Shown here: one piece after another, positions 1-64,000 of the stretch
How positions within the stretch are numbered: the stretch's first letter is position 1
Layout of the letters: each line of letters begins with the position of its first letter
Source: Dysgonamonadaceae bacterium
GTDB lineage: Bacteria > Bacteroidota > Bacteroidia > Bacteroidales > Azobacteroidaceae
DNA: 64,000 nucleotides
Assembly: GCA_031289145.1 (NCBI GenBank)
Contig: JAITQA010000054.1
Coordinates: 1 to 64,000, forward strand
Reading direction: 5' to 3'
The notes under the pieces: generated by a model
What the model was told of the DNA's origin: nothing
Database searches by the model: none
Seen by the model: the letters and a program-made list of their open reading frames with translations, nothing else
Made by a program: the position numbers and the translations under genes

Positions 1-2
1 AA

Positions 3-1352
3 TCAGTTTCCGGTCTTGGTCAGTCTTTCTCGGAGGGCGATGGCTTTCTTGTCTGGTTGGCGCCTGACCCTGTAGGGAAAGGAGTCAAAGGTCTGATAAA
101 ATCCGGGGGTATCATAGAATTGCCTTATATCGACAACCTCAACGTTGATCCCCTTGTACATTGGACGCATGAATATGCAGCGTCTGTATCTACTTTTTTC
201 GGATGGAAAGACGAAGGCAGTTCTATCAATCGAACCACAACATCGGTAAGCGCCACTCGCGACTTGAGCAAGGCTTATCGTTTGGCCGGTCGGGAAGTAA
301 ATGAACCCTTGACCTTCGGTACGGCCAATTTCGCCATAGCCGGTAATCCGTATATGAGCAGCATCAACTTTGCTCAATTGCAAACGGAAAATCCATCTGT
401 CACCAAAGGCACTTACTATATATGGATTGGTCCTGGAAGTAACAACAGCACTCCCGGAAGTTATGCGGTATATAATGTATGTACCGGTACTACTACCGGT
501 CGCACCGATGTTGAATTGAGCGATAGCATTGCACCCATGCAATCGTTTATCATTGAAAAATCATCTGATGCAGGCGCTTCTGCAACTTTGAATTTCGATC
601 TGGCCACAATCGGCGTTACCGCTGGTAGCCGTCCGATCTTACGTTCAGCCACTCCGCAAGGTGACAAACTGGCTATCGTCGCATCGACTGCTCAGGCAGG
701 CGTGCGCACCGTGATTGCTTCCCGTCAGGAAGGCAGCAGCAGTTTTGGCCCGGCCGATTCCCGCAAACTTTTTGATGCAATCAACAGCATCCCCGAAGTC
801 TATACACTCAAACCGGGTGCGAATAAGGCACAGGTGGCTACGGCCGTCAATGTGTTGGACGAAATCACCGGTGAAACACTTATTCCTTTGGTCATATCGA
901 CGACTTATAAAGGTGAACTGACCTTTACCTTTAGCGGTATGGATACTTACTATGCACGTATTTCCCTGTTGGATACGGAAAGAAATACGGAAATCGACTT
1001 GACGGGCAAAGCGCAATACGAATACAAGTTCAATTATGTACCCGCACAGTCCGGTGGAACGACCGTCTCCAACGACAGCCGCTTCTTTATCCGGCTGCAT
1101 AAAGTTGCTACCGGCATAGCGGATGTGGCATCGGAAGCTGTCCGGATATATGCACCTTATCCCGGAACGCTGCAAGTGGTATCTACACACCCGCTACATC
1201 AGGTGATGGTGTATAACCTGCAGGGTGCAAGGATTTACAATGCACAGATTCAGACCAATACACACAAAGTGGATGGTCTTGCTGCCGGTGTTTACCTTGT
1301 AAAGGTTGTCAGTAACAATACGGTGAAAACGGAAAAGGTAATTGTCAGGTAA
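3..1352 (+). CDS. T9SS type A sorting domain-containing protein, C-terminal part (5' truncated by window edge)
   Basis: Frame is open upstream of the TTG at 57 to the window edge (..SVSGLGQSFSEGDGFLVWLAPDP..). C-terminus VVSTHPLHQVMVYNLQGARIYNAQIQTNTHKVDGLAAGVYLVKVVSNNTVKTEKVIVR is a typical Por secretion/type A sorting tail. Confidence 0.85.
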   Translation, partial: SVSGLGQSFSEGDGFLVWLAPDPVGKGVKGLIKSGGIIELPYIDNLNVDPLVHWTHEYAASVSTFFGWKDEGSSINRTTTSVSATRDLSKAYRLAGREVNEPLTFGTANFAIAGNPYMSSINFAQLQTENPSVTKGTYYIWIGPGSNNSTPGSYAVYNVCTGTTTGRTDVELSDSIAPMQSFIIEKSSDAGASATLNFDLATIGVTAGSRPILRSATPQGDKLAIVASTAQAGVRTVIASRQEGSSSFGPADSRKLFDAINSIPEVYTLKPGANKAQVATAVNVLDEITGETLIPLVISTTYKGELTFTFSGMDTYYARISLLDTERNTEIDLTGKAQYEYKFNYVPAQSGGTTVSNDSRFFIRLHKVATGIADVASEAVRIYAPYPGTLQVVSTHPLHQVMVYNLQGARIYNAQIQTNTHKVDGLAAGVYLVKVVSNNTVKTEKVIVR

Positions 1353-1383
1353 GGCTTTAACGATGACGCCCGATTGATAGAAA

Positions 1384-1444
1384 AAAGGAATGGAGAGAGA
1401 AGAAACGGCGGCAAAGCCGCCGTTTCTTCTCTCTCCATTCCTTT
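1384..1444. terminator. Perfect 29-bp stem / 3-nt loop hairpin downstream of the T9SS gene
   Basis: aaaggaatggagagagaagaaacggcggc-aaa-gccgccgtttcttctctctccattccttt; left arm 1384-1412, loop 1413-1415, right arm 1416-1444. Confidence 0.7.
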
Positions 1445-1654
1445 CCTAAAAAAAGATTTCGCCGTCCTGTCGACTAAGAGAGCGAAGCGAACGCATGGAG
1501 ACATCTTCTGCTAATCGTTAAGCACTTACCTGACAATCTTCTTGCAGTCCTGATAAGGACGGTACTTTCAGGTCAAGTGAAATACCTGAAAAGCGAAATA
1601 GCACCTCAAAAAAAGTTTTAGCCGTTTTCTATGGCATTGAAAGAATTTTTTTTG

Positions 1655-1662
1655 TACATTTG
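1655..1662 (+). promoter_or_regulatory. Bacteroidetes -7 box (TACATTTG) upstream of ansA
   Basis: TAnnTTTG consensus about 27 nt upstream of the ATG at 1689. Confidence 0.5.
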
Positions 1663-1688
1663 CAAAAAAACAAAGAATCAGTGTTATT

Positions 1689-2729
1689 ATGTTAGATTTA
1701 AATGCCTCAGTACTGTTGATATATACCGGAGGAACTATCGGAATGATAGAAGACTCCCAGACAGGCGCTTTAAAATCGTATGATTTCAATTATTTAAAAG
1801 ACTACGTCCCGGAATTACAACGCCTCAAATTCAATATTGACAGTATCCAATTCAAACAACCGATAGATTCTTCGGATATGAGTCCTGAAGAATGGAAAAA
1901 AATTGTACAAATTATCGAAGAAAACTACCATAAGTATGATGGTTTTGTTGTTCTTCAGGGTACAGACACCATGGCTTACTCGGCTTCAGCATTGAGTTTT
2001 ATGCTGGAAGATTTGAACAAACCGGTTATTTTGACCGGCTCGCAATTACCGATTGGTAAAATCCGGACAGACGGTAAGGAAAATCTGGTTACGGCCTTAG
2101 AAATTGCAGTGGATAAAGACCCGGAAGGGAATGCTTTAGCCCCGGAAGTATGTATTTTTTTTCAGAATTTGTTGATGCGAGGGAATCGTACAGCCAAGAT
2201 AAATGCGGATTACTTTAAAGCTTTCAATTCATTTAATTATCCGGTGCTGGCAGAGGCCGGAACTTATATCCATTACCGGCATGAAGTGATTCATCATCCG
2301 GATAAAACCTGTATTCCCCAATTTCATTATTTATTGGACAAGAATGTAAGTATCATCAAACTTTTCCCCGGTATTTCGACGGAGATTTTGGACGCAATGA
2401 TACAGATTCCTCACTTGAAAGGAATTGTTTTAGAAACTTATGGCGCCGGTAATGCTTCCGGCGATGCCCATTTTCTGAATAGTATCAAAGCAGCTATCGA
2501 CAAGGGAATTGTTGTGGTAAATGTAACGCAATGTGCACATGGTTCGGTAAATATGGACCGCTACCAAACAGGAAAAACTTTGAAAAATATCGGTGTACTG
2601 TCCGGTTATGATATGACAACAGAGGCAGCTATTACCAAATTGATGTTTCTTTTTGGTCATAAATTAAGTCCTGAAGAAGTAAAAGAACGAATAAAATTAT
2701 CTTTAGCCGGAGAAATGACAGTTAAATAG
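1689..2729 (+). CDS. ansA: Type I L-asparaginase
   Basis: N-terminal IYTGGTIGMIED and VVLQGTDTMAYSASALSFML motifs of type I asparaginases. Confidence 0.92.
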   Translation: MLDLNASVLLIYTGGTIGMIEDSQTGALKSYDFNYLKDYVPELQRLKFNIDSIQFKQPIDSSDMSPEEWKKIVQIIEENYHKYDGFVVLQGTDTMAYSASALSFMLEDLNKPVILTGSQLPIGKIRTDGKENLVTALEIAVDKDPEGNALAPEVCIFFQNLLMRGNRTAKINADYFKAFNSFNYPVLAEAGTYIHYRHEVIHHPDKTCIPQFHYLLDKNVSIIKLFPGISTEILDAMIQIPHLKGIVLETYGAGNASGDAHFLNSIKAAIDKGIVVVNVTQCAHGSVNMDRYQTGKTLKNIGVLSGYDMTTEAAITKLMFLFGHKLSPEEVKERIKLSLAGEMTVK

Positions 2730-2784
2730 AAAGCAATCTTGCAGGATTTTTTCTACAAAAGGTATTTATTTATCCAAATTTTGT

Positions 2785-2792
2785 TACCTTTG
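2785..2792 (+). promoter_or_regulatory. -7 box TACCTTTG upstream of the nqr operon
   Basis: TAnnTTTG match 28 nt before the probable nqrA ATG at 2820. Confidence 0.5.
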
Positions 2793-2819
2793 CAAGACTA
2801 TTTTTTGACAATCATTTTT

Positions 2820-4205
2820 ATGACTACCATCATCAAAATACGAAATGGCTTAGCTATCAACTTGGAAGGTAAGGCAGAACTCACACTTTGTGATTCTGTT
2901 TCTTATAAATCAGAGTTTTATGCGATATTCCCGGATGATTTTCCGGGCTTCGTACCGAAAATTTGCGTCAAACCCGGCGACAGGGTATTAGCCGGAACAG
3001 CCCTCATGTATGATAAAAACCGTCCCGAAATTAAACTTACTTCTCCTGTCAGCGGGACAATTGAACTGGTGAACCGGGGCGAAAAGCGAAAATTGCTAAA
3101 TGTCATCATCAAAGCCGATAAGGAAAACGAATACCTGAATTTCGGTGAAAAAGACCTGAAGTCCATGACTCCGGAAGAGATAAAATCCTTGTTGGCTGAA
3201 ACCGGAATCTTTGCTTTCATCCGGCAACGTCCATACGCTGTTATCGCCAATCCAAAAGATATTCCCCGTGATATTTTTGTGACCGGTTTTTGCTCGGCGC
3301 CCTTAGCGCCCGATTTTGAAATACAGTTGAATAATGCCGGTGAATCGGATGCTTTTCAAACGGGTTTGACTGTTCTGGCTATGCTGACTTCCGGCAAAGT
3401 ATACCTGGGTATATGCAACACAGCCAAACTTCCCTGTCTGAAAGAAGCAAAAAATGTCGAAATCGTTACTTTTGAAGGGCCGCATCCGGCCGGGAACGTT
3501 AGCGTTCAGCTAAATCATATCAAACCTGTCAACAAAGGTGAAATCGTGTGGACAATGAACGCTTCCGACGTCTCTTTTATCGGGCGTTTATTCCTTCATG
3601 AAAAAGTCGTTCTTGACCGGCTTGTCGCGCTTACAGGTTCGGAAGTTCCGAAAAACGACCGTACGTATTATCACTCAACTGTAGGCGTTTGTCTCGAAGA
3701 TATGGTGAAAAATTGTACGGAACAATCACAAAAACACTTACGTTACACCAGCGGAAATGTTTTGACGGGTACGCAAATTCCCTCCAACGGCTTTTTACAT
3801 GCATTTGACAACCAAGTGACTGTTATCCCCGAAGGTGATGAAACACATGATTTTCTGGGCTGGATTACGCCGGGGTTCGATAAATTTTCCATGAACCGGA
3901 GTTTTCCCGCTTTCATCGTTCAGGCATTGACAAAGAAAGCATACAAGATGGATGCGCGTATCAAGGGTGGTCGCCGGGCTATGATTATGTCTAATGAATG
4001 GGACAAAGTGTTTCCGATGGATATTCACCCGGAATTTTTGGTCAGGGCTATTCTTTCCAAGGATATTGAAAAAATGGAAGACCTTGGTATTTACGAAGTT
4101 GCACCGGAAGATTTTGCCTTGTGCGAATTTGTCGATACGTCTAAAATGGAATTACAAGCCATTGTAAGACAAGGTTTGGATTGGCTTTATAAGGAATTGA
4201 GTTAA
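2820..4205 (+). CDS. nqrA: Na+-translocating NADH:quinone reductase subunit A
   Basis: MTTIIKIRNGLAINLEGKAE... NqrA-like; first gene of an nqrABCDEF order. The ORF track starts at 2739, but the ATG at 2820 lies behind the promoter box. Confidence 0.93.
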   Translation: MTTIIKIRNGLAINLEGKAELTLCDSVSYKSEFYAIFPDDFPGFVPKICVKPGDRVLAGTALMYDKNRPEIKLTSPVSGTIELVNRGEKRKLLNVIIKADKENEYLNFGEKDLKSMTPEEIKSLLAETGIFAFIRQRPYAVIANPKDIPRDIFVTGFCSAPLAPDFEIQLNNAGESDAFQTGLTVLAMLTSGKVYLGICNTAKLPCLKEAKNVEIVTFEGPHPAGNVSVQLNHIKPVNKGEIVWTMNASDVSFIGRLFLHEKVVLDRLVALTGSEVPKNDRTYYHSTVGVCLEDMVKNCTEQSQKHLRYTSGNVLTGTQIPSNGFLHAFDNQVTVIPEGDETHDFLGWITPGFDKFSMNRSFPAFIVQALTKKAYKMDARIKGGRRAMIMSNEWDKVFPMDIHPEFLVRAILSKDIEKMEDLGIYEVAPEDFALCEFVDTSKMELQAIVRQGLDWLYKELS

Positions 4206-4233
4206 TAGATGGGCGGTAATTTAAAGAATATAT

Positions 4234-5424
4234 ATGCAGTTTTTACGAAAATATTTGGATAAGATAAAACCGAATTTCGAAAAAGGGGGGAAGTTCGCCA
4301 TGTTGCAATCGGTTTTTGACGGATTTGAAACATTCCTGTTTGTGCCGAATAAAACGTCCCGAACGGGTGTGCACATCCACGATGCCATTGATTCCAAGCG
4401 AACGATGTCGATTGTGGTAATCGCCCTGCTCCCTTGTCTGCTGTTCGGTATGTACAACGCTGGGTACCAACATTACCGGGCTATCGGACTGACGGCCGAT
4501 TTCCCAAGCACTTTTATTTACGGCTTGTTGGCTGTCCTGCCGGTTGTCGCTGTTTCGTATATAGTCGGTCTGGGAATAGAGTTTGTCGTCGCCCAATGGA
4601 AGGGCCATGAAATACAGGAAGGGTTTTTGGTGTCGGGGATACTGATTCCGCTGATTGTTCCCATTGATACGCCACTTTGGATGATTGCGCTGGCAACGGC
4701 TTTTGCCGTTATTTTTGCCAAAGAAGTCTTTGGCGGCACGGGATTCAATATCTGGAATGTGGCTTTGGTTGCAAGGGCTTTCCTGTTCTTCGCCTATCCG
4801 TCCAAAATGTCGGGCGATTCGGTTTTTGTGCGGACAAGTGAGACTTTCGGGATAGGAGGCGGACAAGTGATTGACGCTTTTTCGGGCGCAACGCCTTTGG
4901 GACAAATTGCAACGGCAACTTCCAACATACAGGTAAGCGGGATTTTAGGTAATCCGCTGACTTATTGGGACCTGTTTTTGGGCTTGATTCCGGGTTCCGT
5001 CGGGGAAACATCCAAGCTATGCATCTTGTTGGGAGCGCTAATTCTCTTAGCCACCGGCATTGCTAACTGGCGCACCATGCTTTCCGTTTTTGCCGGAGGT
5101 ATTTTCACCGCATGGGTTTTTAACCGGATAGGAACGACGCCGACTATGCTGATTTCCCCGTTGGAGCATCTGCTGCTGGGGGGCTTCGCTTTTGGCGCTG
5201 TGTTTATGGCGACCGACCCGGTCACTTCCTGCCGGACACAAGCCGGGAAATATATTTTCGGTTTCTTAGTCGGCATTTTTGCCATAACGGTTCGCGTGCT
5301 GAATCCCGGCTATCCCGAAGGCATGATGCTGGCCATTCTTTTTATGAATTCATTCGTCCCGCTGATTGATTATTTAGTCGTGGAGAGAAACATAAGCAAG
5401 CGGAAGAAAAGAATAAAAAGTTAA
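4234..5424 (+). CDS. nqrB: Na+-translocating NADH:quinone reductase subunit B
   Basis: Polytopic NqrB sequence (HIHDAIDSKRTMSIVVIALLPCLLFGMYNAG; FSGATPLGQ flavinylation-type motif). Confidence 0.95.
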   Translation: MQFLRKYLDKIKPNFEKGGKFAMLQSVFDGFETFLFVPNKTSRTGVHIHDAIDSKRTMSIVVIALLPCLLFGMYNAGYQHYRAIGLTADFPSTFIYGLLAVLPVVAVSYIVGLGIEFVVAQWKGHEIQEGFLVSGILIPLIVPIDTPLWMIALATAFAVIFAKEVFGGTGFNIWNVALVARAFLFFAYPSKMSGDSVFVRTSETFGIGGGQVIDAFSGATPLGQIATATSNIQVSGILGNPLTYWDLFLGLIPGSVGETSKLCILLGALILLATGIANWRTMLSVFAGGIFTAWVFNRIGTTPTMLISPLEHLLLGGFAFGAVFMATDPVTSCRTQAGKYIFGFLVGIFAITVRVLNPGYPEGMMLAILFMNSFVPLIDYLVVERNISKRKKRIKS

Positions 5425-5435
5425 ACAACAGACAA

Positions 5436-6131
5436 ATGAACAAAGAAGGAAATACATATACATTGATTTATTCGGTCGTTATCGTCGTATTGGTGGCTTT
5501 GCTCCTTGCGGTAACCTCTCAGGTTTTACGGCCGAAACAGGCGCAAAATGAAGCTATCGACAAAATACGCCGGATGCTGACCGCTATCAATCTGTCTTCG
5601 ACCAATTCAAATGCCGAGCAATTGTATAAGGAGTATATAACAGATGCTTACTTGGTGGATGCGCAAGGAAACAGAACGGAAGGCGAGGCTTTCGATACCG
5701 AACCGGAAACCGAACTGGCGAAGCCGAAAGCGGAAAGGAAATATCCGGTGTTTGAAGCCGTCGTCGACGGGAACAAAAAATATATTCTCTCCATGCGGGG
5801 CGCAGGGCTTTGGGGCCCGATTTGGGGATTTATTTCCTTGGATGATGATAAGGATACGGTTTTTGGAGCTTCCTTTTCCCATGAAGGCGAAACGCCGGGT
5901 TTGGGCGCAGAAATAGAAAAACAGGAATTCAGCAGGGAATTTATCGGGAAAAAGTTTTTCGACAAGGATGGAAATTTTGTTTCCATTGCTGTGGTGAAAG
6001 CCGGTAAAACAGTACAGGAACAAGATTATGTAGACGGTATTTCAGGCGGAACAATTACCAGCCAAGGGGTAAATGCCATGCTGAAAGCAAGTATCGGAGC
6101 TTACGAACCGTTTTTAAAAATAAAGCAATGA
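5436..6131 (+). CDS. nqrC: Na+-translocating NADH:quinone reductase subunit C
   Basis: Single N-terminal TM plus FMN-binding domain with SGGTITSQGV. Confidence 0.95.
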   Translation: MNKEGNTYTLIYSVVIVVLVALLLAVTSQVLRPKQAQNEAIDKIRRMLTAINLSSTNSNAEQLYKEYITDAYLVDAQGNRTEGEAFDTEPETELAKPKAERKYPVFEAVVDGNKKYILSMRGAGLWGPIWGFISLDDDKDTVFGASFSHEGETPGLGAEIEKQEFSREFIGKKFFDKDGNFVSIAVVKAGKTVQEQDYVDGISGGTITSQGVNAMLKASIGAYEPFLKIKQ

Positions 6132-6748
6132 ACGAAAAAAACAAAGCAATATTATTCAATCCGTTGAGCAAAGACAATCCGGTCACGGTACAAATGTTGG
6201 GCATCTGTTCGGCATTGGCGGTGACCAGCAAGTTAGAACCGGCGGTTATCATGGCCATTTCCGTTACGGCGGTCATCGCTTTCTCGAATCTGATTATTTC
6301 TTTGATACGCAACTCCGTACCCGGAAGAATACGTATCATTGTGCAATTGTTGGTTGTGGCAGCTTTGGTAACCGTCATCAACGAGATTTTAAAGGCTTTT
6401 GCCTACGATGTAAGTAAACAGTTGTCGGTATTTATCGGCTTGATTATTACAAACTGCATTGTAATGGGGCGCCTGGAGGCTTTCGCGCTGGGAAACAAGC
6501 CCTGGCCGTCCTTTTTAGATGGGATAGGCAATGGCGTAGGATACGGTTTGATTCTGGTAATTGTAGGATTTTTCAGAGAACTGTTTGGTTCCGGTACGCT
6601 GTGGGGATTCAGGATTATTCCCGAATCTTTTTACGAAGCCGGCTATGCCAACAACGGATTGATGATTCTTCCGCCCATGGCATTGATTTTGGTGGCTTGT
6701 ATCATTTGGATACACCGGTCAAAAGATAAAAATTTACAGGAAAAATAA
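6128..6748 (+). CDS. nqrD: Na+-translocating NADH:quinone reductase subunit D
   Basis: NPLSKDNPVTVQMLGICSALAVTSKLEPAVIM; overlaps the nqrC stop by 4 nt. Confidence 0.95.
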   Translation: MNEKNKAILFNPLSKDNPVTVQMLGICSALAVTSKLEPAVIMAISVTAVIAFSNLIISLIRNSVPGRIRIIVQLLVVAALVTVINEILKAFAYDVSKQLSVFIGLIITNCIVMGRLEAFALGNKPWPSFLDGIGNGVGYGLILVIVGFFRELFGSGTLWGFRIIPESFYEAGYANNGLMILPPMALILVACIIWIHRSKDKNLQEK

Positions 6749-6778
6749 TTCATAATTGATAATTCATAATTTTTGATT

Positions 6779-7396
6779 ATGCAGGACTATTTAAGTACTT
6801 TTGTTCGTTCCGTTTTCATGGAAAATATGCTCTTCGCGTATTTTCTGGGCATGTGTTCGTTTCTGGCGATATCGAAAAATGTAAAAACGGCTTTCGGGTT
6901 GGGGATTGCAGTGACATTTGTTTTGTTCGTAACCTTGCCCGTCAACTATTTATTGGAGAATTACGTATTAAAGCAAGGCGCATTGAGTTGGCTGGGAGAG
7001 CCGTTTGCCGAAGTGGATTTGAGTTTTCTCAGTTTCATTATTTTTATAGCGGTAGTTGCATCCATTGTTCAATTGCTGGAGATGATAATTGAGAAATTTT
7101 TGCCGGCTTTATATAATTCATTGGGTATTTTTCTGCCGTTGATTGCGGTCAATTGCGCCATATTGGGAGGCAGTTTGTTCATGCAACAAAAAGATTTTCC
7201 GAATACGGGAGTGGCAACCATCTATGGATTGGGTTCCGGTATCGGCTGGTTGATGGCCATTACAGGAATGGCGGCCATTCGGGAGAAATTGCAATATTCC
7301 GATATTCCCAAGCCATTGAAAGGATTAGGGATTGCATTTATCATCACGGCTTTAATGGGATTGGGTTTTATGAGTTTTTCAGGAATAAAAATATAA
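6779..7396 (+). CDS. nqrE: Na+-translocating NADH:quinone reductase subunit E
   Basis: MQDYLSTFVRSVFMENMLFAYFLGMCSFLAISKNVKTA; true ATG at 6779 rather than 6773. Confidence 0.95.
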   Translation: MQDYLSTFVRSVFMENMLFAYFLGMCSFLAISKNVKTAFGLGIAVTFVLFVTLPVNYLLENYVLKQGALSWLGEPFAEVDLSFLSFIIFIAVVASIVQLLEMIIEKFLPALYNSLGIFLPLIAVNCAILGGSLFMQQKDFPNTGVATIYGLGSGIGWLMAITGMAAIREKLQYSDIPKPLKGLGIAFIITALMGLGFMSFSGIKI

Positions 7397-7399
7397 ATT

Positions 7400-8686
7400 A
7401 TGTTGCTGTTAATATCCGGAGGATTGACCATCATCGCAAGCGTAGCAGTTTTTCTGGCGCTGATATTGTTATTTGTCGCCATATTGTTGTTTGCCAAAAG
7501 TAAACTTACACCTTCAGGCAATGTAAAAATTATCGTCAACGATGAAAAGTCGTTCGATGTGGCCCGGGGCGGAACGGTTTTATCCACCTTGCAGTCCAAC
7601 GGAATATTTCTTTCGAGCGCATGTGGCGGAAGCGGTTCTTGCGGACAATGCCGTTGTCGGATTATGGAAGGCGGTGGAGAAATTTTGCCAACTGAAGTCG
7701 GGTTTTTCACCCGCAAACAAATCAAAGACCATTGGCGCTTGGGTTGCCAAACCAAAGTAAAGGAAGACCTGAATATTCGCGTTGCGGAAGAAGTTTTTGG
7801 TGTGAAAGAGTGGGAATGTGAAGTGGTTTCAAATTACAATGTAGCCTCGTTTATCAAGGAATTTGTGGTGAAACTACCGGATGGAGCGCATTTGAATTTC
7901 AAACCCGGTTCGTATATCCAGATAAAAGTGCCCAAATACGAAGTCCCATTTTCAGATTTTAATATTGAAGCCCGTCCTGCCGAAGGACAGGACGCCGACC
8001 GGTTCCGGAAAGAATGGGACAAATTCAGGATGTGGAGCCTGACGGGAAGAAATGCGGAAGAAAATATACGCGCTTATTCCATGGCTAACTATCCGGCCGA
8101 AGGCGATATTGTGATGCTAAATATCCGCATCGCGACTCCGCCTTTCGACAGAAATACGGGAACCTGGAAAGCCGGTGTGCCTTCCGGAATCTGTTCATCC
8201 TATATTTTCGGCCTGAAACCCGGAGATAAAGTATGGATTTCCGGGCCTTACGGCGAATTTCATATCTTAGACACAAAACGCGAAATGCTGTACATCGGCG
8301 GAGGCGCGGGGATGGCTCCTTTGCGGTCTCAACTCCTGCATCTCTTTCATACATTGAAGACTACCGACCGGAAAGTATCGTATTGGTACGGCGCCCGTTC
8401 GAAGAATGAAATCTTTTATGAAGAAGATTTTCGTAAAATTGAAAAAGATTTTCCTAACTTTGCATTCAATATTGCCTTGAGCGAGCCTTTGCCTGAAGAC
8501 AACTGGACAGGCTCTGTCGGATTTATTCACCAGGTTATTTACGACAATTACTTGGCCGGTCATGAAGCGCCCGAAGACATAGAATACTACATGTGTGGTC
8601 CGGGGCCGATGGCAAATGCCGTCAAGGGCATGTTGGACAACTTGGGCGTACCGCCCGAAATGCTGATGTTTGACGATTTCGGATAA
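7400..8686 (+). CDS. nqrF: Na+-translocating NADH:quinone reductase subunit F
   Basis: 2Fe-2S CGGSGSCGQCRC motif followed by an FAD/NADH reductase module. Confidence 0.96.
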   Translation: MLLLISGGLTIIASVAVFLALILLFVAILLFAKSKLTPSGNVKIIVNDEKSFDVARGGTVLSTLQSNGIFLSSACGGSGSCGQCRCRIMEGGGEILPTEVGFFTRKQIKDHWRLGCQTKVKEDLNIRVAEEVFGVKEWECEVVSNYNVASFIKEFVVKLPDGAHLNFKPGSYIQIKVPKYEVPFSDFNIEARPAEGQDADRFRKEWDKFRMWSLTGRNAEENIRAYSMANYPAEGDIVMLNIRIATPPFDRNTGTWKAGVPSGICSSYIFGLKPGDKVWISGPYGEFHILDTKREMLYIGGGAGMAPLRSQLLHLFHTLKTTDRKVSYWYGARSKNEIFYEEDFRKIEKDFPNFAFNIALSEPLPEDNWTGSVGFIHQVIYDNYLAGHEAPEDIEYYMCGPGPMANAVKGMLDNLGVPPEMLMFDDFG

Positions 8687-8717
8687 AATAAATATAATCA
8701 TGTTTAAACACAAAAAA

Positions 8718-9608
8718 ATGAAAACAATTAATGCAATTTTGTTAGTATTGGCCACTGCAACAGTATTTCCTTGCATGGCGGAAGCCGCACCTAAAAAGAA
8801 CATCGGTTTGCAAATGTATTCTTTGCGGAATAATATCGGAAGAAACAGCGAAAACGTTGATTCCATTATTATCAAAATCGGTAAGATGGGCTACAAATAT
8901 GTAGAGACCGCAAACTACAATGAGGGTAAGATTTACGGATTAAGCCCGGAGGAATTCAAGGCCAAATTAGCGGCTAATAAGCTCACGGCTCTCTCCTGCC
9001 ATACAGGGAGATCACTTGCCAAGGTTGTATCGGAAACAAACTGGGACGAGACCTGGGCTTGGTGGGACAAGTGCATTGCGAGCCACAAAGCTGCCGGCAT
9101 GAAGTACATTGTCACTCCTTCGATGCCCGCCGATCTGTCGATTCAGGATTTGCAAACCTACTGCGATTATTACAATAAGATCGGGGAAAAATGCAAAGCA
9201 GCCGGTATGAGATTCGGATACCACAACCATGCCTACGAATTTAGTACAAAATTCGATATCGACGGCAAACAGGTGGCGATGTACGACTATATGGTTGAGC
9301 ACACGGATAAAGATAAAGTTTTCTTCGAAATGGATGTATACTGGGTGATAAAAGGTTTGCGGACTCCGGTTGAACTGTTTAAGAAATATCCGGGAAGATT
9401 TGATGTACTGCATATCAAAGACGAAGCGGAGTTGGGAGAAAGCGGAATGGTCGGATTTGACGCTATTTTCAAGCATATCGGTACGGCCGGAACAAAATAT
9501 CTTATTGTAGAAGTGGAAAATTATAATTTTTCGCCGGAACAATCCGTAAAATTAAGTTTGAATTACCTGAACAAAGCCGGTTTTGTCAAAAAGAACTATT
9601 CAAAATAA
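8718..9608 (+). CDS. Secreted sugar phosphate isomerase/epimerase-like TIM-barrel protein
   Basis: Signal peptide MKTINAILLVLATATVFPCMAEA; KNIGLQMYSLRN and GYHNHAYEF motifs of the xylose-isomerase-like family. Start could be 8700 or 8718. Confidence 0.85.
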   Translation: MKTINAILLVLATATVFPCMAEAAPKKNIGLQMYSLRNNIGRNSENVDSIIIKIGKMGYKYVETANYNEGKIYGLSPEEFKAKLAANKLTALSCHTGRSLAKVVSETNWDETWAWWDKCIASHKAAGMKYIVTPSMPADLSIQDLQTYCDYYNKIGEKCKAAGMRFGYHNHAYEFSTKFDIDGKQVAMYDYMVEHTDKDKVFFEMDVYWVIKGLRTPVELFKKYPGRFDVLHIKDEAELGESGMVGFDAIFKHIGTAGTKYLIVEVENYNFSPEQSVKLSLNYLNKAGFVKKNYSK

Positions 9609-9687
9609 ACGAAAAGTTAAAATACAATTGCTTCAAGTCAATATGTGCACATATTTCACGTATTTCGATAATATTTGATAAAAAATA

Positions 9688-9718
9688 TTTGGTTGTTTAA
9701 TTTAATTTCCTACATTTG
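9688..9718 (+). promoter_or_regulatory. Bacteroidetes promoter, -33 TTTG (9688-9691) and -7 TACATTTG (9711-9718)
   Basis: 19-nt spacing between TTTG and TAnnTTTG. It overlaps the ORF-track 'start' at 9716, so the true start is downstream. Confidence 0.6.
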
Positions 9719-10303
9719 CAGAAAAAAATATTTTTGTTAAGGAAAAAAGAAATATTGAAACTAAGTGATGCGAATCTTCTGTATCAATACAAAGACTCTG
9801 GTAAGAGCATTTATGTAGTGGAGCTATTCGACCGCTATATTCCTTTGTTGTATGGTGTAGGTCTGAAATATCTGAAAGACGGAGATAAAGCGCAAGATAC
9901 GGTAATCCGGTTTATCGAAGCTATACGTGACAAAATTTTCGACCGTGATTCTGTTGATTTTCGGTCTTGGATTTATCAGGAAATGAAGAATTTTTGTTTA
10001 CAAATACGAAGCAATGAAGGCGGCAAAGAAATCCTTATTGAGGATGATTCCGATTTTACAGACTATGGAGACATTATGTATCTTCTTGAAAAAGAAGATA
10101 ATTACAATAATGTGAAAATTCTGAAGATTTGTTTAGAAAAACTTCCCGATCAACAACGAATATGCTTGATTTATTTTTTTATGAACGATTTGTCGTTTGA
10201 CGAAATAGCTGACAAAACGGGATATACGCTGGAACACGTGAAAACTTATATTCGACAAGGGAAACGTAATTTAAAAATATCTATTGAAAAAAATGGCTTA
10301 TGA
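9716..10303 (+). CDS. Sigma-70 family RNA polymerase sigma factor (true start probably downstream of 9716, e.g. an internal TTG)
   Basis: Sigma region 2-like start and a region 4-like LPDQQRICLIYFFMNDLSFDEIADKTGYTLEHVKTYIRQGKRNLK. Confidence 0.85.
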   Translation: MQKKIFLLRKKEILKLSDANLLYQYKDSGKSIYVVELFDRYIPLLYGVGLKYLKDGDKAQDTVIRFIEAIRDKIFDRDSVDFRSWIYQEMKNFCLQIRSNEGGKEILIEDDSDFTDYGDIMYLLEKEDNYNNVKILKICLEKLPDQQRICLIYFFMNDLSFDEIADKTGYTLEHVKTYIRQGKRNLKISIEKNGL

Positions 10304-11283
10304 ATCTTTTAAATTACATACTAAATATCCGCCAAGGAAAAGAAGCGCATGATTTTGAGCGGGAGACAATGGAAGACCCCTTTCTGTATGCGGCTATTGA
10401 AGGTTATGATAGCGTAGATGAAGATCATAAAAAGAACCTAAAAAAACTTCGCAAACAAATTTCTTCCGACCTTCATCAGAAGAAAGAAATATATAGCACT
10501 ATAACAAAATCAATTAGAAGAAAATCTTCCAAATTGAGATTCAAGAAACGAATACCGCTTAGGATATGGGGTATTATTGCCTGTTTTTTGCTAATCGTCG
10601 GTTTGATTATCTGTTTGTTTTTGTTAGAAAGTTCGCGCCGGACTAAAACGGACGCAATTGTTTTGTCGGAAAAATCGGCCGAACCCCCAATAAATACTAT
10701 CGAAAAGGCATATTCGGATACAATCAGGACACCAAAGAAAAAGCCTGAGAAAAAAAGCAAAGAAAGCAAAGAAAACAAAGAAAGTAAAGAAAACAAAGAA
10801 AACAAAAAATCGAAACAGCTTACCCCGGATACCTATTCCGAATATATAAAATCCTTATCGCAAAAAGCACAAAAAGCACAAAAAGCAACATCTATAGAGG
10901 ATGATTTACAGGCGATATCCGTCAAATATGCACGGAATAGTAAGAGAACAGTAGTCCCAGTGAGTAAAGCCTTGAAAATTTCAGAGACAGAACTCAATCA
11001 ACTTGATGCTCAAATTTCTGGCAAGCCATTTCCGGCGGCTGGGGAAAACGCCTATCAAGACTATTTGAAAAAAAGACGCAAACAACTTACCAGTGAAGAT
11101 TGTACGCAAGCAAAAGGAAAAGTCATCCTGCTTTTTTCGGTAAATGAGAAAGGACGCCCATACAACATAAAGATAACTAAGTCTTTATGCAGGGAAGCCG
11201 ATACGGAAGCAGTGCGGCTTTTGGCCGATGGGCCTGCCTGGACAAAAGGAAGTAAAGATGCCAAATTAGAAATAAACTTCTGA
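10300..11283 (+). CDS. Membrane protein with cytoplasmic N-terminus, one TM, Lys/Glu-rich linker and TonB C-terminal domain
   Basis: TM RIWGIIACFLLIVGLIICLFLL; linker KKPEKKSKESKENKESKENKENKKSKQ; C-terminal GKVILLFSVNEKGRPYNIKITKSLCREADTEAVRLLADGPAW. Overlaps the sigma-factor stop by 4 nt. Confidence 0.8.
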   Translation: MNLLNYILNIRQGKEAHDFERETMEDPFLYAAIEGYDSVDEDHKKNLKKLRKQISSDLHQKKEIYSTITKSIRRKSSKLRFKKRIPLRIWGIIACFLLIVGLIICLFLLESSRRTKTDAIVLSEKSAEPPINTIEKAYSDTIRTPKKKPEKKSKESKENKESKENKENKKSKQLTPDTYSEYIKSLSQKAQKAQKATSIEDDLQAISVKYARNSKRTVVPVSKALKISETELNQLDAQISGKPFPAAGENAYQDYLKKRRKQLTSEDCTQAKGKVILLFSVNEKGRPYNIKITKSLCREADTEAVRLLADGPAWTKGSKDAKLEINF

Positions 11284-11386
11284 TTTATACATTTTTAACA
11301 CTACTCTTTGCAATCTTTTGGGTACATTTGCTGTCTACTATCAAGAAATGTATTGAAAAGAATTATAAATTAACACATAAAAGAAT

Positions 11387-12316
11387 ATGAAACGTCGTGA
11401 TTTTTTAAAAACAAGCGCTGCTGTAGGGGTAGCCGCATTAACGTTCGACAATTTGCAAGCTGCCATGAACACAAACACCATTATGGCTGAAGCTGTTCCG
11501 GATATGGTTGCTGTTATGGGCGGAGAACCGGAACAACTTCTGGAAAGAGCACTAAAGGAAATGGGTGGCATTGGAAAATACGTCAAAAAAGGACAAAGCG
11601 TTGTGATTAAACCCAATATCGGGTGGGATAAAAAGCCGGAATTTGCCGCCAATACCAATCCCGATTTAATAGGCGCTTTGGTAAAACAATGTCTCAACGC
11701 CGGTGCAAAAAAAGTAACGGTTTTCGACCGCACCTGTGATAACTGGCAAAAATGTTATGACCGGTCCGGAATTAAAAAGGCAGCTGAGGATGCCGGAGCC
11801 ACCGTTCTGCCTGCGCATGATGAATCCTATTTCAAAGAAGTCAGTCTTCCGAAAGGCGTTCAGCTAAAATCCGCCAAAATACACAAAGCCTTATTAGAAG
11901 CGGATGTATGGTTTAATGTACCGGTACTGAAAAATCATGACGGCGCCCAGATGTCGATTGCAATGAAGAATTATATGGGAATCGTTTTCGACAGAGGCTT
12001 TTTCCATGCTAACGACTTACAGCAATGTATCGCCGATATTTGTACGTGGAATAAAAAACCGGTATTAAACATCATCGATGCTTATCGCTGTTTGCGTAGA
12101 AGTGGGCCACAAGGACGCTCCGTTTCCGATACCAGTGTATTGAAAGCGCTGATTATTTCTACAGATATTGTAGCGGCGGATACGGCTGCCATAGGTTTAT
12201 TCAACCAGGTAGAAAAAATGGATGTTAATTTGGTGAAACATATCGCCAATGGCGAAAAACTGAAATTAGGCACACAAAAATTAGATAAATTAAATGTGAA
12301 GAGAATAAAACTGTGA
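11387..12316 (+). CDS. DUF362 domain-containing protein with twin-arginine signal
   Basis: MKRRDFLKTSAAVGVAALTF Tat signal; VVIKPNIGWDKKPEFAANTNPDLIGALV... DUF362-like. Confidence 0.85.
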   Translation: MKRRDFLKTSAAVGVAALTFDNLQAAMNTNTIMAEAVPDMVAVMGGEPEQLLERALKEMGGIGKYVKKGQSVVIKPNIGWDKKPEFAANTNPDLIGALVKQCLNAGAKKVTVFDRTCDNWQKCYDRSGIKKAAEDAGATVLPAHDESYFKEVSLPKGVQLKSAKIHKALLEADVWFNVPVLKNHDGAQMSIAMKNYMGIVFDRGFFHANDLQQCIADICTWNKKPVLNIIDAYRCLRRSGPQGRSVSDTSVLKALIISTDIVAADTAAIGLFNQVEKMDVNLVKHIANGEKLKLGTQKLDKLNVKRIKL

Positions 12317-13932
12317 CACGTATGAAATTTAATATTTTGAAACTGACCCGTATCCTACTTGCTATTGTTATTTTTCTTCCAATTGTATTTTTCTTCTGTG
12401 ATTTTGCCGATATAACGCCCAATTCGTTTGCAAATTTATTGAAAATACAATTGGTTCCGGCTGTGCTTGCCGGAAGTAGTGTGATTTTGATAGTATTGGG
12501 GGCGCTAACCATTCTATTCGGACGGCTTTATTGCTCGATAATCTGTCCGCTGGGTATTTTTCAGGATATTATCGCTTGGTTTACCAAAAGAGGGAAAAAG
12601 AAAAACAAGAAAAAACGGTGGTATAATTATGCCAAGCCACAGCATATTTTGCGCTATTCTTTGCTTGCTATTTGTATTGCATTTTTGATTTTCGGAATTA
12701 CAACTCCCCTTACCTATTTAGACCCTTATAGCAATTTCGGTCGTATCGCTGTCAATATTTTTCGTCCTATAACCATAGAAGGCAACAACTTACTCAACTG
12801 GGTCGCCCTGAAATTTAATAGTTTTAGTTTTTACCATGTGACGATACATACGGTAACGGCGCTTTCTTTGACGATTGCGTTGATTGCTTTTTTCGTCGTT
12901 GGCATTATGTCGCTCCTGAGAGGCAGATTATTTTGTAACACAATTTGTCCGGTAGGTTCATTTTTGGGATTAATTGCGAAATATTCTCTGTTCCGGATAA
13001 CGGTTGACGAATCCAGATGCAACAAATGCGGCTTGTGCGAAAAAACTTGTAAGTCGGAATGTATCAACAGCAAAGAAGGCCGGGTTGACCATTCGCGTTG
13101 TGTAACTTGTTTTAATTGTATAGAGAGTTGTAATAAAAAGAAAGCCCTCAATTATCGGTTTGCATATAATCTTTCCACATCCTCCTCAAAAGAGAAGGAT
13201 GAATTGAAACTTGAGTTTGCATCCCTTCAAGAATCCCCTTTAGTTGATTCAGTGCGAGCAAACAAGGGGATGAACCGTCGTTCGTTTATTCTGACTTCGA
13301 CAGCTATTGCAGTTTCAGCTCCATTTGTTCCTGCATGGGCGAAAAAACAGGAAGTAGACGTCACCAAACTGACGCCTATCACACCTCCCGGCTCACGAAG
13401 CCTGAAACATTTCAAAGCGCACTGTACGGCTTGCCATTTGTGCGTGACGCATTGTCCGCAGCAAATTCTCAAACCGGCCGGCTTTGGGTATGGGATTGAT
13501 TATGCTTTTAAACCGCAGATGGTATTCTTCGAATCAGCCTATTGCAATTACGAATGTACGGTTTGTTCGGAAGTTTGCCCGAACGGAGCTATCGAAAGGC
13601 TGACAAAAGAGGAAAAAATAGTTACGCAAGTCGGTATTGCCCAGTTTGCGAAAGAACGTTGCGTCGTATATGCCGAGCACAATTCCTGCGGCGCCTGTTC
13701 AGAGCATTGCCCGGTGAAAGCAGTTAGAATGGAACCCTTTATGGATGGTCTGACACTGCCCAAGATGTATCCCGAATTGTGTATCGGTTGCGGTGGCTGT
13801 GAATCTATTTGTCCGGTACGGCCTGTAAAAGCAATTAATGTCATGGCGAATGAATTTCATCAAACGGCAGAAAAACCGGAAGAGGAAGAGATGAAAGAGA
13901 TTGATAGCGAAGCCTTGGAATTTGGATTCTGA
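12313..13932 (+). CDS. NapH-like polytopic 4Fe-4S protein fused to a NapG/MauM-like polyferredoxin
   Basis: GRLYCSIICPLGIFQDI and GRLFCNTICPVGSFLG, then several 4Fe-4S motifs (CNKCGLCEKTC, CTACHLCVTHCP, CGACSEHCP, CIGCGGCESICP); internal NRRSFILTSTAIAVSAPFVPAWA. Confidence 0.85.
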   Translation: MTRMKFNILKLTRILLAIVIFLPIVFFFCDFADITPNSFANLLKIQLVPAVLAGSSVILIVLGALTILFGRLYCSIICPLGIFQDIIAWFTKRGKKKNKKKRWYNYAKPQHILRYSLLAICIAFLIFGITTPLTYLDPYSNFGRIAVNIFRPITIEGNNLLNWVALKFNSFSFYHVTIHTVTALSLTIALIAFFVVGIMSLLRGRLFCNTICPVGSFLGLIAKYSLFRITVDESRCNKCGLCEKTCKSECINSKEGRVDHSRCVTCFNCIESCNKKKALNYRFAYNLSTSSSKEKDELKLEFASLQESPLVDSVRANKGMNRRSFILTSTAIAVSAPFVPAWAKKQEVDVTKLTPITPPGSRSLKHFKAHCTACHLCVTHCPQQILKPAGFGYGIDYAFKPQMVFFESAYCNYECTVCSEVCPNGAIERLTKEEKIVTQVGIAQFAKERCVVYAEHNSCGACSEHCPVKAVRMEPFMDGLTLPKMYPELCIGCGGCESICPVRPVKAINVMANEFHQTAEKPEEEEMKEIDSEALEFGF

Positions 13933-13961
13933 TGGAACGCAGATTTTAATAATTAAAGACG

Positions 13962-14849
13962 ATGCGAAGTGTTTGTTTGATTATTTTATGGATAATGGGA
14001 AATGCAAGTATGTTTGCGTCTCTTCCGGAACAATTTCCGGTGGATAGTTTGCCGGAACAATTAGGTTTGTACCGGGTAACCGATAAATTGAATTATACCG
14101 GAAAAGAATTGTATGATTACATCAATGGGGGAGCGGAACTCTATTTGTCGTATGGTTTGGTAAGTATGACCGGTTGTAAATACAATGGCGATGATTTACC
14201 GCAAGTAACCGTCGAAATTTACGAGATGACAAGCGCTGAGAATGCTTTTGGCGTTTACACGCAAGGTCGCGATAAAGAAGAGTATGATTACGGGCAAGGT
14301 TCGCAAAGTTTTCCCGATTTTATTTTCTTCTGGAAAGACCGCTATTTTGTAACCGTGAGTACGCAAGAAGTCATTCCCGAAAGTGAAAAGGCCATCCAAT
14401 ATATGGCCGGACTAATAGATAAATCCATTCCGAAAATGGGAGAAAAACCGGCTATCATCAATGATTTACCCAAAGAAGACTTGCTTCCTGCCGGTTTCCT
14501 CTATTTTCACCACTACATTTGGCTAAATGCGTATCTCTTTATTGCAGATTACAATATAATCAATATTGATGAAAATTGCGATGCGGTATTAGCCAAATAC
14601 GGCGAAGCCGATGCCCGCAGTTATCTCTTATTGGCAGCCTATTCCGATGAAGAAAAAGCATTGGCAGCCTGTAAAAATTTGCAGGAAAAGTATGCACCCG
14701 AACTAAGCGTCGACAGTCCTTTTGTCGAATTGGAAGATAAAACATGGTTTACCGTTTGGACGAGAGGGAATAAATTAGGTGCTATCTTCAATGCTCATTC
14801 ACAAGAAAAGACAGAAAAATTATTTAAATCAGCTATTAATAAAATGTAA
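13962..14849 (+). CDS. DUF6599-like secreted protein
   Basis: Signal peptide; GKELYDYINGGAELYLSYG, ...AFGVYTQGRDKEEYDYGQGSQ pattern. Family named from memory. Confidence 0.6.
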   Translation: MRSVCLIILWIMGNASMFASLPEQFPVDSLPEQLGLYRVTDKLNYTGKELYDYINGGAELYLSYGLVSMTGCKYNGDDLPQVTVEIYEMTSAENAFGVYTQGRDKEEYDYGQGSQSFPDFIFFWKDRYFVTVSTQEVIPESEKAIQYMAGLIDKSIPKMGEKPAIINDLPKEDLLPAGFLYFHHYIWLNAYLFIADYNIINIDENCDAVLAKYGEADARSYLLLAAYSDEEKALAACKNLQEKYAPELSVDSPFVELEDKTWFTVWTRGNKLGAIFNAHSQEKTEKLFKSAINKM

Positions 14850-14860
14850 ATTATTTAGTT

Positions 14861-15760
14861 ATGGAAAAGCTTATTACACGTCGCGATTTATTAAAGAAAA
14901 CAGCGCTTATGGCTGTTGGAGGCACATTGTTGCTGAACCGTCCGGTCAATGCTTGGGCTTGGGGAACGGAAGAAGGAACTAAAAGTAAGGTTGTGTTAAT
15001 CCGTAATCGGCAATTATTTGCCGGCGGAAATCAACCGGATTCCGGAATAGCCGGGCAAATGCTGGATGAAGCCGTCCGTACGCTTACCGGAAAAAGTAAC
15101 ACAAAAGAAGCTTGGGCTTCAATTGTGAAACCTGCTGATATTGTTGGGATTAAAACAAATGTTTGGGATAAGTTTCCTACTCCGATCGTTATGAATGACC
15201 TTTTAAAAGAGCGCGTTCTACAAGCCGGTGTAAACGAAACGAATGTAAGCGTCAATGATCGAGGCGTCAAAGATGATCCAATCTTTAAAAACGCTACGGC
15301 TTTGATTAATGTACGTCCTATGCGTACGCATGCTTGGTCGGGTGTTGGTTCTTGCATAAAGAATTACATTATGTTTTCTCCGCAACCATCTTCTTATCAT
15401 GACGATTCTTGCGCCAGTTTGGCCGCTTTGTACGAACTTCCGATTGTAAAAGGTAAAACGCGCCTGCATGTGTTGGTCTTGTTCAACCCCTTGTTTCATC
15501 ACCGCACTCCGCAGGATGCTTCGGAAGAATATATGTGGAAATACAGCGGACTAATCGTAGGATTCGACCCGGTCGCTGTCGATTCGGTCGGTTTGCGCAT
15601 TCTCCAAGGGAAACGCAATGCGTTTTTTCAGGAAGACAAGCCGCTGAATCCTCCGGCCAAACACATAGAATTGGCGGATACCCGTTATCATTTGGGAACG
15701 GCAGACCCTGCAAAAATCGAATTGGTGAAATTGGGCTGGGACGAGGAGTCGTTTGTGTAA
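14861..15760 (+). CDS. DUF362 domain-containing protein with twin-arginine signal
   Basis: MEKLITRRDLLKKTALMAVGGTLLLNRPVNAWAW Tat signal; DUF362-like body. Its 3' ~297 nt recur degenerately at 33243-33539. Confidence 0.85.
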   Translation: MEKLITRRDLLKKTALMAVGGTLLLNRPVNAWAWGTEEGTKSKVVLIRNRQLFAGGNQPDSGIAGQMLDEAVRTLTGKSNTKEAWASIVKPADIVGIKTNVWDKFPTPIVMNDLLKERVLQAGVNETNVSVNDRGVKDDPIFKNATALINVRPMRTHAWSGVGSCIKNYIMFSPQPSSYHDDSCASLAALYELPIVKGKTRLHVLVLFNPLFHHRTPQDASEEYMWKYSGLIVGFDPVAVDSVGLRILQGKRNAFFQEDKPLNPPAKHIELADTRYHLGTADPAKIELVKLGWDEESFV

Positions 15761-15971
15761 GGGCTGCGAAACGCCTGATATTTGGTCGCGATAGGGTTTG
15801 TTTTTGTACAGTTCACGAAGGGCTATCCGATACTGACCATCGGGTCGCGGGAATTTCTTGGAGTCGGTGTGTCTTCTATTAACAACCGACCAGTCTCTTT
15901 TTGTGGCTCGAATCTTTGACGCATAAAACGAATCTTGTGTTGTTTTTCTTGAATATGAAATAGCTACATCA

Positions 15972-16101
15972 CTTTAACACGCTAAAGGTAAACATTTTAT
16001 TTGAAGTATTCAAATAAAATACTAAAAAATCCAACCCAATAAATAGATTATATTTATTTGTATTATAGCGAATTATGAATTTTCGGACAAACACTAACTA
16101 A
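15972..16101. repeat. ~130-bp inverted repeat, copy A
   Basis: ctttaacacgctaaaggtaaacattttatttgaag...ttttcggacaaacactaactaa is the reverse complement of 32010-32138 at about 92% identity by eye. Confidence 0.9.
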
Positions 16102-16142
16102 CTTTTGAATGAACTATTGTTTTTAAATCGTTACTAAATGAT

Positions 16143-16150
16143 TATATTTG
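16143..16150 (+). promoter_or_regulatory. -7 box TATATTTG upstream of smORF/regulator
   Basis: TAnnTTTG 25 nt upstream of the ATG at 16175. Confidence 0.5.
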
Positions 16151-16174
16151 CACGTCATTAAAAACAACAGAAAG

Positions 16175-16294
16175 ATGAACTTAATAAATCTTACAGATCA
16201 ACTTCCTGATGGGACAAACATGAAAAATATTTATACTCAAGGTGTTGATATTTTACGCGAGTTTCCATACGACCACCATGTAAAAAATAAATAA
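16175..16294 (+). CDS. Putative 39-aa small ORF leading the regulator (MNLINLTDQLPDGTNMKNIYTQGVDILREFPYDHHVKNK)
   Basis: ATG 25 nt after a -7 box, stop 7 nt before the regulator ATG at 16302. No family recognised. Confidence 0.35.
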   Translation: MNLINLTDQLPDGTNMKNIYTQGVDILREFPYDHHVKNK

Positions 16295-16301
16295 TTAATG
16301 T

Positions 16302-18881
16302 ATGAAAAACACTCGCGAACCGGCTTGTTTCTGTTATATATGCATTGTTTCCTGTATATTTATATATTTCTCTGTATCTGCTATTTCGGCTCAGGAAATA
16401 CAATATGGATTAAAATTCAACTCAAACAACTATGAGCCAGAAGCGCGTACAAGTTTAAATTTAAGCCCTGATGGCTATCTTTCTTTTCCCAAAGGATTTT
16501 CTATGACATTTGATGCTAAATTTCATTTCAAGGACGTGCATATATACGGCTATATATTCAGGATTATGAATGATAAAGAGAATACCATAGATCTTGTAAT
16601 AGGGGATGCTAATCTTGTTTTTTCCATGCCTTCAGGCGGTATTGCCTCCAACAATACCTTAGCTGATGTAAATATAATTCCAAACCAATGGGTTCCGATT
16701 TGCATAAACGCAGATATTGAAAAAGAAGAATTGAAAATAATAGTTGGAAAATATGTGAAAAAATGGCATACTCCTGAAGTACGGGGATTTAACAATATAG
16801 AAATCGTGTTTGGTAAAATAAACGATCAGCGTAAACAAGTCATAGATGTTCCGGATATGACCATTAAAAACTTGGAAATTGCTGATCTGTCAGGAAAGCC
16901 TAAATATTCATGGAAACTTTCCATGCACACATTGGATGGGGTTTATGATGATTTGAAACACCATTTTGCGAAATGTGAGAATCCAAATTGGCAATTGGAC
17001 AATTATGGAATATGGAAAAAGGAGACGACATTTAACACAAAGAGAACTCCTTATTTATCATACGATTTTGACAAGAATATTGTTGCTGTGGCTGATCAAA
17101 ATTCTTTTTATACTTTTTCAGTAAAAGACAGCCGTTTGGAGAAGCCGACTGTAAATAAAAAACTATCCTACATCATAACGGCGAATCAAATGATATATAA
17201 CTCGTTGGATTCAAATTTCTATGCATATAATTTAATAAAAGAGAACGATGCCCGGGAATTTGTTCCTTTTGACCTGTCGGAAGGCAAGTGGGGCATAACT
17301 ACCGCACATGAACACAATACGGATTACAGGCACCATAATCGGTATTTTTCTTCCAAATATAATCGCCTGTACATATTTGGAGGATATGGACATTTGAAGT
17401 ACAAAGAAGGAGTCTTTATATATGATGCTAATAGTAAATCATGGTCTAAAACGGTATTAAAAGGATATACTCCAACGCCAAGGTATTTAAGCGGGATGGG
17501 AAAAATAGATGATGATCATTTGTTGTTGTTTGGCGGTTACGGAAGTGAAACAGGGGATCAGGCGCTTCAGGCACAGTTTTATTATGATTGTTACATCGTT
17601 GATTTAAGAACAATGGAAGCCAAGAGGCTTTGGACGTTGGAAAATCCGGTTGAAAATTTTGTTGTTTCAAATTCCCTGGTTGTCGATATGGCCAATAAAA
17701 GTTTCTATGCTTTATGTTATCCCTTCATGAAATCTAACTCCATGATTTCATTATATAAGTTTTCTTTGGAAAAGCCGGAGTATGAAGTAATGGCCGGTCA
17801 GCTGCCAATTAAATTTAATGATGTATTTTCATACGTGGACCTTTTTTTTGATAAAGCCGGAAATAAATTAATTGCTGCGACTTTTGCTCCTGACAGGGAA
17901 ACTGAAGCAAATATATCGATATACACAATATCGTTTCCTCCGTTAAAAAAATCCGATATGTATCAAATAGAAAAAGGAAAAAAAAGTTTTCCGGTTTTCC
18001 GGTTGACTATATTGCTACTCTTTTCTGCTCTTGTTTTAATCCTGTTCTTTATCAGAAAAAAGAAAAAACAGATGGATATCAGAAGTGTTGAAAATAAGAT
18101 GGAGGAAGGGAATAGTGTGGCTATTGCAGGAATAAATACGGTAAAACAATTACAAAATCAGACTATATATTTGTTTGGGGGGTTCCAGGTAGTCGATAAG
18201 CAGGGAAATGATATAACGGCAGATTTCAAACCTTTATTAAAAAACTTGTTCCTGTTAATATTATTGAATACAATTAAAAATGGGAAAGGGATTTCTTTCT
18301 CTAAATTGAAAGAGATATTATGGTTTGATAAAAGCGAAGAGAGTGCCAATAATAATCGAGGAGTTGCTTTGAGCAAGATACGGCAAATAATGGAGAATGT
18401 AGGCGGAATCCAGTTTACTAAAAAAGGCACCTATTGGAGTGTCGAATTCGAAGAGGAGATTTACTGTGATTATTATGAGGCGCTTATTCTGATAAAAAAA
18501 ATAAAAGAAAACAAAGAAACAGCCATCAATGATATTAAAAGGCTTTTGGCAATTGTTACGGTAGGAGAACTTTTACCCAATACACAAGTAGAATGGGTGG
18601 ATACCTTTAAATCTGATTTTTCCAATGAACTTGTTGACCTGATATTATACCTCATCCAACAAGAATCTGCTGTATTTTCTGACAATATGTGCATTAAGAT
18701 GGCGAATGCTCTGTTAGTTCATGATCCATTAAATGAAGATGCCTTAAGATTAAAATGTAAAGTACTGGTCAAAATGGGTAAAAACGGACTTGCCAAAAAT
18801 ACCTATACTACATTTACTAAAGAATATGCCATTCTGTTCGGAATAGAGTATAAATATTCTTTTGATCAAATAGTCAATTAA
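16302..18881 (+). CDS. Transmembrane one-component regulator: N-terminal LamG-like/Kelch sensor, TM, C-terminal SARP-like winged helix plus BTAD-like TPR
   Basis: Kelch-type repeats (RLYIFGGYGHLKYKEGVFIYD..., HLLLFGGYGSETGDQ); TM RLTILLLFSALVLILFFI; C-terminal IYLFGGFQVVDKQGNDITADFKPLLKNLFLLILL...SFSKLKEILWFDKSEESANNNRGVALSKIRQIM then ALLVHDPLNEDALRLKCKVLVKMGKNGLAKNTY. Confidence 0.75.
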   Translation: MKNTREPACFCYICIVSCIFIYFSVSAISAQEIQYGLKFNSNNYEPEARTSLNLSPDGYLSFPKGFSMTFDAKFHFKDVHIYGYIFRIMNDKENTIDLVIGDANLVFSMPSGGIASNNTLADVNIIPNQWVPICINADIEKEELKIIVGKYVKKWHTPEVRGFNNIEIVFGKINDQRKQVIDVPDMTIKNLEIADLSGKPKYSWKLSMHTLDGVYDDLKHHFAKCENPNWQLDNYGIWKKETTFNTKRTPYLSYDFDKNIVAVADQNSFYTFSVKDSRLEKPTVNKKLSYIITANQMIYNSLDSNFYAYNLIKENDAREFVPFDLSEGKWGITTAHEHNTDYRHHNRYFSSKYNRLYIFGGYGHLKYKEGVFIYDANSKSWSKTVLKGYTPTPRYLSGMGKIDDDHLLLFGGYGSETGDQALQAQFYYDCYIVDLRTMEAKRLWTLENPVENFVVSNSLVVDMANKSFYALCYPFMKSNSMISLYKFSLEKPEYEVMAGQLPIKFNDVFSYVDLFFDKAGNKLIAATFAPDRETEANISIYTISFPPLKKSDMYQIEKGKKSFPVFRLTILLLFSALVLILFFIRKKKKQMDIRSVENKMEEGNSVAIAGINTVKQLQNQTIYLFGGFQVVDKQGNDITADFKPLLKNLFLLILLNTIKNGKGISFSKLKEILWFDKSEESANNNRGVALSKIRQIMENVGGIQFTKKGTYWSVEFEEEIYCDYYEALILIKKIKENKETAINDIKRLLAIVTVGELLPNTQVEWVDTFKSDFSNELVDLILYLIQQESAVFSDNMCIKMANALLVHDPLNEDALRLKCKVLVKMGKNGLAKNTYTTFTKEYAILFGIEYKYSFDQIVN

Positions 18882-19112
18882 AGAACTGCGTTTTTTATTT
18901 TACTCTTCCCCTTGATGCGCCATCGATAAACCTCATTTTTCAAAGAACTTTTATTTTTTCAAAAAAAAATTTGGACAGTTATGGTTGCAAATAAACTTTT
19001 TTCTCTAAAATCTTCATTTTCTTTTTTAACTAACGATTAATTAATGCAAACGGTAAAGGATGTATTGGATATTTGCATCCAAAAGATATTAATTAGACTA
19101 AATAATAATTTT

Positions 19113-22100
19113 ATGAACATCAAAAATTCCAGAAAAAAGAGGAAATTACTACTGAAAAGTAAAAGCTTATACGCTATACTTCGAGTATTGATGGTATTGT
19201 TCCTTTATGCCGGATCCTTTCAAGGAGTAACAGCACAAAACAATACGAGGGAAATAACAGGAAAAGTGATTGATGAAAGTGGAGAAGCGATCATTGGTGC
19301 AAGTATAAAGACTTCTGAAAACTCAATCGGAGCGATTACCGATAGTGATGGTTCCTTCTCTCTAAAAGTTTCTTCCAATACCACCTTGAGTATTTCATAC
19401 ATAGGTTATTTGACAAAGAAAGTAACTGTTGGAGAAAAAAAACAGTATGAAATAGTATTGGCTGAAGATACTAAAATACTGGATGGATTAGTCGTGGTTG
19501 GTTATGGCACTCAGAAAAAAGCGACAATAACAGGCGCTGTTTCTGCGGTCAATAGTGAACAATTGATGACTACCAAAAGCACCAATATTCAAAATATGTT
19601 GACCGGTAAATTGCCGGGTGTACGGAACATACAAAAGACTTCTGAGCCGGGGCAATTTACCAACCAATTTGATATTCGGGGATTAGGGAGTCCTTTGTTG
19701 ATTGTAGACGGTGTGCCTCGTGGAGATTTACCACGTATGGACCCGAATGATGTGGAAAGTATTTCCATATTGAAAGATGCATCGGCAGCTGTCTATGGTG
19801 TACGTGCAGCCAATGGTGTGGTTTTAATAACTACCAAAAAGGGAGAAAAAGGAAAAACAAAGATTGAGTATTCGGCATATTATGGGATTCAAACACCCGC
19901 CGAAATATTACGCCCACTCGGAGCATGGGACCGGGCTACACTGGCAAATGAACTCAAGATGAGAAGTACAACCGATCCGCAAAAAGAATATGATCAGGAT
20001 TATTTCGATAAATTGTCAAAAGGAGAAATGCCTGACACCGACTGGTATGATGCGATATTAAAAAACACATCTCCACAGCAACAACAAAATATATCATTTA
20101 GTGGCGGTTCCGATAAAGTGGATTATTACGTCAATTTCGGTTATACCGATCAAGGTAGTTTCTTCAGGACCAATTCGGCTAATTACAATCGTTACAACCT
20201 GAGAAGCAATCTAAACGCACAAATCACCAAAGACCTGAGAGCCGGTATTAAACTGAATATGATCATGGACGAAACCAACCGCCAACAGATGGGAAGTTGG
20301 GAAATATTCAAGATGCTTTGGCGTTCCAGACCGAACGATGCCCTGTATGCCAACAACACCGCCCCCTATTTTCAAAGACCCGGAGTGGAATGGAATCCAG
20401 CAGCATCAATCGACCCCGAACTTACCGGATTTGTAAAGGATAAAAAGAATATATTCCAGTCTAATATGTCCTTGGAATACAGTGTCCCATTCATAAAAGG
20501 TTTGATGGCAAAAGCAATGTACAGCTACGACAGAACATACAACGATAATAGCAGTTTCAGGAAAGAATATAATGAATATACCTATAATGCCGTAACCGGA
20601 GCCTACGAAGTAGCCTCGACACGAAACAGCAAAACAGAATTGAGACGAGTATTCAATACCAGCTATTCCACTCTATGGAATGCGCAGTTAAATTATGACA
20701 ACACATTTGCAGAAAAACATCATACAGGCGTCTTGTTGTTATATGAAGAAAGTTATAGTCAGGGATACGATTTCAGTGCGAAACGTTTTTTTGATATTCC
20801 TATTCCTTATCTTTTTGCAGGTAGTTCTGAAAACCAGGAAGGAACCGGAAGCGGTTTAAATGAAAATGCCTCAAAGGGATTGGTAGGGAGACTAAGTTAT
20901 GATTATAGTGGAAAATATATAGCGGATTTTTCTTTTCGTTATGACGGATCTTCTAAATTCCCCAAAGGAAAACAATGGGGCTTTTTTCCAAGTGTATTAT
21001 TAGCATACCGTATATCCGAAGAAGCTTTTATCCGGAATAATTTGCCTTTTGTACAGAATCTGAAGCTAAGGGGTAGCTGGGGAAGACTTGGAGATGACGG
21101 GGCTTCTCAGTTCCAGTTTATAGAAGGCTATGATTATCCGCAATCGTTTCACAACAGGACAACTCTCCCAAGAGGTTCCGTATTTGGAAACACCTTTGTC
21201 AATGCACTTGGATTCCGTGCTGCACCGAATCCCAATTTGACTTGGTATACAGCCGATATGCTTAATGTAGGTATTGATGCTGATCTTTGGAACGGCCTGT
21301 TTGGCTTTTCAGTTGATCTTTTCCAACGAGATCGCGACGGATTATTGGATACTCCGGCCGTAACAGTGCCTGCTACATTTGGTACGGACATTTCACAGAC
21401 CAACCTGAACGCTGACCGTACCTCAGGATTTGAAGTGGAATTGCGGCATCGCAATAAAATAGACGATTTCATATACAATGTGACCGGTTCCGTACAGATG
21501 ACCCGAAGCATGTGGACCCGAAGACTGATGCCCGAAAGGTCTAACTCTTATGATTACTGGCGCAATAATTACATAAACCGTTATAAAGATATTTGGTTTG
21601 GGAAGAGCGTTGGAGGAACCTATCAGTCTTATGACGAAATAGCAAATTCTATATATGCAGGCGCAAACTCACTTCCCGGCGACCCGATTTATGAGGACTG
21701 GAACGGCGACGGCGTTATTGATGGTCAGGATGACCACCCCATTGCCACCACAACCAATTCCGACAATAACGGAGGGCTTCCCGGTACCAACCTCAATAAT
21801 GCCCGGAATTATCCTCTCATGAATTTCAGTATGACGTTGGGAGGACAGTGGAAATGGATTGATTTCAATCTCTTATTTCAGGGCGCAGCCATGTCATACA
21901 TCGGGTATGGAGAACAATTGTTGAACCCGCTGACATGGGATGGAAACGCCTTGGAGCTTCTGTATGACAGGTGGCATCCGGTTGATGCGAATACAGACCC
22001 GTATAACCCTACCACCCAATGGGCTTCAGGATACTATCCTTACGGAACGATGAGGGCGGAAGCAACATCCGGCTTCAATCTGCAAAGTGGCGCTTATCTA

Positions 22101-22313
22101 CGTCTGAAAAGCGCTGAAATTGGTTTTACAATCCCCAAAAACAGTGTTTTTGACAGCGTGGGAACTAAGAACCTGCGGCTATATATCAATGCTTATAACT
22201 TGTTAACCATCACAGGGGTGAGAGGACTTGATCCGGAAAAGCCTACTGAAACGTATGGTTATCTTTATCCATTGAGCAGAACTTATAATTTTGGCGGTTC
22301 AATCACTTTTTAA
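19113..22313 (+). CDS. SusC/RagA family TonB-linked outer membrane protein
   Basis: REITGKVIDESGEAIIGASI; VVVGYGTQKKATITGAVS; DPNDVESISILKDASAAVYGVRAANGVVLITTKKG. Signal-bearing start probably 19113. Confidence 0.96.
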   Translation: MNIKNSRKKRKLLLKSKSLYAILRVLMVLFLYAGSFQGVTAQNNTREITGKVIDESGEAIIGASIKTSENSIGAITDSDGSFSLKVSSNTTLSISYIGYLTKKVTVGEKKQYEIVLAEDTKILDGLVVVGYGTQKKATITGAVSAVNSEQLMTTKSTNIQNMLTGKLPGVRNIQKTSEPGQFTNQFDIRGLGSPLLIVDGVPRGDLPRMDPNDVESISILKDASAAVYGVRAANGVVLITTKKGEKGKTKIEYSAYYGIQTPAEILRPLGAWDRATLANELKMRSTTDPQKEYDQDYFDKLSKGEMPDTDWYDAILKNTSPQQQQNISFSGGSDKVDYYVNFGYTDQGSFFRTNSANYNRYNLRSNLNAQITKDLRAGIKLNMIMDETNRQQMGSWEIFKMLWRSRPNDALYANNTAPYFQRPGVEWNPAASIDPELTGFVKDKKNIFQSNMSLEYSVPFIKGLMAKAMYSYDRTYNDNSSFRKEYNEYTYNAVTGAYEVASTRNSKTELRRVFNTSYSTLWNAQLNYDNTFAEKHHTGVLLLYEESYSQGYDFSAKRFFDIPIPYLFAGSSENQEGTGSGLNENASKGLVGRLSYDYSGKYIADFSFRYDGSSKFPKGKQWGFFPSVLLAYRISEEAFIRNNLPFVQNLKLRGSWGRLGDDGASQFQFIEGYDYPQSFHNRTTLPRGSVFGNTFVNALGFRAAPNPNLTWYTADMLNVGIDADLWNGLFGFSVDLFQRDRDGLLDTPAVTVPATFGTDISQTNLNADRTSGFEVELRHRNKIDDFIYNVTGSVQMTRSMWTRRLMPERSNSYDYWRNNYINRYKDIWFGKSVGGTYQSYDEIANSIYAGANSLPGDPIYEDWNGDGVIDGQDDHPIATTTNSDNNGGLPGTNLNNARNYPLMNFSMTLGGQWKWIDFNLLFQGAAMSYIGYGEQLLNPLTWDGNALELLYDRWHPVDANTDPYNPTTQWASGYYPYGTMRAEATSGFNLQSGAYLRLKSAEIGFTIPKNSVFDSVGTKNLRLYINAYNLLTITGVRGLDPEKPTETYGYLYPLSRTYNFGGSITF

Positions 22314-22351
22314 GGCGCTTGAATCATTAACATACTAAAAAATAGAAAAAA

Positions 22352-24484
22352 ATGAAAAAAATACATTTGATAGCAGTCGTATTGCTTCTTTCTTTAAGTT
22401 GGTTGACATCTTGTGTAGATCTGGACATTACACCTACGTCAATCATTACTGAAGAAGATATATACAATGAAAATGGGATCAAAGCCTACATGGCCGGTAT
22501 GTACAACTACTTGCCCATGGAAGACTTTAAATACGATACGAACAGTGATGGCCAGATTGGTGGTGGATACTATGTGACTAACGGTATCAGTGTCTGGAAT
22601 TTCTGGAATTCTACCGGTGAAATGGTGAACCGGAACAACACGAATCTTCCACTTCATCGCAGCGGCTATTGGCAGAGTGCATTTCAAGTAATTCGCCGGG
22701 CAAATACCTTGATCAATAATTTGCCGAAATATCCGGAACTGGCAGCTCAGTCTGAATCATGGATTGGCGAGGCTAAATTTATCAGGGCTTATGTTTATTT
22801 CCAACTGGCGAAACGTTACGGAGGTTTGCCGAAAATTTTTGAAGCGCAGATGCTTGATCCTAATGACGAATCCACTTTGTGGGTAGCCCGTGAAAGTCAT
22901 ACCGCTACATACAATTTTATTCTGCAAGATCTGGATGAGGCTATTGAAAGCATGCCGGAAACAAATGAGGCAGGCCGTGCCAATAAATATGTAGCGGCTG
23001 CTATCAAGAGCCGCGCTGCCCTTCATGCCGCTACTACGGCCCGTTACGGTAGCATGAAATTCCAAGATTGGGCAGTGGATGGGGTATTGCTTCAGGGTAT
23101 ACCGCAAGACAAAGCCAACGATTATTTTAAACAGGCATGGGATGCCGCCAAACTGGTAGAAAGCGGTGGCAGATACGAACTTCACAGGGCCAATGTTGGA
23201 GATAAAACGGGAAATTATGCTGAAGTGTGGGAAAAATGCGATGAAAATAAAGAATCTATATGGTTACGCAAATTTGATTTCAATATGTCAGTACATTCGT
23301 ATAACTCCATAATGGCTCCTCCTCGTATGTGTACTGAAGGTGGCGACCGTTTCAATCCTACTCTCGACTGGGTGGAATTGTTCGATGGACTACCGCTTGA
23401 TGAAAAAGGAAACTTCAGTGCTTTTGACGAAGACGGCAATTACATTGTATATGATAACAGCCAGCAACTGTGGGAAAGTGTTGAACCGAGGCTCAGGGCA
23501 AATATCCTGATTCCCGGAAATCTCTACAAGGGAGGAATAAAACTTGATGTACGCGCCGGTATTATTAAGGAGGAATATGATCCGGCAGTAGACAGGTTTA
23601 AGAAGTTTACTGTTGATGACGGAAAAGAAAGACAAGGGCTTAACTCAGGATCGGTGTGGAACAAGGCGGAATATCCGGCTGGTAATCCTTTCCGAGAGAG
23701 AACTATTTTCGACTGGTCAACACAGCCGTCAGCCACCCAAAATGATCCTTATGTGCGTTCGGATGGTGTGAAGATTTTCAAGAATGGATTGGATGGACCG
23801 AGGGTAACCGGTACTACCTCTACCTCTAATACGGTAACCGGATTTTTCGGACGTAAGCATTTGAACATTACCCTTCCAAAAAGCGAAACAGTGAATAATA
23901 CTTCTACCCAGTCTTGGATTGAAGCAAGGTACGCCGAAGTCTTGCTCAACCGTGCCGAAGCAGCCATAGAGTTGGCTCAGGACGGTGTAACATCATATAA
24001 TGGGGCAAATATGCTGGAAGACGCATTCAACTGTATTAACGATATTCGCGACCGTGCCGGAGCGAATCTCTTAACCAATTCGGCTGAACTTTCTACAGAA
24101 CCGGCTTATACCCGATGGGCTAATCCGGGACCGAAGGGACAAGGTGCATTTGTGGAAGCTCCCAACAGGGCTTTGCAGATTGTTCGCGTGGAAAGATACA
24201 AGGAACTGGCATTCGAAAGCAAAATCTATTGGGACTTGCTCCGCTGGTTTACTTACGATACTCAAATCAAGCAGTATTTCAGAAGAGGATTGTATCCGAT
24301 TATGTATGCCAAGGGTGCGACGGTAGATGAAAACGGTATCCCCAGCGGAAAATATATTTATGACGCAAAATCTGCCGACGAAGCAGCCGGACAGGTCACT
24401 TTCAGCGTTAATAATTATTATGAGGGTATTCCAACTAATGAGTTGAAGAATAATCCTTTACTGCAAAAGAACAGAAATCAATAA
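22352..24484 (+). CDS. RagB/SusD family nutrient uptake outer membrane lipoprotein
   Basis: Lipobox LSWLTSC; RANTLINNLPKYPEL, GEAKFIRAYVYFQLAKRYGGLP, RVERYKELAFESKIYWDLLRW. Confidence 0.96.
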   Translation: MKKIHLIAVVLLLSLSWLTSCVDLDITPTSIITEEDIYNENGIKAYMAGMYNYLPMEDFKYDTNSDGQIGGGYYVTNGISVWNFWNSTGEMVNRNNTNLPLHRSGYWQSAFQVIRRANTLINNLPKYPELAAQSESWIGEAKFIRAYVYFQLAKRYGGLPKIFEAQMLDPNDESTLWVARESHTATYNFILQDLDEAIESMPETNEAGRANKYVAAAIKSRAALHAATTARYGSMKFQDWAVDGVLLQGIPQDKANDYFKQAWDAAKLVESGGRYELHRANVGDKTGNYAEVWEKCDENKESIWLRKFDFNMSVHSYNSIMAPPRMCTEGGDRFNPTLDWVELFDGLPLDEKGNFSAFDEDGNYIVYDNSQQLWESVEPRLRANILIPGNLYKGGIKLDVRAGIIKEEYDPAVDRFKKFTVDDGKERQGLNSGSVWNKAEYPAGNPFRERTIFDWSTQPSATQNDPYVRSDGVKIFKNGLDGPRVTGTTSTSNTVTGFFGRKHLNITLPKSETVNNTSTQSWIEARYAEVLLNRAEAAIELAQDGVTSYNGANMLEDAFNCINDIRDRAGANLLTNSAELSTEPAYTRWANPGPKGQGAFVEAPNRALQIVRVERYKELAFESKIYWDLLRWFTYDTQIKQYFRRGLYPIMYAKGATVDENGIPSGKYIYDAKSADEAAGQVTFSVNNYYEGIPTNELKNNPLLQKNRNQ

Positions 24485-24500
24485 TTAAAAAAGCAATAAG

Positions 24501-25271
24501 ATGAAAATATTAAGCAAATATATCGTCTCCCTTTTATGCTGTATGCTGGTAGTCTCCTGTGAAATAGATAATTATGACGAACCGGACACTACTATACAAG
24601 GAACACTTTATGATCATAACGGACAGCCGCTACAAGTGAATCAGGGATCAGGTTATATCCGGGCGAGAGAAATTAGCTGGGCAAAAAACAATGAAACTAA
24701 TTTTGTCGGGAACCAAACATTGAAAGTACAACAGGATGGTACTTACCGGAATACCAAATGGTTTCCCGGAGAATACCGTATGATGCCTTATGCCGGTAAC
24801 TTCTACCCATATGACGATGAGAAACAGGATGCCGACGATGCGGGCGAACTGGTACAGATATCAGGTACTACTACCAAAGATTTCACGGTTACCCCATATC
24901 TGACCATTGAATGGGTAAAAAAACCTACGATAACTTCGGATAATTATCTGGAATGTTCTGTTCGTTTCAAAAGGAATCAGAAGGCCGGATATGAAATGCC
25001 CGATGTAAGGGAAGCCTGGTTACGCGTATCACGTTCGATTAATGCAGCGGCAGCCGATGGACAATATTTCAAGGTCAAAAAGGATTTGACCAACGACATG
25101 GAAGGTCAGGAAATAACCTTCCGGACAGATATACCATTGAAATATACCGGTACTGACTACTGGATTCGTGTTCAAATGGATTGTAAGGCGGTTGCCGGAA
25201 AGCCTGAGACCAACTATCCGGGTATAGGAGCTGCTAATTATACGACCATTGAAAAGATACATGTCCCATAA
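24501..25271 (+). CDS. DUF3823-like lipoprotein (SusE/F position)
   Basis: Lipobox LVVSC; IDNYDEPDTTIQGTLYDHNGQPLQ typical start; position directly after SusD. Confidence 0.8.
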   Translation: MKILSKYIVSLLCCMLVVSCEIDNYDEPDTTIQGTLYDHNGQPLQVNQGSGYIRAREISWAKNNETNFVGNQTLKVQQDGTYRNTKWFPGEYRMMPYAGNFYPYDDEKQDADDAGELVQISGTTTKDFTVTPYLTIEWVKKPTITSDNYLECSVRFKRNQKAGYEMPDVREAWLRVSRSINAAAADGQYFKVKKDLTNDMEGQEITFRTDIPLKYTGTDYWIRVQMDCKAVAGKPETNYPGIGAANYTTIEKIHVP

Positions 25272-25349
25272 ATTATCTATGCAATAGGTAATAGGCGTTT
25301 AATGTAAGAAGCTGTTTGCTGTCTGAAAAGTCGAAAATGTAATAATAAA

Positions 25350-27731
25350 ATGACCGAGAAACGAATATTGATCATCTTCTTGTTTATTCCTTCTTGTTTG
25401 TTTGCTCAAAAGAATGTTTATCCGGGAGCAGACGAAAAAAGTGTATCCAGAGCACAGTATTTTACGTGGATCAATAACACCAACGAAGGGGCGACTGAAA
25501 AACAAACATTAATCAACCTGGATTTTTTTGAATGGCTTAAAAAAGAATATGGAATGTCTTTGGACATATATGCATTCGACGCAGGACTTATAGATGGGAA
25601 AAACTTTTATGGAACGATAGACTCGGAACGGTTCAAAAGGAATTTTCCCAACGGACTTGATCCGGTCTATAAAAAAGCCGAAGTAAATAATATCCGTTTA
25701 GGACTTTGGGGTGGGCCGGATGGATTTGGAGATACGGCTGAAGAAACCGCCGGAAGAAAAAATATGTTAGTCTCTCTATGTCGGGATTATAACTGGACAC
25801 TTTTCAAATTCGATGCGGTATGTGGCCCGTTAAGAAAAGAGAAAGAAGATGATTTCATTGACATGATGGAACAGTGCCGGATGTATTCTCCGGATTTGAT
25901 TTTATTGAACCATCGTTTAGGCCTGGATAAAGCAAAGCCTTACGCAACGACTTTTCTTTGGGAAGGGCGTGAAGCCTATATTGATGTCAATTCTAAAAAC
26001 AATACGACCGCTGTTCATAGCAGAGTCGGGAATATGGAAAGAGGACTTGTTCCCGACTTAAAACGGCTGACTGAAGATCATGGCGTTTGCCTTTCTTCCT
26101 GCCTTGATTATTGGGAGGATGATCTGATATTACAGGCATTTAGCCGTTCATTGATTTTAGCGCCGCAAATATACGGTAACCCTTGGTTGCTGTCCGACAA
26201 TGAATTTCCAAAACTGGCAAGGATATACAATTTGCACCGGATGTTTTCGTCGATATTAGTAAACGGAATGAAACTTCCGGAAAGTTACGGGAAAGACGCT
26301 GTTTCGAGAGGTGATGACAAAACAAGACTGATTACACTAAAAAATCTAAGTTGGACAAACAAAGAAATCATCATAAAATTAGACCATGAAATTGGACTTA
26401 AGAAAGGAAAGCAAGTGAAAGCCCGCTTATTTCATCCGGTTGAAAGATTATTAGGTACATTTGAATATGGCGATTCTCTAACCGTTTCAATCCCGGCGTT
26501 TCGGTCATTGCTACTGAGTGTATCATCAAGCAATGAATACAAAGAACCGGGTATTTCCGGGGTTGACTTTGAGATAGTGAAAAATGTTCCGGATCAACCA
26601 CTTGTTATTCGTCTCTTGGGATTGCCCGGAACAGAAAGTTCCATAAAGATGGAAAAAATCTCTGGTGTAAAAAAGGTTGAAATTGATGGAGAAAATATTC
26701 CGGAACTAAAGAATGGCAAATCAACCAACATTAAATTTAATGGTGAAAAGCTCAAAGACCATTATCATCGGAAAATAGTAGCAATGCAACGCGCTGAAAT
26801 TCCTGAAGATGCTATCTCTTTATATGAAACTACTGTATTTGCAGCAGATAATAATGCCATGGAAATACGTTCATTATTTCGTTCCGGAGAAACAAATATC
26901 CCTCAGGTGAAAGCAGCCCGCGATGCCTTCTTTAGCCAGTCGGCATTCGTTAATCGAGGAGTATGGGACAGACATCTGTTTGATGGTGATATGAATACGG
27001 GCTTTTGGCCTTCACGAAGACATGGGGATATTCGGATAAAAGGAGGTTGCTTCCGGTTGGATTTGGGAGAGTCAATCTATGTTGACAGTATTCTCTTTAA
27101 AGTCAATAATGAATATGAACTTCAACCATTTTTGATTGATGAAGGAAGTTTTGCGCACGTATCATCTGATTTGAAAAAATGGAGGCCGATCACATTTTTA
27201 GCCGGGACGACAATGAATGTGCCGGTTGGAAAAGAAATGCGATATTTGAAGATGAATCCTTTTCCCGAAGCCATTGCAGAAATTGAAGTTTATAGTAAAG
27301 GGGCGAAAGTTTCTGCCGGTAAATTCAGCGCAAGCAATCTGTTTGCCGATTCGAATGAGATGAAATGTATCGGAGCATGGTCTGCCTTCTTTCAACTGAA
27401 TGAAATCCCCAAAAACAGTTATATAGCTGTTGCAATAAACGGCGAACATGGAATTGAGGGAGCTTATGCTGCTCTCAAAGTGGAAGGACAATATGTGGGT
27501 GCACCTTCCCGGGCAGTTTCTTATCCCGCTAACCCATGGGAAAATGTAACGGCTAAAACAGTATCAAATTATACTTATTTCTTCCCGCTCACAGAAGATA
27601 TGAAAGGTAAAAAAATAGAGGCCTTTGTTTTAGAATATGATAATAACAAAGCGGATATTAAGCCTGAAATATGGATTTCGGCCTATCCGGCGCCCTATGA
27701 AGAAAAAATAATGACCCTTACTTACGAATAA
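25350..27731 (+). CDS. Secreted putative glycoside hydrolase, clan GH-D-like TIM barrel with C-terminal discoidin-like region
   Basis: Signal peptide; IYAFDAGLIDG..., IRLGLWGGPDGFGD, WTLFKFDAVCG (KxD-type nucleophile candidate), ILLNHRLG; later GGCFRLDLGESIYVDSILFKVNNEYE F5/8-like. Confidence 0.55.
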   Translation: MTEKRILIIFLFIPSCLFAQKNVYPGADEKSVSRAQYFTWINNTNEGATEKQTLINLDFFEWLKKEYGMSLDIYAFDAGLIDGKNFYGTIDSERFKRNFPNGLDPVYKKAEVNNIRLGLWGGPDGFGDTAEETAGRKNMLVSLCRDYNWTLFKFDAVCGPLRKEKEDDFIDMMEQCRMYSPDLILLNHRLGLDKAKPYATTFLWEGREAYIDVNSKNNTTAVHSRVGNMERGLVPDLKRLTEDHGVCLSSCLDYWEDDLILQAFSRSLILAPQIYGNPWLLSDNEFPKLARIYNLHRMFSSILVNGMKLPESYGKDAVSRGDDKTRLITLKNLSWTNKEIIIKLDHEIGLKKGKQVKARLFHPVERLLGTFEYGDSLTVSIPAFRSLLLSVSSSNEYKEPGISGVDFEIVKNVPDQPLVIRLLGLPGTESSIKMEKISGVKKVEIDGENIPELKNGKSTNIKFNGEKLKDHYHRKIVAMQRAEIPEDAISLYETTVFAADNNAMEIRSLFRSGETNIPQVKAARDAFFSQSAFVNRGVWDRHLFDGDMNTGFWPSRRHGDIRIKGGCFRLDLGESIYVDSILFKVNNEYELQPFLIDEGSFAHVSSDLKKWRPITFLAGTTMNVPVGKEMRYLKMNPFPEAIAEIEVYSKGAKVSAGKFSASNLFADSNEMKCIGAWSAFFQLNEIPKNSYIAVAINGEHGIEGAYAALKVEGQYVGAPSRAVSYPANPWENVTAKTVSNYTYFFPLTEDMKGKKIEAFVLEYDNNKADIKPEIWISAYPAPYEEKIMTLTYE

Positions 27732-27759
27732 TCAACATTAAAAACAATCTGATAATAGT

Positions 27760-29652
27760 ATGAAACTAAAAAGAATAATACCGCTGCTCCTGTTTATTAC
27801 GGTTTGTTTTAATATCGCTGCCCAAGTAACTCCTGAACAGCAGTATCAAAAACTGCAACGTGAATTAGCTACTGGCTGGAATACCTGGGATACAAGAAGT
27901 GTTTTGACGCAGGTGCTGCTCCCGTATGGCGCCGCCATCGAGTTGAATCTCACAGACGATGAGGGTAATAGAATTAATACTTTCCGTATCGGCGGACAGC
28001 CACAGATGCACCCGGAATCTCATGCTTACGACGGAAGCTATACCGATGTGTCACTCGAATGGAAGGGACATAAACTTCGGGTACAAAGCGCATCGGAGGG
28101 ATTGAATAATGTAATCCTGATAACCCCATTGGAGGGGAATCGGAAAAACGGCCGACTGGTCATCGTACCTAAATCCCTTTGGCAAAGAGCGAATAAAATT
28201 GTGATGGAAAACGATAAATTTTCCATTGCTCCTTACGGTTTCAATATCAAGATTCCGGTTACAACACAGGGGCTTTTTATTGAAGGAAATGAAAAAGAAA
28301 TAAAAATATCTGTTGATGAACCGGTAGCCATTTGTTGCGGACAGGACATGACCATTCGGGAAGCACAAAAATATATTGAAAAAAAAGGCAATGCGTTTGT
28401 TAAACAAAACAAAGAAAAATATAAGAAAGACTACGAGTTGTATAACGCTATGCAAAGCGTATTAGCTTGGGATAATATTTACGATCCTTCGATCAGGAAA
28501 GTGATTACACCCGTCAGCCGAAACTGGAATGTCAACTGGAGCCACCACCCCGAATTTGGAGGGTTTGTCCTGTTTTGTTGGGATACTTATTTTGCAGGTA
28601 TGATGCTTGCAACGGATAATAAAGAACTGGCTTATGCGAATGTGGTTGAAATTACAAATTCAATCACAGAAATGGGGTTCATCCCGAACTTTTATTCCGG
28701 CAATGATTTGAAATCAAGAGATCGCTCTCAACCACCTGTCGGCTCTTTGGCGGTATGGACTATCTATGAGAAATACAAAGAAAAATGGTTACTGGAATTA
28801 CTGTATGATAAACTACTCACATGGAACAGATGGTGGGATCAAAACAGGAATATTGACGGCTTGTTATGTTGGGGAAGTACTCCCTATGAAAAAGTCACCT
28901 ATCATGCCCGGGAAAGCGGAGGAATAAATGAATTATACTGTGCAGCGCTGGAATCCGGATTGGATAACTCTCCAATGTATGATACTATCAAATACGATAG
29001 AAAACGTCACATGATGCTCCTTAATGATGTGGGATTATCTTCTTTGTACATAATGGATTGTGACTATCTGGCAAATATAGCGAAAGTATTAGGAAAAAAT
29101 GAGGAGGAGAAAGAACTACATGAAAGAAGGAGAAAATATCGCGACAACCTACAGACTTTGTGGGATGAGGCAAAAGGATTGTATTATAACAGGTATACAG
29201 ATACCGGTTTATTCAATCCGAGAATTTCTCCGACCCATTTCTATCCGTTATTAGCCAAGGCTCCCAGCCAGGAGCAAGCGGCAAGAATGATTAACGAGCA
29301 TTTACTGAATCCGGAAGAATTCTGGGGCGAATGGGTAATTCCTGCTACACCGAGAAATGACCCGGCTTTCAAAGACAATATTTACTGGCGGGGAAGGATT
29401 TGGGCTCCATTGAATCTGCTCGTGTATTTAGGTTTGCGGAATTACGATTTCAAAGAAGCGCGTCAATCATTAGCGGAGAAATCCAGGAATCTTCTTTTAA
29501 AAAGCTGGGCGTCGGATAGACTCGTGTTTGAAAATTACAATGCAACGAACGGTCAGGGCGACGACACCACGAGAAGTGATAAATTTTACCATTGGGGTGC
29601 TTTATTGGGCTTTATCGGACTAATTGAGGACGGGTATTTTATGAATAAATAA
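27760..29652 (+). CDS. MGH1-like / GH63-type (alpha/alpha)6 glycoside hydrolase
   Basis: GGFVLFCWDTYFAGMMLATDNKELA; VGSLAVWTIYEKY; YWRGRIWAPLNLLVYLGL. Confidence 0.8.
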   Translation: MKLKRIIPLLLFITVCFNIAAQVTPEQQYQKLQRELATGWNTWDTRSVLTQVLLPYGAAIELNLTDDEGNRINTFRIGGQPQMHPESHAYDGSYTDVSLEWKGHKLRVQSASEGLNNVILITPLEGNRKNGRLVIVPKSLWQRANKIVMENDKFSIAPYGFNIKIPVTTQGLFIEGNEKEIKISVDEPVAICCGQDMTIREAQKYIEKKGNAFVKQNKEKYKKDYELYNAMQSVLAWDNIYDPSIRKVITPVSRNWNVNWSHHPEFGGFVLFCWDTYFAGMMLATDNKELAYANVVEITNSITEMGFIPNFYSGNDLKSRDRSQPPVGSLAVWTIYEKYKEKWLLELLYDKLLTWNRWWDQNRNIDGLLCWGSTPYEKVTYHARESGGINELYCAALESGLDNSPMYDTIKYDRKRHMMLLNDVGLSSLYIMDCDYLANIAKVLGKNEEEKELHERRRKYRDNLQTLWDEAKGLYYNRYTDTGLFNPRISPTHFYPLLAKAPSQEQAARMINEHLLNPEEFWGEWVIPATPRNDPAFKDNIYWRGRIWAPLNLLVYLGLRNYDFKEARQSLAEKSRNLLLKSWASDRLVFENYNATNGQGDDTTRSDKFYHWGALLGFIGLIEDGYFMNK

Positions 29653-29673
29653 TAACATCAATCTAAGATAAAC

Positions 29674-32004
29674 ATGAAAATATCAAGTTTTATTCTAATT
29701 TTTATTTACCTTTTCATATTCAATATGAATGGTCCTATTGCAGGAAATAGTAAGGACGAACCTTATGTCGCCACCTGGGACATTTACGTCAATTCATGGG
29801 AGAAAATAAATGATGCGCTTGTCATTGAAACCGTTGACGGCTTTTTATCCTTGAGGCCTTATGAATTTGGCGCTTTGCATTATAAACTTATTCCTTTAAA
29901 TCAAAAGGATAATAAAAACAGTTATGCAGTTATCAAAGAATTTCCTGTTGTCGATTTCAAAGTGGAAGAGGATGATAGTGATTTAATGTTGATTACCGGC
30001 AAATATAAATTTGTACTGCATAAGTTCACAGGCCATTTCAGTTTTTATGATGCAAATGGCAGATTATTGCTTAAAGAAACTACAAATAAAAGACAGAAAA
30101 TATGGGAAGATTCGATAAAACCATATAGCCTGTTTAAAGTTACTCCTGATGAGGCTCTTTATGGTTTGGGACAATTCAGAGATAATGCCTTAAATCTACG
30201 GGGGAAAAAACGTGAACTGGTTCAATTCAATACTCAGGCGGCCGTGCCGGTCATCTATTCGACAGCAGGCTGGGGATTATTCTGGGATAATCCGTCCCGT
30301 ACGGTTTTTGAAGATAATGACAAGGGGATGAGTTTTGTTTCTGATTTTGGAAATCACTTGGATTATTATCTCTTTGCCGGAAATACACTTGATACCCTGA
30401 TATCATCCTATCGGCAATTAACCGGAGAAGCGCCTATGATTCCTTATTGGTCACTTGGTTTTCATCAAAGCCGTAATAAATATGCGACACAGAATGAAGT
30501 TCTAAGTATTGCTCAGAAAATGCAAGAAGAAAATATTCAAATGAGTTCTATTTTCATTGATTATTTTTACTGGCAAAAATATGGAACAGGCTCACATCAG
30601 TTTGATGAGCGTATTTTTCCCGATCCAAAAGAGATGTTAAAAACTTTGCATGATAAATACCAAACCAAAGCAGTAATCACCATCTGGCCTACGTTTAAAA
30701 AAGGAACAGCTCATTATGCTGAATTCGAATCGAAAGGGATGTTGCTTGATGGCGCCAAAGCGTTGGACGGAATAATTTATGATGTTTTTAATCCGGAAGC
30801 AAGGGAAATTTATTGGAAACAGATTCTTCCTCTTGTACAAACAGGATTGGACGGTTGGTTTCTTGATGGTCCGGAACCGGACCTTGTGAATTCGTTTCTT
30901 CCTGTCAATACATTTGCCGGCCCGGCAGTAACGGTAAGAAACTTATATCCACTGTTGCATGCTGAGAATTTTTACGACAACTTGCTGAAGTTGTACCCTG
31001 ACAAACGTCCATATATTCTCACACGTTGTGCATGGGCATCCCAGCAAAGAACAGGTTCCGCTATCTGGTCAGGAGACATTCCGACAACTTTTGACGAACT
31101 GCGGAAACAAATAACTGCCGGATTAAATTTTGTAGCTACCGGTATTCCTTATTGGACAACCGATATTGGCGGCTATCAAGGAGGAAACCCTGAAGATGAA
31201 GAATATCGGGATTTGTTTACCCGCTGGTTTGAGTATGGCACCTTTTGTCCTGTTTTTCGCTCTCACGGACGTCGCTATCCGGGAGATACCAAAGCTCCGA
31301 ATGAACTTTGGGCATACGGTAAAGAGGTACAGAAAATTTGCATGGAATACATCAATCTAAGATATACACTGATGCCTTATATATATACATTAACCGGTGA
31401 TGTCACACATAAAAACTACACGCCGATGCGTCTGCTTGCATTCGATTTTCCGGATGATAAAAATGGCTTAGATTGTAGAGACCAATTCATGTATGGTCCA
31501 GCACTGCTTGTATGCCCGGTATTAGAAGCCGGAGCCGTTAACAGAGAAGTCTATTTGCCGGAAGGTAGTAAGTGGATAGATTTTTGGACAGGTAAGATGT
31601 ATAACGGAGGACAGCGGATTGTGGTAGATGCTCCTAAAAGCAAAATACCTTTGTATGTAAAATCCGGAGCGATTATTCCAACTTATCCTAATGATAAAAA
31701 AACGAATATGCCGGATGGCCCGGTTAAAATTTATATTTACAAAGGAAGTGACGGATTTTTTGAATTATATAAAGATGATGGTGAATCGTTCGGATATAAA
31801 CACAACAAATTCGCCTATATTCCTTTTTCATGGGATGATAAAAACAACGAATTACGGATCGACTCACAAATAGGGGATTATAACAAAGGAGAAGTTCAGG
31901 AATTTCAGATTGTTCTTGTTGAAGGTCAGCAAAAAGATTTACATTCGATCCCTGTAAAAAAATATCTGCAATACAAAGGAAGTAAACAAAAAGTTAACTT
32001 ATAA
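29674..32004 (+). CDS. Glycoside hydrolase family 31 protein (alpha-xylosidase/alpha-glucosidase type)
   Basis: ALYGLGQFRDNALNLRGKK; IPYWSLGFHQSRNKY; GWFLDGPEPDL catalytic region; TRWFEYGTFCPVFRSHGR. Confidence 0.93.
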   Translation: MKISSFILIFIYLFIFNMNGPIAGNSKDEPYVATWDIYVNSWEKINDALVIETVDGFLSLRPYEFGALHYKLIPLNQKDNKNSYAVIKEFPVVDFKVEEDDSDLMLITGKYKFVLHKFTGHFSFYDANGRLLLKETTNKRQKIWEDSIKPYSLFKVTPDEALYGLGQFRDNALNLRGKKRELVQFNTQAAVPVIYSTAGWGLFWDNPSRTVFEDNDKGMSFVSDFGNHLDYYLFAGNTLDTLISSYRQLTGEAPMIPYWSLGFHQSRNKYATQNEVLSIAQKMQEENIQMSSIFIDYFYWQKYGTGSHQFDERIFPDPKEMLKTLHDKYQTKAVITIWPTFKKGTAHYAEFESKGMLLDGAKALDGIIYDVFNPEAREIYWKQILPLVQTGLDGWFLDGPEPDLVNSFLPVNTFAGPAVTVRNLYPLLHAENFYDNLLKLYPDKRPYILTRCAWASQQRTGSAIWSGDIPTTFDELRKQITAGLNFVATGIPYWTTDIGGYQGGNPEDEEYRDLFTRWFEYGTFCPVFRSHGRRYPGDTKAPNELWAYGKEVQKICMEYINLRYTLMPYIYTLTGDVTHKNYTPMRLLAFDFPDDKNGLDCRDQFMYGPALLVCPVLEAGAVNREVYLPEGSKWIDFWTGKMYNGGQRIVVDAPKSKIPLYVKSGAIIPTYPNDKKTNMPDGPVKIYIYKGSDGFFELYKDDGESFGYKHNKFAYIPFSWDDKNNELRIDSQIGDYNKGEVQEFQIVLVEGQQKDLHSIPVKKYLQYKGSKQKVNL

Positions 32005-32009
32005 ACAAA

Positions 32010-32138
32010 TTAGTTTGTGTTTGTCCGAAAATTCATAACTCGCTATAATACAAATAAATATAATCCATTTGTCGGGTTGAATTTTTAGTATTTTATTTGG
32101 ACACTTCAAATAAAATGTTTATCTTTAGCATGTTAAAG
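32010..32138. repeat. ~130-bp inverted repeat, copy B
   Basis: ttagtttgtgtttgtccgaaaattcataactcgc...ctttagcatgttaaag, reverse complement of 15972-16101. Contains ATTTTATTTG-n7-CAAATAAAAT. Confidence 0.9.
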
Positions 32139-32164
32139 CAGTCTTTAATTATTAATCAATATTT

Positions 32165-33226
32165 ATGCGATACTTTAAATTTTGCATCTTTGTTTTATCC
32201 ATTACAATGGCTTGGATATCCTGTACCGACAAACGGTTTACTTCGGAATCGGTCTGGAAGGACAAAACACTAACCATTGAGAGCCAAATTATAGCCGATG
32301 ATTTGGATATACTTGTTTCCGGAGAGATGCGGTTAATTGATTCTTTTCTTATCATAAGCGATGCATACAATGAGCCTTTGTATCGCATATACAAGATAAC
32401 CGACAATAACCAACTCGAATATATTTCCGGATTCGGCGCTAAAGGAGAGGGACCGAACGAATTTTTATTCAACAGTTATATGCAAATCGGCGAAGACAGA
32501 CTATCCATCTTAGATCAAACACTTTTGAGAAATTATTTTATTGACTTCCATAAATTAGCCAATCCTGATGTTGATTCGTTTATGGTCGCCAAATCGGTAA
32601 AGAATGCCGCAAATTTTCATGCTTTAATTGAAGTTAGCGATGATTTATATGTCGGGAACGGATCGTTTCATGATGGTATGTTTGCTTTTTATTGTGACGA
32701 TTCGGTGATTCAAACTCATATTCCTTTTCCTGAAGATGGGATAAGCGCAAGCCACATACAGAAAGGATTAGCTTATCAAGGCGCTTGCCTGAAACAAACG
32801 GGAGGTAATAAATTGGTTTTTGCAGGACATAATGGGCATTTTCTGGAAATATACAATATAAAAGACACCTTGATGCAAAAAGTGTTTTCAGACGTCTATG
32901 AATTTCCAAGGTACACACCTGAAGATGGAGGCAATTTTATTGAAGTAAATTTTGCCCAAGATGATTTACTTGGTTTTCTTGATGTATTCGCCACATCTGA
33001 GTACATATATGCTTTGTATTGTGGGAAAAAATACGGAGATAACCGGGCGTTTTTAGCAAATATCATATATGTTTACAACTGGAATGGAGAAAGAATAAAA
33101 AAATACATATTGGACAAGGAACTATCCGGCATTTGCGTGAACAAGGAAAATACAAAGATATATGGCTTGTATACCGACTCGAATGATGACAGGCTTAAAA
33201 TTGTACTATTCCATCTTCCTCAATGA
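32165..33226 (+). CDS. 6-bladed beta-propeller lipoprotein
   Basis: Lipobox MAWISC; YRIYKITDNNQLEYISGFGAKGEGPNEFLF motif common in this family. Confidence 0.8.
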   Translation: MRYFKFCIFVLSITMAWISCTDKRFTSESVWKDKTLTIESQIIADDLDILVSGEMRLIDSFLIISDAYNEPLYRIYKITDNNQLEYISGFGAKGEGPNEFLFNSYMQIGEDRLSILDQTLLRNYFIDFHKLANPDVDSFMVAKSVKNAANFHALIEVSDDLYVGNGSFHDGMFAFYCDDSVIQTHIPFPEDGISASHIQKGLAYQGACLKQTGGNKLVFAGHNGHFLEIYNIKDTLMQKVFSDVYEFPRYTPEDGGNFIEVNFAQDDLLGFLDVFATSEYIYALYCGKKYGDNRAFLANIIYVYNWNGERIKKYILDKELSGICVNKENTKIYGLYTDSNDDRLKIVLFHLPQ

Positions 33227-33242
33227 AACCGGCTTCCTTTCT

Positions 33243-33539
33243 CGCGTTATGTGTTGGTCTTGTTTAAGCCCTTGTTTCATCACCGCACAGCGCAGGATGC
33301 TTCGGAAAATATATCTGGAAATACAGCGGATTAATCTTAAGATTCGACCCGATCGCTGTCGATTCGCTTGGCTTGTGCATTATCCAAGGAAACGCAATGC
33401 ATTTTTTCAGGAAAACAGGCCTTTGAATTCTCCGGCCAAACACATAAAATTGGCGGATACCCGTTATCATTTGGGAACGGCAGACCCTGCAAAAATCGAA
33501 TTGGTAAAATTGGGCTGGGACGAGGAATCATTTGTGTAA
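33243..33539 (+). pseudogene. Degenerate DUF362 3'-end fragment (copy of 15463-15760)
   Basis: About 91% identical by eye to 15463-15760, with two 1-nt deletions (gcttcggaa-aatatat; atccaa-ggaaacgc) and no 5' part of the gene. Confidence 0.9.
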
Positions 33540-33645
33540 TGCTGTAAGAGGCGGATGATGTAGGTTATGAGAGGAGAGTGTATTTTGCCACAATACAAAG
33601 CATATATATTTTGATGTTGTAGGAATGTAGAAAAATCCAGTCAAA

Positions 33646-35835
33646 TCATTTTCCTAACTCCAACTGATTTTTCACAAGATTAAAATACTCTCCTCTCTTT
33701 TCGACTAATTGTGTGTGAGTTCCTTGCTCTACAATTTGACCTTCTTTCAGAACAATAATTTTGTCGGCATTCTTTACGGTGGAAAGTCTGTGAGCAATGA
33801 TTAAAACCGTTTTTCCGTTGAAGAATTTTTGTAGATTATCATGTATTTTTTTTTCGTTTTCGGCATCAAGAGCGGAAGTCGCTTCATCAAGAAAAATGTA
33901 ATGAGGGTTTTTGTAAATAGCACGCGCTATTAATATCCTTTGTTTTTGTCCCGAACTTATACCATTTCCTTCCATTCCTATTTGATGCTCATAACCCATT
34001 GGCAAAGAAGAAACAAAATCCTCTAAGTTAGCCAATTTTGCCGCATTTAATACTTTTTGTATTTCAAAATTATCATCACTTACAGCAATATTTTTTGTAA
34101 TAGTATCTGAAAAAATAAAACCCTCTTGCATGACTACTCCACAATTTCTACGCCAGCCACTTTCACTTAATTCTTCTAAATTTAGATTGCCAACAAATAT
34201 TTCTCCCACATTGGGAGGGTAAAAACCAAGTATCAATTTCAATAAAGTAGTTTTCCCGCTACCACTCATACCAACAATAGCCGTAATTTTGTTCGAAGGT
34301 ATAGTTAAGTTAATGTTGTCTAAAACTTTAGGTGATCTAATTCCATTGTAATGAAAAGTAACATCAGTTAACCTTATACCAACGTTAGTAGGAATTTCAA
34401 CTATTTTTTCAGCAAATTCTGGTTCTTCATCTTCTATCTCTTGTATTTCATTCAGTCTCTCCAAACTAATTTTTGTATCTTGAGTCGATTGGATAAAAGA
34501 AACAAATTGAGATACCGGTGCATTCATTTGTCCTATAATGTATTGAATAGCAAACATCATTCCTAATGAAATTGAACCATTCACAACCTCGCTTGCTGCA
34601 AGAAATGAAATAATGACATTTTTTACTTGGTCAATAAATATTCCTCCTGCGCTTTGTGTTTGAGCCAAAGTTAAACCACGAAGGCTAATATCATATAGAC
34701 GTTTTTGAATTTGCTCCCATTCTCCTTGTTTCTGTTTTTCGCAGTTGTTTATCTTAATTTCCTGCATTCCGGTAATGAGCTGAATTATATTGCTTTGGTT
34801 AGCTGCAGATTCCTGAAATCTCATATAATCAATCTTTTCTCTTTTTTTTAGAAATAAAAATATCCATGAAACATAAAGAATACTTCCTAAGATAAACACT
34901 AGGAATATCAGATAATTGTATTTAATTATGAAGATTCCATATACAAGAAGTGTGACAATAGCCATAATTAAACTTATGAGAACGCTTGTCAGAAAATTCT
35001 GAATACGGGTAAAATCACCGATTCGTTGTATTAAATCACCTATTCTTTTCGAATCAAAAAAAGCAATTGGCAACCTCATCAATTTTCCCAGAAAATCCGA
35101 TACAAGAGATAAATTAACGCTTATGGTTGTGTGTAACATGATACGATTTTTAATCAAATCGTTAACGGCTTGTCCCAAAGTAACTGCTAATTGAGCCAAG
35201 AGCATTAAAACAATAAAATTTATATTTTTTCCTTCAACACCGATATCTATTATTGATTTAGATAAATAGGGAAATATTAAATTCAAGCAACTCCCTAATA
35301 ATAAAGCAAATAATACTGTTGCTAATTTTTTCCAATGCGGTCGTACATATTTTAAAAGGTATGGAAGATTTAGTTTTTTACTTTCATTGACTTCCTTGTT
35401 TTCATAAAATTGAGGTAAAGGTTCTAATAACAAGACAATTCCCATTTTACCTTTTATGTTGTCTTCAATAGAATACCAGCAATTTAGAAAATCAGCCATA
35501 CTGTATTTTAATATTCCTTGCAAAGGATCCCCACAAATCACCTGATTATTTGAAATTTTATAAATCACTATAAAGTGATTCTTATTCCATGAAACGATAC
35601 AAGGTAAAGAGATTTCTGTAAGTTGTTCTTTGGTTAATTTTATTCCACAAGTCTGGAGTCCAATTTTTTCAGCTGTGTCACTTATATTTAGGAGCGATAT
35701 GCCGGAGCGAGTTAAATTCGATATCTTTTTCAAATAGTTTAACGAATATGATTTGCCATAATATTTAGCAACCATTCTTACACAAGTTGGACCGCAATCA
35801 CGAGAATCTCGTTGCAAATAAGCCGGATAGTTCAT
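33646..35835 (-). CDS. C39 peptidase domain-containing ABC transporter (bacteriocin/RiPP exporter)
   Basis: N-terminal DSRDCGPTCVRMVAKYYGK and NHFIVIY (C39 Cys/His); ABC TM region; GMSGSGKTTLLKLILG Walker A and ISSGQKQRILIARAIYKNPHYIFLDEATSALD. Confidence 0.95.
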   Translation of the reverse strand: MNYPAYLQRDSRDCGPTCVRMVAKYYGKSYSLNYLKKISNLTRSGISLLNISDTAEKIGLQTCGIKLTKEQLTEISLPCIVSWNKNHFIVIYKISNNQVICGDPLQGILKYSMADFLNCWYSIEDNIKGKMGIVLLLEPLPQFYENKEVNESKKLNLPYLLKYVRPHWKKLATVLFALLLGSCLNLIFPYLSKSIIDIGVEGKNINFIVLMLLAQLAVTLGQAVNDLIKNRIMLHTTISVNLSLVSDFLGKLMRLPIAFFDSKRIGDLIQRIGDFTRIQNFLTSVLISLIMAIVTLLVYGIFIIKYNYLIFLVFILGSILYVSWIFLFLKKREKIDYMRFQESAANQSNIIQLITGMQEIKINNCEKQKQGEWEQIQKRLYDISLRGLTLAQTQSAGGIFIDQVKNVIISFLAASEVVNGSISLGMMFAIQYIIGQMNAPVSQFVSFIQSTQDTKISLERLNEIQEIEDEEPEFAEKIVEIPTNVGIRLTDVTFHYNGIRSPKVLDNINLTIPSNKITAIVGMSGSGKTTLLKLILGFYPPNVGEIFVGNLNLEELSESGWRRNCGVVMQEGFIFSDTITKNIAVSDDNFEIQKVLNAAKLANLEDFVSSLPMGYEHQIGMEGNGISSGQKQRILIARAIYKNPHYIFLDEATSALDAENEKKIHDNLQKFFNGKTVLIIAHRLSTVKNADKIIVLKEGQIVEQGTHTQLVEKRGEYFNLVKNQLELGK

Positions 35836-35842
35836 AATTTGT

Positions 35843-36724
35843 TTAAATCATTTTTTCGCTTATGTAATAGTCAATGCTTTTCTCTAAAATTTTTCCAAAC
35901 AACAGCATATATAGCCTGTTCAGTCTATTATCATCCTTTTGAAAATCAAAAGAAATCTGGGTTATTGAATCAAAATCGCGATTTTCACTTGCTTTACAAA
36001 AGATTAGATACCAAAGGTACATTCCTAAGCCTGAATTTCTAAACTCATTAATTACAAAAGTGTTCCTTATTGAAACTTCGTTATATTTGACAAAATCTGC
36101 TACCGACCATGCAATTAACGTTTGATTAAAAAAAGCAAATATGGATAAATCTTTAATCATTAAATCTAAAGCATTGAAAGGTAAAAGACCGTTCGAGAGC
36201 ATTTGTTCAGATTGTTCTTTTATATGGTTTTTCTTTTCTTCTGATAATTCGGTATAAAACAGAAATCTTATTTCATTATTAAATACTGAATTTTCAGTGC
36301 TAAAGAATTTTGAAATAAAATTTTTCTCAAAACCCTCTTTCTTTAAACGAACTCTCGTATGGGTATATCGTCCTATAGTCCAGTTATTTTTGTGAAAAAA
36401 TCGGCTACATCTTTCAATGTCGTTTTCAGCATCATTATATGTTGCTATTATCTTTTTCGAATGGATAGAAACGGCGTATTCTTTTGCCAACTTTAAAAGT
36501 ACAGAGCCTATATTGTTGCACCTAAATAACGGAAGAACCTGAAAAAATCTTATCCGAATCGTATCTTCATCTCCCCTGATTAAAAGTAGAATTCCAATGA
36601 TTTCATTCCCTAAAAAAGCGCCAAAACAATTCAAATAATTTCTAAAAATAGATACACTTATATCAAAAATTTCAGATACTTTTATAAATTGTTCTGTCTG
36701 GATTTCTTTGTAATTAAAATTCAT
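35843..36724 (-). CDS. Tandem GNAT-like acyltransferase (ORF track start 36763; ATG at 36724 preferred)
   Basis: N-terminal module with RFFQVLPLFRCNNIGSVLLKLAKEYA; C-terminal module with NTFVINEFRNSGLGMYLWYLIFCKASE. Confidence 0.6.
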   Translation of the reverse strand: MNFNYKEIQTEQFIKVSEIFDISVSIFRNYLNCFGAFLGNEIIGILLLIRGDEDTIRIRFFQVLPLFRCNNIGSVLLKLAKEYAVSIHSKKIIATYNDAENDIERCSRFFHKNNWTIGRYTHTRVRLKKEGFEKNFISKFFSTENSVFNNEIRFLFYTELSEEKKNHIKEQSEQMLSNGLLPFNALDLMIKDLSIFAFFNQTLIAWSVADFVKYNEVSIRNTFVINEFRNSGLGMYLWYLIFCKASENRDFDSITQISFDFQKDDNRLNRLYMLLFGKILEKSIDYYISEKMI

Positions 36725-36807
36725 TTGTAAAATATTGAAATTGAAGGAATGTCTGCAGTACATTCCTCCTTATGAAACTACCTCAAAAAAGATAGTTCAT
36801 AACTCAA

Positions 36808-37005
36808 TTACTCCGCTTCAGCAATCTCAATATCTGGAAGCTCGATACTAATGTCAGGCCCGTTAACAGTTCCATTCTGGTAACCCGGCTGACACGCTGC
36901 CTTACAACTTTGACTACACGCGCCTCCTTCAATTGAATTGAGTTGCTCATCATCCAGTAATTGACTCTGGTCGATTTTTGGAAATTTTTCAATAAAATTT
37001 TCCAT
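36808..37005 (-). CDS. Putative RiPP precursor peptide, 65 aa, GG-type leader and Cys-rich core
   Basis: MENFIEKFPKIDQSQLLDDEQLNSIEGG|ACSQSCKAACQPGYQNGTVNGPDISIELPDIEIAEAE. LNSIEGG leader end matches C39 exporter substrates; located between the ACP and GNAT genes. Confidence 0.8.
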   Translation of the reverse strand: MENFIEKFPKIDQSQLLDDEQLNSIEGGACSQSCKAACQPGYQNGTVNGPDISIELPDIEIAEAE

Positions 37006-37039
37006 GATTTTAAATTTTAAATATTAATAATACCATAGT

Positions 37040-37285
37040 TTAAGCCCTATGGATTTGGCTTTTCTGTCCATTATTTATAAGTTCAATAAATTCTTGCATA
37101 GATAATTGTCCATTAATTTCGGACAATTTTATCTCAATAAAATATTTTTTTTCAATATAAGAAATCAATTCCAACAACTCTAACGAATCAAAACCTAAAT
37201 CACTAATTCTGGTGTTATACGAAAGAACCATCTTCTCAGACAATATTTTGTCGAGGTATTGTTGTATGTCTTCTAACGTAAACAT
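37040..37285 (-). CDS. Acyl carrier protein
   Basis: 81 aa, ...RISDLGFDSLELLELISYIEKKYFIEI: DSL phosphopantetheine site and ACP length. Confidence 0.85.
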   Translation of the reverse strand: MFTLEDIQQYLDKILSEKMVLSYNTRISDLGFDSLELLELISYIEKKYFIEIKLSEINGQLSMQEFIELINNGQKSQIHRA

Positions 37286-37288
37286 CTT

Positions 37289-38782
37289 TTAATCAGAACA
37301 AATATTGTAAATCAATTCAGGGGCTTTTGGACATCTTGGATCCGGATATAAGTAATTTTCCCAATCATATCCTTTAACTATCAATTTCCAGCAAACGCCT
37401 TTGCCTTTTCTGCAATTATTAAAGTCTTGACAAGAATGGCAAGAACTTTCTTCAGGAAAATCTTTTTGATGCAAATTCCATAAATTAGATGCTTTATCTG
37501 AATTCCATACTTCTAGTAAGTTGTTCTTTGTTAAATCTCCTATAATAAAATGTTCATCCCAATACAATTCTTCGCAGATAGTAACTTTTCCATCAGGCAG
37601 AATAATAAGACCATTGATATTTCCGGAACAGAGACTTCTTTCTTTAAATTCCGAATAATTACATAATTCGTCTTTTAGAATTCGTTGATCGTCAAAGATT
37701 ATTTCAAAACACATTTCTTTACGTTTCTGATTTATAAAATTCAAAATCTCTTCAATTTGTTTTAATGTGGGTTTGATTTTGTGATATTCCTCGTTCGATT
37801 TATACGATGAGCAACCAATTACTGTAATCATGTATCGTTTAACATTTTTCAAATGTCCTATAAAATCAATAACTTCGCCAATATTTTTTGTTGTGAGCGT
37901 ATCATTTGTTTGTGTACCTTTAATAATTAGTTTTATCCCTTTTGAATCCAAATAAGTCAAACTTTCTTTCATCTTATCGGCATAAGAATTAGCTACTTTC
38001 AAATTTTTAATCTGTAATTCAGTATCGAATGAATCTATTGAAACTTGTAACTCTTGAAATCCGGTTTGTACAAATATATCTATCATTTCTTTTGACAAAG
38101 GAACTTTTGTAGAAAGATTTGAAATAAACCCATAGTTATGCAATTTTTCAAGTATTATTTTCCAATCTTTTTGAAGAAAAATTTCTCCTCCGGTTATATC
38201 AAAATCTCTAATACCGATTTTGTGCGCTTCATCAATTATTGAAAGTATTCTTTCTGTTGATAATGGCTTATATTTTTTTTCCTTGTTGGCATAGCAGTAT
38301 ATACAATCCGTAACACAAGAGGTGTTTATTACAAATACTACAGCAGTCGGCTTTGAAAATCTAATCCGCTCAAAATCATAAGGTGGATTTTTCAGATATA
38401 GCTTGTAATCAATATCTTGTCTTGCTATATTGTTCTTGTTTTCTATCAATATATTTTTGGGAAATATGAATTTTCTGTCATCGTATTCAATACCTATATT
38501 ACTAGGATTTTCGATAAAAGCACTCACTGTTTTAAGAGTATTCTCTTCTGATAATGAGAAAAAATCACTTATTTCCATCACAACTTCTTTCGTAGATTTA
38601 TCTCCTTTAAAAAACGACAGCAGAATTGCGTGCATTGGGTGAATAAAGTTAAAAAAGTACCGCGAGTTTCTATCAGAAATCAGTACAATTCTATCTGAGT
38701 CGTCTATCAAAAAATAGTCCGGATTTAATACAAGTTTTCTTTCTAAATCTATGCTTTCCATAATTGTAAAATTTATTATCAT
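37289..38782 (-). CDS. Radical SAM/SPASM peptide maturase
   Basis: CVTDCIYCYA (CxxxCxxC); FDITGGEIFL; C-terminal SPASM cysteines LCSGNINGLIILPDGKVTIC, CHSCQDFNNC, GVC, RCP; PqqD-like N-terminal region. ATG at 38761 is an alternative start. Confidence 0.92.
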   Translation of the reverse strand: MIINFTIMESIDLERKLVLNPDYFLIDDSDRIVLISDRNSRYFFNFIHPMHAILLSFFKGDKSTKEVVMEISDFFSLSEENTLKTVSAFIENPSNIGIEYDDRKFIFPKNILIENKNNIARQDIDYKLYLKNPPYDFERIRFSKPTAVVFVINTSCVTDCIYCYANKEKKYKPLSTERILSIIDEAHKIGIRDFDITGGEIFLQKDWKIILEKLHNYGFISNLSTKVPLSKEMIDIFVQTGFQELQVSIDSFDTELQIKNLKVANSYADKMKESLTYLDSKGIKLIIKGTQTNDTLTTKNIGEVIDFIGHLKNVKRYMITVIGCSSYKSNEEYHKIKPTLKQIEEILNFINQKRKEMCFEIIFDDQRILKDELCNYSEFKERSLCSGNINGLIILPDGKVTICEELYWDEHFIIGDLTKNNLLEVWNSDKASNLWNLHQKDFPEESSCHSCQDFNNCRKGKGVCWKLIVKGYDWENYLYPDPRCPKAPELIYNICSD

Positions 38783-41148
38783 TTTGTCGAAAATCTATCT
38801 GTTTCCAAGGAACCTGTTTTTGCCTTATTTTCAATTTTCTCGCCGCCTTTGAATTTCATTACAAACGAAAGTTGAATGTATTGGCTACTGAGAAGACTAT
38901 GTTCCCGGCTATAATTATTGCCAAAATACATTTCTCTAAAGTTTCCGTTTGAATCAAAAATATCATTTACATCTAAGGATAATGACCAGTTGTCTTTTTT
39001 GGAATTGTAATAAATTCCGGCGTTCATTAGCCATTTAGTATGCTGAATATAAACTAAATTGTCATATTTTGGATAAAAGAAATATTCGGAATTAATTCCT
39101 AACTGACTTGTAATTTTATAGTTACATATTGCCTTTAATGTTCCCACCCAATAATTACTTTTCCCTCGTGACAATTCAAACCCGTTTTTTGGATTCCTAT
39201 AATTTACATGCTGTATGGTACCACCTATTTGTCCAAACAATTTATCGTCCGGCAGTAATTGATAGTTAATACTGGCGTTGGCATAAATTCTACTGAGATC
39301 AGCGATATTTTGATATTCATATTCAGTGATAAGGGGATCTATCATGCTGTTTTTTGCCACAAAACCTCTTAAATTAGTGCCTGATTCATATCCCAAATTG
39401 GTATTTATGAATTGATAGAATAGACTTCTCCAACTAAAAGTGTAATTTATCCTTGGTTTCAGTTCGGGATTGCCTTTTACGTAGCTGTATTGATTGGAAT
39501 AACGTACACCAGGTAACATGTGATTATAGTCAGGTCGTAAAATGGAGGAACCCAATGATAAGGATGTTTGATAGTTCCTGTTACTGCTGTTATAAGAGGC
39601 TGTAAAAAAGGGAAACAGATTGGTATAAGAATCCGTAACTTTTTCATTAAGCGTCAAAAAATCAAGAAAATAGTAGGTATGTTCCGAGCGCAATGATGCG
39701 CTTGCCGACCAGCTTTTGTTTACTGTATATTTAAGTTGTGCATATCCTGCATAAATATTTTCCTTACCAAAAAACAGGCTGGTAGGATAGCGATTAGAAT
39801 TTGTTGTTTCTATGTACGTTACATCATCATTTAATTGTCCTAAATCTGTTTTTATTCCCAGTAGTAAATTCATTTTCTCAGAGAATTTGTGATCGTAGTC
39901 CAACTTTATTGTGTGACGGTGCGCAATCATTTCGGCATCGGTGTGTAGTATTTCAGCGCCTTCCTCAAATGTGTTCCTGTGGTTTCTCAATCCTCCGTAT
40001 ACAATGCCATAAGATGCTTTGAATTTGTTCTTTAACGTATCTTGAGAGATATATTCTATTTGTCCTGCCCACATATCATTGTTTCCTTTTGATTTTACAT
40101 GCCAAACATCACGCATTACATTGTTATTTTGAAGAATAGATTGCTGTTCCGAATTATTTTTTGAGAAATCATCATAAAAATTAAAATTGAAATTTAAGTT
40201 ATGCCCTTTCTTTATGTCCCAATTCAGATTTAACATACCCATGTAAACATTTGTTCTGCTCTCGCTGTTTCTGTCTTGATAGAGAAAAGCATTATTCCAA
40301 TATTGCAAAGTATCATTTTCTTGTGCAGCCGAATATTCGTTTCCGTATGAAAGTGTCGAATTCAGCATAACATTCTTTTTCTTGAACATCATTGTAGCAG
40401 AAGTCCCTCCATCCAAATGGCTATTATCATAAGCAGTGGCCTTGCCTCCTACGGATAAAAAATAGCCATCCACTCTTTGTTTCTTATAAACAATATTAAT
40501 TATTGCCCCATCGGAAGCGTCATGTACGCCGCCGGAAGAATAAATTAACTCAATTTTTTCAATAGCGGCAACCGGCGTCGATTGTATGATCGTGTTTACA
40601 GTGGAAGAATTAAGCGTCTGTTTTCGCCCATCCAGATAGACTGTAGCTGCCTGACCGTTTAGCGTCAAAACACCCTCTGAATTGAAGACCCCTGGAAGCG
40701 TTTGTATCAGTCTTGAAATAGTATATGTTTGAATATTAGGAATTTCACCTATATTTACAATCAATTTTTCATTTTGAAATTCATAGATTGGTTTTTTGGC
40801 AACGATTTGTACTTCGTTCAGTAAAATTGTTTTTTTATGCAAATGTATAATAATTGTTGTGTCTCTATCCGGAACCGACGGACTATAACTGTTTTCAAAT
40901 TCAAGATGAGTGATGCGAAGAAAACAAAAAGCGGAGTCTTTTAGCTTTGTCAGTTCAAAATTTCCATAATTATTAGTGATTGTACTTGCAATCAGAACAC
41001 TGTCTTTTGCAATTAAAGAAACGGTTGCAGCAACTACTGCATTGGATTTTTCATCTAACACTTTCCCCTCAATTTTAATGTTTTGAGCGGTATTAGTAAA
41101 ATAAACACTTACGAATAATAACAGGGTAAATACATATTTCATCATCAA
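38779..41148 (-). CDS. Outer membrane beta-barrel / TonB-dependent receptor-like protein with carboxypeptidase-regulatory-like N-terminus
   Basis: IKIEGKVLDEKSNAVVAATVSLIAKDS; plug-like IQTYTISRLIQTLPGVFNSEGVLTLNGQAATVYLDGRK; overlaps the rSAM start by 4 nt. Confidence 0.88.
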   Translation of the reverse strand: MMMKYVFTLLLFVSVYFTNTAQNIKIEGKVLDEKSNAVVAATVSLIAKDSVLIASTITNNYGNFELTKLKDSAFCFLRITHLEFENSYSPSVPDRDTTIIIHLHKKTILLNEVQIVAKKPIYEFQNEKLIVNIGEIPNIQTYTISRLIQTLPGVFNSEGVLTLNGQAATVYLDGRKQTLNSSTVNTIIQSTPVAAIEKIELIYSSGGVHDASDGAIINIVYKKQRVDGYFLSVGGKATAYDNSHLDGGTSATMMFKKKNVMLNSTLSYGNEYSAAQENDTLQYWNNAFLYQDRNSESRTNVYMGMLNLNWDIKKGHNLNFNFNFYDDFSKNNSEQQSILQNNNVMRDVWHVKSKGNNDMWAGQIEYISQDTLKNKFKASYGIVYGGLRNHRNTFEEGAEILHTDAEMIAHRHTIKLDYDHKFSEKMNLLLGIKTDLGQLNDDVTYIETTNSNRYPTSLFFGKENIYAGYAQLKYTVNKSWSASASLRSEHTYYFLDFLTLNEKVTDSYTNLFPFFTASYNSSNRNYQTSLSLGSSILRPDYNHMLPGVRYSNQYSYVKGNPELKPRINYTFSWRSLFYQFINTNLGYESGTNLRGFVAKNSMIDPLITEYEYQNIADLSRIYANASINYQLLPDDKLFGQIGGTIQHVNYRNPKNGFELSRGKSNYWVGTLKAICNYKITSQLGINSEYFFYPKYDNLVYIQHTKWLMNAGIYYNSKKDNWSLSLDVNDIFDSNGNFREMYFGNNYSREHSLLSSQYIQLSFVMKFKGGEKIENKAKTGSLETDRFSTK

Positions 41149-41175
41149 TAAATTTTAAGATTGTCTTACATTTTA

Positions 41176-41183
41176 CAAAGGTA
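41176..41183 (-). promoter_or_regulatory. -7 box TACCTTTG for the RiPP operon
   Basis: Plus-strand CAAAGGTA, 28 nt upstream of the ATG at 41148 (minus strand). Confidence 0.55.
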
Positions 41184-41333
41184 AAAAAAATCTAAAACTT
41201 TCGGTTGTAAAATTAATCTAAATAAAAATAGGACTTGTAAAATTTCATTGCGTTTTTATTGCGATTTTCCGCAAACTATAAATTATTCATTATTAGTATA
41301 ATATAAACTATAACTTATATAATTAGAGTATTT

Positions 41334-41366
41334 TTTGCGAATTAATCAATAATTTGCGTATATTTG
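41334..41366 (+). promoter_or_regulatory. Promoter of the XRE gene: -33 TTTG (41334-41337), -7 TATATTTG (41359-41366)
   Basis: 21-nt spacing; TTTGCG is repeated three times across this stretch. Confidence 0.55.
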
Positions 41367-41387
41367 CGAAAAAAATAAATTATTATC

Positions 41388-41747
41388 ATGGAAAAAAATA
41401 GACTTATTGGGAGAAGAAAAGCAAATGGCTTTTCTCAAAGCATGGTTGCGGAAAAGTTGTGCATGGATGTATCAAACTATAATCGCAGAGAAAAGGGACA
41501 AGTAAAAATTTCATTGCGAGAGTGGGAAAAATTAGCAGATATTTTGCAAGTACCTATTGAAGAGATATATGAATCCGATGATACGCAGGTTTTTATATGT
41601 AGAGATAGTTCAACGGTTCATTACCAGGGGACAAACAATATCTATTCTGTTCCCGAATATTTGTTAGACACACAGCGGAAATACATAGAAATACTTGAAA
41701 ACGAGATTCGTGAACTTAGGACTGAACCGGAAAACCGGAAGTCCTGA
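41388..41747 (+). CDS. XRE-family helix-turn-helix regulator
   Basis: RRKANGFSQSMVAEKLCMDVSNYNRREKGQVKISLREWEKLADIL. Confidence 0.88.
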   Translation: MEKNRLIGRRKANGFSQSMVAEKLCMDVSNYNRREKGQVKISLREWEKLADILQVPIEEIYESDDTQVFICRDSSTVHYQGTNNIYSVPEYLLDTQRKYIEILENEIRELRTEPENRKS

Positions 41748-41790
41748 TAAGTTCATATTTTAATTATTATTTCTACTATTTTTAGGTTGT

Positions 41791-43314
41791 TTATTGTTTT
41801 CCGGCCAAGATTTTTTTCACCGCCTCCACCAGCCGGTCTATTTCCTCGGGCGTATTGTAAAACGAGAAAGAGGGCCTGACGGTTGCCTCCAGTCCGAATC
41901 TCCTCAGAGCGGGTTGGGCGCAATGGTGTCCGGCGCGTAAAGCGATACCTTCCGCATCAAGCAGTTTGCCGACTTCCGGCGTAGGTATACCCGGAATAAT
42001 AAAAGACACAACGCTTATCCGCTCGCGCGGATTACCGATGAGCCGGATACCGTCGATTTTCCCTAATTCTTTGCGGGCATACTCGGTCAGGTAATGTTCG
42101 TATTTCTCAATATTGTGGATGCCGACTTTGCTTACATAATCCAAGGCCGCTCCCAATCCGACAGCGTCCGCCACATTGGGTGTTCCTGCTTCAAACTTGG
42201 CGGGAGGTGCATTGAATACGGTTTCCTCAAAAGTAACGTCTTTTATCATATTACCGCCGCCTTGCCAAGGGGGAATCAACTCCAACAATTCCTTTTTCCC
42301 GTAAACGACGCCGATGCCGTTGGGAGCGTAGATTTTATGTCCCGAAAACACAAAGAAATCCACATCCAAATCCTGCACATCCACCGGCGTATGGGCGATG
42401 GATTGCGCTCCGTCTATCAGGACGCGGGCGCCATAGCGTTTGGCCATGTCAATCATCGTTTTAGCCGGAGAAATTGTGCCAAAAGTATTGTTCACCTGAG
42501 CGAAAGAAACAATTTTTGTCCGCGAACTCAGTAATCTTTCATATTCTTCCAGTATCACTTCCCCTTTGTCGTTGATGGGAATCACCAGCAATTTTGCATT
42601 TTTCTCCTTGGCCAATTGTTGCCAGGGAACGATATTTGCATGGTGGTCCAAGGTAGAAACGATGATTTCGTCGCCCGGTTGAATGAATTTCCAACCGTAG
42701 GTTTGTGTAACCAGGTTGATGCCTTCAGTCGTTCCCCGCACAAAAATGATGTCTTCCGCAGAAGGCGCGTTAATGAATTTCGCGACTTTTTCCCTTGCAC
42801 CTTCATAACCATCTGTGGAACGTGCCGCCAAGGTATGCGAAGCCCGGTGGATATTGGAATTGTCATTTTCGTAATAATGCTTGACAGCTTCGATTACCTG
42901 CGAGGGTTTTTGCGTAGTGGCGGCGTTATCAAACCAAACCAAATCTTTTCCGTTTACTTTTTGATGCAGTATCGGAAAGTCCTTGCGAATAGCTTGTACA
43001 TCGAAAGTTTCCCTGCCGTTATAAGTAATGGGCTGGTCCCTCAGAAAAGAATAGGGAGAGTAAGCCGTATCAGCGAATTCGTTGTTTGCAGCCGAACGCA
43101 AACGAGTGGTTTCAGCCGGGGCAGGAACGTCATCGCTGAAATAAATTCCGGATAATCCTTCCGTTCCGGGAAAAACAGCGCTGATATCGGAATAAGAAGG
43201 CGAAGCTATCAATTGCTGGAATGAAGCATAAACGCCACTCAAGTCAAGACCGTTGTCCGGTAAATGTTGCGAAACTGTTTGTAAGTTTTTTTCCATAATG
43301 TTTATTTTTAACAA
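41791..43314 (-). CDS. SufS-type cysteine desulfurase with ~100-aa N-terminal extension (putative encapsulin cargo)
   Basis: FDNAATTQKPSQV, DGAQSIAHTPVDVQDLDVDFFVFSGHKIYAP, ALRAGHHCAQP; low-complexity extension before FDVQAIRKDFPIL. ATG at 43296 is an alternative start. Confidence 0.93.
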   Translation of the reverse strand: MLKINIMEKNLQTVSQHLPDNGLDLSGVYASFQQLIASPSYSDISAVFPGTEGLSGIYFSDDVPAPAETTRLRSAANNEFADTAYSPYSFLRDQPITYNGRETFDVQAIRKDFPILHQKVNGKDLVWFDNAATTQKPSQVIEAVKHYYENDNSNIHRASHTLAARSTDGYEGAREKVAKFINAPSAEDIIFVRGTTEGINLVTQTYGWKFIQPGDEIIVSTLDHHANIVPWQQLAKEKNAKLLVIPINDKGEVILEEYERLLSSRTKIVSFAQVNNTFGTISPAKTMIDMAKRYGARVLIDGAQSIAHTPVDVQDLDVDFFVFSGHKIYAPNGIGVVYGKKELLELIPPWQGGGNMIKDVTFEETVFNAPPAKFEAGTPNVADAVGLGAALDYVSKVGIHNIEKYEHYLTEYARKELGKIDGIRLIGNPRERISVVSFIIPGIPTPEVGKLLDAEGIALRAGHHCAQPALRRFGLEATVRPSFSFYNTPEEIDRLVEAVKKILAGKQ

Positions 43315-43316
43315 TA

Positions 43317-43403
43317 GAACGCGGATGACACGGATTAAGCGAATTGGCGCAGATTTTAAATATTAATCCGTTTGAATCCACCTAATCTGCGTCATCCGCG
43401 TTC
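43317..43403. repeat. 21-bp imperfect inverted repeat between sufS and the encapsulin gene
   Basis: gaacgcggatgacacggatta (43317-43337) pairs with taatctgcgtcatccgcgttc (43383-43403), 2 mismatches. Confidence 0.75.
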
Positions 43404-43413
43404 CATCTATTCC

Positions 43414-44853
43414 TCATTTCACTACCGTTTTCCGGCTGTTATAATCATGATAATAACCGACTTCCACATTTTCAAGCACAGCGATAGCATCGTCTGTTAA
43501 AGAAGCCAAGGAGAAATACTTAGTCAGCAAATAGCTGGCAACGGCAAATTTATCCAATCCCATCAGCCGCGCCGACAGACTGGGCGCTATTTCACCCGGA
43601 ATACCGGCTTGATGAAGGCCTACCACGCCTTGCTCCTGTTCACCGGTGCGCACCAGAATAAAATTGGTGATTCCTACGCCGCGATTGGTCAGGTACTGTC
43701 CTTGAATTTCCACTTTGTCACTCGGGATAATAGGAACACCGCGCCAGGTAATGACCGGTACGCCGAAGACCACCGTTGTTACCGGAGGAACGCCCCGCCA
43801 GGTACATTCTCTTTCAAATGCCGCAATGGCACGCGGATGCGCCAGAAAGAACGACGGCTTTTTCCAAACCAAAGATAGCAGCTCATCCAAATCATCGGGT
43901 GTAGGGGAGCCGTAGCGGGTACTGATGCGGTATCCCGGTTCCACGCTTGCCAGCAAACCGAAAGTTTTATTGTTAATCAATTCCCATTCCTGCCGCTCCT
44001 TGATGCTTTCGATACTCAAACGCATCTGTTGTTCGAGCTGATTATATGGGTTGTTGTATAAATCGGTTACGCGGGTATGCACACGGACTACCGTTTGAAG
44101 CGTATTCAACGGATATTCACGGGGTTCCTCTTCGTAGTCGATATAAGTTTCGGGAATGATGTTGTCTTCTTCGTGTCCGGAAGCCAGGTCAATGTGTTTT
44201 TCGCCATGTGTATTTACGGTAGCTTTCAGGCGAAGATGTTCATCGACTGCTTTCTGGAATTGTTCGCGGAAAGTGGGGATATCTTTGATTATCTCTTCCA
44301 ATTCATTGCTGTTCAGAGAGAAAAAGATTGCCGGTGTAATCGCCTTCACAGTTACGGACGAAAGTTTATCGGACAGCAGATTGGCTTCACCGAAATATTC
44401 TCCTTCGGAAAGAATCGCGATGCGTAAGTCTTCGCCGTGCGTACCTTTGCTGGAGATTTCCACTTGTCCCTGCGCTACAATGAAAAACTTCTGAGGGTCT
44501 TTGTCTTCACGGATGAGATTGTCTCCCAAATCAGTTATTTCGGTTTGGAATTTCTTGGCCAAACGGTTGACAATCTCCTGTTCGATATGGGCAAACAGTG
44601 GAATCCGTCGGAACGCCTCCACCCGGAAAGAAGGAACGCCGTCGAAAAATTCTATCTCGATACGTTCCGCTTTTTTCAGTTCAACTTTGGTGCGATTTAC
44701 GCGGTAAGTTCCCGAATCGACTTGCACCCAAGGGAGCAATTTCAACAATAACCTCGGCGTGATAGAACCCATCTGCGGGGCTGTCTTTGTGGTAGTTGCT
44801 AATTTCTTAGCGGTTGCAGTCGCAATGCTGCGTTGTAATTCATTCTGTTCCAT
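43414..44853 (-). CDS. Family 2B-type encapsulin shell protein with inserted cyclic-nucleotide-binding-like domain
   Basis: N-terminal TPRLLLKLLPWVQVDSGTYRVNR, cNBD-like RIPLFAHIEQE...FFIVAQGQVEIS...EGEYFGEANLLS, then the SrpI-like shell part (ERQEWELINNKTFGLLASVEPGYRISTRYGSPTPDDLDELLSLVWKKPSFFLAHPRAIAAFERECTWRGVPP). Confidence 0.88.
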   Translation of the reverse strand: MEQNELQRSIATATAKKLATTTKTAPQMGSITPRLLLKLLPWVQVDSGTYRVNRTKVELKKAERIEIEFFDGVPSFRVEAFRRIPLFAHIEQEIVNRLAKKFQTEITDLGDNLIREDKDPQKFFIVAQGQVEISSKGTHGEDLRIAILSEGEYFGEANLLSDKLSSVTVKAITPAIFFSLNSNELEEIIKDIPTFREQFQKAVDEHLRLKATVNTHGEKHIDLASGHEEDNIIPETYIDYEEEPREYPLNTLQTVVRVHTRVTDLYNNPYNQLEQQMRLSIESIKERQEWELINNKTFGLLASVEPGYRISTRYGSPTPDDLDELLSLVWKKPSFFLAHPRAIAAFERECTWRGVPPVTTVVFGVPVITWRGVPIIPSDKVEIQGQYLTNRGVGITNFILVRTGEQEQGVVGLHQAGIPGEIAPSLSARLMGLDKFAVASYLLTKYFSLASLTDDAIAVLENVEVGYYHDYNSRKTVVK

Positions 44854-45256
44854 AATTGTTTTTTATTTCTATTTCAATTTGTTCTACTCGTTTATTTATA
44901 ATCGAAAACGCCTTGATGACCGGATTCTCTTTCTCCTGCAAAGACAGGATTATATAGACAATCTCCGGGTCGAAAGCCAGCCGAATATCCTCTTCCGAAG
45001 GACGGGCGGGCGATTCGGGATGACTGTGGTAATTGGCAATAATCTGCAATCCTTGCGAACGAGCCTCCCGCAATACACCGAATTGTTCTTTCGGGTCGAA
45101 AGAAAAATGTTCGGGACTGTGGTCGATGTTGGTCAAAGGATATTGCTTCATCACCTCATTCTCTTTCCCGACTAAAAGACCGCAGGCTTCATCCGGAAAC
45201 TCTTTCCGGGCTTGTGCAATGATGCCGTCGATAATGCTTTGTGGGATAAGAATCAT
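44840..45256 (-). CDS. M67/JAMM (Mov34/MPN) family metallopeptidase
   Basis: FPDEACGLLVG and NYHSHPESPARPSEEDIRLA (JAMM HxH...D). Confidence 0.92.
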   Translation of the reverse strand: MILIPQSIIDGIIAQARKEFPDEACGLLVGKENEVMKQYPLTNIDHSPEHFSFDPKEQFGVLREARSQGLQIIANYHSHPESPARPSEEDIRLAFDPEIVYIILSLQEKENPVIKAFSIINKRVEQIEIEIKNNYGTE

Positions 45257-45528
45257 TTCTCTATTTCTATATTGTAAATACCCTTCGTATCGGTTTCTTT
45301 TACCGATAACACATTGAATCCCTGTTCTTTCGCACTTTTTGGAACATTTTCCAAGGGCTCGCCTTCCGTCAATCTCACATTCAGAATATCTCCTTTCTGA
45401 AGCTTATTCAACTCAATTTTCGTTTTCACGAAAGTCATTGGACAATGCTCTTTTGTTATATCTAAATAATAAACCCCTAAATCCCCTGAAGAGGACTTAG
45501 CAGCATACGTATTATCAATATTTGCCAT
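45253..45528 (-). CDS. TusA-family sulfur carrier
   Basis: LDITKEHCPMTFVKTKIELNKLQKGDILNVRLTEGEPLENVPKSAKEQG; N-terminal 18 codons come from the repeat unit. Confidence 0.9.
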   Translation of the reverse strand: MANIDNTYAAKSSSGDLGVYYLDITKEHCPMTFVKTKIELNKLQKGDILNVRLTEGEPLENVPKSAKEQGFNVLSVKETDTKGIYNIEIEK

Positions 45529-45600
45529 ACATTTTATCTTTTATATTTTTACTTTCTTGAAAATTTTGCTCCTCCAAGTCCTCTTCAGGGGATTTAGGGG
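45474..45600. repeat. MITE/REP-like unit, copy 1 (127 bp, ~26-bp terminal inverted repeats)
   Basis: Left arm cccctaaatcccctgaagaggactta, right arm caagtcctcttcaggggatttagggg. Inner sequence ttatcttttatatttttactttcttgaaaattttgct shared with copy 2. Confidence 0.9.
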
Positions 45601-46092
45601 TTAAATAAATAAAGTTTGACCGCCTTCCGACAATTGCAGGAAAGTAGCTACGCCCAAAACATCTTTTATTTCCGGAATAAAATCGCTTTTTTGCAATCCC
45701 AGGATGTGCATCGCCATTTCGCAGGCATAGAAATTGATTCCTAATTGTTTCGCAGCATCTACCAATTCTTCCAAAACCGCCACATTATTTTTCCGCATCA
45801 GGTAACGGAAAATTTTAGGACTGATTCCCGCAAAATTAAGTCGGCTTACGGGCGCTGATTTCAATCCGCCCATAAAGATACCGAACACTTTAGGTAAAAA
45901 ACCTTTCCCGACCGGAGAACGCCCTTGTTTGATTTTGATGGCGTCTAATCCCCAGAACGTGAAAAATAGATTTACTTCGTAACCGGTAGCAGCCGCTCCC
46001 GTAGCCAATGTGAAGACGGCCGTCAACTTATCGAAATCGCCGCTGAAGGCGATGATGGATAACTTTTTTGTTATTTGTTTTTCCTCTGCCAT
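45601..46092 (-). CDS. DsrE/DsrF/DrsH-like family protein
   Basis: KKLSIIAFSGDFDKLTAVFTLATGAAATGYEVNLFFTFWG; FYACEMAMHILGL. Confidence 0.9.
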   Translation of the reverse strand: MAEEKQITKKLSIIAFSGDFDKLTAVFTLATGAAATGYEVNLFFTFWGLDAIKIKQGRSPVGKGFLPKVFGIFMGGLKSAPVSRLNFAGISPKIFRYLMRKNNVAVLEELVDAAKQLGINFYACEMAMHILGLQKSDFIPEIKDVLGVATFLQLSEGGQTLFI

Positions 46093-46098
46093 TTTTAT

Positions 46099-46914
46099 TT
46101 AGTGTTTTTTGCGGTTTGATATATCACAAACCGCTTGTTCATAATCTATTAATTGTGTTACCGTAGGATGAGAACCACAGACCGGACATTTAGCCGAGGG
46201 TCGTGTTCCGACGGTTCTGAAATCCATGGTTTTTGCATTGAACGACAGCAATCTGTTGGTCAATAATTCACCAACCCCGGTCAGATATTTCAGCGTTTCC
46301 GCTGCTTGGATTGTTCCCAGCATGCCCGCAACTGCTCCCAGAACTCCTGCTTGCGAACAAGTCGGAACGGCGTTGGGTGGGGGAGGGGAGTGAAACAGGC
46401 AACGATAGCAGGCTGTTCCCGGAACGTATGTCATGGTTTGCCCGTCGAACCGGAGTATGCCGCCATGGGAAAAGGGTTTGCCGGCAATAACGCAGGCGTC
46501 GTTAATAAGAAATTTCACCGGGAAATTATCAGTTCCGTCCACTATAAAATCGTAATCTTCGATAATAGCCAAAGCATTTTCCGAAGTAAGGAGTTCTTGA
46601 TAGGTAATGACGTTTACATCCGGATTCAGACGGTTGATTTTTTCTTTGGCGGAAATGACTTTTGGCTTATTCACATCTTCCGTGAAATGAATAATCTGCC
46701 GTTGCAGGTTACTCAAATCCACCACATCACCGTCGATGATGCCGATGGTACCGACTCCTGCGGCCGCCAAGTAGAAAGCGACCGGAGCGCCTAATCCGCC
46801 TGCTCCGACAACCAACACTTTTCCGTTGCTTATTTTTTCCTGACCCTCTACCCCAACGTCCTGAAGCAGGATATGTCGGCTGTAGCGGATGATTTGGTCT
46901 TCACTAAAATCCAT
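46099..46914 (-). CDS. HesA/MoeB/ThiF family adenylyltransferase
   Basis: RYSRHILLQDVGVEGQEKISNGKVLVVGAGGLGAPVAFYLAAAGVGTIGIIDGDVVDLSNLQRQIIH; CxxC..CPVCG zinc motifs. Confidence 0.95.
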   Translation of the reverse strand: MDFSEDQIIRYSRHILLQDVGVEGQEKISNGKVLVVGAGGLGAPVAFYLAAAGVGTIGIIDGDVVDLSNLQRQIIHFTEDVNKPKVISAKEKINRLNPDVNVITYQELLTSENALAIIEDYDFIVDGTDNFPVKFLINDACVIAGKPFSHGGILRFDGQTMTYVPGTACYRCLFHSPPPPNAVPTCSQAGVLGAVAGMLGTIQAAETLKYLTGVGELLTNRLLSFNAKTMDFRTVGTRPSAKCPVCGSHPTVTQLIDYEQAVCDISNRKKH

Positions 46915-46929
46915 GAAATGAATTATAAA

Positions 46930-47178
46930 TTATAAATTTCCTCCTCCCATAAAATACAAGAAATCCACTTCGTCACCATCTTTTAATGTGATGCTTGCAT
47001 AGTCTTCCTTGTAGACGAATTCTCCATTTAACTGAACCGATACCATATCCGGTTGGGTGATGTTATTCAGCGCGATTAGTTCCGCAAGACTTACAGGTTT
47101 GTGCAGTTCTTGCGATTTTCCGTTTACTGTTACCCCTAAATCCCCTGAAGGGGACTTGGCGGAGTGCGTTTTATCCAT
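46930..47178 (-). CDS. ThiS/MoaD-family sulfur carrier with tail after the di-glycine (..MGGGNL)
   Basis: VTVNGKSQELHKPVSLAELIALNNITQPDMVSVQLNGEFVYKEDYASITLKDGDEVDFLYFMGGGNL. Confidence 0.88.
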   Translation of the reverse strand: MDKTHSAKSPSGDLGVTVNGKSQELHKPVSLAELIALNNITQPDMVSVQLNGEFVYKEDYASITLKDGDEVDFLYFMGGGNL

Positions 47179-47258
47179 ATTTGTTCTAATTTTATCTTTT
47201 ATATTTTTACTTTCTTGAAAATTTTGCTACCTCAAGTCCCCTTCAGGGGATTTAGGGG
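47133..47258. repeat. MITE/REP-like unit, copy 2 (126 bp, perfect 26-bp terminal inverted repeats)
   Basis: Left arm cccctaaatcccctgaaggggacttg 47133-47158; right arm caagtccccttcaggggatttagggg 47233-47258. Confidence 0.92.
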
Positions 47259-47263
47259 TTTTT

Positions 47264-48199
47264 TCATTCATATTGGTAAAGTGGCGTAGACAAATATCTT
47301 TCTCCGGTATCCGGCAAAATCGCCACAATATTTTTCCCTTTGTTTTCCACTCGTTTGGCAATCTGTATAGCAGCAAAAGCGGCAGCTCCGGAAGATGCGC
47401 CAACTAAAAGGCCTTCTTTCCTGGCCAACAAGCGGCTTGTTTCGAAAGCTTCCTCGTTTTTCACTTTGAATATCTCATCGACAATTTTCGGATTAAATAC
47501 TTTCGGAACAAATCCGGCGCCTATACCTTGTATTTTGTGCGGGCCGGGTTTTCCACCCGACAATACCGGCGAATCGAAAGGTTCGACAGCAATCACTTTG
47601 ATGTTGGGATTGTACTTCTTCAGGATTTCTCCGACCCCGGTAATGGTACCCCCCGTTCCTACGGCAGAAATGAAAATATCGGTTTTTCCATCGGTGTCCC
47701 GCCAAATTTCCTCGGCTGTGGTTGTGCGATGAATCTGCGGATTGGCAGGATTCTTAAATTGTTGAGGGATAAATGAGTTGGGATATTGCTTCTGCAATTC
47801 TTCCGCTTTCCGGATAGCGCCTCCCATCCCCTCAAATCCCGGTGTGAGCACCAATTCCGCGCCTAAAGCCTGTAAAAGACTGCGGCGTTCGATACTCATG
47901 GTATCAGGCATGGTCAGTATTAACCGGTATCCTTTTGAGGCGGCGATAAAAGCCAAGGCAATACCCGTGTTTCCACTTGTAGGCTCTATGATAATACTTT
48001 GTTGCGTAAGAACGCCTTCCTCTTCGGCATTTTCCAACAAAGAAAGACCAATGCGGTCTTTAACGCTTCTGGCAGGATTCAGGTATTCGAGTTTTGCCAG
48101 GATTTGCGCCTCCAATTGGTAGTGTTTTTCAATTTTACCCAATTCGAGTATCGGTGTGTTCCCGATAAGTTCTGTTAGTTTTTTTGCAATTTTAGCCAT
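47264..48199 (-). CDS. cysK: Cysteine synthase (O-acetylserine sulfhydrylase)
   Basis: [55 protein letters not shown]. Confidence 0.95.
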
Positions 48200-48277
48200 A
48201 ATATATCCTTTGTATCATTTATGATGCAAAGTTAACGTTATTTGAAGCAATGTAAAATACCATTAATATGGTATATT

Positions 48278-48796
48278 TTAATCCCTTGTTGCCGATTGGA
48301 GGAATAAAAATTCTTTTTCGAAGTTTGGTGTAAAGATTCTTTTATTTAAATTTTCACAGATTTCGGTTGGTTCCCAGAAACGGATTTCGTCTATTTCTTT
48401 TTTATCGAAACAAAAAGGCCCCTCATAAACCACTTTATAAGCGTAAACCATTTCTTTCTCTATCTCCGATTCAAAGATATAAGAACGAATAAAAACAGGA
48501 TTGAAGTTGTTCAGGCCTAATTCTTCTCTTGCTTCCCGAAACAAAGCTTCTTCGATTGATTCGCCATAGTCAACATGTCCACCTACGGAAGTATCCCATT
48601 TTCCGGGTTGAATATCTTTGTTCATCGCTCTTTTTTGCAGGAGAATTTCCCCTGTAGGGTTAAAAATATGCAGATGGACTACCGGATGTAATATTTTACT
48701 ACCGCTGTGACATTCTGAGCGTGTTGCCTTTCCGGTCACAACTCCGGATTCGTTTACTAAGGGGAATAATTCTTCCATATAAATAAATTTAAACAC
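48278..48796 (-). CDS. NUDIX hydrolase
   Basis: GGHVDYGESIEEALFREAREELGL Nudix box. Confidence 0.93.
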   Translation of the reverse strand: MFKFIYMEELFPLVNESGVVTGKATRSECHSGSKILHPVVHLHIFNPTGEILLQKRAMNKDIQPGKWDTSVGGHVDYGESIEEALFREAREELGLNNFNPVFIRSYIFESEIEKEMVYAYKVVYEGPFCFDKKEIDEIRFWEPTEICENLNKRIFTPNFEKEFLFLQSATRD

Positions 48797-48844
48797 AAAA
48801 TTAATAAATTATGCTAAAAATATAGGTAAATCAAATAGAAATTG

Positions 48845-48852
48845 TAATTTTG
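48845..48852 (+). promoter_or_regulatory. -7 box TAATTTTG upstream of the malic enzyme gene
   Basis: TAnnTTTG upstream of the ATG at 48897. Confidence 0.4.
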
Positions 48853-48896
48853 TCACTTGATTAAGACATTAATTTATTCGTAATAAACAGATTTAT

Positions 48897-51185
48897 ATGA
48901 CAAAAATTGCAAGAGAAAAGGCTTTGCTTTACCATTCGGAAGGCAAACCGGGCAAAATTGAGGTTGTTCCAACCAAGCCATATAGTACACAGGCCGATCT
49001 TTCTTTGGCTTATTCTCCGGGAGTGGCAGAACCTTGTTTGGAAATAGAGAAAAATTCGGAAACTGCGTACGATTATACTGCAAAAGGTAATTTGGTTGCT
49101 GTCATTTCGAATGGAACGGCTGTGCTGGGCTTGGGAAATATCGGCGCTTTGGCCGGCAAACCGGTAATGGAAGGAAAAGGTTTGTTATTTAAAATATTTG
49201 CCGGGATAGACGTCTTCGATATTGAAGTGGACGAGAAAGACCCGGAAAAGTTTATCGCAGCGGTGAAAGCCATTGCACCCACTTTCGGCGGAATCAACTT
49301 GGAGGATATTAAATCGCCCGAATGTTTTGTAATTGAACGCCGGTTAAAGGCGGAATTAGACATTCCGGTCATGCATGATGACCAACACGGGACGGCTATC
49401 ATCTCTTCTGCCGGTTTGATAAATGCCTTGGAATTGGTTCAAAAGGAAATAGACAAAGTAAAAATTGTGGTGAATGGCGCAGGCGCTTCAGCCATTTCCT
49501 GTACCCGTTTGTATATGGCATTGGGCGCAAAAAAAGAAAATATCGTCATGTGCGATAGCAAAGGCGTTATTTCCGTGCGTCGGAACGACCTGAATGAAGA
49601 GAAGAAATTTTTCGCTACAGAGAAGAATGTCAATACTTTAGCAGAGGCTATGACCGGTGCGGACGTTTTTCTGGGACTATCCGTAGCGGATGTTTTAACG
49701 GAAGAAATGATTTGTAGCATGAACCGTGACCCGATCGTTTTTGCTTTGGCCAATCCGAACCCTGAAATAGCATACGAAAAAGCGAAGGCTTCCCGTCCCG
49801 ATCTGATTTTTGCAACGGGACGTTCCGACTTCCCGAACCAAATCAACAATGTGTTGGGATTCCCCTATATCTTCCGGGGTGCATTGGATGTACGCGCTAC
49901 TACTATTAATGAAGAGATGAAATTGGCAGCCGTAAAAGCAATAGCGGCCTTAGCCAAGGCGCCTGTACCGGATGTAGTAAATGCGGCTTATGGCCTGAGT
50001 GTCCTGTCTTTTGGTCGGGAATACCTGATTCCGAAACCCATGGATCCTCGTTTGCTGACATGGGTGTCGGTAGCTGTTGCAAAAGCGGCTATAGCATCGG
50101 GAGTTGCACGTAAGAAAATAATGAATTGGGTGGTTTATGAAAATCATTTGCGCGATTTAATGGGTTATGATAATAAACTGCTTCGTGAGTTTACCGATAT
50201 GGCTAAGCGCAATCCCAAGCGGGTGGTTTTCGCGGAAGGCAGTCACCCGAATATGCTGAAAGCGGCCGCTCAAGCCAGAGATGAAGGTTTTTGTCATCCG
50301 GTATTGCTGGGAAATGATGAAAGGATTGCTAAATTGGCAACTGAATTGCATATTGATTTGGAGGGTATCGAAATTGTCAATCTGAGGCATGATAATGAAA
50401 TGGAACGCCGCAATCGGTATGCGAAAATCCTGAGTCAGAAAAAAGCGCGTGAAGGTGCAACTTTAGATGAAGCGATTGATAAAATGTTCGAACGCAATTA
50501 TTTCGGTATGATGATGGTAGAAACGGGAGATGCCGACGCTTTTATTACCGGCGTTTATACCAAATATTCCAATACCATAAAAGTAGCAAAAGAGGTAATC
50601 GGGATTCGCAACAATTTCAAAACTTTTGCCGCTATTCACATTATGACCGGTAAAAAAGGAACTTTCTTTTTGGCCGACACTTTGATTAACCGGCATCCTA
50701 CGGCTAATATGTTACAAGATGTTGCCAAATTGACTGTTGATGCCGTTCGTTTCTTCGCGCAAGAACCTGTTATCGCCATGCTTTCTTATTCCAATTTCGG
50801 TGCGGATACAGAAGGTAATCCGGCTGCAGTACACGAAGTGGTCGGTAAAATGCAGGAAGAATTTCCGGATTTGGCTATTGATGGAGAAATGCAGGTGAAT
50901 TTTGCTTTGGATAAGAATTTGCGCGACCTAAAATACCCGTTTACCCGGCTGAAAGGCAAAGATGTAAATACTCTGGTATTTCCCAACCTGACTTCTGCCA
51001 ATATCACACAGAAGTTATTACAGGAAATGGGTGTCGGAGAAATGATAGGTCCCATTCAGGTAGGATTAAAAAAGCCTATTCACTTCACCGATATCGAAAG
51101 TTCGGTTCGCGATATTGTGAATATTACCCGTGTGGCTGTGGTGGATGCTATTGTGCACGAAAAAGTGGCCGGAAAATCATACTAA
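48897..51185 (+). CDS. maeB: NADP-dependent malic enzyme with C-terminal phosphotransacetylase-like domain
   Basis: [41 protein letters not shown]-terminal PTA-like [28 protein letters not shown]. Confidence 0.94.
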
Positions 51186-51244
51186 TGTCAAGTTAGCTAA
51201 AAATATAATTTACTTAACAGTAGTAATCAATAAAATAAATACAC

Positions 51245-51796
51245 ATGAATGAACAGATCAAACAGATTGCCGAACGACTGAAAGGCCTAAGAGATTCTTT
51301 AGACCTGTCTATCTCGGAAATGGCGGAGCAGTGCAAGAGGACGCCGGGTGAGATGCAATTATACGAGTCCGGTGAAATCGACATTCCCATGAGTTTTCTT
51401 CTCGATGTAGCCCAGCATTGCAACATTAACACTTCTACCCTGATTTCCGGTGAAGAACCACACATGGACTCGTATTTTCTAACTCGTTTTGGGAAAGGAA
51501 AATTCGTGGAACGGAACAAAGCTTACAAATACCAAGCGCTTGCAAGCGGGTACAAACAGCCCAATGCCGACCCTTTTGAAGTTACGGTCGATCCGGATGA
51601 AAAAGAAATTTATCTCAATTCGCACGAAGGAGAAGAATTTAACTATGTATTGGACGGTTGCCTGTTGTTTCGGATCAACGGCAAAGACTTGGTACTCAAA
51701 GCCGGTGATAGTATTTACTTCGACTCTTCTTATCCACATGGAATGAAAGCTTTAGATAATAAACCCGTCAGATTTTTGGCAATAATACTCAAATAA
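51245..51796 (+). CDS. XRE-family regulator with C-terminal cupin domain
   Basis: HTH followed by HEGEEFNYVLDGCLLFRINGKDLVLKAGDSIYFDSSYPHGMKAL. Confidence 0.92.
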   Translation: MNEQIKQIAERLKGLRDSLDLSISEMAEQCKRTPGEMQLYESGEIDIPMSFLLDVAQHCNINTSTLISGEEPHMDSYFLTRFGKGKFVERNKAYKYQALASGYKQPNADPFEVTVDPDEKEIYLNSHEGEEFNYVLDGCLLFRINGKDLVLKAGDSIYFDSSYPHGMKALDNKPVRFLAIILK

Positions 51797-53448
51797 TGGT
51801 AGAAAAGTATCTCAAACAGACGAATTTCCTGCATCAGGAAGATTTCAAAATGAATTTCAAGATAAATGTACCCGAGAATTTCAATTTTTCGTATGATATT
51901 GTAGATGAATGGGCGCGAATCCTGCCGGATAAAAAAGCGCTTTGCTGGGTAAACGACCAGGGAGAACATATTGATTTCTCTTTCCGTGAAATAAAAGAAA
52001 AAAGCGATGCGGCTGCATCCTATTTCCAATCGCTGGGAATAGAGAAAGGCGATATGGTGATGTTGATTCTCAAACGCCGGTATTGGTATTGGTTTGCGCT
52101 GCTGGGTTTGCATAAAATCGGCGCCGTTGCGATTCCGGCTACACATCTTTTAACAAAAAAAGATATTGTTTACCGTTGCAATGCGGCCGATATCAAAGCG
52201 ATTATCAGCGTAGGAGAATCGTTGGTAAACAAACAGGTAGATGCTGCTTTTCCGGAATGTCCCAGTTTGAAATTACGCCTTTCCATCGGCCCGGAAATTC
52301 CTGCCGGATGGTTGGATTTCAGAAAAGGCTTGGCAGCAGCAAAACCTTTTGTCAAACCGGAAAAACCGAGCGATAATGACGACATTATGTTGCTGTATTT
52401 CACTTCCGGAACAACGGGTGAACCGAAGATGGTTATTCATAACTATGCTTATCCTTTGGGACATATCATCACTTCCGGTTATTGGCAAAACCTGAAAAAG
52501 GACAATCTGCACCTTACTTTGGCCGATACCGGTTGGGCAAAAGCAGCTTGGGGAAAGTTGTACGGACAATGGATCATGGGCGCCTGTATTTTTGTCTATG
52601 ACCACGAGAAATTTACCGCCGCCGATATCTTGCGTGTGATGCAGGATTACAAAGTGACTTCGTTTTGCGCTCCGCCCACTATTTATCGGTTTATGATTTT
52701 GGAAGATTTACACAAATACGATCTTTCTGCCCTGAAATATTGTGAAGTAGCCGGTGAACCGTTGAATCCCTCTGTGTTCGACACTTTTTATGAGGCTACC
52801 GGATTAAAACTGATGGAGGGTTTCGGACAGACGGAAACAACGATCACCATTGCTAATTTTCCGTGGATGGAGCCGAAACCAGGTTCGATGGGTATGCCAA
52901 GCCCCGCTTACGATATGGATTTGATTACTGCTGACGGTCGGAGCGCTGAAGACGGCGAGCAAGGTGAAATCATTTTCCGTACTGACCGGCTGAAACCGGT
53001 AGGCCTCTTTTTGGGCTACTACCGTGATCCGGAACTGACGGCAAGCGTCTATAGCGACAATGTGTATCACACCGGCGATATAGCATGGCGTGACGAAGAC
53101 GGCTATTACTGGTTTGTCGGCCGCAACGATGATGTCATCAAAAGTTCGGGTTACCGTATCGGGCCGTTTGAAGTGGAAAGCGCTTTGATGACACATCCGG
53201 CAGTTGTGGAATGTGCGATCACCGGTGCACAGGATGAAGTCCGGGGACAAGTGGTGAAAGCGACTATCATTTTAGCGCAATCATACAAAGAAAAAGCCGG
53301 TCCGGAATTGATCAAAAACATACAAGACCACGTAAAAAGAGTAACGGCGCCTTATAAATATCCACGTATCATCGAATTTGTCGATGAATTGCCGAAGACA
53401 ATCAGTGGCAAAATCCGACGGGTACAGATAAGGGAAGAAGAAAAATAG
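51796..53448 (+). CDS. AMP-binding acyl-CoA synthetase
   Basis: LLYFTSGTTGEPKMVIHNYAYPLGH; MEGFGQTETTITI; YHTGDIAWRDEDGYYWFVGRNDDVIKSSGYRIGPFEVE. Confidence 0.94.
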   Translation: MVEKYLKQTNFLHQEDFKMNFKINVPENFNFSYDIVDEWARILPDKKALCWVNDQGEHIDFSFREIKEKSDAAASYFQSLGIEKGDMVMLILKRRYWYWFALLGLHKIGAVAIPATHLLTKKDIVYRCNAADIKAIISVGESLVNKQVDAAFPECPSLKLRLSIGPEIPAGWLDFRKGLAAAKPFVKPEKPSDNDDIMLLYFTSGTTGEPKMVIHNYAYPLGHIITSGYWQNLKKDNLHLTLADTGWAKAAWGKLYGQWIMGACIFVYDHEKFTAADILRVMQDYKVTSFCAPPTIYRFMILEDLHKYDLSALKYCEVAGEPLNPSVFDTFYEATGLKLMEGFGQTETTITIANFPWMEPKPGSMGMPSPAYDMDLITADGRSAEDGEQGEIIFRTDRLKPVGLFLGYYRDPELTASVYSDNVYHTGDIAWRDEDGYYWFVGRNDDVIKSSGYRIGPFEVESALMTHPAVVECAITGAQDEVRGQVVKATIILAQSYKEKAGPELIKNIQDHVKRVTAPYKYPRIIEFVDELPKTISGKIRRVQIREEEK

Positions 53449-53457
53449 CTTGCCGGA

Positions 53458-54555
53458 TTAAGGAGAAATCCATTGTAAACAAACCGGTTTATTCAGTTGA
53501 ATACACTTCTCTGTATCCTGCAATAAGCCGGTTCTTTTATTTCTCTTGAAGATTTGTATCGTGTTGCTATCGCGGTTGGCACATAAAAGGAAGTTGCCAT
53601 TCGGTGTGATGATAAAATTGCGCGGATGAATTCCTGTGGATTGGGATGCAATAAAAGTCAAACGGCCGGTTTCCGGATGAATCGAAAAAATAGCAATTCC
53701 ATCGGCTTTCAAGCGATTGGAAGCATAAAGAAATCGTCCGTCCGGCGCAATGTGAATATCGGCGCTCCCTTTTCCACCGTTTCCGGAAGTCGTATCGGAT
53801 GCGATATATTGAAAGTTCGAAAGCAAACCGTCATGGTAATGAAAGGCAGCTATCTTTCCTGATAATTCATTTATACAATACAAAAATTTTCCATTCGGAT
53901 GAAACACCAAATGCCGTGGGCCGGAACCGGATTCCAATTGTGTCGTTTTTTCTTCCTCTTTTTTCAGAAAAATAGTGTCTTCCGCTGATTTTAAGTTGAA
54001 CAGATAAATTTTATCTTTTCCTAAATCAGTAGCTAACAGCCATTTTCCGTCAGGAGAAAACACGGTGGTATGCAGATGAGAGGCTGGTGGTTCGGGTGAA
54101 TCGAAAGATTGGGTACGCGGCAGAATCGTCCCATCTTCCGACAAGGGGAAAACCGAAATATTTCCGCCGGTATAATTGGCCGTTACAATAAATGTCTTTC
54201 CCTTATTGCTATTGATGTAACAAGGGTCTGCGCCCCCGGTAGCTTGGGAATTCAAAAAACTTAAAGTTGCAGATTGCTTGTCGATGCGGAAAGCGCTCAC
54301 AGCGCCATCGGATGTTTCATTCACCGAATAAATCGTTTGTTCGTCCGGAGAAACAACTAAATACGACGGATTAAGGATTCCCTTCAGGTCGTTTAAAAAT
54401 GCAAAATCACCCGTTTGGGTATTGAAACGATAAACGGAAATACCGGGCGTACTGCCATCGGAATAAGCGCCAACCAACAGATGCAGGCTTTCGTTGCCGG
54501 ACCGACAGGCAAAAAGCGAGCACACACATACGAATAGAGAACAGATTTTTTTCAT
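53458..54555 (-). CDS. Lactonase family protein (6-phosphogluconolactonase-type beta-propeller)
   Basis: LLVGAYSDGSTPGISVYRFNTQTG; GSGPRHLVFHPNGKFLYCINELSG; signal peptide. Confidence 0.9.
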   Translation of the reverse strand: MKKICSLFVCVCSLFACRSGNESLHLLVGAYSDGSTPGISVYRFNTQTGDFAFLNDLKGILNPSYLVVSPDEQTIYSVNETSDGAVSAFRIDKQSATLSFLNSQATGGADPCYINSNKGKTFIVTANYTGGNISVFPLSEDGTILPRTQSFDSPEPPASHLHTTVFSPDGKWLLATDLGKDKIYLFNLKSAEDTIFLKKEEEKTTQLESGSGPRHLVFHPNGKFLYCINELSGKIAAFHYHDGLLSNFQYIASDTTSGNGGKGSADIHIAPDGRFLYASNRLKADGIAIFSIHPETGRLTFIASQSTGIHPRNFIITPNGNFLLCANRDSNTIQIFKRNKRTGLLQDTEKCIQLNKPVCLQWISP

Positions 54556-54667
54556 GATACAACTATAAAAAGATCATTTTCTTTCATGCTGATTTTTAAT
54601 TAAACAGGTATTCATTTGTTGTTGTTTTATACAATATAATTTAGATTTTCGTTGCGAATATACACAT

Positions 54668-54712
54668 TTGCTCGCCTACCCCGAGCAAAAGCTCAAGAAG
54701 AGAGGCGAGCAA
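54668..54712. terminator. Nested hairpin at the 3' side of ackA
   Basis: TTGCTCGCCT (54668-54677)/AGGCGAGCAA (54703-54712) enclosing GAGC-AAAA-GCTC (54683-54694). Confidence 0.55.
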
Positions 54713-54725
54713 GCAATCCAAATAA

Positions 54726-55928
54726 CTACCGCTTATTTAGCAGACTCAGTGTATCCTGCGCAATCAAAAATTCTTCGTCCGTTGGGATAACTACTACTTT
54801 CACACGGGAATTACCGGTACTGACGAGTGCTTCAGTCCCCCTTATTTTCATATTCTTTTCCACATCTAATTCGATACCCATGAACGCCATATTTTCACAG
54901 ACCACTGCACGGGTTTCCATTTGATTTTCACCCACTCCACCGGTAAATACCAAGATATCGCATCCGCCCAATGCTGCCGCATAAGCGCCTACATATTTCT
55001 TAATCCGGTAGTTGTACATCTTCAATGCCAACTCGGCACGCAGGTCGCCGTTTTGGATAGCTGTCTCAATTTCGCGCATGTCGGACGAAATGCCTGAAAC
55101 GCCTAAGACGCCGCTGTACTTGTTGACTATCGTTGCAATGGCTTGGGAACCTATATTTTCTTTTTCCATGATATAGGTGATAACGCCTGAATCGACATCT
55201 CCGCACCGGGTACCCATCAACAAGCCCTCAACAGGCGTCATACCCATCGAAGTATCTATTGATTTTCCGTTTTGGATGGCCGCGATGGAGGCGCCGTTAC
55301 CGATATGGCAGGTGATAATTTGCTGTGTTTCATACGGGACATTCAAAAATTCGCAGGCTCTCCGGGAAACATAACGATGGCTGGTTCCATGGAATCCGTA
55401 ACGACGGATGGCATACTTCTCATAAAGCGAGTAAGGCAGACCGTATAAATAAGCGTAGTCCGGCATGGTCTGGTGGAAAGCCGTATCGAACACACCTACT
55501 TGCGGGACATTGGGCATCAGCTCTTTGACTGCGTATATCCCGTTCAGATTAGGCGGATTGTGCAAAGGCGCCAAATCAATACATTCGATGATTTTCCCTA
55601 TCACTTCGTCCGTAATCAGTACGCTGGAATTGAATTTTTCACCGCCATGCACCAAACGGTGCCCCACTGCGCTGATTTCATCCAAAGATCGGATGCAACC
55701 GTATTTTTCACTGGTAATTACCCCCAAAATGTATTCAATACCCGTCTGGTGTTCCAGAATTTCTCCTTCCAGAATTACTTTTTCTCCCGAAGGCAAGGTC
55801 AGTTTCAGAAAAGAACCGGTCAGTCCGATTTTTTCTATTCCCCCTTGAGCCAGCACTGTTTTAGCTTCCATGTCCATCAGTTTATACTTGATGGACGAAC
55901 TGCCGCAATTTAATACCAATATCTTCAT
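54726..55928 (-). CDS. ackA: Acetate kinase
   Basis: MKILVLNCGSSSIKYKL; VFDTAFHQTMP; CHIGNGASIAAIQNGKSIDTSMG. Confidence 0.97.
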   Translation of the reverse strand: MKILVLNCGSSSIKYKLMDMEAKTVLAQGGIEKIGLTGSFLKLTLPSGEKVILEGEILEHQTGIEYILGVITSEKYGCIRSLDEISAVGHRLVHGGEKFNSSVLITDEVIGKIIECIDLAPLHNPPNLNGIYAVKELMPNVPQVGVFDTAFHQTMPDYAYLYGLPYSLYEKYAIRRYGFHGTSHRYVSRRACEFLNVPYETQQIITCHIGNGASIAAIQNGKSIDTSMGMTPVEGLLMGTRCGDVDSGVITYIMEKENIGSQAIATIVNKYSGVLGVSGISSDMREIETAIQNGDLRAELALKMYNYRIKKYVGAYAAALGGCDILVFTGGVGENQMETRAVVCENMAFMGIELDVEKNMKIRGTEALVSTGNSRVKVVVIPTDEEFLIAQDTLSLLNKR

Positions 55929-55930
55929 TG

Positions 55931-56905
55931 TCAGTTATTAAAAAAAGGATTAATACCGGTTACTTTATCATTCTCATACAAATAAAAACCTTTTCCGGTC
56001 GGAATGCCCAACTGTTTGGTGCGGTAAAGCCGCCAAAGGACAGGGCTGGGTTTGTATCTTGTGTCGCCATATTCATCGAACATGTCTTCCATCAGGCGAA
56101 TTATTTTTTCGATGCCGATTACGTCGGCCATTTGAAAAATACCCAATCGCATACCGTAGACTACAACCGTCAGTCGGTCGATGTCTTCCATTTTCGCAAT
56201 GTTTTCCATAAGCATCCGGCACGCCTCGTTCAGCATGACAATCAACAAACGCATGCTAACCAATCCGTTGCTTTCGTGGACGTCAATAGAATCGTACTTA
56301 ATCAGTTTGGCAAACGCCAATATTTTGTTGTACACCGCTTCGGAAGTAAAAGCGCCCTTCACGATTTCCACTACTTTTGCATCGGGGTGGGCAATGGGAA
56401 AATGCACGCTTACGCAACGCTCCTTGTACTTCAAATCGGATGCCAATTCGCTGATAATAACGGTTGTCGCGTTGGTTGCGATGATTGCTTCCGGCGAAAC
56501 AACGTTTTCGATGTCTTTGAAAGCCTGCTTGCGGAGTAATATGTCGCGCTCACCGGTTTCTTTGTTGTAAGGTATACATTCGATGACGAAATCGCAGGTT
56601 TTCAAAGCCGCATAATCCAAAGAACTTTTGATACGTCCCATGATAGCGCGTTTTTCACCCGGGGTCAATCCCCAGTTTTCTATTCTGGAGTCTAATCCGT
56701 CGCTTATTCTTTTCACTGCAAAATCGATTCTTTCCTGGGTTCTTTCAATAAAAATCACGTCCAAACCGGCGGAAGAAGTCAGCCGGATAATGTTCCGTCC
56801 GTCTTTTCCCGCTCCGACTACGCCTATTTTTGAAAACAGGGTTTTTTTCTTGTCTTTCGAAAAAAGTCCGAAAGGCTCAATAGGTTCAATAATTGTTTCT
56901 GCCAT
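55931..56905 (-). CDS. 3-hydroxyacyl/3-hydroxybutyryl-CoA dehydrogenase
   Basis: IGVVGAGKDGRNIIRLTSSAGLDVIFIE; FVIECIPYNKETGERDILLRK; ESNGLVSMRLLIVMLNEACRML. Confidence 0.88.
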   Translation of the reverse strand: MAETIIEPIEPFGLFSKDKKKTLFSKIGVVGAGKDGRNIIRLTSSAGLDVIFIERTQERIDFAVKRISDGLDSRIENWGLTPGEKRAIMGRIKSSLDYAALKTCDFVIECIPYNKETGERDILLRKQAFKDIENVVSPEAIIATNATTVIISELASDLKYKERCVSVHFPIAHPDAKVVEIVKGAFTSEAVYNKILAFAKLIKYDSIDVHESNGLVSMRLLIVMLNEACRMLMENIAKMEDIDRLTVVVYGMRLGIFQMADVIGIEKIIRLMEDMFDEYGDTRYKPSPVLWRLYRTKQLGIPTGKGFYLYENDKVTGINPFFNN

Positions 56906-56921
56906 ACTGTTGTTATTATAA

Positions 56922-57947
56922 TTATGCGTTCGTGTTATTATTTTTCTTCATTCCGATAGCCTGATTGGCGCAGATAGCAATCATTTTATAAATATCATCT
57001 ACCGAACAGCCCCGCGAAAGGTCGTTCACCGGTGCAGCCATTCCCTGAAGAATAGGGCCTACGGCTTCCGCATTTCCCAAGCGTTGCACCAATTTGTAAG
57101 AGATATTACCACATTCCAAGTTCGGGAATACCAGCACAGTCGCTTTTCCGGCAACCGGACTTCCCGGCGCTTTGCTGCTGCCTACCGAAGGAACCAAAGC
57201 GGCGTCGGCTTGTAATTCTCCGTCTATCAATAAACCGGGATCCAGTTCTTTCGCAATCCGGGTAGCCTCGGTTACCTTGTCGATCAGTTCGTGCTTGGCG
57301 CTGCCCTTGGTCGAAAAACTCAACATGGCCACGGTGGGTTCCACACCCACGATGGAACGGGTAGTTTGCGCCGTAGCCACTGCTATTTCGGCCAACTCGC
57401 GTGCATTGGGATTGGGCATGACGGCACAATCGGCAAAAACCAGAATGCCGTCGGCGCCATAGAAGCTATCCTGAACAAACATCAGGAAAGCGCCTGAAAC
57501 CACGCTGATTCCGGGAAGCGTTTTGATAATCTGTAAGGCCGGTCTCAAGACGTCGCCCGTGGTGTTGCGTGCACCTGCAATTTCTCCGTCCGCATCCCCG
57601 TTTTTTATCATCAAACAAGCAATATACAAAGGGTCTTCGGTTAGTTTCCCTGCTTGTTCGGGTGTCATTCCCTTGTTTTTACGCAATTCATAGAGGAGTT
57701 GGGTGTAAACCTCTTTTTTGTCGTAATGGAGTGGGTCGATGATGGTGGCTTCACCGATATGGTCCAGGTCGTGCTGTTTCGCTAAATCCTTTATTGCATC
57801 GGGATTTCCGATGAGTACGATTTCTGCAATTTTGTCTGCCAATACGCTGTTTGCCGCTTTAAGCGTGCGCACTTCATCTCCTTCCGGAAGCACAATCCGC
57901 TGTCTATCAGCTTGTGCCCTTTTGATAATGTCTATTAATAAACCCAT
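56922..57947 (-). CDS. pta: Phosphate acetyltransferase
   Basis: RQRIVLPEGDEVRTLKAA; AGARNTTGDVLRPALQIIKT; PNLECGNISYKLVQRLGNAEAVGPILQGM. Confidence 0.95.
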   Translation of the reverse strand: MGLLIDIIKRAQADRQRIVLPEGDEVRTLKAANSVLADKIAEIVLIGNPDAIKDLAKQHDLDHIGEATIIDPLHYDKKEVYTQLLYELRKNKGMTPEQAGKLTEDPLYIACLMIKNGDADGEIAGARNTTGDVLRPALQIIKTLPGISVVSGAFLMFVQDSFYGADGILVFADCAVMPNPNARELAEIAVATAQTTRSIVGVEPTVAMLSFSTKGSAKHELIDKVTEATRIAKELDPGLLIDGELQADAALVPSVGSSKAPGSPVAGKATVLVFPNLECGNISYKLVQRLGNAEAVGPILQGMAAPVNDLSRGCSVDDIYKMIAICANQAIGMKKNNNTNA

Positions 57948-58085
57948 AGCTATGAAATTTTATTGATGTGTTATTGAATTTTGCTACAAAATTACAAAAA
58001 TTGTAATATAGAGTTTGCAAAATTGGGTTTTTTTATCGGAATCACAATTTATATTATTTTTTTTAAGTAAAATAAATTAATTTTG

Positions 58086-58093
58086 TATCTTTG
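58086..58093 (+). promoter_or_regulatory. -7 box TATCTTTG upstream of uxuA
   Basis: TAnnTTTG 31 nt upstream of the ATG at 58125. Confidence 0.5.
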
Positions 58094-58124
58094 CGTCGTA
58101 ATAATTTTGAAACAACATTGATTT

Positions 58125-59294
58125 ATGTATTTAGCAGAACAAACGTGGAGATGGTATGGCCCCAACGACTCTGTCGGCTTGTGGGACATTCGCCAGGCAG
58201 GCGCAACCGGGATTGTTACCGCGTTGCATCATATTCCCAATGGGGAAGTATGGACAAAGGAGGAAATCCTGCAGCGCAAAAAAATGATTGCGGAGACCGG
58301 ACTTGTCTGGTCTGTCGTAGAAAGCGTCCCCGTCCATGAGCATATCAAGACGCAAACCGATGATTTCCGGAAATATATAGATAATTACAAAGAAAGTATC
58401 CGAAACTTGGGCGCTTGCGGCATTTATGTGGTGACTTACAACTTCATGCCTGTTTTGGATTGGACACGCACCGATTTGGCTTATACCTTGCCCGACGGTT
58501 CAAAAGCTTTGCGTTTTGAAAAAGCGGCTTTTGTGGCGTTTGACTGTTTTATCCTGAAGCGGCCGGGGGCGGAAAAAGAGTATTCTCCCGAAGAGATAGC
58601 CAAAGCCAAAGCCCGGTTTGCGCAAATGAGCGATGAAGACAAACACCTGTTGACCCGAAATATCATTGCCGGTCTGCCCGGTTCGGAAGAGAGTTTCACT
58701 GTTGCACAGTTTCAGGAAGCCTTAGACCGTTATCGGGATGTGGATGCGGAAACGCTTCGCCGGAACCTGGTTTATTTCCTGAATGAAATTTGCCCGGTGG
58801 CTGATGAGGCAGGCGTACAAATGGTTATCCACGCAGACGACCCGCCTTATCCTATTTTGGGCTTACCGCGTATATTAAGTACCGAGGAAGACTTTCTCCG
58901 ATTAACAGAGGCCGTTCCCAACCGGTCGAATGGTCTTTGTCTCTGCACCGGTTCGTTTGGCGTGCGGGCAGATAACGACCTTCCGGGAATGATGGAACGC
59001 TTGGGTGACCGGATAGGTTTCGTTCACCTGCGCAGCACACAACGGGATGAAGAAGGCAATTTCTACGAAGCCAATCACTTGGAAGGCAACGTGGATATGT
59101 ACAATGTGATGAAACAACTTTTCCTTCTCCAGCAACGGCGGAAAGTATCTATTCCTATCCGTCCCGACCATGGGCACCAGATGGTAGATGACTTGAAGAA
59201 AAAAACCAATCCGGGCTATTCCTGCATTGGACGTCTTCGTGGCTTGGCAGAGTTGCGCGGCTTGGAAATGGGGATAGCGAAATCAATCGGATAA
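58125..59294 (+). CDS. uxuA: Mannonate dehydratase
   Basis: [70 protein letters not shown]. Confidence 0.97.
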
Positions 59295-59311
59295 GCGATA
59301 CCGTCTTTTCT

Positions 59312-60106
59312 TCATTTTTTTTTAGCTTCTTGCCAAAGTTTTTCCATTTCGTCTAAGTTCATCTCCTTCAGCGACCGGCCTTTTTCTTTGGCTTGTTGTT
59401 CAATGTAGTTGAAGCGTTGGATAAACTTTTGGTTTGTCCGTTCCAAAGCATTGTCCGGATTTATTTTATACAAACGGGCAGCATTGATAAGACTAAAAAA
59501 CAAGTCGCCAAATTCAGCTTCCATTTTATCTTTATCCATTGAATGGATTTCGTGTTTCAATTCGGTAAATTCTTCTGCTACTTTATCCCAGACATCTTCC
59601 CTTTGTTCCCAATCGAAACCGGCATTCCGGGCTTTGTCCTGAATTCGGTGTGCCTTGGCTATGCTCGGCAAGGAAGCGGGCACTCCTTCCAGAACAGTTT
59701 TATTACCTCCTTTTTCCTTGAGCTTGATTTGTTCCCAATTTTGTTCAACCTGACCGGCAGTATCGGCGTTCTCAGTTCCAAAAACATGCGGATGGCGGAA
59801 AATCAGTTTATCGCAGAGCGTATTACAAACATCGGCAATATCGAATTGCCCTTTTTCGTCGGCAATTTTAGCATAGAAGATAATATGTAGCAGGACATCA
59901 CCCAATTCTTTTTTTATTTCCGCCGCATCGTTCCGGATAATGGCTTCACATAATTCATAAGTCTCCTCAATGGTATTGGTGCGCAGGCTTTCGTTGGTTT
60001 GCTTTTTATCCCATGGACATTTTACCCGCAATTCGTCCAAGATATCCAGCAAACGTCCAAAAGCCGCCAATTTGCCCTCCTTCATATTCAACATACTATC
60101 TTTCAC
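59312..60106 (-). CDS. mazG: Nucleoside triphosphate pyrophosphohydrolase
   Basis: LRVKCPWDKKQTNESLRTNTIEETYELCEAI; KKELGDVLLHIIFYA. Confidence 0.95.
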   Translation of the reverse strand: MKDSMLNMKEGKLAAFGRLLDILDELRVKCPWDKKQTNESLRTNTIEETYELCEAIIRNDAAEIKKELGDVLLHIIFYAKIADEKGQFDIADVCNTLCDKLIFRHPHVFGTENADTAGQVEQNWEQIKLKEKGGNKTVLEGVPASLPSIAKAHRIQDKARNAGFDWEQREDVWDKVAEEFTELKHEIHSMDKDKMEAEFGDLFFSLINAARLYKINPDNALERTNQKFIQRFNYIEQQAKEKGRSLKEMNLDEMEKLWQEAKKK

Positions 60107-62135
60107 CTTTTAGTTTATACTGTTGTATTCCATTCTGCAAAAACTGTATATACTTATCTATATTTTTATCATAAGCATAAGCCGGAGCGACAGGCATACC
60201 GGTATTATCCAGCAAGACATAGAAAGGTTGGGCGTTTGCACCGAATTTATACCTTTGCAGGTAACTCCATTTGTCTCCAATGGTTTTTAGCTTACGTGTT
60301 TTGTCATATTCCGTGATTTCGACAGGTTCGTTTAATTTGGTTTTATCATCCACATACAAGGAAATCAGGACATAGTCATTATCAATAATATCCTTCACCC
60401 GCAGGTCGGACCAGACGGCAGCCTCCATTTCCCGGCAATTGACACAACCGTAACCTGTGAAATCTATCATTACCGGTTTGTTGTTTTTACGCGCATATTC
60501 CATTCCCTCTTCAAAATCGTAAAACTGCGGACGCACTTCTCCGTGATAGAGGCTGAAATCCTGGGTATAAAGCGGAGGCGAGAAAGCGCTGATAGCTTTC
60601 AGGGGCGCTCCCCACAGACCGGGAATCATATAAATGGCAAAAGCAAAGGAGATAATCGACATGAACAAACGGGGAACCGACACATAAGGTAAATCGCTGT
60701 CATGTGCAAATTTGATTTTTCCGAGGAGATAAATCCCCAAAAGGATAAACAATACAATCCAAATAACCAAGAACACTTCCCTGTCCAATATTCCCCAGCC
60801 ATAGGCCAAATCAGCCACAGACAGGAATTTCAGCGCCAAAGCCAATTCAAGAAATCCCAGAACCACCTTGACGGAGTTCAGCCATCCGCCCGATTTGGGC
60901 AGGTTTTGCAACCATGAAGGGAAAAGGGCGAACAGCGCAAAAGGAATAGCCAGCGCCAGCGAGAAGCCAAACATCCCGATAGCCGGACCGGCAATGTTAC
61001 CCATTCCGGCAGCTTCAACCAATAAAGTACCGATAATAGGCCCTGTGCAGGAAAAAGACACCAGAACCAAGGTAAAGGCCATAAAGAAAATGCTGATTAA
61101 ACCGGTAGTTGATTCGGCTTTGCTATCCATTTTATTGGTCCATGATGACGGCAATACCAATTCGAATGCGCCGAAAAATGAGATGGCAAATACAATTAAC
61201 AATGCGAAAAATAACAAGTTAAATAGCGCATTGGTAGACAGGTCGTTCAAAGCGCTGGCGCCGAAAACGGCCGTGATAATCAGACCCAGTAGCAAATAAA
61301 TGACGATGATGGAGCAACCATACGTGAGGGCATCCGAAATTGCTTTTTTGCGATTTGTTTTGGCGCGTTTCAGGAAGAAACTGACGGTCATCGGGATAAT
61401 AGGCCAGACGCAAGGCGTCAGCAAAGCCAGTAAACCGCCTCCGAAACCGACAATAAAGATGAATAGCCATGATTTATTGGATTGAGAAGCCTGGTCTCCG
61501 AAATGCTGTAGTTCCGAAATGACCGGATTCCAGTAATCCGCTATCGCAAATGTTCCCGGAACGGATTCTGCTGCGGTCAAGTCCAAGTTATCCGTTGCCG
61601 CTGCTTCCTTTTCTTCAGGTATTGTCGGCGCAGTCGTTTCGGGAGAAACGGTAATTTTCTCCGCATCTTTTGCGACGATTAGCTTGGCCGGAATGTCTTT
61701 AGCCGTAAACTGAAAGATTTCTTCACCCGGCACACATGATTGGTCATTGCAGGCCATGTAATCAATACTTCCGCTAATCAAAAAATTATCTTTGTCGGTA
61801 ATTTTAAGTTTTTGGGTAAAAGTAGGATTTTCATCGAACCAGCGAATGGTCATCTTGAACATATTGTCGTATTGGCTGACAATTTTGGATGTGGTGACCA
61901 CTTTTCCGCGCAATTCGGCGCCTTTGATTTCCTCAAAATTAAAAGCAGTCGGAATCGGTCCGTCGTCCGGCAGGTTCATATCATACAAATGCCATCCACT
62001 TTCGATTGTAGCATGAAAAACGATCTCGCCTGCGTCGTTGATCCGGTAAGTCCACTTAACCGGCTCCATCATCTGTGCATGCATGATGGCGCTAAAAGAC
62101 AAAAAGATAAAAATTAATCGAGTAATCCGTAACAT
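60096..62135 (-). CDS. DsbD-family protein-disulfide reductase / thioredoxin family protein
   Basis: N-terminal DsbD domain, polytopic FGGGLLALLTPCVWPIIPMTVSFF, C-terminal thioredoxin-like DFTGYGCVNCREME. Confidence 0.93.
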   Translation of the reverse strand: MLRITRLIFIFLSFSAIMHAQMMEPVKWTYRINDAGEIVFHATIESGWHLYDMNLPDDGPIPTAFNFEEIKGAELRGKVVTTSKIVSQYDNMFKMTIRWFDENPTFTQKLKITDKDNFLISGSIDYMACNDQSCVPGEEIFQFTAKDIPAKLIVAKDAEKITVSPETTAPTIPEEKEAAATDNLDLTAAESVPGTFAIADYWNPVISELQHFGDQASQSNKSWLFIFIVGFGGGLLALLTPCVWPIIPMTVSFFLKRAKTNRKKAISDALTYGCSIIVIYLLLGLIITAVFGASALNDLSTNALFNLLFFALLIVFAISFFGAFELVLPSSWTNKMDSKAESTTGLISIFFMAFTLVLVSFSCTGPIIGTLLVEAAGMGNIAGPAIGMFGFSLALAIPFALFALFPSWLQNLPKSGGWLNSVKVVLGFLELALALKFLSVADLAYGWGILDREVFLVIWIVLFILLGIYLLGKIKFAHDSDLPYVSVPRLFMSIISFAFAIYMIPGLWGAPLKAISAFSPPLYTQDFSLYHGEVRPQFYDFEEGMEYARKNNKPVMIDFTGYGCVNCREMEAAVWSDLRVKDIIDNDYVLISLYVDDKTKLNEPVEITEYDKTRKLKTIGDKWSYLQRYKFGANAQPFYVLLDNTGMPVAPAYAYDKNIDKYIQFLQNGIQQYKLKGER

Positions 62136-62150
62136 ATTTCAATTTTTTTG

Positions 62151-62158
62151 CAAAGGTA
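62151..62158 (-). promoter_or_regulatory. -7 box TACCTTTG for the DsbD-like gene
   Basis: Plus-strand CAAAGGTA upstream of the ATG at 62135 (minus). Confidence 0.45.
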
Positions 62159-62183
62159 ATAAAAAAACAGGAAAAATAATTAC

Positions 62184-62191
62184 TATTTTTG
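62184..62191 (+). promoter_or_regulatory. -7 box TATTTTTG upstream of trmD
   Basis: TAnnTTTG 19 nt upstream of the ATG at 62211. Confidence 0.4.
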
Positions 62192-62210
62192 TACTCAATT
62201 ATTATACAAC

Positions 62211-62882
62211 ATGCGGATTGATATTATTACCGTTCTTCCGGAAATTTTAGAAAGCTCTTTGAATTATTCTATTCTGAAAAGAGCGCAGGAAAAGGAGTTA
62301 GTAGAAATTCAGGTACACAATCTCAGGGATTATTCCTTGGACAAACACCGTCGGGTGGATGACTATCCTTTTGGTGGACAGGCAGGTATGGTACTGCAAT
62401 GCGAGCCTGTTGATCGGGCTGTTTCTGCACTGAAGCAAGCCCGCGCTTACGACGAAGTTATTTATACTTCGCCGGATGGGGAGCGATTTAATCAGGCTAT
62501 GGCCAACCGGCTTTCCCTTTGCGGAAACCTGATTATTTTGTGCGGCCACTACAAAGGCATTGATTACCGCATCCGTGAACATTTGATTACGCTTGAAATC
62601 TCTATTGGCGACTATGTCCTGACCGGAGGCGAGTTAGCCGCCGCTGTGATGGCCGATGCAATTGTTCGGTTGATACCGGGCGCGATAGGGGATGAACAGT
62701 CCGCTTTGTCCGATTCTTTTCAGGACAATCTGTTAGCGCCGCCCGTTTACACCCGTCCGTCCAATTATAAGGGTTGGGTGGTTCCGGAGGTATTGCTTTC
62801 CGGACACGAAGCGAAGATCAAGGAATGGGAACTACAGCAGTCTATCGAAAGGACGCAAAGGCTTCGGCCGGATTTGGTGTGA
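62211..62882 (+). CDS. trmD: tRNA (guanine(37)-N1)-methyltransferase
   Basis: [76 protein letters not shown]. Confidence 0.97.
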
Positions 62883-62996
62883 TTCCCGGAGGGTTATTGG
62901 GTGGCAAAAAGTAAAAAATAATTAGTCCCGAATAATCAGAAAAATGATGATCCGGGACTAAATTATTTAATCGAATATCAAAAATTTACCTGTTTT

Positions 62997-64000
62997 TTAC
63001 TTGTTTCCCGGATGAGGATTCCCTGAAGAACGTACATCCCAAAACATTTTGGTATAATAATTATTCGTACCATCATCTAATTTAGCTACTGCGGCATTGA
63101 AACTAACTCCATTCAAGGTACTTTCATTGGTCGGGTATTTCACGCGGGCTATAATATCGCCTTTCGTATCTGATAAGGGTTCAAATTTCAATTCAGCGCC
63201 GGCGGGTGTAACATACGAAATTTCACCAGGTTTCAATAATTGTGTAGGATAACCGGTACGACGATATTCCGTCCAGGCTTCAGTGCCATTCATGAAGAGA
63301 TCGATGTATTTCTGCAAGGCTACTGATTCCGCATTTATCGTCTTACTGACGTTTGTTACATACGCATCAATATCTGCATCCGGAATAGATGTTCCATCCA
63401 ATTCACTCCAATAATCAATGGATGCCCGTACTCCTTCTTCGTATTCTGGAGCGGAAAATCCTTTGGATTCGCTTAGTATGAATTGTATTTCAGCATAAGT
63501 AATCAAAGGTGTTGCGAAATCGGCTCTGATACAAAGTGGTGTTGTTCCACTGCCCCAGTCGGGAGCAAGTCCCCTGGGCGTTGAGGTAGCGCCATTCTCT
63601 ATCCCGTAAGGCATACCAATATATCTCCCATTACGCGGGGTGGTATAAATCGCCAAGCGGGGATCTATTACATCCTTCCACGGATGGGATTTATTATTCA
63701 AGGTATCCGGTTGCCCTTTTAATATATCCAGAAACGGACGAGCAATTGAGAAATCATTACGAGCCTCTACAAAAAAACCTATGTAAAAATAGCTTTGGTT
63801 GGGCGCTACGGAAGAGTATGTATAAGCCGCATTATCATCATTACTTGTAAAAACGCCACTTGATACGGCTTCGGAGATATAGGTTTTCCATTGTGAATCC
63901 ACTTTGGATAAGTGAATAGCGATGCGGCAACGCAAAGAATTGGCAAACTTTTTCCATTTCAAAGCATCTCCGTCATAAATATTGTCGCCACTGGTAAACG
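62997..64000 (-). CDS. SusD/RagB family (SusD-like_2) lipoprotein, C-terminal part; runs off the window
   Basis: Frame stays open past the ORF-track start: FTSGDNIYDGDALKWKKFANSLRCRIAIHLS; TYAEIQFILSESKGF; FMNGTEAWTEYRRTGYPTQL. Confidence 0.9.
   Translation of the reverse strand, partial: FTSGDNIYDGDALKWKKFANSLRCRIAIHLSKVDSQWKTYISEAVSSGVFTSNDDNAAYTYSSVAPNQSYFYIGFFVEARNDFSIARPFLDILKGQPDTLNNKSHPWKDVIDPRLAIYTTPRNGRYIGMPYGIENGATSTPRGLAPDWGSGTTPLCIRADFATPLITYAEIQFILSESKGFSAPEYEEGVRASIDYWSELDGTSIPDADIDAYVTNVSKTINAESVALQKYIDLFMNGTEAWTEYRRTGYPTQLLKPGEISYVTPAGAELKFEPLSDTKGDIIARVKYPTNESTLNGVSFNAAVAKLDDGTNNYYTKMFWDVRSSGNPHPGNK

Follow-up and report, generated by a model that had tools for sequence, protein, structure and literature searches.

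What peptide does this locus make, and what would the genes around its smallest open reading frame (ORF) do to it? We analysed a window of 64,000 nucleotides from a Dysgonamonadaceae bacterium (source assembly, 3.9 Mb). The translation of the ORF was exactly MENFIEKFPKIDQSQLLDDEQLNSIEGG followed by ACSQSCKAACQPGYQNGTVNGPDISIELPDIEIAEAE, which confirmed the 65-aa precursor with a GG leader proposed in the initial annotation (Table 1). Homologues were found at the equivalent place in other genomes, and the ORF is therefore real, far beyond chance. Further, the cysteines that had been read at positions 2, 6 and 10 of the core were present and are conserved among the homologues, against the free variation that the annotation had named as grounds for refutation. 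On models of GG-leader peptides the precursor scored low: 21.7 bits on Pfam Bacteriocin_IIc (E = 2e-4), where the cut-off is 27.1, and 13.3 bits on NCBIfam TIGR04149, below the curated cut-off of 25. It was absent from the NCBIfam matches to the CXXX-repeat models TIGR04117 and TIGR04118. A plasmid search with the precursor gave no meaningful match.

The precursor lies in a tight minus-strand operon in the order outer-membrane (OMP) barrel, RRE/rSAM/SPASM enzyme, ACP, precursor, tandem GNAT and C39 exporter. The ACP, the tandem GNAT and a 5' element had been overlooked in the initial annotation. As that annotation had anticipated for a GG leader, the gene of a C39 exporter (with a DCGPTC motif) was located in the operon together with the predicted GG cleavage site of the precursor. 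A short precursor with a conserved leader beside a radical SAM/SPASM enzyme is the arrangement of an rSAM-modified RiPP, and a tandem GNAT acyltransferase in the cluster is that of a selidamide. No class III lanthipeptide synthetase, as expected of a lipolanthine cluster, was found among the operon proteins with Pfam and NCBIfam, and neither an acyl-ligase gene nor a peptidase gene besides the C39 exporter was identified in the operon. We give about even weight to the reading that the operon makes a RiPP that is crosslinked by the rSAM enzyme, acylated by ACP and GNAT and exported by the C39 transporter.

Table 1. Features of the operon, from upstream to downstream on the minus strand
Feature	Position	Strand	Remarks
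Outer-membrane beta-barrel (OMP_b-brl_3), CarboxypepD_reg-like domain	38779..41148	(-)	Pfam 4.1e-51
Radical SAM/SPASM peptide maturase	37289..38782	(-)	Pfam Radical_SAM 1.4e-17, SPASM 3e-11; model pLDDT 88; full-length SuiB match
Predicted RRE, ~residues 16-90 of the rSAM protein	38513..38737	(-)	Predicted fold, three strands then helices
Acyl carrier protein (ACP), DSL phosphopantetheine site (Ser34)	37040..37285	(-)	Pfam PP-binding 1.5e-6, above cut-off
5' element, 29 nt, AAGCCAAATCCATAGGGCTTAAACTATGG	37033..37061	(-)	Directly upstream of precursor; may be an H-type pseudoknot or a palindromic operator
Precursor peptide ORF, 65 aa	36808..37005	(-)	GG leader and Cys core
Leader, residues 1-28, ends SIEGG	36922..37005	(-)	Kept in six homologues
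Core Cys block C30-x3-C34-K35-x2-C38	36892..36918	(-)	Invariant in 5/6 copies
Variable tail after NG, residues 46-65	36811..36870	(-)	Fast-evolving, charge unconserved
Tandem GNAT acyltransferase, 306 aa	35843..36763	(-)	Profile and fold matches
C39-peptidase ABC exporter, 729 aa	33646..35835	(-)	Pfam Peptidase_C39 1.6e-31, ABC_membrane, ABC_tran

Four further genomes of the family, designated G015 (with two precursors), G045, G001 and G039, have matching loci, and G017 has a fragment of such a locus. The homologues of G015, G045 and G001 occupy the equivalent operon place, and that of G039 lies at a contig end: its precursor and OMP gene end one contig, and rSAM, ACP, GNAT and ABC genes begin another. 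Both contigs have, by eye, similar terminal sequence, which suggests an inserted element between them. The second precursor copy of G015 (L009, 6221-6394, minus strand) is more diverged: its leader is altered, its tail is basic, and it may be decaying. Near the homologous operon of G045 there is another small GG-leader ORF, KIKGGLHYEYINGEWILVPD, which is free of Cys (L010, 12871-13017, plus strand).

Between homologues, pN over the region that begins at the start codon and ends with NG was 0.04-0.32 against pS of at least 0.43, mostly saturated, and thus the leader through NG is under purifying selection. Five of the six copies share A-C-x3-C-K-x2-C...N-x-N-G, with Cys2, Cys6, Cys10 and Lys7 of the core and the N-G; the block of G001 has one extra Cys inside and one residue fewer after it. 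The most divergent copy, that of G039, has C-x2-C-x3-C, a Lys two residues past the third Cys, and NxNA. Only the window and G039 have the single core Lys noted previously; the other copies carry three to five. After NG, dN was about 0.75-1.9, indicating near-free evolution. The acidic alternating tail is present in the window as described, but the tail charges of the six homologues are -6, -2, +2, -6, -2 and -8, strongly acidic in three. On this dN and the change of sign we rejected a conserved acidic module, and the earlier suggestion of a metal-binding or second functional module is not supported; the tail may be a spacer or follower.

In the predicted structure of the rSAM enzyme (pLDDT 88), the N-terminal domain is RRE-like. 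The model aligned over its full length with SuiB, the streptide enzyme and its closest fold (about 16% identity), followed by PqqE, SkfB and CteB. The nearest named relative of the enzyme, at 74% identity, comes from a MAG labelled Dysgonamonadaceae. When a profile built from five rSAMs was searched, relatives were detected in many Bacteroidales genomes; in a phylum-wide sample, with at most three candidates scored per genome, they were detected in genomes of the same order only. Of 19 other loci in the family, 15 have a GG-leader, Cys-containing small ORF close by, frequently accompanied by a C39 exporter, an HlyD and an OMP barrel; several of the remaining four are short contigs. Among the cores are CXXX repeats, for example CLLGCKPGCKPGCEPGC and CLFGCQAGCKESCNVGCLSSC. 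The targets of TIGR04117, TIGR04118 and TIGR04149 likewise combine Cys at every fourth residue with a GG leader in Bacteroidota, but the window precursor and the tested relatives fell below every cut-off (relatives' precursors, 14-16 bits against TIGR04117/TIGR04118 cut-offs of 35-50). None of the tested family precursors or rSAMs reached a specific NCBIfam cut-off, the rSAMs reaching only the generic SPASM domain model. As judged from these searches, NCBIfam has no curated name for the Bacteroidales family to which the enzyme belongs.

Other members of the family differ in their precursors. Three tandem GG-leader CXXX-repeat precursors follow a related rSAM gene (L049, 1654-2277, plus strand; L051, 6458-7112, plus strand), and those of L049 are followed by an FGE-sulfatase-like gene. 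Beside another related rSAM, a 101-aa GG-leader precursor has nine Cys, mostly six residues apart (L054, 1594-1899, plus strand).

Because family members adjoin GG-leader precursors that are Cys-rich or carry CXXX repeats, the Cys block is supported as the target of the rSAM enzyme. The initial annotation had proposed crosslinking of these cysteines by an rSAM/SPASM enzyme; the enzyme, its predicted RRE and a conserved Cys block of a kind also found in other precursors of the family bear this out as far as the partners are concerned, and Cys-dependent crosslinking, probably through thioethers, is our leading guess for the chemistry. Sactipeptide and ranthipeptide systems (RumC, SkfB, CteB; PMC8172795) likewise pair an RRE-rSAM-SPASM/twitch enzyme with a Cys-rich core, and the CxxxC spacing of the window core is seen in one RumC hairpin (PMC8172795). 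In contrast to these, the window operon adds an ACP and a GNAT and reaches no NCBIfam equivalog, and its linkage is predicted. It is somewhat unlikely that the enzyme instead forms a C-C bond or epimerises residues while the conserved Cys bind metal or form disulfides. The top structural match, SuiB, makes a Lys-Trp C-C crosslink and the epimerase EpeE is also among the matches, but Cys-rich cores accompany the rSAM family and SkfB and CteB match too. A Lys-Trp bond as in streptide is excluded, since the core has no Trp.

ACP and GNAT were confined to one rSAM clade (support, 100/99) in profile searches of all ORFs of the fetched loci. An adjacent ACP is present at four of the five GNAT loci, the divergent G039 among them, and is absent at GNAT-free loci; G001 has GNAT without an adjacent ACP. 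We treated the clade as one evolutionary event; since loci within a single clade are not independent observations, we set aside the Fisher test of ACP with GNAT (p about 0.001). In samples of the order and phylum, a GNAT profile detected only the window's own genome when at most six candidates were scored per genome, a search that distant GNATs could escape. In each half of the GNAT, strands run into a loop with the motif R-x3-[IL]-G. The model is of moderate confidence (pLDDT 68, pTM 0.49). Solved tandem GNATs aligned with it from end to end, at low TM-scores that leave the half-to-half arrangement unsure.

The adjacent ACP and tandem GNAT point to acylation of the peptide. Acyl-ACP-dependent enzymes of GNAT-like fold exist elsewhere (FeeM, LuxI and HlyC), and the position of the ACP gene between rSAM and precursor suggests acyl-ACP as the donor. 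In selidamides, Lys side chains are fatty-acylated by tandem GNATs (PMC13060382, PMC9505594); in nostolysamides, the tandem GNAT acylates the side chain of Lys1 of a lanthipeptide (PMC13060382). The selidamides (for example nostolysamides with the tandem GNAT NpuN; PMC13060382, PMC9505594) are likewise RiPP clusters with a tandem GNAT, and Lys/Orn side-chain fatty acylation is predicted here. However, those described in these papers are lanthipeptides or proteusins made with lanthionine synthetases and assayed with acyl-CoA, whereas the window encodes an rSAM/SPASM enzyme, a GG leader and a dedicated ACP. The case for Lys35 as the acylated residue is weaker, because the C-K motif also occurs in GNAT-free relatives and the Lys has moved in G039; Lys conservation was accordingly dropped as proof of the site.

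It is improbable that the GNAT merely acetylates a crosslinked RiPP from acetyl-CoA, for tailoring or self-protection, and that the ACP does something else. Self-resistance is one function that GNATs can have in natural-product pathways (PMC13060382), and G001 retains its GNAT without an adjacent ACP. The pairing of ACP with GNAT at the other loci, and the lack of ACP where there is no GNAT, argue against it. We likewise consider it unlikely that the acyl chain is placed, in the manner of lipolanthines, on the N-terminus exposed when the leader is removed, or on another nucleophile (Ser, Thr or Cys), and not on Lys35. N-terminal lipidation by GNATs is known for microvionin, goadvionins and lipoavitides, as cited in PMC13060382, and G039 is without K35. 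Against this reading, the C39 exporter is the one peptidase identified in the operon, and C39 exporters remove the leader during export, later than the action of cytoplasmic enzymes. Lipolanthines and goadvionins are GNAT-lipidated RiPPs that bear the N-terminal lipid on class III lanthipeptides; no lanthionine synthetase was found in the window operon. Very improbable is a metallophore imported through the barrel protein: the conserved Cys, the operonic TonB-receptor-like barrel and the strongly acidic tails would suit it, but the tail is unconserved, similar barrels adjoin many rSAM relatives with different cores, and the plug-domain match of the barrel is below the Pfam cut-off.

We therefore return to the crosslinked and acylated peptide, for which we infer the following steps from gene content, conservation, clade distribution and predicted folds. 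The GG leader would be bound by the RRE, and the rSAM/SPASM enzyme that carries this domain would install the crosslinks in the C-x3-C-K-x2-C...NxNG block. The dedicated ACP would receive an acyl chain from the host fatty-acid machinery, and the tandem GNAT would move it to a core amine, most likely that of K35. The C39 exporter would then cut after GG and carry the product over the inner membrane, and the outer-membrane barrel may handle it further. HlyD was not seen beside the exporter in the ACP/GNAT clade, unlike in many rSAM relatives, and we speculate that the product may therefore stay in the periplasm or membrane.

The 5' element recurs before both precursors of G015 and those of G045 and G001, with 79% mean column identity, despite saturated coding dS for most pairs. 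When 48 genomes of the family were searched with at most two mismatches, exactly five copies were found, each before one of these precursors, and the reversed control gave zero copies in the same genomes. In G015 one copy follows the ACP gene and the other the OMP gene, which indicates that the element travels with the precursor. Possible H-type pseudoknot stems are AAGCC/GGCTT and CCATAG/CTATGG, with one compensatory change in G001 and one mismatch in one of the two G015 copies; with this single change, covariation was not above that of shuffles. An RNA structure is suggested, with a palindromic DNA operator as a reasonable alternative. Rfam gave no credible family match for the element. An HTH_3 regulator gene (41388-41747, plus strand) is divergent from the OMP gene of the operon and is a candidate regulator.

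Upstream of the operon, the minus-strand genes at 41791-45256 look like a family 2 encapsulin locus. They encode an aminotransferase class V protein resembling SufS-type cysteine desulfurases, with a long N-terminus (41791-43314), a type 2A encapsulin shell-like (SrpI-like) protein with a cNMP-binding domain (43414-44853) and a Prok-JAB protein (44840-45256). DsrE-like (45601-46092) and ThiF-like (46099-46914) proteins, encoded beside them on the same strand, suggest sulfur transfer.

Among the papers searched we found nothing on RiPPs with rSAM, ACP and GNAT, and no description of rSAM crosslinking paired with acylation on one ribosomal peptide. The GNAT-lipidated RiPPs in the cited literature come from lanthipeptide and proteusin pathways (PMC13060382, PMC9505594). 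The present analysis delimits a Bacteroidales-wide family of rSAM maturases, and precursor, rSAM, ACP and GNAT form a compact set that can be tested in E. coli. A fuller reading, plausible though we place it short of even, is a lipopeptide branch of rSAM RiPPs, in which a Bacteroidales clade crosslinks its C-x3-C-K-x2-C core and uses the tandem GNAT to N-acylate that core from a dedicated acyl-ACP, while a conserved pseudoknot-like 5' element of its own controls the precursor. If this is true, Bacteroidota would have a RiPP GNAT fed by acyl-ACP, and the known routes of ribosomal peptide lipidation would come to include an rSAM pathway equipped with its own carrier protein.
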